From IMG/VR virus record IMGVR_UViG_3300036944_000156, positions 1 through 41,411 of that record: a stretch of 41,411 bases of DNA; one strand, given 5' to 3'. Position numbers and translations under genes: made by a program. Shown here one piece after another: positions 1 through 41,411 of this stretch. Origin of the DNA: a virus. Under the pieces are notes generated by a model. The model worked only from the letters and a program-made list of their open reading frames with translations, searched no databases and had not been told where the DNA came from. How positions within the stretch are numbered: position 1 is the first letter of the stretch; the number at the start of each line of letters is the position of its first letter.

Positions 1-143
1 AGCATCGGAACCTGCGCCACCGCCACCTGCGACAACAAGCGCATTACAAGTTAGCGCAGTTTGCGGAGTGAATGTTCCAGAGGTTAAGAAAGCGTGATAC
101 CAATATGTACCATCGTTAGCAACAATGTTTCCACCAGTAGCCT
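1..143. repeat. Terminal direct repeat, left copy (circular-contig overlap)
   Basis: Bases 1-143 match 41269-41411. The first 126 bases are identical; the two differences are at 127 and 130 (41395 and 41398). Both differences fall in third codon positions of the tail fibre gene and leave Gly and Asn unchanged. The simplest reading is the overlap of a circular or circularly permuted genome of 41,268 bp. Confidence 0.9.
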
Positions 144-687
144 TAGGTGCAACTGTAGGTGTAGTGCCTGTTGCTGCTACGCCGTATAGTGAAAAAGTGC
201 TTTTTGCTACGAATGAACCATTGGTTGCTGTTAGTTTTATTGAAGTAATTGCACCAGTGTTAGACCATTGTCCAGCAATTAAATCTAATTGCCATTGGGT
301 GCTAGCATTATTTTCTGATGCACTATTTACAGAATAACTTTTTGCAACACTTGCTGTGTAATTCGGGATGTATATTTCTTGAGCGCCAAAAGTGTTAGTA
401 GTATTATTGGTTGCTGGAATAATTCCTACAAACCCTGTTGAACCAGTAGCGGAACCAGTCACGATAGAGCCACTTCCTGCGCCACCATAAAGTTGTCTAT
501 AACTTAAGTCATAAGCAGAACCATTAAAGGAAATAACATAGTCATCTTGGTTTGCCGCTCTTGAACTTCTTGCAGATACGACAATTTTTAAATCGGTATA
601 TCCAGTTTGAGGAATGTTATCAAAAGTAACGTCTCCTACTGTTTGAGTAAGTTCAATAGTCTCTAGTAGTACGTGATTGCCTGCCAT
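1..687 (-). CDS. Glycine-rich tail fibre protein, N-terminal part (runs off the window start)
   Basis: The gene starts at an ATG at 685-687 behind a GGGAGAT ribosome site and stays open for 229 codons to base 1. Residues 1-165 form a module with the signature 'FDNIPQTGYTDLKIVVSAR' and the ending 'FSLYGV'. The same module occurs in the two neighbouring tail genes. It is followed by 'GTYWYHTF' and the beginning of a glycine-rich domain (Gly_rich_2 type). The remainder is at 40624-41268: joining base 1 to base 41268 keeps the frame and yields a 443-residue protein, almost the same length as its 442-residue paralogue next door. It is probably a distal tail fibre or receptor-binding component. The role is inferred from position and composition. 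Confidence 0.85.
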   Translation of the reverse strand, partial: MAGNHVLLETIELTQTVGDVTFDNIPQTGYTDLKIVVSARSSRAANQDDYVISFNGSAYDLSYRQLYGGAGSGSIVTGSATGSTGFVGIIPATNNTTNTFGAQEIYIPNYTASVAKSYSVNSASENNASTQWQLDLIAGQWSNTGAITSIKLTATNGSFVAKSTFSLYGVAATGTTPTVAPKATGGNIVANDGTYWYHAFLTSGTFTPQTALTCNALVVAGGGGAGSDA

Positions 688-699
688 TATCTATCTCCC

Positions 700-2028
700 T
701 TATTTCGCATATCTAACAATGACAATTCCGCCACCACCTGTGCCGCCGCGAGAGTGACCACCGCCGCCGCCGCCACCTGTTGCAATTCCTCCAGGAGTAC
801 CTGCTCCAGCAACACCGTTACCCCCGCCGCCAACACCGCCAGTTCCAGCGCCACCCTGGTCTCCAGGGCTAGCGCCACCACCACCTGCATAGTAAGTTCC
901 TAGTGATTGCCATTCAAGTCCTGGACCGCCGTTACCGCCGCTAGTGCCTGCGTTGCTTCCAGCACCGCCTGCACCTCCGCCGCCGCCGCCGTTGTAGTAT
1001 GGAGCGAGTTGTCCACCGCCACCACCATAACCCTGAACAGGGGACGTTGAAGGTGTGTTACCGCTTCCTGCTCCTTGGTCACGGCTAGCGCCACCACCAG
1101 AGCCACCAGATGTTGCTACTCCAAAGAAAGAACCATCAGCAAGATAAGCGCCACGCCCACCGCCAGCGGAACTGTAACCATTAAATGTAGTTGCGTTTCC
1201 AGCCGTAGATGCTGCCTTTAGAGTTCCAGAACCGCCACCGTACCAACCACCGTGACCGCCCGCACCGATTACTACAGGATAAGTTCCTGCTGTGATGCTT
1301 GAAGATGAGAATGCTCTATAACCTCCAGCACCACCACCGCCACCGATGATAGGACCACCACCGCCGCCGCCGCCAACAACCAGATAATCACAGGTTACTG
1401 TCTGATTAGGCGCAAATGAACTTGAGTTAGTAAATGTGTGGTACCAATAAGTAGAGTCAGATGTTACAAGCCCACCAGTTGCTTTAGGTGTTGTTTCGTC
1501 AACCCAAGCCTTGATGCCATACAGAGAAAACGTTGTACCTGAAAGCATATTGCCATAGTTGAAAGCACCGCTTCCCCCGTCTCCGCATTCAGCAATAGAG
1601 ATAGTATTGATTGCTGCGGTTGAACGCCACATACTTATTCCTGCATCTACTCCCTCGCCTGCATTTCCATAACGGCTAATCCAAGTTTTATATGTTGTTG
1701 TGTTGGAGTAGTTCATAAAATCTACGGTAAAAACATTGTTTAAATTGTTTCCGCCTTGCTGACAAAGAGCACCAAATACCATATTTGCTTTTTTGTAAGA
1801 TGTAGCAGAAGAGCCGTTACCTCTGAGGGTTGTGTAAGAATAGTTGGTTCCAGTATCTACTGAACCATTACCAACTCTTGCTCCAACCATAAACCCACTA
1901 TCGACAAAACCACCTTGTATTACTATACGAAGGTCTGTGTAAGTTTGAGGTATATTAGAAAATACTACTGGTCCAGTATTGCTTGTAAGAGTTTGTTTGG
2001 CTAACTCTACGTAAGTATTGGTTGGCAT
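700..2028 (-). CDS. Glycine-rich tail fibre protein (442 aa)
   Basis: Residues 1-175 are the shared tail module ('FSNIPQTYTDLRIVIQGG' near the start, 'FSLYGIKAWVD' at its end). After 'STYWYHTF', residues 200-440 are a glycine-rich domain with long GGGGG runs that closes with 'GGGIVIVRYAK', the typical end of Gly_rich_2 domains in phage fibres. Start ATG at 2028. The stop lies 12 bases before the ATG of the next gene in the same operon. The paralogue straddling the window edge has the same two-part layout, so the pair looks like a duplication. Probable receptor-binding or tail fibre role, inferred from family and position. Confidence 0.85.
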   Translation of the reverse strand: MPTNTYVELAKQTLTSNTGPVVFSNIPQTYTDLRIVIQGGFVDSGFMVGARVGNGSVDTGTNYSYTTLRGNGSSATSYKKANMVFGALCQQGGNNLNNVFTVDFMNYSNTTTYKTWISRYGNAGEGVDAGISMWRSTAAINTISIAECGDGGSGAFNYGNMLSGTTFSLYGIKAWVDETTPKATGGLVTSDSTYWYHTFTNSSSFAPNQTVTCDYLVVGGGGGGGPIIGGGGGAGGYRAFSSSSITAGTYPVVIGAGGHGGWYGGGSGTLKAASTAGNATTFNGYSSAGGGRGAYLADGSFFGVATSGGSGGGASRDQGAGSGNTPSTSPVQGYGGGGGQLAPYYNGGGGGGAGGAGSNAGTSGGNGGPGLEWQSLGTYYAGGGGASPGDQGGAGTGGVGGGGNGVAGAGTPGGIATGGGGGGGHSRGGTGGGGIVIVRYAK

Positions 2029-2029
2029 A

Positions 2030-2644
2030 TTATTTCACCCCGTATAATGCAAATTGAGTATTAGCAGTAAATTGTGTACCAGTCGTGCTTGTAAAACTCA
2101 GAGATGTCACGGGTTCGCTACTAAGCCAAGCGCCACTGCTTAATTCCGCAAATCCTATTACGCTCATCAACTCTTGATTGTTTGTATCAAGACCTGTTAG
2201 GCTTCTAACAACCTTATACTTTGTCGTACTTGAATAGTCCAATACATCAATGACTGATGCTCCAAACACACCTGAATTTGCTCCATTAGTTCCAAAAATT
2301 GCAACAGAGTTAATGTAAGTGGCATTCGCTGATGCATTTGAAACTAGCGTTGAAGTACCTACTCCTGGATTAGAGTATAATCTATGCCAAGAGTAATTTG
2401 CGCTAGTATCGCCGTTCATCTGCATATTCGCATCTTCTAGAACATACTCAGTTCTAGTAGTGCGCCCAAGCGCTCTGATTTGTAGATGCTTGTATCCGCT
2501 TGGGATGTTAGCAAATGTAATGGCAGATGCGGCAGAGGATAGCGTTACCGTAGCCAACGCATCATATGCTCCTATGGCAGAGAAGGGCGGTGTGAGATGC
2601 CCCGATATTCCAGAGGCAATAATACCTGGAAGTAGGGGACTCAT
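2030..2644 (-). CDS. Tail protein carrying only the shared fibre module (204 aa)
   Basis: The protein has a short N-terminal piece ('MSPLLPGIIASGISG') and then the module seen in the two glycine-rich fibres: 'ITFANIPSGYKHLQIRALGR' at about 43-62 and 'FALYGVK' at the very C-terminus. It lacks the glycine-rich domain. Its ATG overlaps the stop of the upstream gene in a TAATG junction (2644), so translation is probably coupled. I infer a tail fibre or fibre-attachment protein. No catalytic motif is visible. Confidence 0.8.
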   Translation of the reverse strand: MSPLLPGIIASGISGHLTPPFSAIGAYDALATVTLSSAASAITFANIPSGYKHLQIRALGRTTRTEYVLEDANMQMNGDTSANYSWHRLYSNPGVGTSTLVSNASANATYINSVAIFGTNGANSGVFGASVIDVLDYSSTTKYKVVRSLTGLDTNNQELMSVIGFAELSSGAWLSSEPVTSLSFTSTTGTQFTANTQFALYGVK

Positions 2645-3102
2645 TATTCTACGTCACCCACAATGATGAATGATGAGGCAGACTGAGCAATAACTGTTGC
2701 TGCAGAATACTGAGCACGTAGTGCTGGAGCAGCAGCGGTAGCACCCGTAGATACGATTGTAACTCCAGAGCCTGCAGCAAATGTAACCTGACCAGCACCA
2801 ATCTGTACGACAGTGATGCGGTCCCCTGCTGCGAATACTGAGTTGTTAATTGTTACTGTGATTGCACCAGCATTGCTTGCCGTAACTACTGCATCCTTGT
2901 CGGCTGCTGCAAGAGTGTAAGATGTTCCAGTTTGAGCATTCAGTGGATTGCGTTCTTTAGCAAGCGGTACTCCGCCTGCAGTAGAACCATCGTGAACTAC
3001 AACGGTCTTCTTGTCTGTATCAACTGTAAGTTCAGCATTAAGACCAGTGAAGGAAGAGTGCTGTGAAGTTGTGCCTCTACGGCGTTGGAATGCGAATGAC
3101 AT
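2644..3102 (-). CDS. Tail protein with Mtd-N-like N-terminus (152 aa)
   Basis: The start is placed at the ATG at 3100-3102, which forms a TAATG overlap with the upstream fibre gene. The alternative start 15 bases further upstream lies inside that gene. Residues 1-45 ('FQRRRGTTSQHSSFTGLNAE...VDTDKKTVVVHDGST') resemble the N-terminal domain of major tropism determinant and related fibre proteins, which read 'RRGTxxxxxxxxLxxGExxxDTxxxxxxxGDG'. The rest is a beta-rich Thr/Ala/Val segment ('AAADKDAVVTASNAGAITVTI') typical of fibre shafts. Probable tail fibre subunit. There is no reverse transcriptase nearby, so no sign of a diversity-generating element. Confidence 0.75.
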   Translation of the reverse strand: MSFAFQRRRGTTSQHSSFTGLNAELTVDTDKKTVVVHDGSTAGGVPLAKERNPLNAQTGTSYTLAAADKDAVVTASNAGAITVTINNSVFAAGDRITVVQIGAGQVTFAAGSGVTIVSTGATAAAPALRAQYSAATVIAQSASSFIIVGDVE

Positions 3103-4871
3103 TAGAGAGTACCCCAATCGGAGATGCTAACCCACGAAGCGGACGTTCCGTCAGTGGTAAGAAATTTGCCAGTGTTTGATGTCTGGCTTGGAACTACATA
3201 GACACTAGAAGTGTCGAGCGATACTGTTACAGCGCCTGCTGTTCCACCACCACTTAAACCTGTACCCGCTGCTACTGACTCAATGTCTCCGCTTGTTGCC
3301 ATTACTGTCCAGGCAGAACCTGTCCAGACATACATACCAGGAGTTACTGAGTTAAAGTAAAGTGCTCCAGTGATAAGAGCGTTACCGTCATTATCTACTG
3401 ATGGGGCTGATGACTTAGCACCAAGGTAGCGATCATCGAATGAATCATAAGAGGCTGCAGCTGCGGTTGCGCTAGCTGAAGCAGATGTAGCAGATGTATC
3501 TGCAGCGGTTGCAGAGTTAGCAGCAGATGTTGCACTTGTTGCTGCAGCTGTCTGGCTTGCTAATGCACTGCTTGCTGACGTTGCAGCCTGACCAGCAGAT
3601 GTAACTGCAGTCGCTGCTGAGCTGGTTGCGATTGCTGCAGAACTAACTGCAGTCGCTGCCGATGTTACTGCAGTAGCAGCAGAGGCAACTGCGGTTGCAG
3701 CTGAGCTGACTGCCGTTGCTGCTGATGTAACAGCAGTAGCTGCGGACGCTGTAGCGATTCCTGCAGATGTTGCAGCCGAGGCTGCACTAGTTGCTGCCTG
3801 TGCTGCAGAAGTTGTTGCTGTATCGGTAAGAGTTGCAATCGATACATAAGTGCCAGTAGTTGTATCAGGGTCTGCAATGCTGCCCATATCGCGGACAATT
3901 CCTGCACCAGTTGTACCAATTACTGATGCGAGTGAAGTGGCAGCACTTGATGCCGATGTAGCTGCACTGCTTGCACTGATTGCAGCTGACTGTTGTGAGG
4001 TGAGTGAGCTTGACGCACTAGTCGCAGCCTGAGCTGCAGAAGCCGAGATTGTTGCAACGGATGCAGCAGCTGTTGTAGCTGAGTTACTTGCTGAGGTTGC
4101 ACTAGTAGCAGCAGCATTCTGAGAGACTAACGCAGCTGATGCTGACGCTGTTGCAGAAGTCTGTGATGTTAAAGCACTGGCTGCACTGGTTGCTGCAGCA
4201 GCAGCTGATGTTACTGCAGTAGCAGCAGAGTTTGTTGCGGTCGTAGCGCTGGCTGTTGCTGTTGATGCTGCTGCGGTTGAAATAACTTGTGAGCTTGCCG
4301 ATGCAATAGCAGAAGAAGCTGCAGCGTTTTGCGAAACCAATGCAGCAGCTGCTGAGGCAGCTGCGCTGGTTGTCTGTGTATCAATGTAACCTTTGGTTGC
4401 TGCGTCGGCAGATGAGGTTGGTGTGCCAAGACCAGTGATCTTGAATCCACCCGCTGCAAGGTTTGCACCAAGTACGTTGCTAGCACCCAGTGTCTTGTTT
4501 GTTAAAGTCTGTGTGTCATCTTTACCAACGATTGCACTTGTTGTGTCGTGTGCGATAGCTGCTGCTTCATGTGCTCGTGACTCAGTGAAGTCACGTGCAG
4601 ATACACCGTGTTCAACAGCTGCTCCGATAGCGTGTGCCTTTGCACCAGAGCTATCGATGTTTCTTTGGATCTGGTATGAAGTACCAACCAGCGAGTTAAC
4701 CTGGACGACTTCTTCGTTAGCAGTATCCTTCTCAAGAATTAGAGTGTATGGATAAAGGATAGGCAAGTTGCTTGCTGCAGACAGCTGAAGCGACAGATCC
4801 GTAGAAGATATAGCTAAGGCAAGAGTTGTCTTAGATGCGGTAGAACTATAATAACGCGTTGGATTGGTCAT
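3102..4871 (-). CDS. Long Ala/Ser/Thr-repeat tail fibre (589 aa)
   Basis: Residues 1-95 form a compact beta module that introduces the fibre ('STDLSLQLSAASNLP...RNIDSSGAKAHAIGAAVEHG'). A 'TQTLTNKTL' linker common in phage fibres follows, then about 300 residues made almost only of Ala, Ser, Thr and occasional Val. These fall into seven-residue units such as SAATAVT and SAATAVS, expected to form a trimeric coiled-coil shaft. One non-repetitive stretch ('GIVRDMGSIADPDTTTGTYV') interrupts the shaft. The C-terminus (about 470-589) is a non-repetitive tip with 'PGMYVWTGSAWTVMATSG'. This resembles lambda side-tail-fibre repeats in style. Probable main fibre shaft. Confidence 0.85.
   Translation of the reverse strand: MTNPTRYYSSTASKTTLALAISSTDLSLQLSAASNLPILYPYTLILEKDTANEEVVQVNSLVGTSYQIQRNIDSSGAKAHAIGAAVEHGVSARDFTESRAHEAAAIAHDTTSAIVGKDDTQTLTNKTLGASNVLGANLAAGGFKITGLGTPTSSADAATKGYIDTQTTSAAASAAAALVSQNAAASSAIASASSQVISTAAASTATASATTATNSAATAVTSAAAAATSAASALTSQTSATASASAALVSQNAAATSATSASNSATTAAASVATISASAAQAATSASSSLTSQQSAAISASSAATSASSAATSLASVIGTTGAGIVRDMGSIADPDTTTGTYVSIATLTDTATTSAAQAATSAASAATSAGIATASAATAVTSAATAVSSAATAVASAATAVTSAATAVSSAAIATSSAATAVTSAGQAATSASSALASQTAAATSATSAANSATAADTSATSASASATAAAASYDSFDDRYLGAKSSAPSVDNDGNALITGALYFNSVTPGMYVWTGSAWTVMATSGDIESVAAGTGLSGGGTAGAVTVSLDTSSVYVVPSQTSNTGKFLTTDGTSASWVSISDWGTL
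3598..3760 (-). repeat. Tandem 21-bp repeats in the fibre shaft
   Basis: About seven consecutive 21-bp units (plus strand GATGTAACTGCAGTCGCTGC and variants) encode the heptads SAATAVT, SAATAVS and SAATAVA. Degenerate versions extend on both sides. Such repeats can change in number by slippage or recombination and so alter fibre length. Confidence 0.7.
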
Positions 4872-4874
4872 TGG

Positions 4875-5780
4875 TTACCTCGAGTATTGTATGGTGTTTA
4901 GGAAGTTGGCTTGCTGCTTTGCAATCTCTTCGCCTAAGCGAACTGTATAAAGCTGGAAGATATATTTAGCTGCACTTGTTGAAGCACCAGCTGGAACTGG
5001 AGCATCCAGTGCATCGGCTGATACTGAGGTGACTGCCACCTTGCCTGAGTCAACAGTTGAAAGCAGTCGGTACATAGCACCAAGACGCACAACATCTTCA
5101 CATGATGCAGGCAATCCGCTTGCTGTTAGATCTTGTTCATCAGTAATAACTGTTGGGTACTTTGTGTACTGGACGCGTACTTCGCGTCCTGGCTGTGGAG
5201 CTTCGTTAAGAATAAGAGCCTGACCAGTTGTTGTTCCTGAAGTTGTTGCGATGGAATAGTTTGTATCTAGTCTCCATCGACGGATCAATGACCAGACTCC
5301 AGTAGAGTCTGGAACATCCCATGAGACTCCAGTGATATCAACCAATGAGTCTGGCATTACGTATGAGTAATCAGAACCATTGAATGTAAACGTTTCGTTG
5401 GCAATGACAGGAAAGTTCATGCCTTTAATAGTCTCTTGGATAGCTCGCTTGATTTGAGACTTTGGAAATATAGGATTGTTTCTTACGATAGCACCAGCAA
5501 CGTGAGTTGCTCTTGTGGTTCCACGCCAGCCACGACCAGTAGGGTTTGCTGCTGCCCCAAGAATCAGAACAGTACCGCTTGACTCAACTGTATTTTTTAC
5601 ATACAGGAGTTCATCATCAATCTCGATGATTCCCTTGCTTAGCGCCTTGGTGTCATCAACCGTAATTGATAAGTCTGTGGCTCCCACGTTTCCTGTGGTT
5701 GTTGTAACCGATTCCTGGTTACGTACGTATGAACTCATCTCACCGAGAGTTTGTTCCGTCAATTCATTTAATGTAGCCAT
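4875..5780 (-). CDS. Putative head-tail adaptor (301 aa)
   Basis: The N-terminus (residues 1-20, 'MATLNELTEQTLGEMSSYVR') is helical. Residues 25-105 are a beta module ('ATDLSITVDDT...IIEIDDELLYVK...GWRGTTRATHVAGAIV') similar in plan to the start of the long fibre next to it. The rest is mixed, with 'KSQIKRAIQETIKGM' and a C-terminal helical part rich in charged residues. The position after the capsid genes and before the fibres, and the length, suit a podovirus adaptor (gp11-like) that plugs onto the portal. I infer this from context and could not confirm it by motif. It has a TAATG overlap with the upstream small gene. Confidence 0.6.
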   Translation of the reverse strand: MATLNELTEQTLGEMSSYVRNQESVTTTTGNVGATDLSITVDDTKALSKGIIEIDDELLYVKNTVESSGTVLILGAAANPTGRGWRGTTRATHVAGAIVRNNPIFPKSQIKRAIQETIKGMNFPVIANETFTFNGSDYSYVMPDSLVDITGVSWDVPDSTGVWSLIRRWRLDTNYSIATTSGTTTGQALILNEAPQPGREVRVQYTKYPTVITDEQDLTASGLPASCEDVVRLGAMYRLLSTVDSGKVAVTSVSADALDAPVPAGASTSAAKYIFQLYTVRLGEEIAKQQANFLNTIQYSR

Positions 5781-6022
5781 TATGCTTTCAGCGCCTTTCC
5801 TGCTTTATCAGACATGCGGACAGCCGATTGAATGTCTTTCATCTTGGTTGATGCAGGCTGGATGCCCTGCTTGCGGGCATCTCGGTATGCATTTAACTCT
5901 GCGTTGTTCTTCTTCAGCTCAGTGGAGATTCCTTCATTGCTGATGCTTAGGTTGGCTGACCTAGCGCACTCTCCCCAGTTGGCATGATCCTGTGTCTTGC
6001 AGCCAGTTCTACAGTTACTCAT
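5780..6022 (-). CDS. Small Cys-containing virion-cluster protein (80 aa)
   Basis: The start is chosen at ATG 6020-6022 ('MSNCRTGCKTQDHANWGECAR'), whose first codons overlap the preceding stop by eight bases; a longer upstream form is possible. The three cysteines at the N-terminus (C4, C8, C19) followed by a lysine- and alanine-rich helical tail recall a small protein found in many actinophage and aquatic phage structural clusters. Its function is unknown to me. It sits between the capsid and adaptor genes, in a chain of overlapping small genes. Confidence 0.7.
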   Translation of the reverse strand: MSNCRTGCKTQDHANWGECARSANLSISNEGISTELKKNNAELNAYRDARKQGIQPASTKMKDIQSAVRMSDKAGKALKA

Positions 6023-6269
6023 CGAAAATGTAATCTCCATATCCAGCTGCCGTTAATTCTATTGCTTCTTCATTTGTTATTACATTGTCGAATCCACCAC
6101 GTAGGACACGATCGCATTCATCTAAGAAAGAGTTCTGCGGTACGACAACGGTTGACCAAGCGCCATTTCTTTTAATGACGGTCTTTCCTACTGGGTAGGA
6201 TACAAACCAAAGTTCTTCTGGTCTGCCAATTTTATATTTATATGTGGGTCCACGAAAGATCTTTGTCAT
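6015..6269 (-). CDS. Unknown small protein (84 aa)
   Basis: Starts at ATG 6267-6269 in a TAATG overlap with the upstream gene. The sequence 'IFRGPTYKYKIGRPEELWFVSYPVGKTVIKRNGAWSTVV' looks like a compact beta domain, followed by an acidic helical end ('ITNEEAIELTAAGYGDYIFDE'). I recognise no family. Tight coupling to its neighbours suggests a role in virion assembly. Confidence 0.65.
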   Translation of the reverse strand: MTKIFRGPTYKYKIGRPEELWFVSYPVGKTVIKRNGAWSTVVVPQNSFLDECDRVLRGGFDNVITNEEAIELTAAGYGDYIFDE

Positions 6270-6544
6270 TACCACTTCACCTTGTCTGCCCAATAGGCTG
6301 CTGACATAACACCCTTGCTAATGTTCTTAGCATGACGTGCTTTAAATGATTGACGACGTTGCTTGTACTTCCTGGTTTCACCAGACTTCTCTGGTGAACC
6401 GCTGACTCCTTGTTGACCAAAACGAATAGTCTTTACTTGTGAGCCAGATTTGGCTACAACAACGTGAGACTTCTTGGGATGTGTAGGTGTTGCCTTTGGC
6501 TTATTAAAGCCAGACACTCCTGCTCGTTTTAGTCTTGGATCCAT
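6269..6544 (-). CDS. Basic small protein ending in YWADKVKW (91 aa)
   Basis: A highly basic protein. Its C-terminal half 'RRQSFKARHAKNISKGVMSA' followed by 'AYWADKVKW' is a conserved block I recall from many phages of aquatic bacteria; its function is undefined. It lies between capsid and adaptor genes, one base after the upstream stop, and overlaps the next gene by TAATG. It may bind DNA or act in head completion; that is speculation. Confidence 0.7.
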   Translation of the reverse strand: MDPRLKRAGVSGFNKPKATPTHPKKSHVVVAKSGSQVKTIRFGQQGVSGSPEKSGETRKYKQRRQSFKARHAKNISKGVMSAAYWADKVKW

Positions 6545-6703
6545 TTACTTCTTCTTCGCTGCTCTCATGTTGTCAACCAGGTTTGGATATGGTCGTCCTG
6601 CTGCTTTGGCTGCAGCCTTAGCTGCTGCCTTCTGGGCAGATGTTAAAGGCTTTGAAACTTTCTTAGGGTTTGGTTTATCCCAAACTTGCTTCTTCTTTGG
6701 CAT
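6545..6703 (-). CDS. Tiny Lys/Ala-rich protein (52 aa)
   Basis: ATG at 6701-6703 shares a base with the upstream stop (TAATG). The protein begins 'MPKKKQVWDKPNPKKV' and ends 'NMRAAKKK', with an alanine/lysine helix in the middle. It is strongly basic. No family recognised. Its place in an unbroken chain of overlapping genes supports that it is real. Confidence 0.6.
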   Translation of the reverse strand: MPKKKQVWDKPNPKKVSKPLTSAQKAAAKAAAKAAGRPYPNLVDNMRAAKKK

Positions 6704-6870
6704 TACTTCTTTTTCTTTGGCATTGGCTTCTTGACGCCAGGCTTCTTCTTACCGTACTCAACTTCTTTTTCCATCTTGCCTTCAGTCTTTTCGTGCTTCT
6801 TTGAAGCCTTCTTAGCTGCAGCAATTCCTTTAGCTGTGTATGGAAATTTCTTTCCCTCAATCATCGGCAT
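6703..6870 (-). CDS. Tiny Lys-rich protein (55 aa)
   Basis: Start at ATG 6868-6870, overlapping the acidic upstream gene by 14 bases; an ATG two codons later is equally possible. It begins 'MPMIEGKKFPYTAKGIAAAK', contains the 'GKKFPYTxKGxxAAK' pattern seen in several small phage basic proteins, and ends in a run of lysines. Likely a small DNA-binding or head-associated protein; the function is unproven. Confidence 0.6.
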   Translation of the reverse strand: MPMIEGKKFPYTAKGIAAAKKASKKHEKTEGKMEKEVEYGKKKPGVKKPMPKKKK

Positions 6871-7066
6871 CTTCTTCTTCTTCCTCTAGGTCTTCTAAAC
6901 TCATTGATAACATTGGCGCTGGGAACTCCCACTCGGGCAAGTTCCTTATTAATAATTCCCACGCTTCGCCTTCACCAAAACCTGCGTTAATAAACGCTTG
7001 GAAAAGTTCGTGAGCTTCGTATGCATAAGCTTGCAACGGAGTGATAACAAAATCTTGTTTACCCAT
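6857..7066 (-). CDS. Small acidic protein (69 aa)
   Basis: Begins 'MGKQDFVITPLQAYAYEAHE', is mostly helical, and ends in an acidic tail (EEEEEDADD). It is the first gene after the capsid gene and follows a hairpin. A good ribosome site (AGGAGT) precedes the ATG. No family recognised. The acidic protein is immediately followed by several very basic ones, which may be functionally paired. Confidence 0.65.
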   Translation of the reverse strand: MGKQDFVITPLQAYAYEAHELFQAFINAGFGEGEAWELLIRNLPEWEFPAPMLSMSLEDLEEEEEDADD

Positions 7067-7089
7067 AACTCCTCCTTGTTGAGTGGAGA

Positions 7090-7111
7090 GAGGGGCTGTT
7101 GCCAGCCCCTC
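7090..7111 (-). terminator. Hairpin after the major capsid gene
   Basis: A perfect 9-bp stem (GAGGGGCTG / CAGCCCCTC) with a TTGC loop lies just after the capsid stop. On the transcribed minus strand it is followed by TCTCCACTC rather than a T run. It is more likely an attenuator or mRNA-stabilising hairpin than a full terminator. It would help make capsid mRNA more abundant than downstream mRNA. Confidence 0.5.
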
Positions 7112-7121
7112 CTCCGACCAA

Positions 7122-8096
7122 TTAAGACGCGATGCTTGACTTGGTCTTGATAACGTAACGAGCTTCTGGACGGTAGATGTTCCATCCGAGAAGACCCTTC
7201 CAGCCCGCTGGGCGGAAACGCATCAACTTATCGGTTACTGGACCGATAACAGTCTTTGGCTCATATGAGACAGCTTCAACAAGCGCTTGCTTGCCGAGGA
7301 TAACTGTTCCGTAAACCTTTGATGTGCCAGTTCCTGAAAGAACTTCTGCACGAGGTGTTTCGATGTAACGGATCTGATCGAAGATTCCGATCTCGCCGTT
7401 CCAAAGATTTCCTACGCCTGCTTCGGTGTAGGTGTGTGGCAGCTGCCATGGTGTGTTGCCGTTTGAAGATGATTCTGAACGAAGATCGTAAGAAACATCT
7501 GGGTGGATTAGAGCTGTGTAGAATCCACCGTCGCGTGGCTGAACTGCTGCTCCACGAAGCTTAGCTACTGCCTTGCGAGCAAGAGCTGCTGTGATGTATG
7601 GAGCTGTTGTTGATGCAGATACATCCTGTCCGTTGACAGTTGTCTCATCAGCAGATGTTGTACCTGTGAAGCGACCTGTTGCAAGACCTGTGAGCTTAGC
7701 CCACACGAATGCATCGAGTGAGTCACGCATGTTAAATGACAACATGTCTGCGACTGCTGGATCGATTGCAGACAATGACTCAAGAGCAAGGCGCTCAGTT
7801 GTTAGTACGGAGTTACCGTATTCATCAACTGTTACGTTAACCTTGTTTGTGTTGTTGAGTGTTACTGCATCTGGATCCTGTGTTTGTGTAAGAGCCGAGG
7901 TGACGCGAGATAGATCTGTGTAGACCTGGAATACGACAGTGTTACCTGGGTTTGTTACATCGACAGGCTTCTTGTCCGCAAACTTGCGGAACATTGGCTC
8001 TGAACGAAGGTTAAACTCAATGTACTTGTCATACGCGACCTGGATCAAGTTCGACATCGTTGATGTCGTTGTTGACGTTGCTGGTGTTGTAGGCAT
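7122..8096 (-). CDS. Major capsid protein (324 aa)
   Basis: Its place directly after a scaffold-like gene, its length and its sequence style identify it. After a Thr/Ser-rich N-terminus come 'LIQVAYDKYIEFNLRSEPMF' and 'VTNPGNTVVFQVYTDLSRVT', then 'VDEYGNSVLTTERLALES', a pattern seen in N4-gp56-like and actinophage capsid proteins of the HK97 fold. The C-terminus has 'YGTVILGKQALVEAVSYEPK' and 'LLGWNIYRPEARYVIKTKS', typical of the P-domain end of capsid proteins. I saw no protease cleavage region. A stable hairpin follows the gene. Confidence 0.85.
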   Translation of the reverse strand: MPTTPATSTTTSTMSNLIQVAYDKYIEFNLRSEPMFRKFADKKPVDVTNPGNTVVFQVYTDLSRVTSALTQTQDPDAVTLNNTNKVNVTVDEYGNSVLTTERLALESLSAIDPAVADMLSFNMRDSLDAFVWAKLTGLATGRFTGTTSADETTVNGQDVSASTTAPYITAALARKAVAKLRGAAVQPRDGGFYTALIHPDVSYDLRSESSSNGNTPWQLPHTYTEAGVGNLWNGEIGIFDQIRYIETPRAEVLSGTGTSKVYGTVILGKQALVEAVSYEPKTVIGPVTDKLMRFRPAGWKGLLGWNIYRPEARYVIKTKSSIAS

Positions 8097-8128
8097 GATT
8101 TCCTTTGTGTATAGGGTTTATTGGATTA

Positions 8129-8587
8129 TCAGTTGCGAAGAAAGTTTGATAGTTCTTCAGCTGATCCTGCGTTAGCAATCAGTGAGGCAATATCGCGTCC
8201 GACCGATGGGTCTACGCTTCCGTCTTCGAAGTCTGACATTTGCTCAAAAGCTTGAGCGTCAGGGTCTGGTTCGTAACCAGCCTCTGTTTCATCAACGGCA
8301 GTAATGCCAAAAGCATCGCCGTATTCATTCAACCATTCTGCAATTGCATCCTCGTCGGCTTCAACCTCAGATGGAATAAATGTTGCGATGCGTGGATTAA
8401 GTCCGAAACTTTCTAGGATTTCACCGACTGATGCTTCGTGACTGTAAGTCTCAAACTCCGCAATCTGATCGTCTCTTTCCTTGAGTTGCTTGGAAAGATT
8501 GTCGACCTGCTTACGTAGCTTCTTGACTAAGTCAGTTCCGCTGTAGTCGCTATCATCTTCGATATCGTATTCGTTATATTCTGCCAT
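8129..8587 (-). CDS. Putative scaffold protein (152 aa)
   Basis: The ATG at 8585-8587 has a GGGAG ribosome site seven bases upstream; a longer reading to 8635 lacks one. The protein is strongly acidic. Residues 18-42 form a coiled coil ('LVKKLRKQVDNLSKQLKERD'), followed by a helical acidic region and a short C-terminal helix ('AEELSNFLRN'). This composition, and the gene position immediately before the capsid gene, are those of phage scaffolding proteins that guide procapsid assembly and then leave. Confidence 0.75.
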   Translation of the reverse strand: MAEYNEYDIEDDSDYSGTDLVKKLRKQVDNLSKQLKERDDQIAEFETYSHEASVGEILESFGLNPRIATFIPSEVEADEDAIAEWLNEYGDAFGITAVDETEAGYEPDPDAQAFEQMSDFEDGSVDPSVGRDIASLIANAGSAEELSNFLRN

Positions 8588-8725
8588 TGTGTTTCTCCCT
8601 ATTAGTAGTTGACCCTCATCGGGTTTGCACCACACGTACTCCTCACCAGGGGAAGTGATTCATAGACGTGATGACTATCAGACTGATACGCATCTCCAGG
8701 GCTGACCGATCTGGGATGGATTCTT
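8588..8725 (-). promoter_or_regulatory. Intergenic leader before scaffold/capsid with a 13-bp palindrome
   Basis: This is the widest gap inside the late operon. At 8675-8687 it contains the perfect palindrome TATCAGACTGATA. No obvious -35/-10 pair is seen. It may hold an internal late promoter or processing site that raises scaffold and capsid expression; this is inferred from position. Confidence 0.35.
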
Positions 8726-10234
8726 TTATACGTCTGGTGTTGTGCCAGAACGTTGTAGCGATTCTTTCTTAATCGCTGAGCGCTGTTGGAATCTTGCGCG
8801 TTCTTTCGATGCAAGCTCGGTAGCTTTCTTGGCTATACCAGCTCCACCTTCAAGTGCGAGCTGTGCTCGTACCAAGTCTTCTTTACCAGCTTTACCGCCA
8901 GATAGACCAACGAGTCTTTCGTATGCTTGCTGTTGCTGGGCTGCGCTTTGGAATGCACCTTCTGCTTTGTCGCCCTTATCAGCTGCATAGATCTCTTCAG
9001 AAAGACCCTTGCTTGCTTCTTGACCTGCACGAAGTGCAGCTCCACCAATCTGTGCAGCACCGTATTGCTTCTCTGCATCTGCTGTGGATAATGTAAATGC
9101 TTGGCGTCCTTCAATAAGCTTGAAGGCTTTATCTGCATCAAGAAGATATGCAACCATATCTTGGTCTGAAAGATTGTAGTATGAACGAAGAGCATCCTTT
9201 GTCTGCTGGTCTGCTTTTTGCAAAGCATCCGCAGCAATGTTTACTCTTGACTTGAGTTCAGCTGTATCAATCTTGTTACCGATAAGGTTTGTAAAATCGT
9301 TAGGGTTGTCATAGAACCCTGCTGGCAAGCCAGCGTTCTGCATGATGGCTCGGTATCCTTCTTCAACCGCAATATATTCTGCTGGGTTGAGGATCTTATC
9401 TCCAGCCATACCAGTACCATCTGCCATGCGCTTGCGGATAATCTCGTTAGCTGCAAAGCGAGTCTTGTATGCATCGCTATTGTAGATAGTGTTAAGAATC
9501 TGTGCATCAGTTGGTGCTACGTTATCAAGGTAGACTTGGTCTACCGAGGCTAGCAAGTTATCTATGAACTTCTTTTCTAGACCAGTATTCTCGAACATCT
9601 TCATAACTGAATCACGTGCTGAGAAATCTGTGTACTGGTCTAATAGCTTTTCAGTACCGTCTGACATCTGAGCGTAAACTTCTACTACTCCGCCAGGCTT
9701 GCGTCGGGTTACTGAACCAAGTGATGTAACTGCTGCGGGCTTATTTGCCAAAGCATTGATCTGCGCCTGGAAGCCATCTGTAATAGATTTAATAAGTGCA
9801 GCAATGTCGACCTCTGGTGGGTTATTTTTATCTACGTCTGCTGCTTTAACTGCAACTGGGCGTGAGCCATCGGCTGCTAAGCCATTAGCATCTACATCCA
9901 CTGGACCATTAGCTGTAATAACAACCCCAGCTTTAGTCCACTTTGGCTTATTGTCTGCAGGATCTGGTGGCGGTGTGTTAGTTACCTTGGGTGTGGTGTA
10001 CGCCGAAACTGGGTTGGCGTTAACGTCGGTTGTTGATTGTGTGCCAGCTTTAGCTGCTGCAACTACACGTTGATTGTATGTAGTTGTTGGAGGGTTTGCT
10101 GCTTGGTAAGCAGTTGCTGCATCACGTGCAGCTTTATCAGCTGCTGCCTTATCAGCTGCAGCTTTAGCTGCTGCTGCTGCCCTGGCTTGCGCCATGAGCT
10201 TGCGGTCGGATGCATCGATATCATCTATTGCCAT
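8726..10234 (-). CDS. Unknown virion-cluster protein with Ala-rich coiled N-terminus (502 aa)
   Basis: Residues 12-45 are an alanine/lysine helix ('AAAAKAAADKAAADKAARDA'). A proline-rich linker to about residue 110 follows, then a mostly helical body with 'FQAQINALANKPAAV', 'NTIYNSDAYKTRFAANEIIR' and a basic C-terminus. I recognise no family. It sits upstream of the scaffold and next to two other unrecognised proteins of similar helical style. I infer an internal or ejected virion protein. The two proteins upstream of it (329 and 247 aa) share the repeated theme of short Tyr/Phe-containing helices. Confidence 0.7.
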   Translation of the reverse strand: MAIDDIDASDRKLMAQARAAAAAKAAADKAAADKAARDAATAYQAANPPTTTYNQRVVAAAKAGTQSTTDVNANPVSAYTTPKVTNTPPPDPADNKPKWTKAGVVITANGPVDVDANGLAADGSRPVAVKAADVDKNNPPEVDIAALIKSITDGFQAQINALANKPAAVTSLGSVTRRKPGGVVEVYAQMSDGTEKLLDQYTDFSARDSVMKMFENTGLEKKFIDNLLASVDQVYLDNVAPTDAQILNTIYNSDAYKTRFAANEIIRKRMADGTGMAGDKILNPAEYIAVEEGYRAIMQNAGLPAGFYDNPNDFTNLIGNKIDTAELKSRVNIAADALQKADQQTKDALRSYYNLSDQDMVAYLLDADKAFKLIEGRQAFTLSTADAEKQYGAAQIGGAALRAGQEASKGLSEEIYAADKGDKAEGAFQSAAQQQQAYERLVGLSGGKAGKEDLVRAQLALEGGAGIAKKATELASKERARFQQRSAIKKESLQRSGTTPDV

Positions 10235-10237
10235 CTG

Positions 10238-11227
10238 TTACCCCAAAAATCCGAAGTCTTGTAAAATCTTTTGACCAATGTTTGTGTACTCTTCTTTGGC
10301 TTGTCCTGTGTACTGCCACTTCTCTTTGTTGCGACGAGCTGCCATCTTTGCTTGCATAAGATTCATTGGGACAACATTTCCCTTTTCGTCTTGGAAGTTC
10401 AGTACTGATTGAACGGTTGCATCATTGAGGTCAAGATCTTTTGGATTCAATTCCCATGTATTAGCAATTGCAGTAAGCCATGGATCTGCTGCCTCACGAA
10501 GAGTCTTGCCAGACTGGATCTGTGTTGCTAGACCAGGGAACATAGACTGTGCTCGTTTTTGCATTTCGTTATCAACATCTGTGATGTTCATGGTTCCAGC
10601 CATGATTCCTCGGACACTGTTTTCCATCCACTTGGAGAAGCCTTCTTTGGATGTACTAGTTGTATAGCCAAAGTCCTGTGCCTTCTGGTACAGCTGCTGA
10701 GTAATTGTCTCTGCCTGACCAGCCACGTCAAAGATTGTGATTCCGTTAATAGTCTTTGTCTTGCTGAAGTCAATGCTTCCAGCAATTACCTTCTTAAGAT
10801 AGTTTGTATCAAATGTAACTACCTTGCCATCAACCACAGTTGACTTCATCATTACTTGCTGAGCTAAGTCAATAGCTTCTTGAGCTGTAATCTTTACGCC
10901 AGCTGTGACGTATGCTGTAACAATTGCTTCGGCATTCTTCTTCAGATCGGCAGCAAAGGTCATTGGGTTTGACTCTTTGGCGAACTGGTATGCACGATAG
11001 TCGTCTGTGTTCTTGGCAAACCAAGGTGTCTGCTGAAGGATCTGCTTTTGTAAAGCAGGATCCGTAATCTGTGGACCAATCTTCTTTGTGCCAGTCTTAT
11101 CCATACCCATGATCTGGTATAGAGCCTGTACCAAACTAGGGTCTGACTTAAGGATAGATGCAGCAATTGAGAACTTAGCGCTCAATGACTCCATTGATAG
11201 CGTGTCTTGCTTTAACGGCTCAGCCAT
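10238..11227 (-). CDS. Unknown helical virion-cluster protein (329 aa)
   Basis: A soluble, helical protein with 'MESLSAKFSIAASILKSD' at the start, 'TDDYRAYQFAKESNPM' near residue 75 and 'LQDFGFLG' at the C-terminus. It overlaps the upstream gene by eight bases. Its start contains 'LKQDTLSMESL' after an ATG with an acceptable ribosome site. No domain recognised. Genome context (between the giant virion protein and the scaffold) suggests a structural or DNA-ejection component. Confidence 0.7.
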   Translation of the reverse strand: MAEPLKQDTLSMESLSAKFSIAASILKSDPSLVQALYQIMGMDKTGTKKIGPQITDPALQKQILQQTPWFAKNTDDYRAYQFAKESNPMTFAADLKKNAEAIVTAYVTAGVKITAQEAIDLAQQVMMKSTVVDGKVVTFDTNYLKKVIAGSIDFSKTKTINGITIFDVAGQAETITQQLYQKAQDFGYTTSTSKEGFSKWMENSVRGIMAGTMNITDVDNEMQKRAQSMFPGLATQIQSGKTLREAADPWLTAIANTWELNPKDLDLNDATVQSVLNFQDEKGNVVPMNLMQAKMAARRNKEKWQYTGQAKEEYTNIGQKILQDFGFLG

Positions 11228-11963
11228 TCTGTATCACCTGACCAATGCGGTTTGGATCTCTAAGAGATTGTTCGATAAGACCAAGGAAGCTGCTTGCTGC
11301 GTAGTTCTCTGCGTAGTCTGACTGTGAGCGAGCAAAGTCACGAGCGAACATGGCTGGATCAAATCCAGTTCCTTGTGTTCCTGTTGTGCTGGATACATCG
11401 CCACTTTTAACTGTTGTCAAATCGCTAACAGTTGGTTCTTCTTTAGCCTTTTTGTTGACTGCAGCTGTGTAAGCCTTCATCTCTTTGTCTGATGCTTCGC
11501 GTCCCAGCTCAGCTTTAGATGCTGTTGTAATATCAGCAGCAGCGGAAGAAGGAGTGTATTTAGTTACAACAGAGCTTTTAGACCGTGATGTTCCATCGCC
11601 ATCAGCACCCATTGCCATAGGCGGGGAAAGTGCAATCCAGTCTTCTACGTTACCAGTTGGTGATCCGAGTGAACCAGCGTTCTTGGTAAGTTCTGCCCAT
11701 ACCTTCTTAGCAGCTGCAAAGTCTCCAGCCTTTTTAATGTGACCGTACTGAAGCATCTTAGCCATAATAATTTGGAAAGATGTCGGGTCGCTTACTGGAG
11801 AAGCGGCAAACCAACCAGTTGATTCATCAAGTAGAACTCCCTGTGTTCCAGGAATGTTTACTGGATTCATTCTGTATGTTGGTGTGCTAACGTTTGGATC
11901 AACACCAGGAGTAGAATCTATAGTGTTAGGGACTCCGTCGTTATCCCAGTCTGTTGCTGTCAC
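11220..11963 (-). CDS. Virion-cluster protein with TSP3-like calcium motif (247 aa)
   Basis: Residues 4-24 ('TDWDNDGVPNTIDSTPG') match the Asp-rich thrombospondin type 3 repeat (DxDxDGxxDxxD), a calcium-binding loop. The middle is a low-complexity Ala/Lys/Ser stretch with 'ASDKEMKAYTAAVNKKAKEE'. The end is 'YAASSFLGLIEQSLRDPNRI', a predicted helix. It overlaps the stop of the giant upstream protein by one base. Function unknown. The motif suggests a calcium-stabilised virion component. Confidence 0.65.
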   Translation of the reverse strand: MTATDWDNDGVPNTIDSTPGVDPNVSTPTYRMNPVNIPGTQGVLLDESTGWFAASPVSDPTSFQIIMAKMLQYGHIKKAGDFAAAKKVWAELTKNAGSLGSPTGNVEDWIALSPPMAMGADGDGTSRSKSSVVTKYTPSSAAADITTASKAELGREASDKEMKAYTAAVNKKAKEEPTVSDLTTVKSGDVSSTTGTQGTGFDPAMFARDFARSQSDYAENYAASSFLGLIEQSLRDPNRIGQVIQNG

Positions 11964-14900
11964 TATCTAACCACCTTTGTTGGATCTAGTTCGGGCATAG
12001 TCTCAAGCCATAGCGCCGAGAATGATGCGAAATCATTTGATGCAGATTGCACAAACTCCCAATGGAACTGTGCGAAATCAGCTTTAGTTCTAGATACAAG
12101 ACCTGGTGACACCATTGTTGTATCAATACGTGACTTGAACTCTTTAGCTTGAGTCAACCAGTACTCAATCTCTTGCCACTTAGGGCTAGATTCGTACGTA
12201 GTCTTTCTGAAGTTTGGATCGCTAAGCATTGAATCAAGTGCTGGGATAGTCTGCTTCCAGAAATCCTTTGACCTTGAATTAAAATCATCTACCCATCCTG
12301 GGAAATCCTTAACGATTTCCTTTACCTTTGATTCGAAATCATCAGCAATGCCGACTGCTTGATAAGCAGTCTGGGATGTTGACTTAATTCCATACTCAGC
12401 CATACGTGCATCACGGTACTCGGTGGCTTTACGGTACTCAGCCCACCCACGACGAGCGCTGACATCTTGAGAAAGCTCAAGGTCTGACTTCTTTTGGCTA
12501 AGCTTTGTTAGCGTTCCAGGGTAATTAAGTTCCTTGAAGATTGCAGCAACCTCGGCGGAGTACTCGCTTGTTAGGTTGTCGTATCCGCTTGATACCATTC
12601 CAGTATATTTTGGATTGATGGCAGCAAGCTTTTCCATAAGACCTGGATTGTTTCTAATAAACTTAAGGTCTGTCATGTTCTTTGATAGACCACTTACGTT
12701 CTTATCATTAGAGCCAATAAGCGCCAGGGAATCTACTCCCCAGTCTGCTTCCATCTGTCGCTGTGCTAGGTCGTAATCTCCATTAACTTCTTCAAGAAGC
12801 TGTGAGTAATACTGTGTAGCAGCACGAGTTACTGGGTCAAACTGTGTTGATAATGGCATGTTGAACTGGATAACGCTGCGGATAAAGGACATGTTGCCAG
12901 CTGCTCGTGCAGCTGTTGCCATAGTTGGTGGCTGTCCGTTGCGACCGTTACGATCCCATTCAGCGTAACCAGTGCGGTACTGAACGAATACTTCGTCTAG
13001 CCATCTGTCTCCGTTGCCCAACCTTAGTAGGTTTGCAATTGGTGAGAACGGAATACGCTCTGCACCTGCGTCAAGAAGTGACTGAAGGTATGACGGCTTG
13101 ATTGTATTAAGCACTATCTCGCCAAGGTTTCCGCCTGCTGTTGGGTATCCACCGTAAAGAATGCTGTTCTCATACACATCATCGCCGACTAGATTGCGAA
13201 GGTAGTTAGATACATCTTCTCCGTAGATTTCCCATGGACCGAGCTTGAAACCGTTTGTAATAAGATCTGAAATTGTTGCGCTACCGAACCAAGACACACT
13301 TGGGTCAGCGAGCATGAACTCCATCTGCTTTGGATTCCACTTGAGTCCACCACCACGTGAGTCGGTGTATGGCTTGAGTGCATCCTTTGCCCAGCTAGGA
13401 AGCTTGTCGCCAAATGGCATTGGGTGCTTAACTGTTACTGGGGTTCCAGGTGGAATGTCAGAAGCGTTCTTGTAAGTGTTTCCATCTTTGTCTTCGTACG
13501 CTTCAAAGTTATCAAATGCGTTGGCAATGCTTTCATACCAATAAGCATTCATTGGGTTCTTTGCCATAAGGCGAAGAGCCACAGCCTGTGAGTTGAAGAA
13601 AGCGAGAGGGAAGCTCATCATGTAACGAGCCTGGTACATACCATTGGTTAGACGGCGTGATGAGTAGAGCGTCTGCTCTACTCGTGCAAGTGCGTTACGG
13701 TAAGCAATCTGACGAATCTGATTGTTGACTGTTGCTTCTGTTACATCGATACCAGCGCGTTGCGCGTTATCGATTAAACGTACCATCTCTTCGCGGGTGT
13801 GGCTTAGGAAGAGTGGGTTGCGAACCATTCTGTTTTCTGATGCTGAAAGCACTTTCCATGCTGCATCAATTGGAGCGCCGATAACCTTTTGGTATCGCTT
13901 CTCTGCTTTTGTAATATCACCTAAAGCTATGTTTGGTCCATCAATACTAGGAAGAAGATCTGTTCTTCCCTTGAGGATCGTGGTTACTTCTTCTATAGTA
14001 ACTGGTCGCTCAAGGATTGTGTTTCGCAATTCTTGGCTTGGGTACATCTTAAGAACTTTGTCCTTTGTTGATGACACCCAGGCTACAAGCTCGTCATCTG
14101 ACATCTTGTGACCAACGCGTGAAGACAAACGACGGACGTATTCCTTGCCAGCATCACCAGTCTTTAGCCATGTAAAGATTTCCTGGTCTGGCATACCCTT
14201 GAGCATCATTCCAAGTGGCATGTCAAGTTCATTACGAATCTGACGGTTTGCCACATGAGCCAAAGCATTCATGTAAGCCTTGTCGTCATTGCGACTGATT
14301 CTAACGAATGCATTTCCAGCTGCCTTAACTCTGGCGCTAATCTGGCTTTGCATTGCTGTTGAATAAAAGTTCGCTGCTGAGTCAATCTCAGCCATGTATG
14401 CGTTTGCACCACGCTGGTTTGGATCAGCTAGTCCCTTGATGTTGTACTGCTTACCGTTAACGGTTAGTACTTCTGCTTCTTGTCCAAGCAGCTTGCGTTG
14501 TGCAAGCTCTGCTCGTGCAGTAGCGGATGGGATGAGCTTAGCTCGGTGCTTCTCGATTAAGGTTGCGCTACCCTGCATAAGCTGTGTTGCTTGTGCCTGC
14601 TTTGCAGTAGCCTCTTCAAATACCATACGTGCTTTAAAAGCGGTGTGCTCTGCTTCAAACATATCGGCTTCTGCCTGAGCTGTCTTAGACTTTCTAGCTC
14701 GTTCTGTTGCCTTATCTGCCTTGATTCTTGCATCGTTAAGAAGTTTTTCTGCGCTGCTGAGAACGTCGCTTGCTTCTTCCCAGGCAATAATCTGTGGTTG
14801 GATATCTCCTTGCAGGATTTCCATTTCTTTGATTAAAGCTTTTTCCTGACGGCGAGCTGAAGCTCCAGCCGTTCCTGGTACATAGCTCTTAAGAAGTTCT

Positions 14901-16945
14901 TTACGACGGCTAGTGTTCTGGACAATGTTTCGTAGACCAGGTGCTGCGTTAGTAAATAGTTCCATCGATTCAGTAGCCATTGATCCACGTGCAAGTGGGT
15001 CAACCATTGAGTTCTTAGGAATGTAAGCCGTACGAATAAGATTTAAATTGCTGAACAACATGTTGGCTGCATCGAACAATTCGCCAATACCCATTGATAC
15101 TTCTGTTGCCTTAGCTCCTATTAGATCCCCACGCTTGATTGGTGAGATTCCCTTAGCGCTTCTGTCAACGCCACGGAGTACTTCGATTTCAAGTAGACGG
15201 AAGTCAAGCATTGGCACTGACTGTGCTTCGTTTGACATAGCCATGAAGTTTGAATAGTTGATGCTTCCATCTTCATCTGCAATGAAGCCGTTCTTCTGTG
15301 CAAACTGTAGAACAGTTTGGCGACGGCTATCTGTCTCAGCATGCCACTTACGGATCTGCTTGACAGCATCTGCGTTATTGCGGATGTCACCAACAGACTT
15401 AACCTTGTAGTGTTCTGCAAGTCTGATCATTACTTGCTGCTCAATATCAAGCAGAGCCTTAGCTCTGTCTGTATCTGTCAGCGCAGAGATAAACTTTTCT
15501 TTCATGTCGCTCTTGAATCGAGCGCCTTCTGGACCCTTGAGGAATCGCAGGCGGTTCAAGTCTGAGACTAGATCGTTAGCTGCTTCAAACTTACGTGGGT
15601 TGGAAACGTTGATATATCCTTGAGGACGTCCAGAACCTTCGTACGCAATAAATCGTACGGCTCTGTCGTACCACTCGTTCTGGTATACAGTTGTCTTCCA
15701 AGCTGCATCTCCTGCTTCACCAAATACTTTAAGTGAGCCAAGCTTTGCTTCTGACTTAACCTTCTTGATACCAAGGTTGAGTGCTTCGTAGCGAGCAAAC
15801 TTGCCAGGAGTGAAGTCTTCAATACCTGCACCGATGCGAGTCTTTGACATGAAGTCATCGAGTGCATCAGAGAATCCTTGGTCTGTTGCACGATGTGCAT
15901 CAATAATCTTTTGGTAGCGAGCAGTCAGCTTTGGTGACAGCGCATCAATACCAATCTTAGAAAAGTCTGTAATTGGATCAAAACGGTTAAGACCGAAGTC
16001 ATCAATGTGGTCAGCCATAACTGGCTTGCTATCAAAGAACCGTACGAAAGCTGCTGTGTCCCCACGTTCTGCCATGAGGTAGTCAGCCATGTCTCGGTGG
16101 TTATCAATACGAGAAAGAATGTTTGCTGTTCGGCTTGGGTTCACAGTTCCAGAAACCAAAGGATTGTCCGCAAGGCGGGCAACGTTAGTTTCCTTAACGG
16201 CATTATCTATAAGATATGCAAGACCAGATGGTGCTTGTGATCCGTCAGCTTTAGCTCCCCAAGCAGCTGCTTCTTCAGCCTTCTGCTTGAAAAGGTTCAT
16301 GTCTTCAACGGTTGAAATCCTTGAAGGTCCAACGACCTTCTTAGCTGCTGCCTTAGTAGCAGCTCCAGCTAGCTTTCCACCTGCTGCAGCAACTGCGATA
16401 TCGGTTGCACCAGATGCAACAATGCCAAGCCATTCATCTCTAAATGCTTTATCACGTTGCACATCATTGAAGATGTCAAAATCTTTTTTGGCAAAGGTGG
16501 GAGCAATTGAATCAGGAAGCATGCCTCGTGCAGTACTAGACGCAAGTGCCTGCCCTAATGAAATCTTTTTGGCTTGCTCGCTTGCAAACCTAATGTTCTT
16601 AATCGGATTTAAAGAATCATTCTTTTCGGCTGCAGCACCGAGGAGAAGTCCTGTGCTGATGCCCTGCTGGGTTGGCTGAATAACTCTAGTGTAAAGGTTA
16701 TCCATTACTCTTAAAGCTGGGTTTACAATCCACCCTGTGTACTTATTCTTCTGACCAGATTCAATAGCGCCCTGGATTTTTGGAACAGCAAACTCCTCAA
16801 TCTTACCGACCTTGTCGTCTTTGAAGTTTACTTTTTTAAAATCGTTTACAAAAGATGAGCCATCTGTTGTTATGCCCTGGCGAGCGTTAGCTTCCTGAGT
16901 AGCGTTTCTTTCATACAGAGGTACTTCCTGGTTGGGTTCCGCCAC
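11963..16945 (-). CDS. Giant virion protein, putative internal/ejection protein (1660 aa)
   Basis: The start is a GTG at 16943-16945, nine bases after a strong AAGGAGG. The protein is largely helical and charged. An Ala/Lys segment near residues 150-250 contains 'AAAGGKLAGAATKAAAKKV', which is possibly membrane-active. A long coiled coil lies around residues 700-800 ('ARIKADKATERARKSKTAQA'). A hydrophobic stretch occurs near 1120 ('MSFPLAFFNSQAVALRLMA'). I do not recognise an enzyme. The size, the place between portal-side genes and scaffold, and the lack of a tape measure suggest an internal core protein that enters the host with the DNA, as in podoviruses. Confidence 0.75.
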   Translation of the reverse strand: MAEPNQEVPLYERNATQEANARQGITTDGSSFVNDFKKVNFKDDKVGKIEEFAVPKIQGAIESGQKNKYTGWIVNPALRVMDNLYTRVIQPTQQGISTGLLLGAAAEKNDSLNPIKNIRFASEQAKKISLGQALASSTARGMLPDSIAPTFAKKDFDIFNDVQRDKAFRDEWLGIVASGATDIAVAAAGGKLAGAATKAAAKKVVGPSRISTVEDMNLFKQKAEEAAAWGAKADGSQAPSGLAYLIDNAVKETNVARLADNPLVSGTVNPSRTANILSRIDNHRDMADYLMAERGDTAAFVRFFDSKPVMADHIDDFGLNRFDPITDFSKIGIDALSPKLTARYQKIIDAHRATDQGFSDALDDFMSKTRIGAGIEDFTPGKFARYEALNLGIKKVKSEAKLGSLKVFGEAGDAAWKTTVYQNEWYDRAVRFIAYEGSGRPQGYINVSNPRKFEAANDLVSDLNRLRFLKGPEGARFKSDMKEKFISALTDTDRAKALLDIEQQVMIRLAEHYKVKSVGDIRNNADAVKQIRKWHAETDSRRQTVLQFAQKNGFIADEDGSINYSNFMAMSNEAQSVPMLDFRLLEIEVLRGVDRSAKGISPIKRGDLIGAKATEVSMGIGELFDAANMLFSNLNLIRTAYIPKNSMVDPLARGSMATESMELFTNAAPGLRNIVQNTSRRKELLKSYVPGTAGASARRQEKALIKEMEILQGDIQPQIIAWEEASDVLSSAEKLLNDARIKADKATERARKSKTAQAEADMFEAEHTAFKARMVFEEATAKQAQATQLMQGSATLIEKHRAKLIPSATARAELAQRKLLGQEAEVLTVNGKQYNIKGLADPNQRGANAYMAEIDSAANFYSTAMQSQISARVKAAGNAFVRISRNDDKAYMNALAHVANRQIRNELDMPLGMMLKGMPDQEIFTWLKTGDAGKEYVRRLSSRVGHKMSDDELVAWVSSTKDKVLKMYPSQELRNTILERPVTIEEVTTILKGRTDLLPSIDGPNIALGDITKAEKRYQKVIGAPIDAAWKVLSASENRMVRNPLFLSHTREEMVRLIDNAQRAGIDVTEATVNNQIRQIAYRNALARVEQTLYSSRRLTNGMYQARYMMSFPLAFFNSQAVALRLMAKNPMNAYWYESIANAFDNFEAYEDKDGNTYKNASDIPPGTPVTVKHPMPFGDKLPSWAKDALKPYTDSRGGGLKWNPKQMEFMLADPSVSWFGSATISDLITNGFKLGPWEIYGEDVSNYLRNLVGDDVYENSILYGGYPTAGGNLGEIVLNTIKPSYLQSLLDAGAERIPFSPIANLLRLGNGDRWLDEVFVQYRTGYAEWDRNGRNGQPPTMATAARAAGNMSFIRSVIQFNMPLSTQFDPVTRAATQYYSQLLEEVNGDYDLAQRQMEADWGVDSLALIGSNDKNVSGLSKNMTDLKFIRNNPGLMEKLAAINPKYTGMVSSGYDNLTSEYSAEVAAIFKELNYPGTLTKLSQKKSDLELSQDVSARRGWAEYRKATEYRDARMAEYGIKSTSQTAYQAVGIADDFESKVKEIVKDFPGWVDDFNSRSKDFWKQTIPALDSMLSDPNFRKTTYESSPKWQEIEYWLTQAKEFKSRIDTTMVSPGLVSRTKADFAQFHWEFVQSASNDFASFSALWLETMPELDPTKVVR

Positions 16946-17099
16946 TAGGTGTAGCCTCCTTCTTGCTAGAAATTTCTTCTAATAGTTGTATGCGATCGGC
17001 ATCATTCTTAAATTTAAAACGAGCTAAATCCCATGCCACTGGCGCTAAGTCAAATCCTAGATACTCTAGGTTCTCTTCAAACTTTTCAAATACTTTCAT
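16911..17099 (-). CDS. Small helical protein (62 aa)
   Basis: 'MKVFEKFEENLEYLGFDLAPVAW' is followed by a basic helix and a Gly/Thr/Ser tail. The ATG overlaps the upstream stop as ATGA, and the 3' end overlaps the giant protein's start by 35 bases, including its AAGGAGG ribosome site. Translation of this gene may therefore control access to that start. No family recognised. Confidence 0.6.
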   Translation of the reverse strand: MKVFEKFEENLEYLGFDLAPVAWDLARFKFKNDADRIQLLEEISSKKEATPSGGTQPGSTSV

Positions 17100-17527
17100 T
17101 CCATTGGAGTTTCTGTTTGGCTACGAAGGTATTTAATAAAAGCTTTTGTTGTTCCTGTTGAGTTTGCTGAATCAGCAAACTGTTCAAGCAATGGCATGTA
17201 CTGCTCAAGCATTGATAGATCCTCAAGCTGAGTCTGCATTCCATTCTTCATCTTAAGAATTTCGCTACCAGGTCCTGGACCACGATCGACGCCAGTTGTT
17301 ACTGGATCTCCTGGACGCTGACTTGGCGCTGAAAGACCCACTACCTTAGATAGTGGGTTCTCAGCTTTAGCCATAGGAGCAGATTTCTGCTGTCCTTCAA
17401 ATGCCTTCTGTTCTCCGTAAGCTGCGTTCGGTAAAGATTTAATCCCTTGCTTTGGTGGCAAGTCCGTACGCTTTGCAAGGCGACCAGGACCTGCAACCGC
17501 ACCTGGGTTTGGTTGCATCATAGACAT
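17096..17527 (-). CDS. Unknown protein, proline/glycine-rich (143 aa)
   Basis: The N-terminal 95 residues are low complexity (Pro, Gly, Lys, Ala). The C-terminal 45 residues form a helical domain ('MQTQLEDLSMLEQYMPLLEQ'). Function unknown. Its place directly after the LysM protein and coupling to the next two genes suggest a small virion or assembly protein. Confidence 0.6.
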   Translation of the reverse strand: MSMMQPNPGAVAGPGRLAKRTDLPPKQGIKSLPNAAYGEQKAFEGQQKSAPMAKAENPLSKVVGLSAPSQRPGDPVTTGVDRGPGPGSEILKMKNGMQTQLEDLSMLEQYMPLLEQFADSANSTGTTKAFIKYLRSQTETPME

Positions 17528-17533
17528 AGTGAC

Positions 17534-19009
17534 CTACTTCTTCTTAGGAATATTTACTTTAGTGTTAGCGAAAATCATTGAACCGCCCTTGTACTTGGCG
17601 TTCTTCTTGAACTTTTCGTTTGCTGACATGATGTCGCTAAGTGAAACACCAGCGGTCTTTGCGATACCTGAAAGAGTATCGCCACGCTTTACGCGGTATC
17701 CGCTACCTGGTGTAATCGTTGACCCACCTGCTCCAACTGCTGGAGTATTAGATGCAGCTGATGCTTGTGAGAATGTCTTGTTGATCTTTGAAGATGAACG
17801 ACCTGGTGCTGAGACGCCTGGCTTTGCAGCGCGGTTCTTTGCAATAGTCTTGTTCTTCTTAGCCTGAGCTTTTCCGATCATTGCGTTCAATTCGTCCATG
17901 CGACCACGACGTGTCTTACCGACAGCACCCATAGATGCAAGTGCTGCAAAGTTTGCTGCGTCAGTTTTTAGCGTAGAGATTGGATTCTTGTTAGAGCCCA
18001 TGTTCTTGTATTTAGGAGCTTGACCCTTAAGGGAAGCTAACTTGTTTTCAAGACGCTGAATTTCTCTAAAGTCTTTTTCGCTTGAACCTTTAACCGCTGA
18101 TACGGTTTCTGCTGCAAGTGCTGAAAGGATTAAACCTTTACCGACTGCCTTGGTCTTACCAAACTTCTTTGCCTTAGCAGCTGTTGAAGTAGCTGTTACC
18201 TTTGCAGGTGTAGAAGCAGTGCTAGCCATAGTTCCCTTGGAACGTACAGCAACTTCCTTAGTTGTAGCTGGCGCATTGGTGCGTGTTGACTGAACAAACT
18301 TAGGCTTTTTTTCAATTGAGGTTTTTACTTTATCTTTAAAAGCTTTTTCATTAGCTGCATATTTCTTAGGATTTTTCTTCTTAAGATCAGCAATTTCTTT
18401 TTCACTCTTAGCTAAAGTTGAGCTTGGCTTACTTGCCTTCTCTTGTGCAAACAAAGCTTTGTTTAAAGCTTTCTTTGGTTCAATGCCTTCTTTGATAAGT
18501 TCGCGGTAGCGAGCTAGACCCATTTCATTGAGCTTCTTGCCTGCAGCGTAACCTTTAGTTACTGGCTTGTTTGTACCCATAGGCGTATCAACTACCTTGA
18601 GTGGCTTTGTGCTACCAGCCTTCTTAGTATTTGCCTTAACTTCCTTGCCAGCAGCTTTTAGTGAAGCTTTCTTCTCTGCAGGTGTACGTCGATCAGTTAC
18701 CTTAGCTGTTCCGCTTGTCTTCTTCTCTGGATACAAGCCTTCTTCACGCATGCCAGCTCGGAACTTCTCACGAGCAGCTTCCTGTGTAGCTTGGTATTCC
18801 TTTGGATCTAGGTATGCATTCTTGCCAAGCTGTGCCTTGGCTGTGTCTTTCATTTCCTGCAGAGCAATGCGATCATCTGCAGTTAGCTTTGTCGTGGCAT
18901 CTTTTAGTCGAGCCTGTGACTTGCCAGAAAAGGTTTCTTTGGCAGCAGACTTAGCGTCTTTACGTGCCTGCTTAAACTTTCTTGGCTTTGCTGGTTTCTT
19001 TGCTGCCAT
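17534..19009 (-). CDS. Basic virion-cluster protein with C-terminal LysM domain (491 aa)
   Basis: Residues 1-330 are very lysine- and alanine-rich and helical ('AKPRKFKQARKDAKSAAKET'). The last 55 residues are a LysM domain: 'YRVKRGDTLSGIAKTAGVSL' followed by 'SDIMSANEKFKKN' and 'VNIPKKK'. LysM domains bind the N-acetylglucosamine chains of peptidoglycan. The gene lies between portal and internal-protein genes, so a virion protein that contacts the cell wall during DNA entry is a reasonable inference. The basic body could bind packaged DNA. Confidence 0.75.
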   Translation of the reverse strand: MAAKKPAKPRKFKQARKDAKSAAKETFSGKSQARLKDATTKLTADDRIALQEMKDTAKAQLGKNAYLDPKEYQATQEAAREKFRAGMREEGLYPEKKTSGTAKVTDRRTPAEKKASLKAAGKEVKANTKKAGSTKPLKVVDTPMGTNKPVTKGYAAGKKLNEMGLARYRELIKEGIEPKKALNKALFAQEKASKPSSTLAKSEKEIADLKKKNPKKYAANEKAFKDKVKTSIEKKPKFVQSTRTNAPATTKEVAVRSKGTMASTASTPAKVTATSTAAKAKKFGKTKAVGKGLILSALAAETVSAVKGSSEKDFREIQRLENKLASLKGQAPKYKNMGSNKNPISTLKTDAANFAALASMGAVGKTRRGRMDELNAMIGKAQAKKNKTIAKNRAAKPGVSAPGRSSSKINKTFSQASAASNTPAVGAGGSTITPGSGYRVKRGDTLSGIAKTAGVSLSDIMSANEKFKKNAKYKGGSMIFANTKVNIPKKK

Positions 19010-19039
19010 GGTTATCCTTTACTTAAAAGTTGTTAAGCT

Positions 19040-19189
19040 TTACTTAAGCTTGTTGTTGTTGCCCTTGATGCCCTTTGGTGTTGTACCCTGCTTTACCATT
19101 CCGCCACCAACGACGCCACCCTTGTTCTTCTTTCCTTCGTGACCTGGGTGTACTGGAGCCTTAGCTGCTTTTCCTTGCTTTCCGAACAT
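19040..19189 (-). CDS. Tiny glycine/lysine-rich protein (49 aa)
   Basis: ATG at 19187-19189 is preceded by an AGGAGAAAC ribosome site; TAA at 19040-19042. Begins 'MFGKQGKAAKAPVHPGHEGK' and ends 'KGIKGNNNKLK', with a GGVVGGG centre. It is basic and fills the gap between portal and LysM genes. No family recognised, but spacing and ribosome site support it. Confidence 0.55.
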   Translation of the reverse strand: MFGKQGKAAKAPVHPGHEGKKNKGGVVGGGMVKQGTTPKGIKGNNNKLK

Positions 19190-19203
19190 TTGTTTCTCCT
19201 TGT

Positions 19204-20982
19204 TTATACTGGGATAGAGCGAGTTACTCTCGCTGCTAGATTTGCGTTGCCTCCACCTGTTAGACCAGCGAGTAGTTCTTGCATTGCTGGTCTTCCTTGA
19301 GGAAGTTGTGGGGCTTGTCCTCCACCCATAGGTGGCTCTGCTCCCATACCTGGCTCCTGTGGAGCTTCAGGCAATTCTGGTGCTTGTGCTTCTTGTTTAG
19401 GTTGTTCCTTTGGCTTGAATGCGTTAGCAACAGCATCTTCAAGAGGAGTTCCCTTTTTGCGATCATTGATAACGCTAGCCATCTTCTCGATAACCTGCAT
19501 TGGATCCTGACCTTGCACGACCATTTGAGGAATAGCTGCAGCTAATTGCGCTACAGATGCCTTTAATGAGTCACGCATTTCTTCAATATCAATTGCGCGT
19601 TCCTCTTCACCTGCGTTAAGCGAGATAGGAAGATTGCGACGTAGCATGCCACGTGAGATTAGCTTGTCTCCACGTGCTTGTAGACCCCATACCAATGCGC
19701 GGTTAGGATCTAGACCTGCCATAAGTCCGTATTCAACTGTAACTCCGTAGTTACCGTTGATGTCAGATGCTGGCTTGTACTTTAACTTGTAAGGTACGCC
19801 GTTTGCTGTAGCAGATACTTCACGAGTTAACTCAGGGAAGTATGCTTCATCTGTTGCAAATGCAAGTGATACAGCTTGTCCAATTGCTTCGCCAAGGATT
19901 GACTGAAATACCTTGACCTGTGAATCGTATCCAGCCATAAGTGCCTTAACACCTTGACCAGTAACTACAGAACCTTCAGATTGTCCAGCACGTGCCTGTG
20001 GGAAACGTGTTCCCATCTTCATTTCATCGGCGAGAACGTTGTTCTCGGCGAATGCAAACTGAGGTACGTCTAGATTTACTCGGCGAATCTTTTCTGGAGA
20101 ATTCGATCGAATAACAGAATCGGGACCGACGCTAAGCTGAGTAACATCGTTAGGCAAAGCCAAAGGAGCTTCAACAGATTTCTGAACAGCTTCCATGGTA
20201 AGCAAAGCAAGACGTGCTTTAGCAGCGTACACTGGTAGAACGTCATCGAATTGACCTCGTTGTTCGCCATCGAGCGAAGGACGGACAGCAATCGCAACTG
20301 GGACGCGACCGATCTTGTTTGGTGTACTGGCAAGTGTGAGTCCTCCACGATCTGGCAAGAACATAACTGTTCGGGTCTTATCTGTCCAACGTACGACCTG
20401 AAGCAAAGTGTTCGGGTCACCCTTTTGGAATGCACCAGATTGAAGAATCTGGTCTGCAAACTCAGGGAAGTGTGCTGCTAGATCACCAGCTTTGCGGTGA
20501 TACAGACGAGCATAGACATTGACTTCGCCAAAGCGATCCATGTCATAGTAAGCACCCATAGAGTTTTCTACATGGATGTGTGGTCTTTTATCTTTGAAGT
20601 TTGGTTCAACTCGCAAAGGAACAAAACCGTATGTAACTAGTTGGTCTGCGCCACGCAGAAGTTCCGTACCAAGTCGAGATGACGCAACATAGTAGTTGGC
20701 AATCTTCGTACGCTTGTCAGCCTTGGTACGCTGGGAGTCATCGAGAGATGAATCTCCAGCAGCAGTAATGGTAGGAAGTACGCCAATTTGCTCAGAGAGA
20801 TCTCTGGCAACAACATCAATCATGTTAGCAATGATCGGTTTAGACCATGTGCCTTCTGGGAAAACACCACGGAAGACTTGGTCAGCATTACCTGATCTAA
20901 TAAGTGCAACCTCGCGCATGCGCTTATCGCGCTCGGAGTTACGAGCTTTCAGCTGCTCGAAGGCAGTTACAAGTTCTTTCAT
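19204..20982 (-). CDS. Portal protein (592 aa)
   Basis: It directly follows the terminase large subunit (four bases apart), as portals usually do. Visible are a helical N-terminus, 'NMIDVVARDLSEQIGVLPTI' near residue 55, 'YGFVPLRVEPNFKDKRPHIH' near 120, 'VVRWTDKTRTVMFLP' near 200, a long helical region 'YAAKARLALLTMEAVQKSVE' near 260 (candidate stem helix), 'SEGSVVTGQGVKALMAGYDSQ' near 345, and a low-complexity Pro/Gln/Gly tail (about 535-575). This order and length fit portal proteins of actinophages. The portal forms the dodecameric DNA channel and terminase dock. Confidence 0.88.
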   Translation of the reverse strand: MKELVTAFEQLKARNSERDKRMREVALIRSGNADQVFRGVFPEGTWSKPIIANMIDVVARDLSEQIGVLPTITAAGDSSLDDSQRTKADKRTKIANYYVASSRLGTELLRGADQLVTYGFVPLRVEPNFKDKRPHIHVENSMGAYYDMDRFGEVNVYARLYHRKAGDLAAHFPEFADQILQSGAFQKGDPNTLLQVVRWTDKTRTVMFLPDRGGLTLASTPNKIGRVPVAIAVRPSLDGEQRGQFDDVLPVYAAKARLALLTMEAVQKSVEAPLALPNDVTQLSVGPDSVIRSNSPEKIRRVNLDVPQFAFAENNVLADEMKMGTRFPQARAGQSEGSVVTGQGVKALMAGYDSQVKVFQSILGEAIGQAVSLAFATDEAYFPELTREVSATANGVPYKLKYKPASDINGNYGVTVEYGLMAGLDPNRALVWGLQARGDKLISRGMLRRNLPISLNAGEEERAIDIEEMRDSLKASVAQLAAAIPQMVVQGQDPMQVIEKMASVINDRKKGTPLEDAVANAFKPKEQPKQEAQAPELPEAPQEPGMGAEPPMGGGQAPQLPQGRPAMQELLAGLTGGGNANLAARVTRSIPV

Positions 20983-20986
20983 AAAT

Positions 20987-22879
20987 TCACATTCTTATAG
21001 CTCGCTGTGTTGCAGCGAGATCATCGAGATTGATGATGTAACGACTTTCAATCGAATCACGTGGGGTGAATTGATTGGACATAAAGTTCGGTACGTTGGC
21101 GGAAGTTAAAAGAATCTCTCGGGCTACGATCTCACAGAACCATAACGCCATAACGGCGTCCATCTTGAGCTTCTTGCCTTGTACTCCTGGTTGCCAGGTT
21201 ACGAGTTGTTCGATTAGCTTCTTTACATGTTCGCTTCGAGAGCTGTCAGGTAACTCAATTAAGTTATCGCCAGCATGCTTGAAGTTGTTGTTGACGCCAT
21301 CTCGCTTAATGATGGTTCCGAACAACGGGGCGAGTGAGGCTACGCCAAACTCTGGGTCTTGCTTGTTATTACCTGTGTAGTGCGGTCGGTAGTTAATACC
21401 TCGCGTTGACAGGAAGTTACGAATTTCTTCGTCTTGTGTAAGGAAAAGCTGGAAAGCATTTGATTCCACAATGACCGTATGCGGTTTATACGCATCGGTC
21501 CATTCCTTGATAAGAGATCTGATAGCTGCAGGTGTAGGAGCCGTCATGACGTGAACGTCCATGATGTAGCGTTTCTGAGTTCTGCGATCTACCGCGTAGG
21601 CAACAGCAGCGGTATCTCCAGACATTGCTGGGTCAATACCAATAATGCGATAAAAGTTATTCGCGTTATCAGGATGTCCTGCTGCGCCTGCAACTAGCGC
21701 CCCCGACTTTCTCATTCCGTTGACTGCGCCTCTGACGCATGTCGGGTCGAAAATTGCATTCTCCGCAATATCGAGGTTCTGGTAAACCAGTGACCACTTG
21801 GATGGTCCTGCCTCGTTACGGACCGCCGTTAGACGCGGTCCTGTCCATCGATCGTACAGACCGTCTTCATCTGGGACGTCAGTCTCAGTAAGGGGTTCTG
21901 TAGTTTTCTCCCAGAGAGTTTTCCACTCTTCGGGTTTGTCAGCGTATTCAAGTACGGCTGGCATGGACAAATATGACCAAGGCAATATGCCGTCGGTGTA
22001 ATGCTGTGGGTTGCGGAGCTCTTTGTAAAGGTCAACTGCTGCGACTCGAGTACCAACAACTAGGAGCTGACCGCCACCTGGTGGGAGGCGGGAAGCGACT
22101 TCCTGTCGAATCCACTCTTGCTGCTTAGCCCACTCGTTGGCGTTAGACAACGTAACCACGTCGTCAAGCACAATGAGATCGGCTCGGTTACCGTAGACCT
22201 GACCACCCATACCAATAGCTTCGATGGTTGGATCTTTGGCATCTGAATCTCTGGTGTCTCCACCGAGGTAAACTTTGTTTGCCGACCACTGGTCAGCTGT
22301 AGCTTTGTACCCATCGGCTGGTCCAAAAGCTGCTTGAAGGTCAGCGTACCGAGGATGAGTCAATCTTTGCTTAATAGCGTAAAGGAACTTCTTAGCCTGT
22401 TCCTGAGTCTTGGAAATAACCATGACGTTGATATTAGGATTCTTAACGATCCGATAGGTCACGTAGTTGATCGTGATTGTCATGGTCTTAGCGTGGTTAG
22501 GTGGGACGTTTACAAGAAGGCGGGAAAGACCCGCTGAGCCCTTTTCGTAGACCATTGCCTGGTGTAACCAGGAAGGTTCTCTACCTTCCAACATATCCAC
22601 CACATTCATCATGTGGGGTGGAACTACCGTACCAAGGTACTTGGCGGAAAAATCACCAAAGTCTGACAGATTAGACCGAGCATCTGTTGCGAGGTCTTTG
22701 GTTCTAAACCGAGCATTATCAACCAGAGCTGAGAAGCCTTGGGCTTCGCGGCGACTAGTGTCATACCAACTGCGGGATCTACCAACGACGACCAGCGCGT
22801 CAGCGATGGTTCGTCCCTGTCTTACCAAATCGATAAGTTCTTTCCTGGCTTCCTCTGGTGATAGATTTCTTTGAGTCAA
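20987..22879 (-). CDS. terL: Terminase large subunit with N-terminal HTH-like domain (630 aa)
   Basis: The start is a TTG at 22877-22879 behind GGAGGAAG. Residues 8-55 look like a homeodomain-type HTH ('RTIADALVVVGRSRSWYDTS') as found in small terminase subunits. The ATPase domain has a Walker A-like VPPNHAKT (125-132) and Walker B DLIVLDD (234-240). The nuclease domain has IIGIDPAMSGD with D416, VESNAF with E472 and KMDAVMA with D574. It cuts and pumps DNA into the head. I find no separate small subunit, so the N-terminal domain may supply DNA recognition. It is the first gene of the late operon. Confidence 0.95.
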   Translation of the reverse strand: MTQRNLSPEEARKELIDLVRQGRTIADALVVVGRSRSWYDTSRREAQGFSALVDNARFRTKDLATDARSNLSDFGDFSAKYLGTVVPPHMMNVVDMLEGREPSWLHQAMVYEKGSAGLSRLLVNVPPNHAKTMTITINYVTYRIVKNPNINVMVISKTQEQAKKFLYAIKQRLTHPRYADLQAAFGPADGYKATADQWSANKVYLGGDTRDSDAKDPTIEAIGMGGQVYGNRADLIVLDDVVTLSNANEWAKQQEWIRQEVASRLPPGGGQLLVVGTRVAAVDLYKELRNPQHYTDGILPWSYLSMPAVLEYADKPEEWKTLWEKTTEPLTETDVPDEDGLYDRWTGPRLTAVRNEAGPSKWSLVYQNLDIAENAIFDPTCVRGAVNGMRKSGALVAGAAGHPDNANNFYRIIGIDPAMSGDTAAVAYAVDRRTQKRYIMDVHVMTAPTPAAIRSLIKEWTDAYKPHTVIVESNAFQLFLTQDEEIRNFLSTRGINYRPHYTGNNKQDPEFGVASLAPLFGTIIKRDGVNNNFKHAGDNLIELPDSSRSEHVKKLIEQLVTWQPGVQGKKLKMDAVMALWFCEIVAREILLTSANVPNFMSNQFTPRDSIESRYIINLDDLAATQRAIRM

Positions 22880-22950
22880 TCTTCCTCCAGAGGTTGTAGG
22901 GGTATACCAGGGTCTAAATACAAGTATCCCCGCTTAATTATTTTATCCTT

Positions 22951-22976
22951 GGTGGCAGGCAATAAGCCTGCCTACC
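22951..22976 (-). promoter_or_regulatory. Hairpin in the terminase 5' leader
   Basis: GGTGGCAGGC and GCCTGCCTACC pair in a 10-bp stem with one bulged T and loop AATAA. On neither strand is it followed by a T run, so it does not look like a terminator. It could be a structure in the terminase mRNA leader or a recognition site in the DNA. Confidence 0.45.
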
Positions 22977-22984
22977 AGGGCTCA

Positions 22985-23008
22985 ATAAGTATTTCGCCCT
23001 ATACTTAT
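22985..23008. promoter_or_regulatory. 8-bp dyad, operator-like
   Basis: ATAAGTAT (22985-22992) and its exact reverse complement ATACTTAT (23001-23008) are separated by eight bases. Further AAGTAT copies are at 22922 and 23050. The arm spacing of 16 bp centre to centre suits a dimeric HTH protein. It is a candidate late-operon operator. Confidence 0.4.
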
Positions 23009-23122
23009 ATAGGGGGCTAGAGCGTCGGCGTGTTTCAAGAGCAAATCCAAAGTATTTTTAATTATTTATATAAGTGCTGGTCAGATCCATGTTTATCTGG
23101 TGAAAATTATTGGGTTGATAGT

Positions 23123-23161
23123 GGGGGGGTAGGTGGGGGGTGGTTGTTAACATGGGGGGGG
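23123..23161 (+). other. G-rich tract with quadruplex potential
   Basis: Runs of seven, six and eight guanines lie within 39 bases on the plus strand, between short T/A-containing spacers. The longer runs can each supply more than one GGG tract. The tract lies in the non-coding control region. Confidence 0.55.
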
Positions 23162-23231
23162 TCTGCATGGGCGCACGAATAGCCCACCCAAATGCATGGG
23201 CAGGCTAGGGAAAACGTGTGCGCGGGCAGGC

Positions 23232-23265
23232 AAAAACCCCCGCTTGCCTGTGTAGGGGCGGGGGT
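23232..23265 (-). terminator. Rho-independent terminator of the 90-aa gene
   Basis: On the minus strand an ACCCCCGC / GCGGGGGT stem with a 14-base loop is followed directly by TTTTT. It lies about 30 bases beyond the stop of the minus-strand gene at 23295 and would keep its transcript from entering the late operon. Confidence 0.75.
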
Positions 23266-23294
23266 GTCTGCTGACTATCTATAGAGGCGAACCC

Positions 23295-23567
23295 CTATGC
23301 ATTGACGCGCTTCATGATGACGCGAAACTTATCTGAAACTATGCTGAACTCAAGCGTCCCGCGATTCTCCGCGATGTCGAACACGATACCTACGCGACCC
23401 TTACCGATGTGGACGAGGTCGCCTAGCTGTGCGTACTTGAGCGTAACTAATTCAAAATCTGGAACATGATTCAGGCTTGGTACGCCGTACTCCTTGCGTA
23501 CCTCAAGCACCTCTGCCTTGAGGTCTGCGAGTATGTCGTTGTGTGTCCATGCTGTGAGTGTGTTCAT
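23295..23567 (-). CDS. Unknown small protein with its own promoter and terminator (90 aa)
   Basis: Begins 'MNTLTAWTHNDILADLKAEV'. The middle 'LGDLVHIGKGRVGIVFDIAE' looks like a small beta barrel (SH3- or KOW-like), and the end is 'FSIVSDKFRVIMKRVNA'. The mRNA leader carries CCAACCAACGAAAGG, the same leader found before plus-strand early genes. A consensus promoter (23624-23652) and a terminator (23232-23265) make it a stand-alone unit that diverges from the early genes. An early regulator is possible; the function is not established. Confidence 0.75.
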   Translation of the reverse strand: MNTLTAWTHNDILADLKAEVLEVRKEYGVPSLNHVPDFELVTLKYAQLGDLVHIGKGRVGIVFDIAENRGTLEFSIVSDKFRVIMKRVNA

Positions 23568-23623
23568 TGTGAAGCCTTTCGTTGGTTGGATGTTGAGCCG
23601 ACCAGTTCAGCCCAACGACAACC

Positions 23624-23652
23624 AGAATACGGCAACGGCAGCCAAATGTCAA
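23624..23652 (-). promoter_or_regulatory. Consensus sigma-70-type promoter
   Basis: On the minus strand TTGACA (23647-23652) and TATTCT (23624-23629) are 17 bases apart. Transcription would begin about 50 bases before the ATG of the 90-aa gene. It is the best match to a housekeeping bacterial promoter in the window. Confidence 0.75.
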
Positions 23653-23735
23653 TTCTGAGCGTGAAATCTCGGTATGTCTGCCCTATGTGACGTCATCCAC
23701 CCACCCAGCATGCACCCCTTGCGCCCTGTGTGCCT

Positions 23736-23770
23736 CGTACGCGGGCTTGTACGCCCGCTTTGTGCGTACG
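23736..23770. promoter_or_regulatory. Nested GC-rich dyad in the divergent intergenic region
   Basis: The outer arms CGTACGC and GCGTACG enclose an inner hairpin GCGGGC-TTGTAC-GCCCGC. It lies between the divergent promoters in an otherwise empty 330-base gap (23568-23897). Possible roles are a bidirectional transcription block, a regulator site or an origin element; none can be chosen from sequence. Confidence 0.4.
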
Positions 23771-23820
23771 GATCACGCGCATCCGCATGGGCATATGACA
23801 CGCCCTGCGCCTGTCTTTCT

Positions 23821-23850
23821 TTGATAACAGAGCAAAGCTCTGTTTGATAA
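23821..23850 (+). promoter_or_regulatory. Promoter-leader cassette 1 (inverted repeat in spacer)
   Basis: TTGATA is followed by an inverted repeat AACAGAGC-AAA-GCTCTGTT and then TGATAA, about 18 bases between the boxes. A GAAAGGA ribosome site and the ATG at 23898 follow. The arrangement is the same as at 25055 and 26281 with different stem sequence. I infer the promoter of the rightward early genes. Confidence 0.5.
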
Positions 23851-23897
23851 AGGGGGCTGGACAAACGTTCAGCGAACTTACCGAAAGGATTCACCGA

Positions 23898-24071
23898 ATG
23901 ATTACAGATTACCTATTGCCAACCGATTACATCGCTATCGGTTGCTTGCTCACTGTGGTTGGCGCATTGTTCGCTGGTCTAGTGTGGGACGTAGTCGCGT
24001 CAAAGATAGCAGACCAAAGGTCTGCTGATATAGAGAACCACTGGGCTACAACAATTCGAGAGGAACGATAA
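23898..24071 (+). CDS. Small single-pass membrane protein (57 aa)
   Basis: The start at ATG 23898 has GAAAGGA eight bases upstream; a longer reading would begin inside the promoter hairpin. Residues 10-32 ('YIAIGCLLTVVGALFAGLVW') form one membrane helix, followed by a charged C-terminus. It is the first rightward early gene. Function unknown; early phage membrane proteins often act on the host envelope or exclude other phages. Confidence 0.7.
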   Translation: MITDYLLPTDYIAIGCLLTVVGALFAGLVWDVVASKIADQRSADIENHWATTIREER

Positions 24072-24247
24072 TGGATTACCAAATCAAACTCAATCACCAA
24101 GAAGACGAACTCGCACCTCGCGGGACGACTTACTTCGCAGAAATCCTGAAGATGGATGGCACATCTCTAGGAGAAATGGACGGCACATCATGGCAAGACG
24201 CAATCATCAAGATGATTGATTACCTACAAGAGACAGGAGAAATCTAA
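24071..24247 (+). CDS. Unknown small protein (58 aa)
   Basis: TAATG overlap with the preceding gene. Begins 'MDYQIKLNHQEDELAPRGTT' and ends 'WQDAIIKMIDYLQETGEI'. It looks like a small alpha/beta protein and is mildly acidic. Similar tiny proteins occur near the two genes that follow in actinophages, as far as I recall. No function assigned. Confidence 0.65.
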   Translation: MDYQIKLNHQEDELAPRGTTYFAEILKMDGTSLGEMDGTSWQDAIIKMIDYLQETGEI

Positions 24248-24607
24248 ATGGGAGCACGTATCAATTTCGTACTGAAAGTATATCCGAAAGAGCAAGCACA
24301 CGTCACGCTCTACTCACACTGGGGCGAGACGAACTGGAGACAGGACTTAGCGTTGGCTTTAGCCAAGGCTGAGCCACGTTGGACAGACCAGAACTACGCT
24401 GCCCGAATAGTTGTATCACAACTAATCGGTGAGGACTGGGATAAGGAGACAGGCTACGGCTTGTTCACATCTGTTGACGGCGAGGACTTAGGGGACACCA
24501 CTGTAGTGGTGGACTTTACAAATCAAATCGTCAATGATACAGGCAACGAACATTCGTTCGGTGCATTCATCGAATACCAACAGGAAATGGTGGAATATCA
24601 TGGGTAA
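24248..24607 (+). CDS. Conserved-type actinophage protein of unknown function (119 aa)
   Basis: The pattern 'AHVTLYSHWGETNWRQDLAL' and 'LIGEDWDKETGYGLFTS...DTTVVVDF' is one I recall from many actinobacteriophage early regions. The function remains unknown. ATG directly follows the upstream TAA. It is acidic and soluble with no membrane segment. Confidence 0.75.
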   Translation: MGARINFVLKVYPKEQAHVTLYSHWGETNWRQDLALALAKAEPRWTDQNYAARIVVSQLIGEDWDKETGYGLFTSVDGEDLGDTTVVVDFTNQIVNDTGNEHSFGAFIEYQQEMVEYHG

Positions 24608-24872
24608 TAGCACAGCGCAAGACCTAGTAGAGAATGTCATTGACATTCGCCAATCAATCGCAATCCAATTGCGTAGCAATCACTACCCGCCAGTGCCACT
24701 CAGCATGGTGGAACCATGCATCGAGGCTATCTATGCAGTATCGGAAGGCGATACTCATAAGAGTATCCAACTACCAGAGGGCATCACGTGGCGGGAGTAT
24801 CCAACCGCTCCCGCGTATGCGATCGTGGAGTCTCATCACCTCGAGCCATGGTGTGACTATGACAACGACTAA
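24600..24872 (+). CDS. Conserved-type actinophage protein of unknown function (90 aa)
   Basis: The start at ATG 24600 overlaps the upstream gene by eight bases. 'NHYPPVPLSMVEPCIEAIYA' and 'APAYAIVESHHLEPW' are hallmarks of a small actinophage family usually next to the previous gene. The protein is soluble and acidic. No biochemical role is known to me. Confidence 0.75.
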   Translation: MGNSTAQDLVENVIDIRQSIAIQLRSNHYPPVPLSMVEPCIEAIYAVSEGDTHKSIQLPEGITWREYPTAPAYAIVESHHLEPWCDYDND

Positions 24873-25044
24873 GCATCTATATGACATGACCCGAGAGGAA
24901 CTAGCGCAGGTGATATGCGTATTCTGTGGAGTCAATGCAATGGATGAGTACGCCTGTCGCAACAATCTCAAGGACAACTACGCCTATTGCAGTGAGTGCT
25001 GTGCCGATGAACTAGAGGACAGTGGCACATCATGCTGCGGGTAA
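24859..25044 (+). CDS. Small zinc-finger-like protein (61 aa)
   Basis: Starts at ATG 24859, inside the end of the upstream gene. Cysteine pairs 'CVFCG' (20-23) and 'CSECC' (45-49), a further C33, and 'CCG' at the C-terminus suggest one zinc-binding site. Probably a small nucleic-acid or protein-binding factor; the function is unassigned. Confidence 0.65.
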   Translation: MTTTKHLYDMTREELAQVICVFCGVNAMDEYACRNNLKDNYAYCSECCADELEDSGTSCCG

Positions 25045-25054
25045 CACACATCTC

Positions 25055-25116
25055 AAGATAGCACAGCAAAGCTGTGCGTATATAGAGGGAGCAACACCAA
25101 CCAACCAACGAAAGGA
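25055..25116 (+). promoter_or_regulatory. Promoter-leader cassette 2 (inverted repeat in spacer)
   Basis: AAGATA is followed by GCACAGC-AAA-GCTGTGC (25061-25077), TATATA (25079-25084), and then the leader ACACCAACCAACCAACG with AAAGGA. The layout and leader repeat at 26281-26340. I read it as a promoter with TATATA as -10. An RNA hairpin role is the alternative. Confidence 0.6.
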
Positions 25117-25122
25117 ATGACA

Positions 25123-25851
25123 ATGCAAGCAACACTGAAACGCAGTAATGACCGCAAGGTAACCAACCTTGTGACGCCTAACGGCAAGCAATCAGCAATC
25201 GCTAATACATTTGGGCTGCCAGCAGGCAAAGACTTCTCCTGCCCAGGTGCAACATCTATCTGTTCTAAGGTTTGCTACGCTGGAAAACTTGAGAAGGTAT
25301 ACAAGGGAGTGCGAGATGTACTGATGCACAACTGGAATCTTCTTAAGGATGCTGACGTCAACCAAATGGTTGACATGCTCGATGACATGATCCTTGATTT
25401 CATCAAGGACTGTGACCGCCGACAAGCACCGAAGGTATTCCGCATTCATTGGGACGGAGACTTCTTCAACACAACTTACGAGTATGCATGGCAGAAAGTA
25501 ATCATGATGCACCCCGACGTTAAGTTCTGGGCATACACACGAGTCGAGTCCGCTGCTTATTCCCTATCGGGACTTGACAATCTCTCGCTGTACTACAGTA
25601 CAGATGCAGACAACAAGCATATCGCTGACAAGGTACGTAGTACCAGCATCGATACCAAACTGGCATACCTCGCTGATACATTCGAGGATGCTAAGCAAGA
25701 CATGCTTAGCATGACTGGCAAGGTAGGGGCTAAGTGTCCCGAGAATAACAAGAGCATCCCGCTTATCAGTACCACTGGCTCAGCATGCTTCAGCTGCGGG
25801 CTATGCATCAACGGCAAAGCCGACATCCGATTCAGCGCAACCAAGAAATGA
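25123..25851 (+). CDS. GP88-family protein (242 aa)
   Basis: The ATG at 25123 is six bases after the AAAGGA ribosome site. An ATG at 25117 is directly adjacent to it and less likely. The N-terminal region 'GKDFSCPGATSICSKVCYAG' and the C-terminal 'ACFSCGLCINGKADI', together with 'FRIHWDGDFFNTTYEYAW' in the middle, fit the 'gene product 88' family of mycobacteriophages. Cysteines cluster at both ends and could hold a metal or iron-sulphur centre. The function is not known. It is first in its own promoter unit, implying strong early expression. Confidence 0.8.
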   Translation: MQATLKRSNDRKVTNLVTPNGKQSAIANTFGLPAGKDFSCPGATSICSKVCYAGKLEKVYKGVRDVLMHNWNLLKDADVNQMVDMLDDMILDFIKDCDRRQAPKVFRIHWDGDFFNTTYEYAWQKVIMMHPDVKFWAYTRVESAAYSLSGLDNLSLYYSTDADNKHIADKVRSTSIDTKLAYLADTFEDAKQDMLSMTGKVGAKCPENNKSIPLISTTGSACFSCGLCINGKADIRFSATKK

Positions 25852-25858
25852 GGACAAC

Positions 25859-26170
25859 ATGAACGCATCATTTAGAATCGAGCAAGTAAGTTTCTTACTT
25901 ACTCAGTACCGAGAAGCAATGCACCGCCCAGGTATGGGTGACCTTGCTATATGGGAAACGCTTAAGACATACTACAAAGAGCCCGAAGAGTGGGACATAG
26001 TGCTCACCTCTACACAAGAGGAAGCATTCGACCGCATGGTATCTGATCGCTGGAACGTGGATATGGGTGACCATTTCTATGGTCTGGACTACGACACCAT
26101 TGATGAACTAGTACTTCAGTACCTGAAGGACAACCAATTAGTAACCGAGATACCAGAGGAGGAAGAGTAA
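25859..26170 (+). CDS. Unknown acidic protein (103 aa)
   Basis: ATG 25859 follows TGAGGAC, a good ribosome site. A helical, acidic protein with 'LKTYYKEPEEWDIVL' and an EEEE tail. Its stop overlaps the next ATG (TAATG). No family recognised. Confidence 0.65.
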   Translation: MNASFRIEQVSFLLTQYREAMHRPGMGDLAIWETLKTYYKEPEEWDIVLTSTQEEAFDRMVSDRWNVDMGDHFYGLDYDTIDELVLQYLKDNQLVTEIPEEEE

Positions 26171-26772
26171 TGCCTGTAATGTGCGACGATTGCAAGTGTA
26201 GTAACTGGCTCTGCAAATCTTGCGGAGAATACAGCAATGATTGTGGATGCGACTGCTGCTTGTGTCCATGCCAGCGTCAAGATAGCACATCTTTAGATGT
26301 GCATATATATAAGAGTGACACCAACCAACCAACGAAAGGAAGTACAATGACCGAACCAATTACAATGAGCGAGATTGACCTGCTCAATATCGAACTAGCA
26401 AATGTAAGAAGCACATCCGATTCACTGCGTGATTCACTCAACCGATCACGCAATAACGTACGAGATATCTTCACCTTCATCAACGATTACATCGAGGAGA
26501 ATGACCTCAACGTAGACGATGACATCCCGCTATCCGAACTCAACAACCTGCTAAGCAGTGCGTTTGGTAGCGAGCTTGTCTTCGACAAGGAGTATGAAGT
26601 GCAAGTGCAGTACACAGCCTATGCTACCTTCACCATCCGAGCCAAGGATGAGGATGCAGCATCCGAAGAAGCAATGAACATTGAAATGTTCGAACCATCC
26701 TTTGACGAAGACGCAGAAGATATACAGTCAGAGGTTGACCGCATCGTATACATCAACAAGAAGGGACGATAA
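26170..26772 (+). CDS. Cys-rich N-terminus read in frame into the next protein (200 aa long form)
   Basis: The ATG at 26170 is coupled to the upstream gene by TAATG. The first 34 residues hold eleven cysteines (for example 'CDDCKCSNWLCKSCGEY' and 'CGCDCCLCPC'), suggesting a compact zinc site. There is no stop before the promoter-leader cassette at 26281-26340, so the frame runs through it into the protein starting at 26347. Either a 200-residue fusion is made from the upstream transcript, or the Cys-rich part is translated with a useless tail. Function unknown. Confidence 0.5.
   Translation: MPVMCDDCKCSNWLCKSCGEYSNDCGCDCCLCPCQRQDSTSLDVHIYKSDTNQPTKGSTMTEPITMSEIDLLNIELANVRSTSDSLRDSLNRSRNNVRDIFTFINDYIEENDLNVDDDIPLSELNNLLSSAFGSELVFDKEYEVQVQYTAYATFTIRAKDEDAASEEAMNIEMFEPSFDEDAEDIQSEVDRIVYINKKGR
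26281..26340 (+). promoter_or_regulatory. Promoter-leader cassette 3 (inverted repeat in spacer)
   Basis: GATA is followed by GCACATC-TTTA-GATGTGC (26285-26302), TATATATA (26303-26310) and the leader ACACCAACCAACCAACG with AAAGGA. Compared with the 25055 copy, the stem differs on both arms in a compensating way, while the TATA box and leader are kept. It lies inside an open reading frame. Confidence 0.6.
26347..26772 (+). CDS. Acidic coiled-coil protein, short form (141 aa)
   Basis: The ATG at 26347 lies six bases after AAAGGA of the leader cassette, the same geometry as the GP88 gene, so this is probably the main start. Residues 10-50 form a helix ('MSEIDLLNIELANVRSTSDS'). The C-terminal half 'YEVQVQYTAYATFTIRAKDE' with 'DAASEEAMNIE' is a beta-alpha unit seen in many small phage proteins. 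No function assigned. The stop overlaps the next ATG. Confidence 0.7.
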   Translation: MTEPITMSEIDLLNIELANVRSTSDSLRDSLNRSRNNVRDIFTFINDYIEENDLNVDDDIPLSELNNLLSSAFGSELVFDKEYEVQVQYTAYATFTIRAKDEDAASEEAMNIEMFEPSFDEDAEDIQSEVDRIVYINKKGR

Positions 26773-27044
26773 TGATAGCCGAAATCCATGCAGTACCAAG
26801 GTTAGGTGACCGCACCAAGAATGGTGCAGTCATCATAGATATCAAGCCAGCCTGGGATTCATCAGGCTACGTAGCACTCTGCCTATGGGTAGAGGACACG
26901 CAGTTAGAAGTACCAACCCGACGCACCGTTGACCCATATGTCACATGGTTCGTACGATCAGAGGAAGGCAAGATCGTCTGCACTCAGGGTCATTACTTCG
27001 ACCAGCTAAGCGTAGCCATAGTTGATTTCGACAGCCGTATATAG
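26772..27044 (+). CDS. Unknown small protein (90 aa)
   Basis: TAATG overlap with the upstream gene. A beta-rich sequence with 'TKNGAVIIDIKPAWDSSGYV' and 'DPYVTWFVRSEEGKIVCTQG'. Residue patterns resemble small phage SH3-like proteins. Its end carries the TATATA box of the next transcription unit. Function unknown. Confidence 0.65.
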   Translation: MIAEIHAVPRLGDRTKNGAVIIDIKPAWDSSGYVALCLWVEDTQLEVPTRRTVDPYVTWFVRSEEGKIVCTQGHYFDQLSVAIVDFDSRI

Positions 27045-27084
27045 TAAGATGCAACCAACAACCAACCAACCGAAAGGAACTACC
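27038..27084 (+). promoter_or_regulatory. TATA box and CCAACC leader before the DUF932 gene
   Basis: GTATATAG (TATATA at 27038-27043) is followed by CAACCAACAACCAACCAACC and GAAAGGA, then ATG at 27085. The -10-like box, leader and ribosome site match the other cassettes, but no inverted repeat precedes the box. This argues that the box and leader are the shared core. Confidence 0.5.
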
Positions 27085-28062
27085 ATGAATAACCTAACAA
27101 TCAAGTCACGACGCAATGCTTACAGCATTGTAGGTAAGGAAGTAACAGCAACATCAGCACGTTCAGCAGCCGAGCAAGCGGGCATTGACTGGACAGTATC
27201 TCTTGCAGATTTGCAAGCGCTAGCACTTAACGACAGTGGTGTGAGCACACTCGATGTACCCAACAAGTTCGCTACTATCCGTACGAACAAGGACGGTGGT
27301 CAATCTGTACTAGGTACAGTAGGTGGACGATACAAGGTGCTCCAGAATGGCGAGATGTTTAGCGCACTGGATGCACTGGTTGACTCAGGAGATGCACGAT
27401 ATGCATATGCTGGTGAAATCAAAGGCGGAGCACAGGTATACATGGTGCTCGAGCTACCCAAAGATGTGAAGATTGGCAACGACCCACACAAGGCTTACCT
27501 CGTAGCACGAACATCACATGATGGATCATGTGCATTACAGATAGCACCAAGCGTCAACCGATTACGATGCACCAATCAAATCGCTGGCATCTTTAATAAG
27601 TCTGCGACTTATACTCTCAAGCACACAACCAACGCTGACTTCAGCATCGAAGATATCAAGCGCATCATCCCTGTTACCTATACAGGTATCGAACAGTACG
27701 AACTCATCGGTAACAAGCTCATCGGTGAAACCGTAAGCGACCAAGAGGTAGACACCATCTTCAAGAAGATGTGGTCACTGCCTAGCGGTATCGAACAAGC
27801 ACCTTACAACATGCTCAGCACTGGCGAGAAGGGTAGATACAACCGAGCAATGACAGCACGTTCGACAGCCAAGGCTATCTATCGTGGTGACACTGGCACA
27901 CAGGAAGAACTGTACGGCACAGCGTTCGGTGCATTCCAAGCCATCGTCGAGTACGTCGACCACTACAGCCACGCTAAGGAAGCAACACGAGCTGAGCGTA
28001 ACCTCACTGGTATGGCTGACAAAGCAAAGACACAGGCACTCAGCCTAGTAATGAAGGGATAA
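27085..28062 (+). CDS. DUF932 / TIGR03299 phage-plasmid-like protein (325 aa)
   Basis: The start at ATG 27085 sits behind the leader's GAAAGGA; an upstream reading would include the leader. The sequence 'LGTVGGRYKVLQNGEMFSAL' near 75-95, 'GEIKGGAQVYMVLELPKDV' near 115-133 and 'VNRLRCTNQIAGIF' near 170-184 are hallmarks of this family, found in many phages and plasmids. The molecular role is unknown. A strong leader implies abundant early product. Confidence 0.88.
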   Translation: MNNLTIKSRRNAYSIVGKEVTATSARSAAEQAGIDWTVSLADLQALALNDSGVSTLDVPNKFATIRTNKDGGQSVLGTVGGRYKVLQNGEMFSALDALVDSGDARYAYAGEIKGGAQVYMVLELPKDVKIGNDPHKAYLVARTSHDGSCALQIAPSVNRLRCTNQIAGIFNKSATYTLKHTTNADFSIEDIKRIIPVTYTGIEQYELIGNKLIGETVSDQEVDTIFKKMWSLPSGIEQAPYNMLSTGEKGRYNRAMTARSTAKAIYRGDTGTQEELYGTAFGAFQAIVEYVDHYSHAKEATRAERNLTGMADKAKTQALSLVMKG

Positions 28063-28065
28063 CAC

Positions 28066-28269
28066 ATGACTGACAACAACGAGGAACTGTACGTCCAGCC
28101 CACCATATCGGTGAGGCTGGCGCAGTACCTACTCAAATCACTGGACTACATGCACATCCATGCTCAACAGACAGACAACCCAAGCATCATCGAGCCTGAG
28201 TTGCATGCCGAAGGTGAGGACGCCATGACTGACATCGTGCTGGACTCACCACTACCAGAGGATAACTAA
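28066..28269 (+). CDS. Unknown acidic small protein (67 aa)
   Basis: 'ISVRLAQYLLKSLDYMHIHA' is a helix, and the remainder is acidic with 'MTDIVLDSPLPEDN' at the end. Four bases separate it from the DUF932 gene, and it overlaps the following ATG (TAATG). No family recognised. Confidence 0.6.
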   Translation: MTDNNEELYVQPTISVRLAQYLLKSLDYMHIHAQQTDNPSIIEPELHAEGEDAMTDIVLDSPLPEDN

Positions 28270-28493
28270 TGGGCAAGCTGGTAGACAAGGACATACTTAA
28301 GACACGCCCACCCTCACTACAAATCCAGCCAATCGCTGGATGGTCATGGTACTGCGGGTATCATGACACCTATGGAATCGGAGACGATGAGGAAGAGGTG
28401 CTCTTCATGGCAGGAGCACACATGCATTACTTCAGGATCTCGGATGACTGCGAGATAGCAACACGAGAACACAACGTAAAGGAGGAAGCATGA
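28269..28493 (+). CDS. Unknown small protein (74 aa)
   Basis: Aromatic-rich: 'GWSWYCGYHDTYGIGDDEEE' and 'AGAHMHYFRISDD'. Overlaps both neighbours (TAATG before, ATGA after). The last codons contain the AAAGGAGGAAG ribosome site for the next tiny gene. Function unknown. Confidence 0.6.
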   Translation: MGKLVDKDILKTRPPSLQIQPIAGWSWYCGYHDTYGIGDDEEEVLFMAGAHMHYFRISDDCEIATREHNVKEEA

Positions 28494-28621
28494 TACATGT
28501 AGCTAGCGTCGTACTTATCTGTGCATACTGCAATGCAGAGATAGAACGCAAGAGTGAAGTCGAAGCACGTGATGCACTCAATGAGCACTACTCATATGTG
28601 CAATGCATTAAGGGATACTAG
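28490..28621 (+). CDS. Tiny protein with Cys pair (43 aa)
   Basis: ATG at 28490 behind AAAGGAGG, ATGA overlap with the upstream gene, stop TAG at 28619-28621 overlapping the next GTG. Sequence 'MIHVASVVLICAYCNAEIER' has a CAYC pair, with a third cysteine near the end; a zinc knuckle is possible. The very strong ribosome site supports it. Confidence 0.6.
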   Translation: MIHVASVVLICAYCNAEIERKSEVEARDALNEHYSYVQCIKGY

Positions 28622-28938
28622 TGGGCAAGCCACGTCCAACAGAGATTAGATTGGTAGCCAATCTAATAGACCCTGATGCAACTAACCCCGAAGGTGCTGC
28701 GGATATGGCTGTTGAAATCATTGAGGCTCTGGATAAATCCAGAGTTAAACGTGAGTCATACATAGTCGTAGCAAAGTTGGCGGACTGGGTTCCTCTTCAA
28801 GCATGGGGGGAATTCAGTACCCGATTGCAAGCAGAGAAGTTCTTCCCGCTGCTATCAGCGCCAGGTCCTGGCGATGGCAAGGCAGCGGTAGCACGACTGG
28901 AAGATCCAGATACATTTCGTACTAGGATGGGAGAATAA
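28621..28938 (+). CDS. Unknown protein with GTG start (105 aa)
   Basis: The GTG at 28621 shares a base with the upstream TAG (TAGTG). It has an alpha/beta style with 'IRLVANLIDPDATNPEGAAD' and 'SYIVVAKLADWVPLQAWGEF'. No family recognised. Confidence 0.6.
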   Translation: MGKPRPTEIRLVANLIDPDATNPEGAADMAVEIIEALDKSRVKRESYIVVAKLADWVPLQAWGEFSTRLQAEKFFPLLSAPGPGDGKAAVARLEDPDTFRTRMGE

Positions 28939-29106
28939 ATGTTCTACAACGGATTCACTTTGCTTATGCAATTACTAGCTGGCGTAGCTGCCTACCATGT
29001 GGGAAGATACTATGGTATTGTTGAAGGCAAGCGAGAGCTTAGCGAAACTTACAAGTCAATTGAACGTGCAAAGAGAGAAGCTTTTTCCAAGTTGGTTGGA
29101 AAATAA
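28939..29106 (+). CDS. Small membrane-anchored protein (55 aa)
   Basis: ATG 28939 immediately after the upstream TAA, with GGGAGAA as ribosome site. Residues 4-26 ('NGFTLLMQLLAGVAAYHVGR') are hydrophobic enough for one membrane helix, followed by a charged helix. It is the last rightward gene before the shared terminator. Function unknown. Confidence 0.6.
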   Translation: MFYNGFTLLMQLLAGVAAYHVGRYYGIVEGKRELSETYKSIERAKREAFSKLVGK

Positions 29107-29110
29107 GGGG

Positions 29111-29140
29111 AAGGCGGGGGCTTATGCCTCCGCCTTTTTC
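29111..29140. terminator. Bidirectional terminator between converging operons
   Basis: AAGGCGGGGGC and GCCTCCGCCTT form an 11-bp stem (one G-T pair) with loop TTAT, followed by TTTTTC on the plus strand. It ends the rightward genes. The stop codon and last residues of the minus-strand glycosyltransferase are encoded within its stem. Confidence 0.85.
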
Positions 29141-29862
29141 TCTTTCATATCCGCGAATGTCTGCGTAATCCAATACAACTTATAGAATTCCTCATCGAAT
29201 GAGAAGCGCTTCATATGTTTAACTGTCGCACCAGTATGTGCATGTAATGGGACGCCAGCTTCCTTCATCTTCATGAAGAAGTGGATGTCCTCACCAATAA
29301 ACTTATCGTCGTTACCATCTGATGTCTCCATAAAGAAAGACTTATCACCATGGAACTGACGCATCTTGTCAGCTGCACTGCGGTGCAGCAGGAAGAAACC
29401 AAACCCAGCGTAGTCAACCTTAAGTACCTCATCCTTTGGTAAAGGATGGATGTATGACATGACGTACCGATCATCAGGGTGTGCCATGAACAGGGAAGGG
29501 AACGGCTGCATCAAAGCCTTCTCATTCTCCTTGGATATAAAGTAGGTCCCGCTAACAGCAGGTCGCTCGACAGCATCAGCTGTCTCCCATACTTTAGCTA
29601 GTGCTTCGTTCGTAAGAACGATGTCGCTATCTACCCAGAGAATCCATTCAGTATCTAGTCCGTCGTACCACATATCGAATGCAGCTTGTCGCTGCCTTGC
29701 TATCTGATTACCTTGAGTGCGACCAGCGTTGACGATAGGTAGACCAGAGGTGAGCAGCGAGTAGACCAAACCTTCAGCGAACTTGCCGTCAACCAATCCG
29801 TTATCACACCAGACCAGCATGATCTTTCCCTTGCTTACGGGTTTCTTGTTACCCTTGGACAT
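29122..29862 (-). CDS. GT-A-type glycosyltransferase (246 aa)
   Basis: The start at ATG 29860-29862 ('MSKGNKKPVSKGK') overlaps the upstream gene by 14 bases. The Rossmann-like opening 'KIMLVWCDNGLVDGKFAEGL' is followed by 'TEWILWVDSDIVLTNEALAK' with a DxD motif at 78-80, which in GT-A enzymes binds metal and nucleotide sugar. 'YAGFGFFLLHRSAADKM' and 'FIGEDIHFFMKMKEAG' are the acceptor-site and catalytic ED segments of family 2-like enzymes. It could glycosylate phage DNA bases, virion or host envelope; the target is unknown. Confidence 0.8.
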   Translation of the reverse strand: MSKGNKKPVSKGKIMLVWCDNGLVDGKFAEGLVYSLLTSGLPIVNAGRTQGNQIARQRQAAFDMWYDGLDTEWILWVDSDIVLTNEALAKVWETADAVERPAVSGTYFISKENEKALMQPFPSLFMAHPDDRYVMSYIHPLPKDEVLKVDYAGFGFFLLHRSAADKMRQFHGDKSFFMETSDGNDDKFIGEDIHFFMKMKEAGVPLHAHTGATVKHMKRFSFDEEFYKLYWITQTFADMKEKKAEA

Positions 29863-30028
29863 GATTGCCTCCCCATCCTCCGCCTTTGAATTGAATCCCA
29901 GGTGCATTGAAGATGCGACGCAAGGTAGTACCGCATACAGGACAGTCGTACTCTTGCTCTTCGTCTGTCATGCCACGCTCAATGTTAATTACTTGCCCAT
30001 CACCTGGGCATTCGTACTCGTAGATCAT
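29849..30028 (-). CDS. FmdB-type zinc ribbon protein (59 aa)
   Basis: ATG 30026-30028 overlaps the upstream stop (ATGA). 'MIYEYECPGDGQ' followed by 'YDCPVCGTTLRRIFNAPGIQ' and 'FKGGGWGG' fits the FmdB/CxxC_CxxC_SSSS regulatory zinc-ribbon pattern. The first CxxC is degenerate: C7 is followed by PGDG with no second cysteine. The ribbon may bind RNA or transcription machinery. It is tightly coupled to the sigma-like gene upstream. Confidence 0.75.
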   Translation of the reverse strand: MIYEYECPGDGQVINIERGMTDEEQEYDCPVCGTTLRRIFNAPGIQFKGGGWGGNHVQG

Positions 30029-30666
30029 TGGTAAGGACTCTTCCCGCCAAGGATGTCAGCTATATCCTTCACACCCTTAGCTGCTAGTTGTTCGACTCGT
30101 TGCGGGGATATGTCCCACGCCTTAGCAATATCTGCAAGTGGCATGTCGTTCGCATACCGAGAGTTGAGGATGCCTTGCATCCTTGAGTCAAGCTTAGACA
30201 TAGCTTTAGATACATCAGCTACTAGTGCAACCAAGTTGTTACCTTCGTTAGCTAACCGCTTGACCTTAACACCATGCACGTCAGGGTCGAACACTTGGTT
30301 AGCCAAGTATGACTCACCAGATCCAACCACTTTAATAAGAGACTCGATAAGATCGAGGCGATAGAAGTACTCATCGCCTAGCTCGTAGCCCAAAGCTTTT
30401 GCTTTCTCCTTGCGAGCATAGCGTTCACCAGCTCGACGTATGAATGTAGAGAATGCTTTGTATCCCTGCTTCTTTTCGATAGGGTCTTCGCGTTCAAGGT
30501 ACTCACTTACTTTATCCTTGCGCTTCCATGCGTACTCGTTCATCGCTTGCCTCACATCTTCAAGCTCGACGAATCGATAGAATCTTTTCGAAACGTTGTA
30601 TGCAATGACGGAGGTGATGTCGTTAACCTCTACCCATATAGGGTGATCTTTATCTAGATCAGCCAT
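30025..30666 (-). CDS. Sigma-like / HTH transcription factor (213 aa)
   Basis: A helical protein. The C-terminus (about 160-205, 'MQGILNSRYANDMPLADIAK' then 'AWDISPQRVEQLAAKGVKDI') is a region-4-like helix-turn-helix with the usual R-V-x-Q-L recognition pattern. The N-terminal part ('VNDITSVIAYNVSKRFYRFV', 'ELEDVRQAMNEYAW') resembles the region-2 start of small sigma factors. I infer a phage transcription factor that could drive late genes. Confidence in the DNA-binding end is greater than in the sigma assignment. Confidence 0.65.
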   Translation of the reverse strand: MADLDKDHPIWVEVNDITSVIAYNVSKRFYRFVELEDVRQAMNEYAWKRKDKVSEYLEREDPIEKKQGYKAFSTFIRRAGERYARKEKAKALGYELGDEYFYRLDLIESLIKVVGSGESYLANQVFDPDVHGVKVKRLANEGNNLVALVADVSKAMSKLDSRMQGILNSRYANDMPLADIAKAWDISPQRVEQLAAKGVKDIADILGGKSPYQ

Positions 30667-30946
30667 GCTCTTTAACCAAGTATGCGTGAGCTGCTAGTAA
30701 CATGTCGGGGTCATCTCCAAGTAAACCAATCGCTCTGTTGTGGTTGCTGCATAGCAAACCCCTAACCTTGCCAGTCTCATGGTCGTGGTCTATGTCCAAT
30801 GCTCTACGCTCTGGCTTACCACCACATATGTAGCAGCCACCATCTTGTTCTTCAAGCATGCGATCGTAGTCATGCTCGGTAATTCCGTATGCTCTGATGC
30901 GCGAGATGCGCTGCTCGGCATAAGTTTTATTTCGCTTGCGTGGCAT
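30659..30946 (-). CDS. Endonuclease VII-like HNH nuclease (95 aa)
   Basis: The start at ATG 30944-30946 ('MPRKRNKTYA') is preferred to one eight codons upstream. It has C38-x2-C41 (CYICGG), the catalytic DIDHDH (51-56), 'TGKVRGLLCSNHNRAIG' with C66 and H69, and the typical LGDDPDML continuation. Family members (T4 gp49-like) resolve branched DNA. Together with the resolvase further upstream, the phage has two junction-cutting enzymes. Confidence 0.9.
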   Translation of the reverse strand: MPRKRNKTYAEQRISRIRAYGITEHDYDRMLEEQDGGCYICGGKPERRALDIDHDHETGKVRGLLCSNHNRAIGLLGDDPDMLLAAHAYLVKEHG

Positions 30947-31244
30947 ACTGTTCCCAGATCCCACGCTCAACCATCAGTGCAATCACTGCGTAGTTGGCGA
31001 TGTCAATGAAGCTATCTTCGAGAGCTTCATGATTGGGTTCAACTGAGTTGTATATAAGATTCTTTAGTCGCTCGATCTTGTCTGACATGCGTACCATCAG
31101 ACCATTGGTTGCACCACCAGGTGCATTCGAAATATTTAATGGACCGTAATCAACTTGCTTGCTTATCAGGATCTCTAGAAGCTCGTGGTATATAGAGCTA
31201 GCATCATGACCGAAGTCTTCGATCGTTAACTTTTTCGTAGCCAA
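30927..31244 (-). CDS. Nucleotide modification-associated (DUF1599-like) protein (105 aa)
   Basis: The signature 'KQVDYGPLNISNAPGGATNG' then 'LMVRMSDKIERLKNL', and 'LEDSFIDIANYAVIALMVER', matches the DUF1599 family. The family has an all-helical MazG-like fold and is linked to nucleotide metabolism in phages. Likely an early enzyme acting on nucleotides; the substrate is unknown. It overlaps the endonuclease gene by 20 bases. Confidence 0.8.
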   Translation of the reverse strand: MATKKLTIEDFGHDASSIYHELLEILISKQVDYGPLNISNAPGGATNGLMVRMSDKIERLKNLIYNSVEPNHEALEDSFIDIANYAVIALMVERGIWEQYATQAK

Positions 31245-31255
31245 GCAGCACCCCT

Positions 31256-31900
31256 TTAGTTAATAGCATTGACGAGGTCTGTCAATGCTTGTGCTCCTTG
31301 GTCTACAATTATACTATTGATGTCGCTGTTTGGTGGTAGCGACACGCGGATGGCTTGAGGAATTGCATCCTGTAATCGACGAGCTAAGTCCTGCCCTGGG
31401 TTGGAGCCGTCTTCCTTAACATCATTGTCGGTTGCGATTACAACCGTACCAATCCCATCAAAGCACCTACTAAAGTAAGGCTTCCAAGCGTTAACACCAG
31501 CAACGGCAACAGCGGGGTGTCCAGCAAGAGTCGCGCTAATCGCATCTATCTCTCCTTCAACTATGAGCACCTGGCTAACCGCGTTGAGGATTGCATCAAC
31601 GTTATATAAGTGGTGCTTCTGACCAGTTGGAATCATATACTTTGGGTCACCGCCATCGATGCGACGAAACTTAAACCCAACTACACCAGCCCCTGTTATA
31701 TAGGGGATGGATAGGTGATGCTTAAGTCTGTCTTCGTGACCAGGTGCAACCTCGGCTACATATCCTAGTAAAAATTTTTCAGCACCATCAAGGATGCCTC
31801 GGGTCGCTAGATATTCTTCTGCTGGTGAGCCAGCAAGGGATGCATGGTATTGATGTGCTGCTTTAGTCCAGAGTTCTATTAGCTTTGGGTTGGTTCTCAT
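31256..31900 (-). CDS. DNA primase, RNA polymerase/TOPRIM part (214 aa)
   Basis: Residues 60-100 ('HHLSIPYITGAGVVGFKFRR' then 'IDGGDPKYMIP') match the N-subdomain of the DnaG catalytic core. Residues 108-165 are the TOPRIM fold with E115 in VLIVEGEIDA and D158/D160 in IATDND. The zinc-binding domain that DnaG normally carries at its N-terminus is instead encoded by a separate gene (32636-32968), two genes upstream. This part is coupled to the small gene before it by ATGA. Confidence 0.9.
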   Translation of the reverse strand: MRTNPKLIELWTKAAHQYHASLAGSPAEEYLATRGILDGAEKFLLGYVAEVAPGHEDRLKHHLSIPYITGAGVVGFKFRRIDGGDPKYMIPTGQKHHLYNVDAILNAVSQVLIVEGEIDAISATLAGHPAVAVAGVNAWKPYFSRCFDGIGTVVIATDNDVKEDGSNPGQDLARRLQDAIPQAIRVSLPPNSDINSIIVDQGAQALTDLVNAIN

Positions 31901-32115
31901 TGTAACTCCTTTTCAATAGCCTGAATAGTAGGACAGGGATAGTATTCAAACCCTTGACCGCACTCCGAACACCTTAAGTCTGACCCATCTATGTCGTTTG
32001 AATTGTCATATGGCTTATGCAATTCCACTACTGCACGAATTGCAGATGTGTATTCGTCATAGGGATTGCCTTCTATTGCATAATCAATTTTTGCCAGCAA
32101 TTCATCGTGTGTCAT
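31897..32115 (-). CDS. Small protein with zinc-site cysteines (72 aa)
   Basis: 'MTHDELLAKIDYAIEGNP' is helical, followed by 'LRCSECGQGFEYYPCPTIQA' with three cysteines and a CxxC pair. ATGA overlaps on both sides link it to the HslV-like gene and the primase. I recognise no family. Its constant company with primase parts suggests a replication accessory. Confidence 0.6.
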   Translation of the reverse strand: MTHDELLAKIDYAIEGNPYDEYTSAIRAVVELHKPYDNSNDIDGSDLRCSECGQGFEYYPCPTIQAIEKELQ

Positions 32116-32639
32116 AGCCTCTTCTGTTTCCTCATAATGAATGGAGGTGCAGTATACACGTCATTCTTTGCAGCGATAGTCAAAGCTTCTTTCCACCCAG
32201 CACCTTGGGCTAAAGCTCCGAGTGCAAATGACGAGCCAGAACCTACGCCGTACAAACCGTCATCACGTAGGTAGATAGAATAGGAATCATCTATCTCGTA
32301 GATGGTTCCATGTATGGCAACGATCAGTTGAAAGCCACTGTCGCTTGAGTCTTTGTCTGGCTGATAGCCAGACTCTTTAATACATTCACGTAAGCTTGGA
32401 GCTACAATAGTAATCATCCATGTGTATAAGTTCTTACCAACAGGTGCAACAGGTGGACGCCATACATGTTGGATGATGTCACATGGTTGCACGTCACCAG
32501 CACCAGCGATGAGCCACTGCCCACGCTTGGTTATCTTGGTGATGGTTGGATGTGAGTACGGACGTGAGTCCGCTGTCGTTCGTGAGTCAGCTGCTATGAA
32601 GCAGTGATCATCTTTTTGTACCGCAATAATAGTTGTCAT
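32112..32639 (-). CDS. HslV/proteasome-like Ntn-hydrolase (175 aa)
   Basis: The start at ATG 32637-32639 gives 'MTTIIAVQKDDHCFIAADSR', so the nucleophile threonine becomes residue 1 after Met removal, as in HslV. D18 (in AADSR) and K35 (in ITKIT) sit where HslV has catalytic Asp and Lys. 'LIAGAGD', 'LYGVGSGSSFALGAL' and 'AAKNDVYTAPPF' match the HslV strands and last helix. The length is that of HslV. No HslU ATPase is encoded here. It lies between the two primase genes, with ATGA overlaps on both sides. Substrate unknown. Confidence 0.8.
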   Translation of the reverse strand: MTTIIAVQKDDHCFIAADSRTTADSRPYSHPTITKITKRGQWLIAGAGDVQPCDIIQHVWRPPVAPVGKNLYTWMITIVAPSLRECIKESGYQPDKDSSDSGFQLIVAIHGTIYEIDDSYSIYLRDDGLYGVGSGSSFALGALAQGAGWKEALTIAAKNDVYTAPPFIMRKQKRL

Positions 32640-32968
32640 CTTGCACGTAACCTTGGGGGTGTCCACCGTCCTGACGAGCGTGACTTGCCACGTCCTGACA
32701 CAGCAGAGGGGTTGGATTTTTCTTTGCCGATATTCTTTTCTGCCCATGAACGAGCCTCTGGGTATGTTAAGTTCTCACGAGCCATAACGATCTGTATTCC
32801 AGAACCGCTAGCAGCACATGCATAACATACCCAGACGCCCTTGTCTGAGTTTACCGAAGCAGACTTCTTTGAATCATCGTGTACTGGACACAGGATTGAC
32901 TTCTCACCTTGCGGTAAGTCCAATCCGTAATGATTAAATACTGCTTCAAGAAACTCAGGCTGATTCAT
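32636..32968 (-). CDS. Primase zinc-binding domain protein (110 aa)
   Basis: A CHC2-type zinc domain: C27-x2-H30 (CPVH) and C48-x2-C51 (CYAC), with 'GVWVCYACAASGSGIQIVMA' as in DnaG. The basic tail (85-110) follows. It recognises the priming site in DnaG-type primases. Here it is a separate polypeptide from the catalytic part at 31256-31900. The ATG lies three bases from the transglycosylase stop. Confidence 0.88.
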   Translation of the reverse strand: MNQPEFLEAVFNHYGLDLPQGEKSILCPVHDDSKKSASVNSDKGVWVCYACAASGSGIQIVMARENLTYPEARSWAEKNIGKEKSNPSAVSGRGKSRSSGRWTPPRLRAR

Positions 32969-32971
32969 TTG

Positions 32972-33349
32972 TTAAAACCAATTCCTTTCCTGATGGAACT
33001 TGTATGCCTCGCACCAAGATCCGTATCGATGTAGAACATATTCGTGTGCTTCCGTTGCTTGTTTGAATACTGACCAACGTGGATGTCCCCACATTAGTTG
33101 CCAAGCTCCAGTTGCTGACGAACGCTTGTTCTTCGCTTCCAATCGGTAACGAGATTCTTTGAACGCTATCTTCAGCGAGCAATCTATTTCCGACTTGTCC
33201 TTCGTCAATGTGCCTATCGCAAAACGAAGCTTCTGCCTCGGCTCCATCACTGAAACCATTTGTTCCATTGATGCAGCTGGTGCTATTGCTTCCGCTGGTG
33301 TTGCGACTATCATCATTGATGTTACTACGGTCATTACCATCAACCGCAT
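32972..33349 (-). CDS. Secreted lytic transglycosylase-like protein (125 aa)
   Basis: ATG 33347-33349 follows AGAGGT. Residues 1-21 are a signal peptide with a hydrophobic core ('MRLMVMTVVTSMMIVATPAE') and an AxA-type cleavage site near 'EA|IAP'. The mature part has the SLT pattern: catalytic E65 in 'IAFKESRY', then 'KRSSATGAWQLM' and the end 'YVLHRYGSWCEAYKFHQERN'. It would cut peptidoglycan between sugars after export. A second frame is also open over the same bases, but it shows no domain. Confidence 0.82.
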   Translation of the reverse strand: MRLMVMTVVTSMMIVATPAEAIAPAASMEQMVSVMEPRQKLRFAIGTLTKDKSEIDCSLKIAFKESRYRLEAKNKRSSATGAWQLMWGHPRWSVFKQATEAHEYVLHRYGSWCEAYKFHQERNWF

Positions 33350-33387
33350 AGTTACCTCTTTTCAGTTGGTAAGTAACTGTCACCTTC

Positions 33388-33744
33388 TTACCTATGTCCA
33401 TTGTAACCTGCCTGTTTTAGCAGATCCGCCCAAAGCCATGCGGGCATAACCGCATATGACTCTGAGACATTTGATGTGCCACGCTTCTTCATTAATACAA
33501 CCCCAGTCTCTGCATCAGCATGAGTCATTTCATCCTCAAGCTCACGCAGGTACTGTGGAATCCTAAATGATTTCTCATTCTTGCATTCTATAACTACGCC
33601 ATCTATACCGTCAATGTCTCCGACATCATCGTGTCGACCAGCACCGTATGCACGTTCGGCACACTCGAAGCCATAGCTTCGAAGCCACTTAACTACATCA
33701 CGTTCGTACTGTGAGCCCTTACGTTTAGCTGCACTGCTCATCAA
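33388..33744 (-). CDS. Holliday junction resolvase-like nuclease (118 aa)
   Basis: A PD-(D/E)XK fold with 'KRKGSQYERDVVKWLRSYGF' (E14), 'GDIDGIDGVVIECKNEKS' (D43, E53, K55). This is the arrangement of archaeal Hjc-like resolvases widely found in actinophages. It resolves branched DNA formed in replication and recombination. ATGA overlap with whiB upstream. Confidence 0.85.
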   Translation of the reverse strand: MMSSAAKRKGSQYERDVVKWLRSYGFECAERAYGAGRHDDVGDIDGIDGVVIECKNEKSFRIPQYLRELEDEMTHADAETGVVLMKKRGTSNVSESYAVMPAWLWADLLKQAGYNGHR

Positions 33745-34007
33745 TAGTCTCCTGGTATAACCGACTCGAGTGTTATGTTAAGTTTCGATCTTAGCTTTAA
33801 TCTTTCTCGTGGTGACAAGCCACCCCATAAACCATAGTTCTCGTGCCTCATGCCCCAGTCAAGACACTCACGTCTAACTCTACAACCAGAACAGATAGTC
33901 TTTCCTAAAGCATATATAGATACATCTCTTTCGTTATCCTCTGGAGGATAAAAAAATTCAGTACCTACTTCTTTGCAAAGAGCATCACTCAAATCTGGAA
34001 AGTTCAT
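33741..34007 (-). CDS. whiB: WhiB-family iron-sulphur transcription factor (88 aa)
   Basis: Four conserved cysteines C11, C39, C42 and C48 (C...CxxCxxxxxC) would bind a [4Fe-4S] cluster. 'YGLWGGLSPRERLKLR' carries the G[IVL]WGG turn and basic end. WhiB proteins occur only in actinobacteria and their phages and bind the primary sigma factor. It may redirect host transcription. It is the strongest sign of host type in the window. The gene overlaps the previous gene by 23 bases. Confidence 0.95.
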   Translation of the reverse strand: MNFPDLSDALCKEVGTEFFYPPEDNERDVSIYALGKTICSGCRVRRECLDWGMRHENYGLWGGLSPRERLKLRSKLNITLESVIPGDY

Positions 34008-34506
34008 ACAGCAACCCCTCTATTGGTTTAAGTTGATCTGCATTCATCACCAACCTAATGCCGTAACCATAGTCATGATTGAAATGGTTTGCAAGAAATG
34101 TTTCTCTTTCAATGTAGCCCATGATTTCAAACTTACTGTCTACGTGTGGCAACTGCTTGTCACCAATGAATCTGACAAGCACTGCGAAGTCAGAGATAAA
34201 TAGGTGGGATGCATTAAATATTAGTTGCGATAATGTTGACGTCTTAACTTGTATAGATCTACCCAGTACTGTCTTGAGGTCGTGTCCATCGTCACCGCTC
34301 GGGCTAATGCTGTTGTCCACTTGTAGCCCAAGCTTCTTAGCAACCGCCACCTCACCCAAGCGACCCATAAGATTAACGGAATATGAGGAATTATTTTTAT
34401 CAAACTTCTTATCCGTAACTTCATAGATCCTCTTGTTCTCTCTGACTCTATGTACAAACCGAAGCGCTTCCATGATCTCGTCTTCGGTTAAAGTTATTAC
34501 TGCCAC
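33985..34506 (-). CDS. Putative PD-(D/E)XK nuclease-fold protein (173 aa)
   Basis: The pattern 'MGRLGEVAVAKKLG' (E52), 'SGDDGHDLKT' (D76) and 'SIQVKTS' (Q86-x-K88) is that of a restriction-endonuclease-fold protein. The rest shows the mixed alpha/beta style of such proteins. Q in place of the second acidic residue is tolerated in several families. Role in DNA processing inferred. Confidence 0.65.
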   Translation of the reverse strand: MAVITLTEDEIMEALRFVHRVRENKRIYEVTDKKFDKNNSSYSVNLMGRLGEVAVAKKLGLQVDNSISPSGDDGHDLKTVLGRSIQVKTSTLSQLIFNASHLFISDFAVLVRFIGDKQLPHVDSKFEIMGYIERETFLANHFNHDYGYGIRLVMNADQLKPIEGLLYELSRFE

Positions 34507-35330
34507 TGTCTCATTGTCCTTGCTCGAGCCAGGTCTGCTGGCGTATCGTACAAGGTCATGTTGCTTGGCTCTGCTATTAATGTTACAAAATTTTCTGCGG
34601 TAGGGTCAGCCTTACCATGTCGGTTCTTGACAACAGCAACTCGGTAAGCTTGCCCTGCGCTGTCAAGTGCAACACTGAGTACCAACTCAGGTAACGCTGC
34701 GACCTTACCCATCAGCGCCTTACGTGGCGCTGGGAAGTTAGGCTTAGACATCTTCTCGTTCTCAGATACATGGTGCAGAACAATGAATGCTGATTCGTAT
34801 TCACGTGCCATGTAGTGGAAAGCGGACATTGCATCACGCAGTGCTGTCCACTCACTGTCGCTTGTTGAAGCGACGTTCATTAAGTTGTCTACAAAGATTG
34901 CTTGTGGTGCTGAACCATGTAGTTCAATCCAAGCTTCTATCTCTTCTTCAATATCTTCAAGAGAAGGTGAGGGATCAAAGTTAAACCGAACATGCTTAGC
35001 GCCTTCGGCTAGTGCATCTTCCAATAGAACGGAACCTTCGGAGTCCATCATCGTTTCTATCTGTGACACCTGCTTATCCATAATGATTGCACCTGCACGA
35101 GATGCAATAGTTCTGGAGTCAGAGTCAGCCGAGAAGTAAAGTGATGGAACCTTTGATGTGATTGCGTACCACAGTGCAAGTAGGGTCTTTCCTCCACCTG
35201 GTTGTGCAGCTATAAGGTGCAACTGCGCTTGGCGAAAGACAACTTGAGCACCTGTCAGTTGAGGAAGAATCGGTGGAAGCTGATGCCCCACTGGTGATTC
35301 GACCCCCACTACTTGCAACAGTGAACGCAT
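34497..35330 (-). CDS. RecA/DnaB-fold replicative helicase (277 aa)
   Basis: Walker A AQPGGGKT (42-49) and Walker B AIFVDN (D148). 'AFIVLHHVSENEKMSKP' and 'YRVAVVKNRHGKADPTAENF' match sensor-like motifs of DnaB/RadA helicases. The length is short, with no N-terminal DnaB domain. Works with the split primase at the fork, by inference. No polymerase is encoded, so host polymerase III would be used. Confidence 0.85.
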   Translation of the reverse strand: MRSLLQVVGVESPVGHQLPPILPQLTGAQVVFRQAQLHLIAAQPGGGKTLLALWYAITSKVPSLYFSADSDSRTIASRAGAIIMDKQVSQIETMMDSEGSVLLEDALAEGAKHVRFNFDPSPSLEDIEEEIEAWIELHGSAPQAIFVDNLMNVASTSDSEWTALRDAMSAFHYMAREYESAFIVLHHVSENEKMSKPNFPAPRKALMGKVAALPELVLSVALDSAGQAYRVAVVKNRHGKADPTAENFVTLIAEPSNMTLYDTPADLARARTMRQWQ

Positions 35331-35331
35331 A

Positions 35332-35805
35332 TTACTTAGCCCAGATTGTTTCTGCTTCTACTGCACCTGGGGTGAAAGGCTTAGGTCCCTTGGCTGGGTC
35401 AAACCAACCAATGTAAGCCTTGCCTGCTTTGCTCGTACCCTTTTTCTTGGCGTACTTGCCACGTCCGTCTGGCAATGCTGGTGCATCTGGATGTCCATAT
35501 GTCCATTCATTTCCATAGCGGTCGGTGATTACTTCAATAGCAGCAGGTGATGCTGCTACTGGTGATGGGTTAAGACCTGCGTCAGCTAATGCTTGAACAG
35601 CTGTATCCATTGTGTTGTTGGCGAAAGCTCCGCCAGTTGCAGCACCAGTACGGTTGTTAAGTGAGCGTTGCAGTTCTGTTGCTGAAGCGATAGCTTCAAC
35701 AGCAGCAGTTAGGTTAGCCCTGAACTCTGAGACGCTGTTACCTCGGACAGTAAACAGATCGCTAGAGTTTAGCTTTCCTGTGTATGAGAACATAGATTCA
35801 GTCAT
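35332..35805 (-). CDS. Unknown protein upstream of the helicase (157 aa)
   Basis: The N-terminus 'LNSSDLFTVRGNSVSEFRAN' then 'LTAAVEAIASATELQ' is helical. A flexible Ala/Gly/Pro middle follows. The C-terminal part 'KYAKKKGTSKAGKAYIGWFD' is basic with aromatic residues. Such a basic aromatic end suits nucleic-acid binding, and the place between nuclease and helicase suits a single-strand-binding or accessory protein. I cannot confirm an OB fold. Confidence 0.55.
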   Translation of the reverse strand: MTESMFSYTGKLNSSDLFTVRGNSVSEFRANLTAAVEAIASATELQRSLNNRTGAATGGAFANNTMDTAVQALADAGLNPSPVAASPAAIEVITDRYGNEWTYGHPDAPALPDGRGKYAKKKGTSKAGKAYIGWFDPAKGPKPFTPGAVEAETIWAK

Positions 35806-36480
35806 CTACTTTCTCTCCTTTTCTTTCCCCTTGTTTGGTATTTGTAATGGGAAATCTTTGCCACCAAATGCTGGGCATTGGGCGGTGAAAGAACACATAC
35901 GACAAGAATCTCCGACAGCTGGTGGGAACCAACCGTTCATTGTCGAGTGGTTCATTGCTCCAAAAACATAATCAAAATATTCCATACTTAGTGGGGACAA
36001 GTCAAGTAACTCATCGAGTTCGCCTTTGCGTGTCATGAAGAACGCGCCCCACTTAGGTCGTATCCCATACGACCGTTCGATACCAGAAGCATAGAGTCCT
36101 GCTTGCACAGCACCGAAGGGTGTCCTAGAACCTGTCTTGTAATCAACGATAACGAGGTCTTCCCCTACCTTGTATATCGCATCAACAATCATGCGGACTG
36201 GTGTACCCCCGAAGGTTACATCAGCACTCCACTCGATTCCAGGACGCCCGTCGGGCATGGTTGCTATCTGCCAACCAGATGACTCGTACCATTTCTGGTA
36301 CGACTCGACCTGCTTGAGTCCATCGTTCTGCCAGAATGACAGATCTTCCCCGTCAGGACGTGCTGCAGTTTTGCGACCAGCTGTCTTCCACTCCGAAGAG
36401 GGAATGTTAGATCGTGATTCTACTTCTGCTACTGCGTCATTAAATACTTCTAACCATTTAGAAGTCAAATTTGTAGTCAT
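35806..36480 (-). CDS. Cas4/RecB-like nuclease, C-terminal fragment (224 aa)
   Basis: It carries the core motifs of a RecB/Cas4 nuclease: D100 in MIVDAIY (motif II), D113-Y-K115 in VIVDYKTG (motif III) and QAGLYA (126-131). At the end is C193-x2-C196-x5-C202 ('CRMCSFTAQC'), exactly the three-cysteine end of a [4Fe-4S] cluster. Motif I (GxxxHxxxE) and the first cysteine are missing here and lie in the separate gene at 36654-36857. The start is an ATG 23 bases inside the zinc-ribbon gene. Confidence 0.85.
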   Translation of the reverse strand: MTTNLTSKWLEVFNDAVAEVESRSNIPSSEWKTAGRKTAARPDGEDLSFWQNDGLKQVESYQKWYESSGWQIATMPDGRPGIEWSADVTFGGTPVRMIVDAIYKVGEDLVIVDYKTGSRTPFGAVQAGLYASGIERSYGIRPKWGAFFMTRKGELDELLDLSPLSMEYFDYVFGAMNHSTMNGWFPPAVGDSCRMCSFTAQCPAFGGKDFPLQIPNKGKEKERK

Positions 36481-36697
36481 CTGGGTCCCATTCTGGATGG
36501 TCGATTGGAGTAGGCGCTGTCATTGGTGAACCACACTGGTTACAGAATGAATCAAGGAACCACATTACCAGTTCGTAGTCAGAAAAGATAGCTCTGATTA
36601 CTTGGATGTTTGAACCGCAGTTGATGCACTCATTGCTGGGTACACCACGCTGGTCAATTCCCTGCGGTGGGGTTGGACTGTCGTCTGTAGAGCTCAT
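36458..36697 (-). CDS. Zinc-ribbon protein inserted between nuclease halves (79 aa)
   Basis: 'CINCGSNIQVIRAIF' and 'SFCNQCGSPM' supply two CxxC pairs for a zinc ribbon. The ends are acidic. It overlaps the N-terminal nuclease gene by 44 bases and the C-terminal one by 23 bases, so all three are co-translated. No ATG exists further in. It may have been inserted, or it may act with the nuclease. Confidence 0.7.
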   Translation of the reverse strand: MSSTDDSPTPPQGIDQRGVPSNECINCGSNIQVIRAIFSDYELVMWFLDSFCNQCGSPMTAPTPIDHPEWDPDDYKFDF

Positions 36698-36857
36698 GGT
36701 TTAACCACTCAATCATTGAATGTACTGCAGAACCTGCAGCGAGGTATACTGCGGGCTTCTCTGGAACCATGGCTATCTTACTCAAGTAGTATTTCTGAGG
36801 ACAGGATTGCCAAGTAGACAACTGACTGTACGATCTATGAGGAGGAAGTTCATTCAT
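36654..36857 (-). CDS. Cas4/RecB-like nuclease, N-terminal fragment (67 aa)
   Basis: 'SYSQLSTWQSCPQKYYLSKI' holds the first cluster cysteine (C19), and 'AAGSAVHSMIEWL' is motif I (H46, E50) of the RecB/Cas4 family. The stop falls just after the first helix following motif I, where one-piece relatives continue toward the core. It is the first gene of the replication operon. Confidence 0.85.
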   Translation of the reverse strand: MNELPPHRSYSQLSTWQSCPQKYYLSKIAMVPEKPAVYLAAGSAVHSMIEWLNHELYRRQSNPTAGN

Positions 36858-36864
36858 ACCAGTA

Positions 36865-36891
36865 GGTTACCAAAGGTTACCAGAGGTAACC
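36865..36891. promoter_or_regulatory. Three phased 7-bp sites upstream of the replication operon
   Basis: GGTTACC at 36865 and 36875, and its reverse complement GGTAACC at 36885, begin exactly 10 bp apart, one helical turn. They end eight bases before the first start codon. They look like a cooperative operator or an iteron array. Confidence 0.6.
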
Positions 36892-36954
36892 CATCGACAC
36901 GCCGTTTGTTTCTTACCAGAAATGTGATAAGTTGGAAGGGTGGTGGGAGGGAAA
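36892..36954. other. Non-coding stretch before the replication operon
   Basis: No gene is visible in this stretch of the intergenic region 36858-37035. The promoter of the leftward replication operon should be here, but no clear -35/-10 pair was found. Confidence 0.4.
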
Positions 36955-36974
36955 GGCTTGCCTGATGGCAAGCC
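36955..36974 (-). terminator. Second hairpin at the late-operon end
   Basis: GGCTTGCC-TGAT-GGCAAGCC is a perfect 8-bp stem, followed on the minus strand by TTTCCC. It lies just beyond the main terminator and probably acts as a backup. Confidence 0.5.
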
Positions 36975-36992
36975 GTGGTAGAAAAAGGGAAC

Positions 36993-37024
36993 AAAAAAAG
37001 AGGGGGACGATTAAGTCCCCCTCT
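36993..37024 (-). terminator. Strong rho-independent terminator of the late operon
   Basis: AGAGGGGGAC and GTCCCCCTCT form a 10-bp stem with loop GATTAA, followed by seven T on the minus strand. It is located 11 bases beyond the last late gene. Confidence 0.9.
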
Positions 37025-37035
37025 CCTTCTGTCTC

Positions 37036-37251
37036 CTACCATTCTGGTGGAGCAACTGCGAGCGCATCCAGCGTGGCTATATTGATGCACCCGACTGCTG
37101 GGATGTCATGGCGATGCTGCAACCCTTTTAACATTTCCTGTAGGGGAGCATCAAGCAGATCATCTCCAGCAACATTAAGAGCTACACGCACTTGCGTTAC
37201 TAGCTCAGATCTTTCTCCTGGATTTACTAACGATATTAATTTCTGAATCAT
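37036..37251 (-). CDS. Peptidoglycan-binding-like small protein (71 aa)
   Basis: 'LVTQVRVALNVAGDDLLDAP' and 'LKGLQHRHDIPAVGCINIAT' then 'LDAL' follow the PG_binding_1 pattern (VxxLQxxL...VxxFQxxxGLxxxGxxxxxTLxAL) over almost the entire length. It is the last late gene and overlaps the large tail protein by four bases. It may help the tail or lysin bind the cell wall. The match is by eye and moderate. Confidence 0.6.
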   Translation of the reverse strand: MIQKLISLVNPGERSELVTQVRVALNVAGDDLLDAPLQEMLKGLQHRHDIPAVGCINIATLDALAVAPPEW

Positions 37252-39161
37252 TCGACTGGTTGTTCGGTGTCGATTGTCTGGAGCTGGACGGTAACAATCC
37301 CGCCGAACCCAGAAGCAAAAGAGGGTGGGGCAGCCTGTTCGAACTGGATAGCTCTGATAACGCAGATCCGTTCTTCTCCGCTAGAGAAGTCTTGGAAAAG
37401 TACCGCTCCACCATACTGCTCAATGCGTTCAAGATAGTGAACTCTGTCCCATGGTTCTGACCGATTAACGACACCGTTTGAATCTCTTTCTTCTTCATAG
37501 CAAAGCATTGGAACAGTGATTGTTCTTGAACGCAAAGGAGCTGGCAAAGCTCTGATCTGCCAGGATTCAAGCAGCGGTCCCTTGGTTGCATCAGATGCAT
37601 CTCGAGTAAAGTTAAATGTAATTTCAAAGTGATCGGCAGGAAAGACCTGACCTGATAAGCCAAGCTCTTGAGACTGGTCAATCGGAATAGAACCAAAGCT
37701 GACGAACTGTGTCTCTTGATCCTCTAAAGTGAAGCCAAGAGTTCCTGTGCCACCTGCTGATACAGCAAGTGAGACTGGTTGCTTCTTCTCACCAGTACCC
37801 CAGCGAATCCATCCAGATTTAATATATCCAGAAGCTGCTAGTTCTGTTGGATGCTGGATCCAAGTACCAGAAGATGATGTAATAAATTTGATTCCGCTAG
37901 TACCGACATAAGCCACACCTGTTGGTGTGCTGCTGTCAATAACTAAGTCTGGCGCATAAGCGTATGCGTTGCCGATCTCTGTACCAAGGTTAAGACGCCA
38001 TAACCCAGATGAACCAGAGATAAGGTTTGAACGGCATGCATAAATGTAAGCTTCATCAAAAGCAAAGTCGGTCACTTCACCAGTCACATTAAGTGGACCA
38101 TAGGTGAAAGATGTTCCATCAGTATTGGCTACGCCAACACGAAGACCTTTGCTAGTACCGAGCACTATGAATTCATTTAAGTAGATACGCATTTGCTTAA
38201 GTGTCTCGCCACGTGGCAGTTCTGCAATAACAACTGGGTAGTTGAGGTCAGCCAAAGGATCAGCTAGGTCTACCGAGTAGCTCTGGATTCTAGATGTTGA
38301 ACCCTGTGTGTATCCGACAACGATTGCACCTGGCAACTCTGTTATAGAGTTGACAACTGTATTGATGTCGCCAGTTTCCCAACGCTCATTGGCTGCTGCA
38401 AGTCTTGGGGTAGGTGTTGTGTATGCACGTGTTACTTCGTACACGCCAACCTCAACAGTGCCTTCAACCGCTGCTACAACAATACGTTCTTTAACATATG
38501 AAATTACTTGTGGTGTCCAAGTAGCTGCAACATAGGTAGGCTTGAGCCAAAGAATGCGGACAACTCCAGCAGGAGTTACGTCATAGATGCCATCGGTTGC
38601 AGCAACGATGCAATAGTTCCCATCACTAGTAATACAGTAAGGGATGTTGCCAGTACCAGGAAGAGTGATAGCAGTGGATGTGCCAAGTGATTGGCTATAA
38701 AAATAAAGAGTGCTGTTTGCGATGTAAAACGTGCCACCAATTACAGTAACTGGGTTCTTCGCTGCTACCGATGTGTGCTGCGTTGTCTTAGGCAGAAGCT
38801 TTGCTTCTCCTAGTGTCCAGATGTCAATGTTGTTTGATTCATAGAATCGGTATGTATCGCTATTGTCTGCATCGTAGTAACGCTCACCTGCACCATGATG
38901 CCATGATGTAGCAGAGCGGAGCCACCAGTTAGATAGTGATTGCTCACCAGCTGCTGTGCCTTGGTCGATACGTTCCTTCTGGTATGTCGTAGTGATACGA
39001 CTGATACGGTTGTTATCTGTTGCAGCAGATATCCAAGGAGTATTACCAATAGCGTAGTTAGCAGCAAAGCCACTGCGCTGATATCGAACCAGCGCTGTTG
39101 GTACACTAGTGCTGATAGCAATAGGTAGATCACCTTTGAGGTACTTGTTGGTCGTTGCCAC
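37248..39161 (-). CDS. Large tail protein, nozzle-like beta-propeller candidate (637 aa)
   Basis: The sequence is rich in repeated beta strands of the type 'FYIANSTLYFYSQSLGTSTA' and 'IPYCITSDGNYCIVAATDGI' followed by 'YDVTPAG', with similar 40-60-residue units through residue 400, as in a beta propeller. The C-terminal third is a separate beta domain ('DHFEITFNFTRDASDATKG', 'DRVHYLERIEQYGGAVLF'). T7-like nozzle proteins are also propellers of 600-800 residues. Combined with an adaptor-like gene and no tape measure, this fits a podovirus nozzle. A tail spike is the alternative. Confidence 0.6.
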   Translation of the reverse strand: MATTNKYLKGDLPIAISTSVPTALVRYQRSGFAANYAIGNTPWISAATDNNRISRITTTYQKERIDQGTAAGEQSLSNWWLRSATSWHHGAGERYYDADNSDTYRFYESNNIDIWTLGEAKLLPKTTQHTSVAAKNPVTVIGGTFYIANSTLYFYSQSLGTSTAITLPGTGNIPYCITSDGNYCIVAATDGIYDVTPAGVVRILWLKPTYVAATWTPQVISYVKERIVVAAVEGTVEVGVYEVTRAYTTPTPRLAAANERWETGDINTVVNSITELPGAIVVGYTQGSTSRIQSYSVDLADPLADLNYPVVIAELPRGETLKQMRIYLNEFIVLGTSKGLRVGVANTDGTSFTYGPLNVTGEVTDFAFDEAYIYACRSNLISGSSGLWRLNLGTEIGNAYAYAPDLVIDSSTPTGVAYVGTSGIKFITSSSGTWIQHPTELAASGYIKSGWIRWGTGEKKQPVSLAVSAGGTGTLGFTLEDQETQFVSFGSIPIDQSQELGLSGQVFPADHFEITFNFTRDASDATKGPLLESWQIRALPAPLRSRTITVPMLCYEEERDSNGVVNRSEPWDRVHYLERIEQYGGAVLFQDFSSGEERICVIRAIQFEQAAPPSFASGFGGIVTVQLQTIDTEQPVE

Positions 39162-39171
39162 GCTTTATCTC

Positions 39172-39678
39172 CTACTTCTTAGATGGGCAGTGCTGACAGC
39201 ATTTAGATGTATCTTCTGCTGGGTAAGCTTTCTTTGTTGGAACAGCAGCAATAGCTGCCTTCACCTGATTAATAATCTTTGGTTGATTCATCCACCAGAA
39301 CCATGGGCTTGTGTCTTCGCCACAACCATCGTTGATAGAAATGTGAAGGTGCTTGTTGTGCTGGTTGCTACCTGTGTATTTACGGTTGCCTTCTTTAGCT
39401 CGTTCCTTTGACCAGATCTTGCCAGTAAAGATTAGATACTTGACACGCTTGTCTTCTTTGAGCTTTTCAAAAATATCAAAGCAATCAATGCCATGCTTAG
39501 GGTCGTGTGTTAGGTCGACTGCATAGCCAGTGTTGTGGTCTGAACTAGGACTCTGAGCTATATGAGCAGCAGAAGGAAGAAGCCCATCGCTGGCTTTCTT
39601 GCGATTTGGTTGCAGTGCCGTCGCTTGACGGAGCACAGCAATTGCAGCAGGTGTGGCTTTCTTGACTACAGGTTTCAT
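39172..39678 (-). CDS. M15-type peptidase endolysin (168 aa)
   Basis: 'SPSSDHNTGYAVDLTH' (H48, D55) and 'NQHNKHLHISI' (H110/H112) are the zinc ligands of VanY/L-Ala-D-Glu peptidases of family M15. The enzyme would cut peptide crosslinks in host peptidoglycan. There is no signal peptide, so it needs the holin genes directly upstream. The C-terminus 'CCQHCPSKK' has three clustered cysteines, unusual for an endolysin. The ATG overlaps the upstream gene by four bases. Confidence 0.88.
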   Translation of the reverse strand: MKPVVKKATPAAIAVLRQATALQPNRKKASDGLLPSAAHIAQSPSSDHNTGYAVDLTHDPKHGIDCFDIFEKLKEDKRVKYLIFTGKIWSKERAKEGNRKYTGSNQHNKHLHISINDGCGEDTSPWFWWMNQPKIINQVKAAIAAVPTKKAYPAEDTSKCCQHCPSKK

Positions 39679-39878
39679 TCATCTTTCTTTCCCGCTAGTA
39701 ACATAAAGACTTCGTCAATTCTTGCCTCTAATCTATTGACAGAGTCTCGGAGGCTTGATCCAGAATTTGGTTTCAATTCTGCTAGGTAGTGCTTGACTAA
39801 CCAACGAACTGAGCCAGCAAAGCTGGCAACTATTGTGGTAACCGCAACAGCGATACCAGCCCATTCGTTGGTAGACAT
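39675..39878 (-). CDS. Holin-like membrane protein with coiled coil (67 aa)
   Basis: Residues 6-28 ('WAGIAVAVTTIVASFAGSVR') make one membrane helix. Residues 40-62 ('SSLRDSVNRLEARIDEVFML') form a coiled coil. Such single-pass proteins often sit beside the holin in actinophages. It lies between a two-helix holin-like gene and the endolysin, with one-base and four-base overlaps. Confidence 0.7.
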   Translation of the reverse strand: MSTNEWAGIAVAVTTIVASFAGSVRWLVKHYLAELKPNSGSSLRDSVNRLEARIDEVFMLLAGKKDE

Positions 39879-40066
39879 TATTCCGAACCGCGCCCGAAGT
39901 CTGTTGAAGATCCGTCAAGCCACTTAAGTACTGGACCAAGGAAGCCTGTAAGAGCTGCTGTTCCTAGTACCTTGATGTCTGTCTGACCTGCGAGGTATAG
40001 TGCCACGGCAGCTGATGCTGCTGCGCGGAACCAAGATAAAGCCATTGATTGAAATTGTGGATTCAT
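39878..40066 (-). CDS. Holin-like two-helix protein (62 aa)
   Basis: Two hydrophobic segments (about 8-28 and 33-50: 'WFRAAASAAVALYLAG' and 'VLGTAALTGFLGPVLKWL') in a 62-residue protein next to the endolysin are typical of small holins. The end 'DGSSTDFGRGSE' is hydrophilic. It would make membrane holes to release the endolysin. Confidence 0.72.
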   Translation of the reverse strand: MNPQFQSMALSWFRAAASAAVALYLAGQTDIKVLGTAALTGFLGPVLKWLDGSSTDFGRGSE

Positions 40067-40076
40067 GTTTTTCTCC

Positions 40077-40310
40077 TTAGTTGGTAATTGCTGTGATTTC
40101 TTCGCCAGTTAATCCAAGTGCCTGAAGCTTTGCCTGTGCTGCAAGCTTGGCATCTGCCTTAGCTTGCTCTGCCTTTTCTCTTGCCTGACGGTCTAGCTCT
40201 GCAGCTGCAGCATCAATGCTGCGCTGTTCTAGCTCTTCTGGTGTTAGATCGATATACTGCTGTACTCCTGTTGATAGATCAACAACTAGCTTCTGTGGTA
40301 CGTCTGACAT
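40077..40310 (-). CDS. Small coiled-coil protein (77 aa)
   Basis: The start at ATG 40308-40310 lies six bases after GGAGA. 'YIDLTPEELEQRSIDAAAAE' leads into a long Ala/Lys/Glu helix. The opening 'KLVVDLSTGVQQYIDLTPEE' recalls tail-fibre assembly helpers of many phages. Located between tail fibre and holin genes. Function unproven. Confidence 0.65.
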   Translation of the reverse strand: MSDVPQKLVVDLSTGVQQYIDLTPEELEQRSIDAAAAELDRQAREKAEQAKADAKLAAQAKLQALGLTGEEITAITN

Positions 40311-40311
40311 T

Positions 40312-40611
40312 CTATTCTCCAATGATGATTACGTGTGAAGCATCTGGACAAGACCAGATACAAGTTTCTTCGTCAAGTGTTACATCGCTAGGATGGCACT
40401 CTGGCTTAGGTGGAATGAAAGCATCTCTGCCTGCATCATAAGTGAAACCAATACCAGCAAAGTTCTTACGAATAGTTCCGTTGTAAGAAGTCTTTATCCA
40501 AGTTCCACCTAGTGAATTCATAAAGGCTTCGCCTTCATCTGGCTCGCTGTTGTTACCAACGAGTACACGGAGAACTGTTTTGTTCTCGTCAATTTCTGCC
40601 CAATGTGACAT
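40312..40611 (-). CDS. Small tail-associated protein of aquatic-phage type (99 aa)
   Basis: 'HWAEIDENKTVLRVLVGNN', 'SLGGTWIKTSYNGTIRKNFA', 'GIGFTYDAGRDAFIPPKP' is a pattern I recall from many phages of freshwater and marine bacteria, next to tail genes. The role is unknown; possibly a fibre component or chaperone. It has a ribosome site AGGAGAAATA before the ATG. Confidence 0.72.
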   Translation of the reverse strand: MSHWAEIDENKTVLRVLVGNNSEPDEGEAFMNSLGGTWIKTSYNGTIRKNFAGIGFTYDAGRDAFIPPKPECHPSDVTLDEETCIWSCPDASHVIIIGE

Positions 40612-40623
40612 ATTTATTTCTCC

Positions 40624-41411
40624 TTATACCATTGCGTATCTAATAATTACTACACCCGAACCACCATTAGCGGAAGTGGTAAAGTCAGCGCCACCAGCGC
40701 CACCGCCAGTGTTGGCTAATCCGTTTGTAGGATAAATTTGTGTATATGAACCACCATTACCACCACCACCATATCCACCTACACCAACATTTCCTGAATT
40801 GCCAGGGTTGGTGCGACCTGCACCACCGCCACCACCTGCATAGTAGTAAGTTCCGCTGACGTTTTGTCCAGTTAAAGTTACAGCACCCCAAGATGAAAAT
40901 GATGAAGTTCCAACTCCACCATCTCCGCCCCTAGGGGCTGAAGTTCCGTTGCTTCCTGCAGTACCTGCGCCACCACCACCACCACCAGCGCTACCAGCAC
41001 CTGTACCACCATTGTTTCCTTGCCCTGATGTTCCAGTTCCTACTGAATAACTACCACCATATGCGCCACCACCTGAACCACCATTACCTGGGGAAGTTGC
41101 ATATGATGCTCCCTTGCCGCCACCAACAGCGGCAGTTAGCGCTCCTATTTGCGAGTCGCTTCCGTTAGAATAACCAACTCCACCAGCACCAACTATTACT
41201 GTGTAATTTGTTGTTGTTAACGACTGAGATGTAAGTGAAAGAACTCCACCTGCTCCGCCTCCACCAGCAGCATCGGAACCTGCGCCACCGCCACCTGCGA
41301 CAACAAGCGCATTACAAGTTAGCGCAGTTTGCGGAGTGAATGTTCCAGAGGTTAAGAAAGCGTGATACCAATATGTACCATCGTTAGCAACAATATTGCC
41401 ACCAGTAGCCT
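40624..41411 (-). CDS. Glycine-rich tail fibre protein, C-terminal part (5' end beyond the window)
   Basis: Open from the window edge to TAA at 40624-40626. It starts in the 'DGTYWYHAF...TCNALVVAGGGG' segment already present at 1-143, then gives about 200 glycine-rich residues ending 'SGVVIIRYAMV', like its paralogue at 700-2028. The frame matches the gene at 1-687 exactly after circular joining, so these are two pieces of one 443-residue protein. Confidence 0.85.
   Translation of the reverse strand, partial: ATGGNIVANDGTYWYHAFLTSGTFTPQTALTCNALVVAGGGGAGSDAAGGGGAGGVLSLTSQSLTTTNYTVIVGAGGVGYSNGSDSQIGALTAAVGGGKGASYATSPGNGGSGGGAYGGSYSVGTGTSGQGNNGGTGAGSAGGGGGGAGTAGSNGTSAPRGGDGGVGTSSFSSWGAVTLTGQNVSGTYYYAGGGGGAGRTNPGNSGNVGVGGYGGGGNGGSYTQIYPTNGLANTGGGAGGADFTTSANGGSGVVIIRYAMV
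41269..41411. repeat. Terminal direct repeat, right copy
   Basis: Repeats 1-143 with synonymous differences at 41395 and 41398 only. It indicates that the sequence closes on itself. Confidence 0.9.

Follow-up and report, generated by a model that had tools for sequence, protein, structure and literature searches.

Covarying hairpins in repeated cassettes of freshwater phages suggest folded DNA within a promoter

Repeated cassettes belonging to a family of freshwater phages carry a short hairpin whose stem letters vary while the pairing stays, suggesting that folded DNA is present in a promoter. With modest confidence, we interpret these cassettes as promoters whose recognition site includes a short DNA hairpin (cruciform) kept by selection, following a logic like that of phage N4.

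Hairpin cassettes in a plus-strand gene cluster

The window analyzed here is the whole stretch of 41,411 bp in an IMG/VR virus record, which represents a podovirus-type phage related to Beephvirinae. Its minus strand carries structural genes (T7-type terminase, portal, and major head protein), as well as the replication genes for DnaB, primase, exonuclease, and RusA, and a sigma factor. A plus-strand cluster that includes GP88 and DUF932 genes spans ca. 23.9 to 28.9 kb. The named relatives are the Streptomyces Beephvirinae, which have a similar gene set; no close DNA match to the window was found among GenBank phage records.

The window holds four hairpin cassettes, each consisting of GATA, a perfect 7-bp stem, a loop of 3-4 nt, an AT box, a leader, and a ribosome-binding site (RBS) (Table 1). 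An initial annotation had reported hairpins at 23821, 25055, and 26281; all three are present as described, but the count was one short, the hairpin at 24003-24035 having been missed. A consensus with a 3-nt loop, built from three sites, matches exactly those three in the window (0.07 expected), and the leader ACCAACCAACCAAC has eight matches with at most two mismatches, far above the 0.31 expected by chance. The gene that follows cassette 3 was assigned to the GP88 family by Pfam.

Two ordinary promoters lie nearby. The initial annotation counted position 27038, with its TATATA, as a fourth cassette site; this proved to be a separate sigma-70-like promoter of the form TTGATT-17 nt-TAAGAT, and similar promoters, also without a hairpin, occupy this type of site in relatives. 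The TATATA sits in the spacer of that promoter and is probably incidental. The consensus promoter that had been noted for the minus-strand gene at 23567 is present (TTGACA-17 nt-TATTCT), and it served as a positive control in the analyses described below.

Table 1. Cassettes and neighboring features of the window
Feature	Position	Strand	GATA box	Stem	Loop	Second arm	After second arm	Remarks
Cassette 1	23821..23852	+	TTGATA (GATA 23823)	ACAGAGC 23827-23833	AAA	GCTCTGT 23837-23843	TTGATAAAG; AT box TTGATAAA, then GGGGG	Precedes first gene of plus-strand cluster, ATG 23898
Cassette 2	24003..24035	+	AAGATA (GATA 24005)	GCAGACC 24009-24015	AAA	GGTCTGC 24019-24025	TGATATAG; listed as TGATATAGAG	Within upstream small ORF, just ahead of ATG 24071
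Cassette 3	25055..25087	+	AAGATA (GATA 25057)	GCACAGC 25061-25067	AAA	GCTGTGC 25071-25077	GTATATAG; listed as GTATATAGAG	Precedes GP88-family gene, ATG 25117 or 25123
Cassette 4	26279..26315	+	AAGATA (GATA 26281)	GCACATC 26285-26291	TTTA	GATGTGC 26296-26302	ATATATATAAG; listed as ATATATATAAGAG	Precedes ATG 26347
Cassette 3 leader and RBS	25094..25116	+						CCAACC leader, GAAAGGA RBS
Cassette 4 leader and RBS	26318..26341	+						CCAACC leader, GAAAGGA RBS
Sigma-70-like promoter	27022..27050	+						TTGATT-17-TAAGAT; DUF932 gene, ATG 27085; no hairpin
Sigma-70-like promoter	23624..23652	-						TTGACA-17-TATTCT; minus-strand gene 23567-23295; positive control
Terminator-like hairpin	29106..29141	+						Closes plus-strand cluster
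Phage sigma-70-family factor, 213 aa	30028..30666	-						Candidate reader of the cassettes

Pairing is kept while the stems change

That base pairing in the cassettes is selected we regard as practically certain. Relatives were found through the GP88 protein, and their contigs have cassettes of this kind with different stem sequences. Viral contigs were scanned three times with patterns that left the four inner base pairs free, which gave 101 fully paired matches (98 after one in-gene repeat type was dropped), together with 23 matches that had three of the four inner pairs and whose context looks like unrelated sequence. All 117 of the distinct cassettes in related IMG/VR contigs are perfectly paired, in a set gathered by GATA/TATA motifs and gene context from which diverged or imperfect cassettes could escape. 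No imperfect cassette was recognized in the relatives; stems that seemed imperfect turned out to be perfect cassettes read in another register, or sequence that looked unrelated. In each of seven genomes, two to five cassettes are present in this context, always on the strand that encodes the same gene cluster, and cassette 1 is kept at the same divergent site in 29 relatives.

Forty-three distinct cassettes could be aligned without gaps, and 301 of their 301 stem cells are Watson-Crick paired. The alignment contains 68 double changes, which occur at five of the pairs, and no single-side change. Full pairing was reached in none of 500 shuffles (maximum 78%), and slid partners pair in 24-41% of cases. 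All four types of base pair occur at stem positions 4 and 6, which are nonetheless paired in 43/43, while the fixed stem bases across cassettes read R-C-A-N-A-N-C. The initial claim that pairing itself is selected, made from three sites, is therefore borne out on a much larger set.

A palindrome in a promoter region, present in several copies per genome, might also be an operator that a dimeric repressor or activator binds as ordinary duplex DNA. We rejected this very improbable reading because the half-sites change together, whereas those of a dimer would drift independently at positions as variable as 4 and 6; length changes of 1-3 nt, and loops both odd and even, also speak against it.

The site of cassette 2 lies in coding sequence. 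Among 17 sequences of this site, no variation is seen in the stem codons GCA, GAC, and TCT, and one phage has a double change from RR to YK that preserves pairing; the AT box is loose, a point against our preferred interpretation. The invariance at synonymous sites bears on a further alternative, in which quasi-palindromes stay perfect through template switching, with pairing itself not under selection. Correction of quasi-palindromes by template switching is known in bacteria, but we find such a mutational artifact scarcely credible here: in addition to the invariant in-gene codons, no imperfect intermediate was recognized in the 117 cassettes, and their position before start codons and their fixed stem bases show selection.

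The cassette as a candidate promoter

In the divergent region before cassette 1, the 29 relatives share two conserved islands, which correspond to the minus-strand promoter and the cassette; the sequence between them is poorly conserved and varies in length. Promoters were scored with a sigma-70 test comprising a TTGACA-like -35 and a TAnnnT -10 (A2, T6), 16-18 nt apart. No conserved sigma-70-like promoter was found upstream of cassette 1 in the 29 relatives, where a score of 9/12 is reached in 5/29 (against 5.5% in shuffles). For the cassette, a sigma-70-like score (at least 9/12) was obtained in 1/29 relatives, vs 28/29 for the neighboring control promoter. The AT box lies close to the leader, a place occupied in the DUF932 promoter by the -10 hexamer. 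Because the control promoter is conserved and nothing comparable is conserved upstream of the cassette, we regard the cassette as the leading candidate for the plus-strand promoter, although not one of the sigma-70 consensus type.

Like sigma-70-type promoters, the cassettes have two boxes ca. 18 nt apart ahead of a leader and RBS; unlike them, they fail the TTGACA/TATAAT requirement (A2, T6) in 28/29 relatives and their spacer varies. At one orthologous site, recognizable by a GGGGGG leader, the spacer is 15, 16, 17, or 18 nt long and perfectly paired at each length, within near-constant flanks (GTCAAAGATA / TTATWAAGGGGGG), which speaks against a constant -35/-10 distance along linear DNA. 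The classical -35/-10 role initially given to GATA and TATATA is doubtful in view of the failed sigma-70 test, the spacer of 15-18 nt, and the loose AT box of the cassette at 24005.

These same features weigh on the idea that the hairpin is an off switch, in which GATA and the AT box would be read as -35 and -10 in linear DNA and the promoter would shut once its spacer hairpin is extruded. A laboratory construct gives this idea a precedent: when an N4 hairpin was placed between the -35 and -10 of an rrnB promoter, the promoter became inactive in vivo and regained its activity with novobiocin (PMC4496689). Most cassettes also have a spacer of 17-19 nt to a TATA-like box. However, a linear on-state should suffer from spacers of 15-18 nt set between flanks that hardly vary, the fixed bases in the stem suggest recognition, and the AT boxes mostly lack T at position 6. 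We therefore consider an off switch improbable. The rrnB construct resembles the cassettes in having a hairpin in its spacer, but there the hairpin silenced the promoter, whereas the cassette arrangement is natural, repeated, and conserved.

Folding as DNA or as RNA

The initial annotation left open whether the hairpin is a cruciform or an RNA structure. No G.T occurs among the 224 pairs of 32 unique cassette stems, whereas the predicted hairpins of the leaders that follow directly have 58 G.U in 332 pairs, a count obtained by energy folding, which favors finding such pairs. The loops of unique cassettes include GAA (14), AAA (12), GTA (2), and TTTA (3), and a C-G pair closes the loop in 29/36 unique cassettes. 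Most loops are C(GAA)G, C(AAA)G, or C(GTA)G, a type prone to extrusion as DNA. Loops occur as both complements (GAA and TTC; TTTA and TAAA); those of the C(GNA)G and ANA kind are mostly on the non-template strand, with TTC, which places GAA on the template strand, in the minority.

If transcripts started upstream of GATA, the hairpin could instead act as RNA, in a 5' leader or between genes, through stability, processing, or antitermination. RNA elements typically show such perfect covariation, cassette 2 lies within an upstream gene and is possibly co-transcribed, and the early leaders of Beephvirinae have hairpins with TTCG/TCCG loops. Some of these loops would suit RNA, and they count against our preferred interpretation. 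Yet the cassette stems lack the G.U pairs that leader hairpins nearby have, their loops differ from stable RNA tetraloops, no conserved sigma-70-like promoter precedes cassette 1 in the 29 relatives, and a search of Rfam 15 gave no match above the gathering score in positions 23000-29200. An RNA hairpin is thus unlikely, though it deserves serious consideration. The missing G.T pairs, the DNA-stable loops, and the lack of a conserved upstream promoter that would transcribe the hairpin together favor folding in DNA over folding in RNA, without proving it, and a cruciform in the promoter spacer is the better supported of the two initial options.

From the sequences, we infer that the cassettes function as promoters, that they fold as DNA rather than RNA, that they are active in the folded state, and that the polymerase is directed by a phage factor. 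In the mechanism that we propose, negative supercoiling would extrude the palindrome of 6-8 bp that separates GATA from the AT box, and a stable loop, mostly closed by C-G, would hold the hairpin. The transcription machinery would then recognize GATA, the fixed stem bases R-C-A-N-A-N-C, and the hairpin itself, and would melt the AT box to start near the G/A-rich bases that follow, such that the resulting mRNA would carry its own leader and RBS.

Relation to known systems

Extrusion of the N4 hairpin requires a C:G closing pair plus the G and A of the loop (PMC4496689), and N4 early promoters have a short stem, a 3-nt loop, and both fixed and free stem bases, the free ones mattering only through their pairing (PMC4496689, PMC3715699). 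The cassettes resemble the N4 vRNAP promoters (Schitoviridae) in standing in several copies before a gene cluster, in their C-G closing pair, and in the GNA loops of many copies. They also show the N4-type stem (5-7 bp with a 3-nt loop, in which free bases vary but remain paired), most being 7 bp with loops of 3 or 4 nt. In contrast, GATA precedes the stem and an AT box follows it, no N4-type polymerase was recognized, and the cassette phages are kin to actinobacterial podoviruses, not to N4. Moreover, the C(GNA)G-type loop that N4 uses belongs to the template strand, and the cassettes carry theirs mostly on the other strand, which counts against our interpretation. Because of this strand difference and because no N4 polymerase was recognized, we do not claim that the cassettes belong to the N4 class.

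The ESAS elements of cluster K mycobacteriophages are likewise repeated inverted repeats upstream of the starts of non-structural genes (PMC3203893). Their arms are 17 bp long and tied to a 13-bp SAS, and the authors found no support for pairing (PMC3203893). The window contains no match within two mismatches to the 13-bp SAS GGGATAGGAGCCC, which lies next to the start codon.

The related Streptomyces phages Immanuel3 and Zeigle have other hairpins before early genes, in which the GATA cassette was not recognized, nor was it recognized in ct2KA10. Bacterial genomes gave 15 cassette matches in scattered taxa, approximately the number estimated to arise by chance. No paper describing the GATA-hairpin cassette was found in the searched literature.

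To our knowledge, DNA-hairpin promoters are established only for N4 and its relatives. If our interpretation is correct, a second, unrelated phage group would have them, implying more than one evolutionary origin of cruciform-dependent initiation, and the cassettes would offer a natural gyrase-sensitive switch open to testing. Because nature supplies so many compensated stems, selection for DNA vs RNA folding is also testable by sequence statistics.

A candidate reader of the cassettes

None of the 37 window proteins searched was named as an RNA polymerase by PHROG, and a Pfam RNA_pol search gave no match in eight phage genomes, nor in the controls, which makes it a weak test. Two large proteins were considered as polymerases and set aside. 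The giant 1,660-aa protein, a candidate for an N4-like polymerase, has no Pfam or PDB sequence match; its model, of poor quality (pLDDT 52), consists mostly of helices, and with these long helices it appears to resemble an ejection protein. The 637-aa protein was named by no search, and its conserved sequence and its place beside Beephvirinae structural genes suggest a tail protein.

The phage sigma factor, perhaps, directs polymerase to the cassettes. We tentatively suggest, as a possibility that we hold to be rather unlikely, that the cassettes form a natural class of promoters whose DNA hairpin, extruded by supercoiling, serves as a positive signal for host multi-subunit RNA polymerase carrying a phage sigma factor and not for a single-subunit enzyme of the N4 type. 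The protein matches phrog_354 (E 1.5e-17) and Sigma70_r4, the latter above its cut-off, as well as TIGR02937 over residues 23-203, under its cut-off. A diverged sigma factor is also found in Beephvirinae and in ct2KA10, where no cassettes were recognized, a point against our interpretation; in six cassette-bearing relatives, the factor is 77-82% identical.

Other protein-coding genes

The 1,660-aa product of the largest gene in the table is perhaps an ejection protein, a candidate assignment that draws on the long helices in its predicted structure (a weak model).

Gene features of the window
Feature	Position	Strand	Remarks
HslV/proteasome-type peptidase-like phage gene	32115-32747	minus	phrog_1040, E 4.6e-29; Pfam Proteasome narrowly under cut-off
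DNA primase-like sequence, carried by two separate genes	31259-31900 and 32639-32968	minus
1,660-aa protein	11963-16945	minus	phrog_10618 family

Additional hairpins and palindromes

In several cassette-bearing relatives (L005, L008, L012, L017 and others), the leader of the second cassette begins with a further hairpin, of the GGGGACGGCAAATCGCTGTCCCC type, which lies directly 3' of the GGGGGG and includes G.U pairs. It may form a 5'-terminal RNA hairpin. Hairpins are also found immediately 5' of the RBS at many early genes (37-44 kb, minus strand) of the Streptomyces phages Immanuel3 (L194) and Zeigle (L195), with TTCG or TCCG loops and stems that vary among genes.

A perfect hairpin, GATACTC-ATAA-GAGTATC, occurs at 24750-24767 of the window and is repeated in the relatives L004, L006, L007, L008 and L034; it is located within overlapping reading frames, and no promoter features were noticed there. 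Palindromes resembling ParS, of the GTTTCATGTGAAAC type, are present in more distant phage contigs (L059, L060, L061 at ~2128 and L075 at ~2371).

Follow-up and report, generated by a model that had tools for sequence, protein, structure and literature searches.

A putative two-chain Cas4/AdnA-type phage exonuclease encoded by a split gene

The split locus and its neighborhood

The DNA analyzed here (the window) is 41,411 bases long and makes up an entire IMG/VR virus record. Three overlapping ORFs on its minus strand, each in its own frame and together occupying three frames, encode the two pieces of a Cas4/AdnA-type nuclease, which we call exoN and exoC, and a zinc-ribbon-like protein between them (Table 1). 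exoN and the zinc-ribbon ORF overlap by exactly 44 bases (36654-36697), and the zinc-ribbon ORF and exoC by exactly 23 bases (36458-36480). A preliminary description of this DNA had given these ORFs, motifs, and overlaps, and they were correct to the base. It had also drawn co-translation at a fixed stoichiometry from the overlaps, for which we do not consider them sufficient proof.

Table 1. Features of the split nuclease locus and the adjacent genes in the window
Feature	Length	Position	Strand	Characteristics
exoN	67 aa	36654..36857	minus	N-terminal piece of Cas4/AdnA-type nuclease; C19, motif I GSAVHSMIE (H46, E50)
Zinc-ribbon-like ORF	79 aa	36458..36697	minus	C24-x2-C27, C52-x2-C55; separate gene between the pieces
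exoC	224 aa	35806..36480	minus	Rest of the nuclease; D100, D113-Y-K115, Q126-x3-Y130, C193-x2-C196-x5-C202
Split-loop gap (from where the conserved part of exoN ends to the start of exoC)		36458..36697	minus	
Gene directly downstream of exoC, same operon	157 aa	35332..35805	minus	No Pfam/NCBIfam family
DnaB/RecA-like ATPase	277 aa	34497..35330	minus	phrog_243, E 6.6e-76; Pfam DnaB_C, AAA_25

Both exoN (E 4.4e-7, 30.5 bits) and exoC (E 4.2e-8, 33.9 bits) matched PF12705 (PDDEXK_1) above the Pfam cut-off of 22 bits. In phrog_1870, a family of one-piece phage proteins, exoN matched positions 11-71 and exoC positions 76-298 (E 2.7e-58), and the two matches adjoin without overlapping. Since each piece passes the Pfam cut-off and the two match adjoining parts of phrog_1870, the split-gene layout is far beyond chance. 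The upstream extension of exoC is limited, as its frame is open for just 13 more codons in the near-identical locus L001. In alignments with one-piece relatives, motif I H46/E50 of exoN and D100, D113/K115, and Q126/Y130 of exoC are invariant, and so are C19 and C193/C196/C202. These results bear out two claims of the preliminary description: that the cysteines are divided 1+3, and that the active site is divided into motif I on exoN and motifs II-III on exoC. A CRISPR-associated Cas4 was rejected as the identity of the protein, because exoC (31.3 bits) and exoN (14.5 bits) scored below the cut-off of 65 bits for TIGR00372, the CRISPR-associated Cas4 equivalog; the likeness to Cas4 is one of fold and motifs.

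The 157-aa gene has the place of the gene that lies between the nuclease and the DnaB-like ATPase in relatives (L241, a Herbidospora prophage, and PHL037M02), and a primase also belongs to the neighborhood. Because its neighbors are this gene, the DnaB/RecA-like ATPase, and the primase, the nuclease probably functions in end resection for replication or recombination. Gene order is similar in actinophages carrying one-piece enzymes, and, judged by gene content, the host may be actinobacterial. The primase is likewise present as two ORFs, a CHC2 zinc-finger piece and a TOPRIM piece (31256-31900, 32112-32747, and 32636-32968, minus strand), and between them is a proteasome/HslV-like Ntn-hydrolase ORF (Pfam Proteasome, E 1.5e-4, just under the cut-off). 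Two other long ORFs, at 32955-33401 and 32972-33349 on the minus strand, overlap in different frames; the latter, of 125 aa, had a weak match to transglycosylase SLT (E 0.0036, under the cut-off).

Conservation and distribution of the split

A scan of viral contigs yielded 80 loci of the window's clade, in which the three proteins were placed by tblastn. In 79 of the 80 contigs, exoN, the zinc-ribbon ORF, and exoC each had a frame of their own, and the 80th (L030) starts within the zinc-ribbon ORF. A motif census was made on 56 distinct sets with all three ORFs. The motif I histidine and glutamate, C19, and the three C-terminal cysteines were retained in 55 of the 56 (cut contigs aside). The exception is L005, whose otherwise near-identical locus has lost motif I through a 27-residue in-frame deletion in exoN (L005:975-1082). 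All three ORFs are under purifying selection: pooled pN/pS was 0.04 in the part of exoN that lies outside the overlap, 0.14 in the zinc-ribbon ORF, and 0.20 in exoC. Synonymous change in the clade is high (about 0.5-0.7 per site), and therefore the conservation does not come from recent copying. A sequencing error, which the preliminary description had named as a possible refutation, was rejected because of the three-frame layout and the selection on all three ORFs; no continuous frame was found anywhere in the clade.

Both CxxC motifs of the zinc-ribbon family were invariant in 24 homologues. The zinc-ribbon model has strands at residues 32-39, 42-52, and 58-60. Its Foldseek matches to Rpb9/TFIIS-type ribbons were weak (E above 1); no hit of the fold search had an E below 1, none of the VIA rows reached a Z of 2, and Pfam zinc-ribbon models scored below the cut-off on the 79-aa ORF. 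A homing endonuclease as the gap gene was rejected, as neither Pfam nor PHROGs nor NCBIfam matched the ORF to an endonuclease. Among cultured phages, neither the zinc-ribbon protein of the window nor a distant homologue used as a query had a match. In L037 and L043 the ATG of the zinc-ribbon ORF is changed to ACG, and translation may begin instead from a TTG at 'NLTIDQ'. In many of L465-L494, a zinc-ribbon homologue lies about 0.1-0.2 kb upstream of a one-piece nuclease, on the opposite strand.

The preliminary description had proposed a search of related phages for one-piece and split versions, and both forms were found. Distant relatives (about 30% identity) are broken at the same loop and have no insert, coiled-coil-like genes, or a distant zinc ribbon there. 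In ct2KA10 (OX376640, L082), the nuclease consists of 61-aa and 202-aa ORFs in different frames, with a 17-base overlap and nothing between them. Every assessable locus among 80 ct2KA10-related contigs was split. When two scans of this type were pooled, with some contigs counted twice between scans, 153 of 158 loci were split, four were without an N region, and one was one-piece. The pN/pS of the ct2 clade was 0.14 for the N piece and 0.17 for the C piece. In L457 the pieces are re-fused in frame through loss of the junction, giving a natural one-piece form within a split clade (L457:2203-2961), for which an assembly artefact is a possible alternative. In some ct2KA10-type members the gap measures about 305-323 or 955 bases and contains one or two further genes, of about 110 and 218 codons. 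The genes at L197:2045-3017 and L225:2682-3011 are coiled-coil-like (107-109 and 218 codons) and of no clear family, and their products had no endonuclease match in PHROGs.

A further scan, led by the one-piece enzyme of the Herbidospora prophage (L241), gave 37 one-piece and 41 split loci. New split lineages included L498/L503 (overlapping), L499, the L509 type, L511, L525 (insert of about 190 bases between the pieces), and L501/L524 (insert of about 520 bases). In L509-type loci, the N piece stops at a TAG and the C piece begins at the next codon, a TTG, in the same frame; read-through of this TAG in L509, L512, L513, L515, and L517 would yield the full-length enzyme. TAG recoding was rejected for these phages, because all three stops end genes there and the genetic code is thus the normal one. 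Active-site residues and cysteines were retained in the aligned representatives of the split lineages. Nearly all split relatives are metagenome contigs, and the split nuclease is very common in freshwater phages.

The break was mapped on a profile of one-piece relatives with 279 positions. In all split lineages tested, the N pieces end at positions 52-58 and the C pieces start at positions 57-67, with essentially no sequence lost at the break. This stretch varies in length in one-piece proteins and lies just past the motif I helix. On a tree of the joined N and C pieces, parsimony called for five state changes (four splits plus a re-fusion, for instance), a count made unsure by the long branches; a single ancient split with later fusions was not rejected by the AU test (p 0.083).

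Predicted structure and the two-chain reading

Because the stop of L509-type loci is in frame, a natural sequence could be folded as one chain. The AlphaFold2 model was made from such a relative of the window's own pair, L517, using its natural N and C sequences with the TAG read as a residue. The model is a single domain with a pLDDT of 90.9 and a pTM of 0.87. The motif I helix spans residues 43-59 and the next helix residues 70-89. The sole internal segment with a pLDDT under 50 is residues 63-67, beside the stop at residue 69 where the protein is split. In Foldseek/VIA-align comparisons, the model matched AdnA with a Z of 16.2 over 220 residues at 3.2 A, AddB with a Z of 14.9, and Cas4 SSO0001 with a Z of 11.0 over nearly the whole length; it was also placed with ACE1, Dna2, and EXO5 (Z 16 to 8.5 across the set). 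Since the model matches AdnA, AddB, and Cas4 folds over nearly its whole length, N and C as modeled jointly make up a complete domain, of which either alone spans only a part. A single-sequence search of the PDB gave just unrelated obelins (E above 0.1); the profile search recovered AdnA and Cas4.

We therefore favor, with a probability of about 0.83, the reading that a functional Cas4/AdnA-type (PF12705) phage exonuclease is encoded as, and assembled from, two polypeptides. That the halves are separate genes jointly making one nuclease, as the preliminary description held, agrees with their being complementary parts of the same families. exoN would give the opening helices, a single cluster cysteine, and the histidine and glutamate of the catalytic motif I, and exoC would give the remaining nuclease core (motifs II and III and QxxxY) and three cysteines. 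The two chains would fold into a single domain with a composite active site, stapled together by a shared metal cluster, probably Fe-S. The enzyme would resect DNA ends in phage replication or recombination, as is thought for the one-piece actinophage enzymes. The break falls in a flexible loop of variable length that follows the motif I helix, a site where cutting would do the least harm, and the gap can lodge unrelated small genes, in the window the zinc ribbon. Since exoN has the histidine and one of the cysteines and exoC has everything else, neither chain by itself should suffice for an active enzyme that bears a cluster. Physical assembly of exoN and exoC in the cell is probable, and so are the nuclease activity and the role of the pair.

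In solved Cas4 structures, the cluster is held by one N-terminal and three C-terminal cysteines (PMC4176176; also PMC3466216), and by analogy the pair may carry a [4Fe-4S] cluster. Cysteine mutants of Cas4 Pcal_0546 and SSO1391 stay active (PMC4176176), and therefore the cluster may not be what holds exoN and exoC together. Moreover, a Zn-bound homologue exists (3L0A; PMC3466216), so the metal could be Fe-S or Zn. The ORFs are most likely translated separately, since a Shine-Dalgarno-like GGAGTGG is present at the zinc-ribbon start in many relatives and frameshifting cannot bridge the long inserts of some lineages.

Other explanations differ in what they make of the two pieces. exoC alone might be the working enzyme, with exoN doing a separate job such as regulation. 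Cas4 activity needs motifs II and III and QxxxY, whose mutations most clearly kill it (PMC4176176), and all of these sit on exoC. However, exoN retains exactly the cluster cysteine and the motif I histidine and glutamate, and it is the more conserved piece. Furthermore, the H80A mutant of SSO1391 is inactive (PMC4176176), and H80 is likely to be the motif I histidine, judged by its spacing after the N-terminal cysteine. The preliminary description had looked to relatives in which the 224-aa protein is complete by itself; among the relatives found, none had an exoC-type protein without an N piece, cut contigs aside. An exoC that works alone is thus improbable. Alternatively, programmed +1 frameshifting or read-through of a stop might join the pieces as they are translated and yield a fraction of full-length enzyme. 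The coordinates place both the zinc-ribbon ORF relative to exoN and exoC relative to the zinc-ribbon ORF at +1, the step from N to C in the ct2 type is +1 with short overlaps, and the C piece of the L509 type directly follows an in-frame TAG. Against this, two shifts would be needed in the window and the zinc ribbon would be inserted in the product, no obvious slippery site was seen on inspection by eye, and the mechanism could not work in relatives whose halves are separated by about 300, 520, and 955 bases, which makes such joining very improbable. We consider it extremely improbable that the pieces are relics of a nuclease inactivated by an insertion, the alternative raised in the preliminary description. 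A gene does sit within what relatives have as one gene, and motif I is gone from L005. This reading was nevertheless refuted, and a dead gene rejected, by pN/pS values of 0.04-0.20, which for exoN and exoC mean strong purifying selection, by the motifs kept in all the other distinct loci of the clade, and by the same split in distant lineages.

The zinc-ribbon protein could be a third subunit or an assembly factor bridging the nuclease pieces. In the window's clade it always lies between the halves and overlaps them, and it is under purifying selection. A distantly related zinc ribbon from this family occupies the gap in L500, L502, L504, L518, L501, and L524, and in L499 one lies upstream of exoN. 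However, in split nucleases of the ct2 and L509 types no gene of this kind lies between the halves or overlaps them, zinc ribbons adjoin one-piece nucleases on the opposite strand in many of L465-L494, and no fusion of the zinc ribbon to either piece was found among the loci searched. A bridging role is therefore unlikely, and the help from this protein suggested in the preliminary description was not supported. Since other split lineages lack it and it also occurs beside one-piece nucleases, the zinc ribbon is a frequent neighbor, or lodger, of the nuclease and neither the cause nor a required part of the split.

Comparison with known systems and implications

Split phage enzymes and Cas4-like phage exonucleases are already known. 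The one-piece Cas4-like exonucleases of actinophages (PF12705, phrog_1870/phrog_69), such as those of Mycobacterium phages Journey13 and Hookmount, Propionibacterium phage PHL037M02, and the Herbidospora prophage, have their motifs and 1+3 cysteines in common with exoN and exoC, as well as the block order of nuclease, small gene(s), DnaB-like ATPase, and primase. They are encoded by one gene of about 250-320 codons, whereas the window has two genes and one between them. The AdnA and AddB domains, Cas4 (SSO0001, Pcal_0546), Argonaute-associated ACE1, Dna2, and human EXO5 have the fold of the N+C model and one N-terminal and three C-terminal cluster cysteines as in exoN and exoC, and the spacing of C193/C196/C202 in exoC is that of Cys200/203/209 in Pcal_0546 (PMC4176176). 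All of these are single-chain domains, and the papers searched showed no native split of such a domain.

Split enzymes include NrdA of Aeh1 (mobE), the DNA polymerase gp43A/gp43B of Aeromonas phages, and T4 topoisomerase, of which NrdA of Aeh1 and gp43 of Aeromonas phage 25 work in two-chain form (PMC2988022). Like exoN and exoC, they have two ORFs with a gap colonized by other genes. Their gaps hold homing endonucleases or an untranslated spacer, whereas here a zinc ribbon, coiled-coil-like genes, or nothing is found; moreover, the present case is a metal-cluster nuclease whose break recurs at one site in distant lineages. No split Cas4, RecB, or exonuclease was found in the literature searched, and the words 'split' and 'truncated' are absent from a paper on Cas4 phylogenomics (PMC5704561). 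What appears to be new is a nuclease domain divided through its active site and its metal site, recurrently at one loop, for which the literature searched held no case.

It is possible, although we would put it forward only tentatively, that the split is adaptive, kept or regained in several lineages because activity becomes conditional on the assembly of two chains around a shared metal cluster. If so, an enzyme that degrades DNA ends could stay inactive until needed, and the nuclease could be tied to the iron or redox state of the cell. In many aquatic phages, automatic annotation is likely to label exoN as 'hypothetical' and exoC as a truncated exonuclease. The pair is a ready-made split nuclease for biochemistry. 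It also provides a test case for whether assembly in the Cas4/AddB/AdnA family depends on the Fe-S staple, for how phage enzymes survive the splitting of their genes, and for why distant lineages are broken at one and the same loop.
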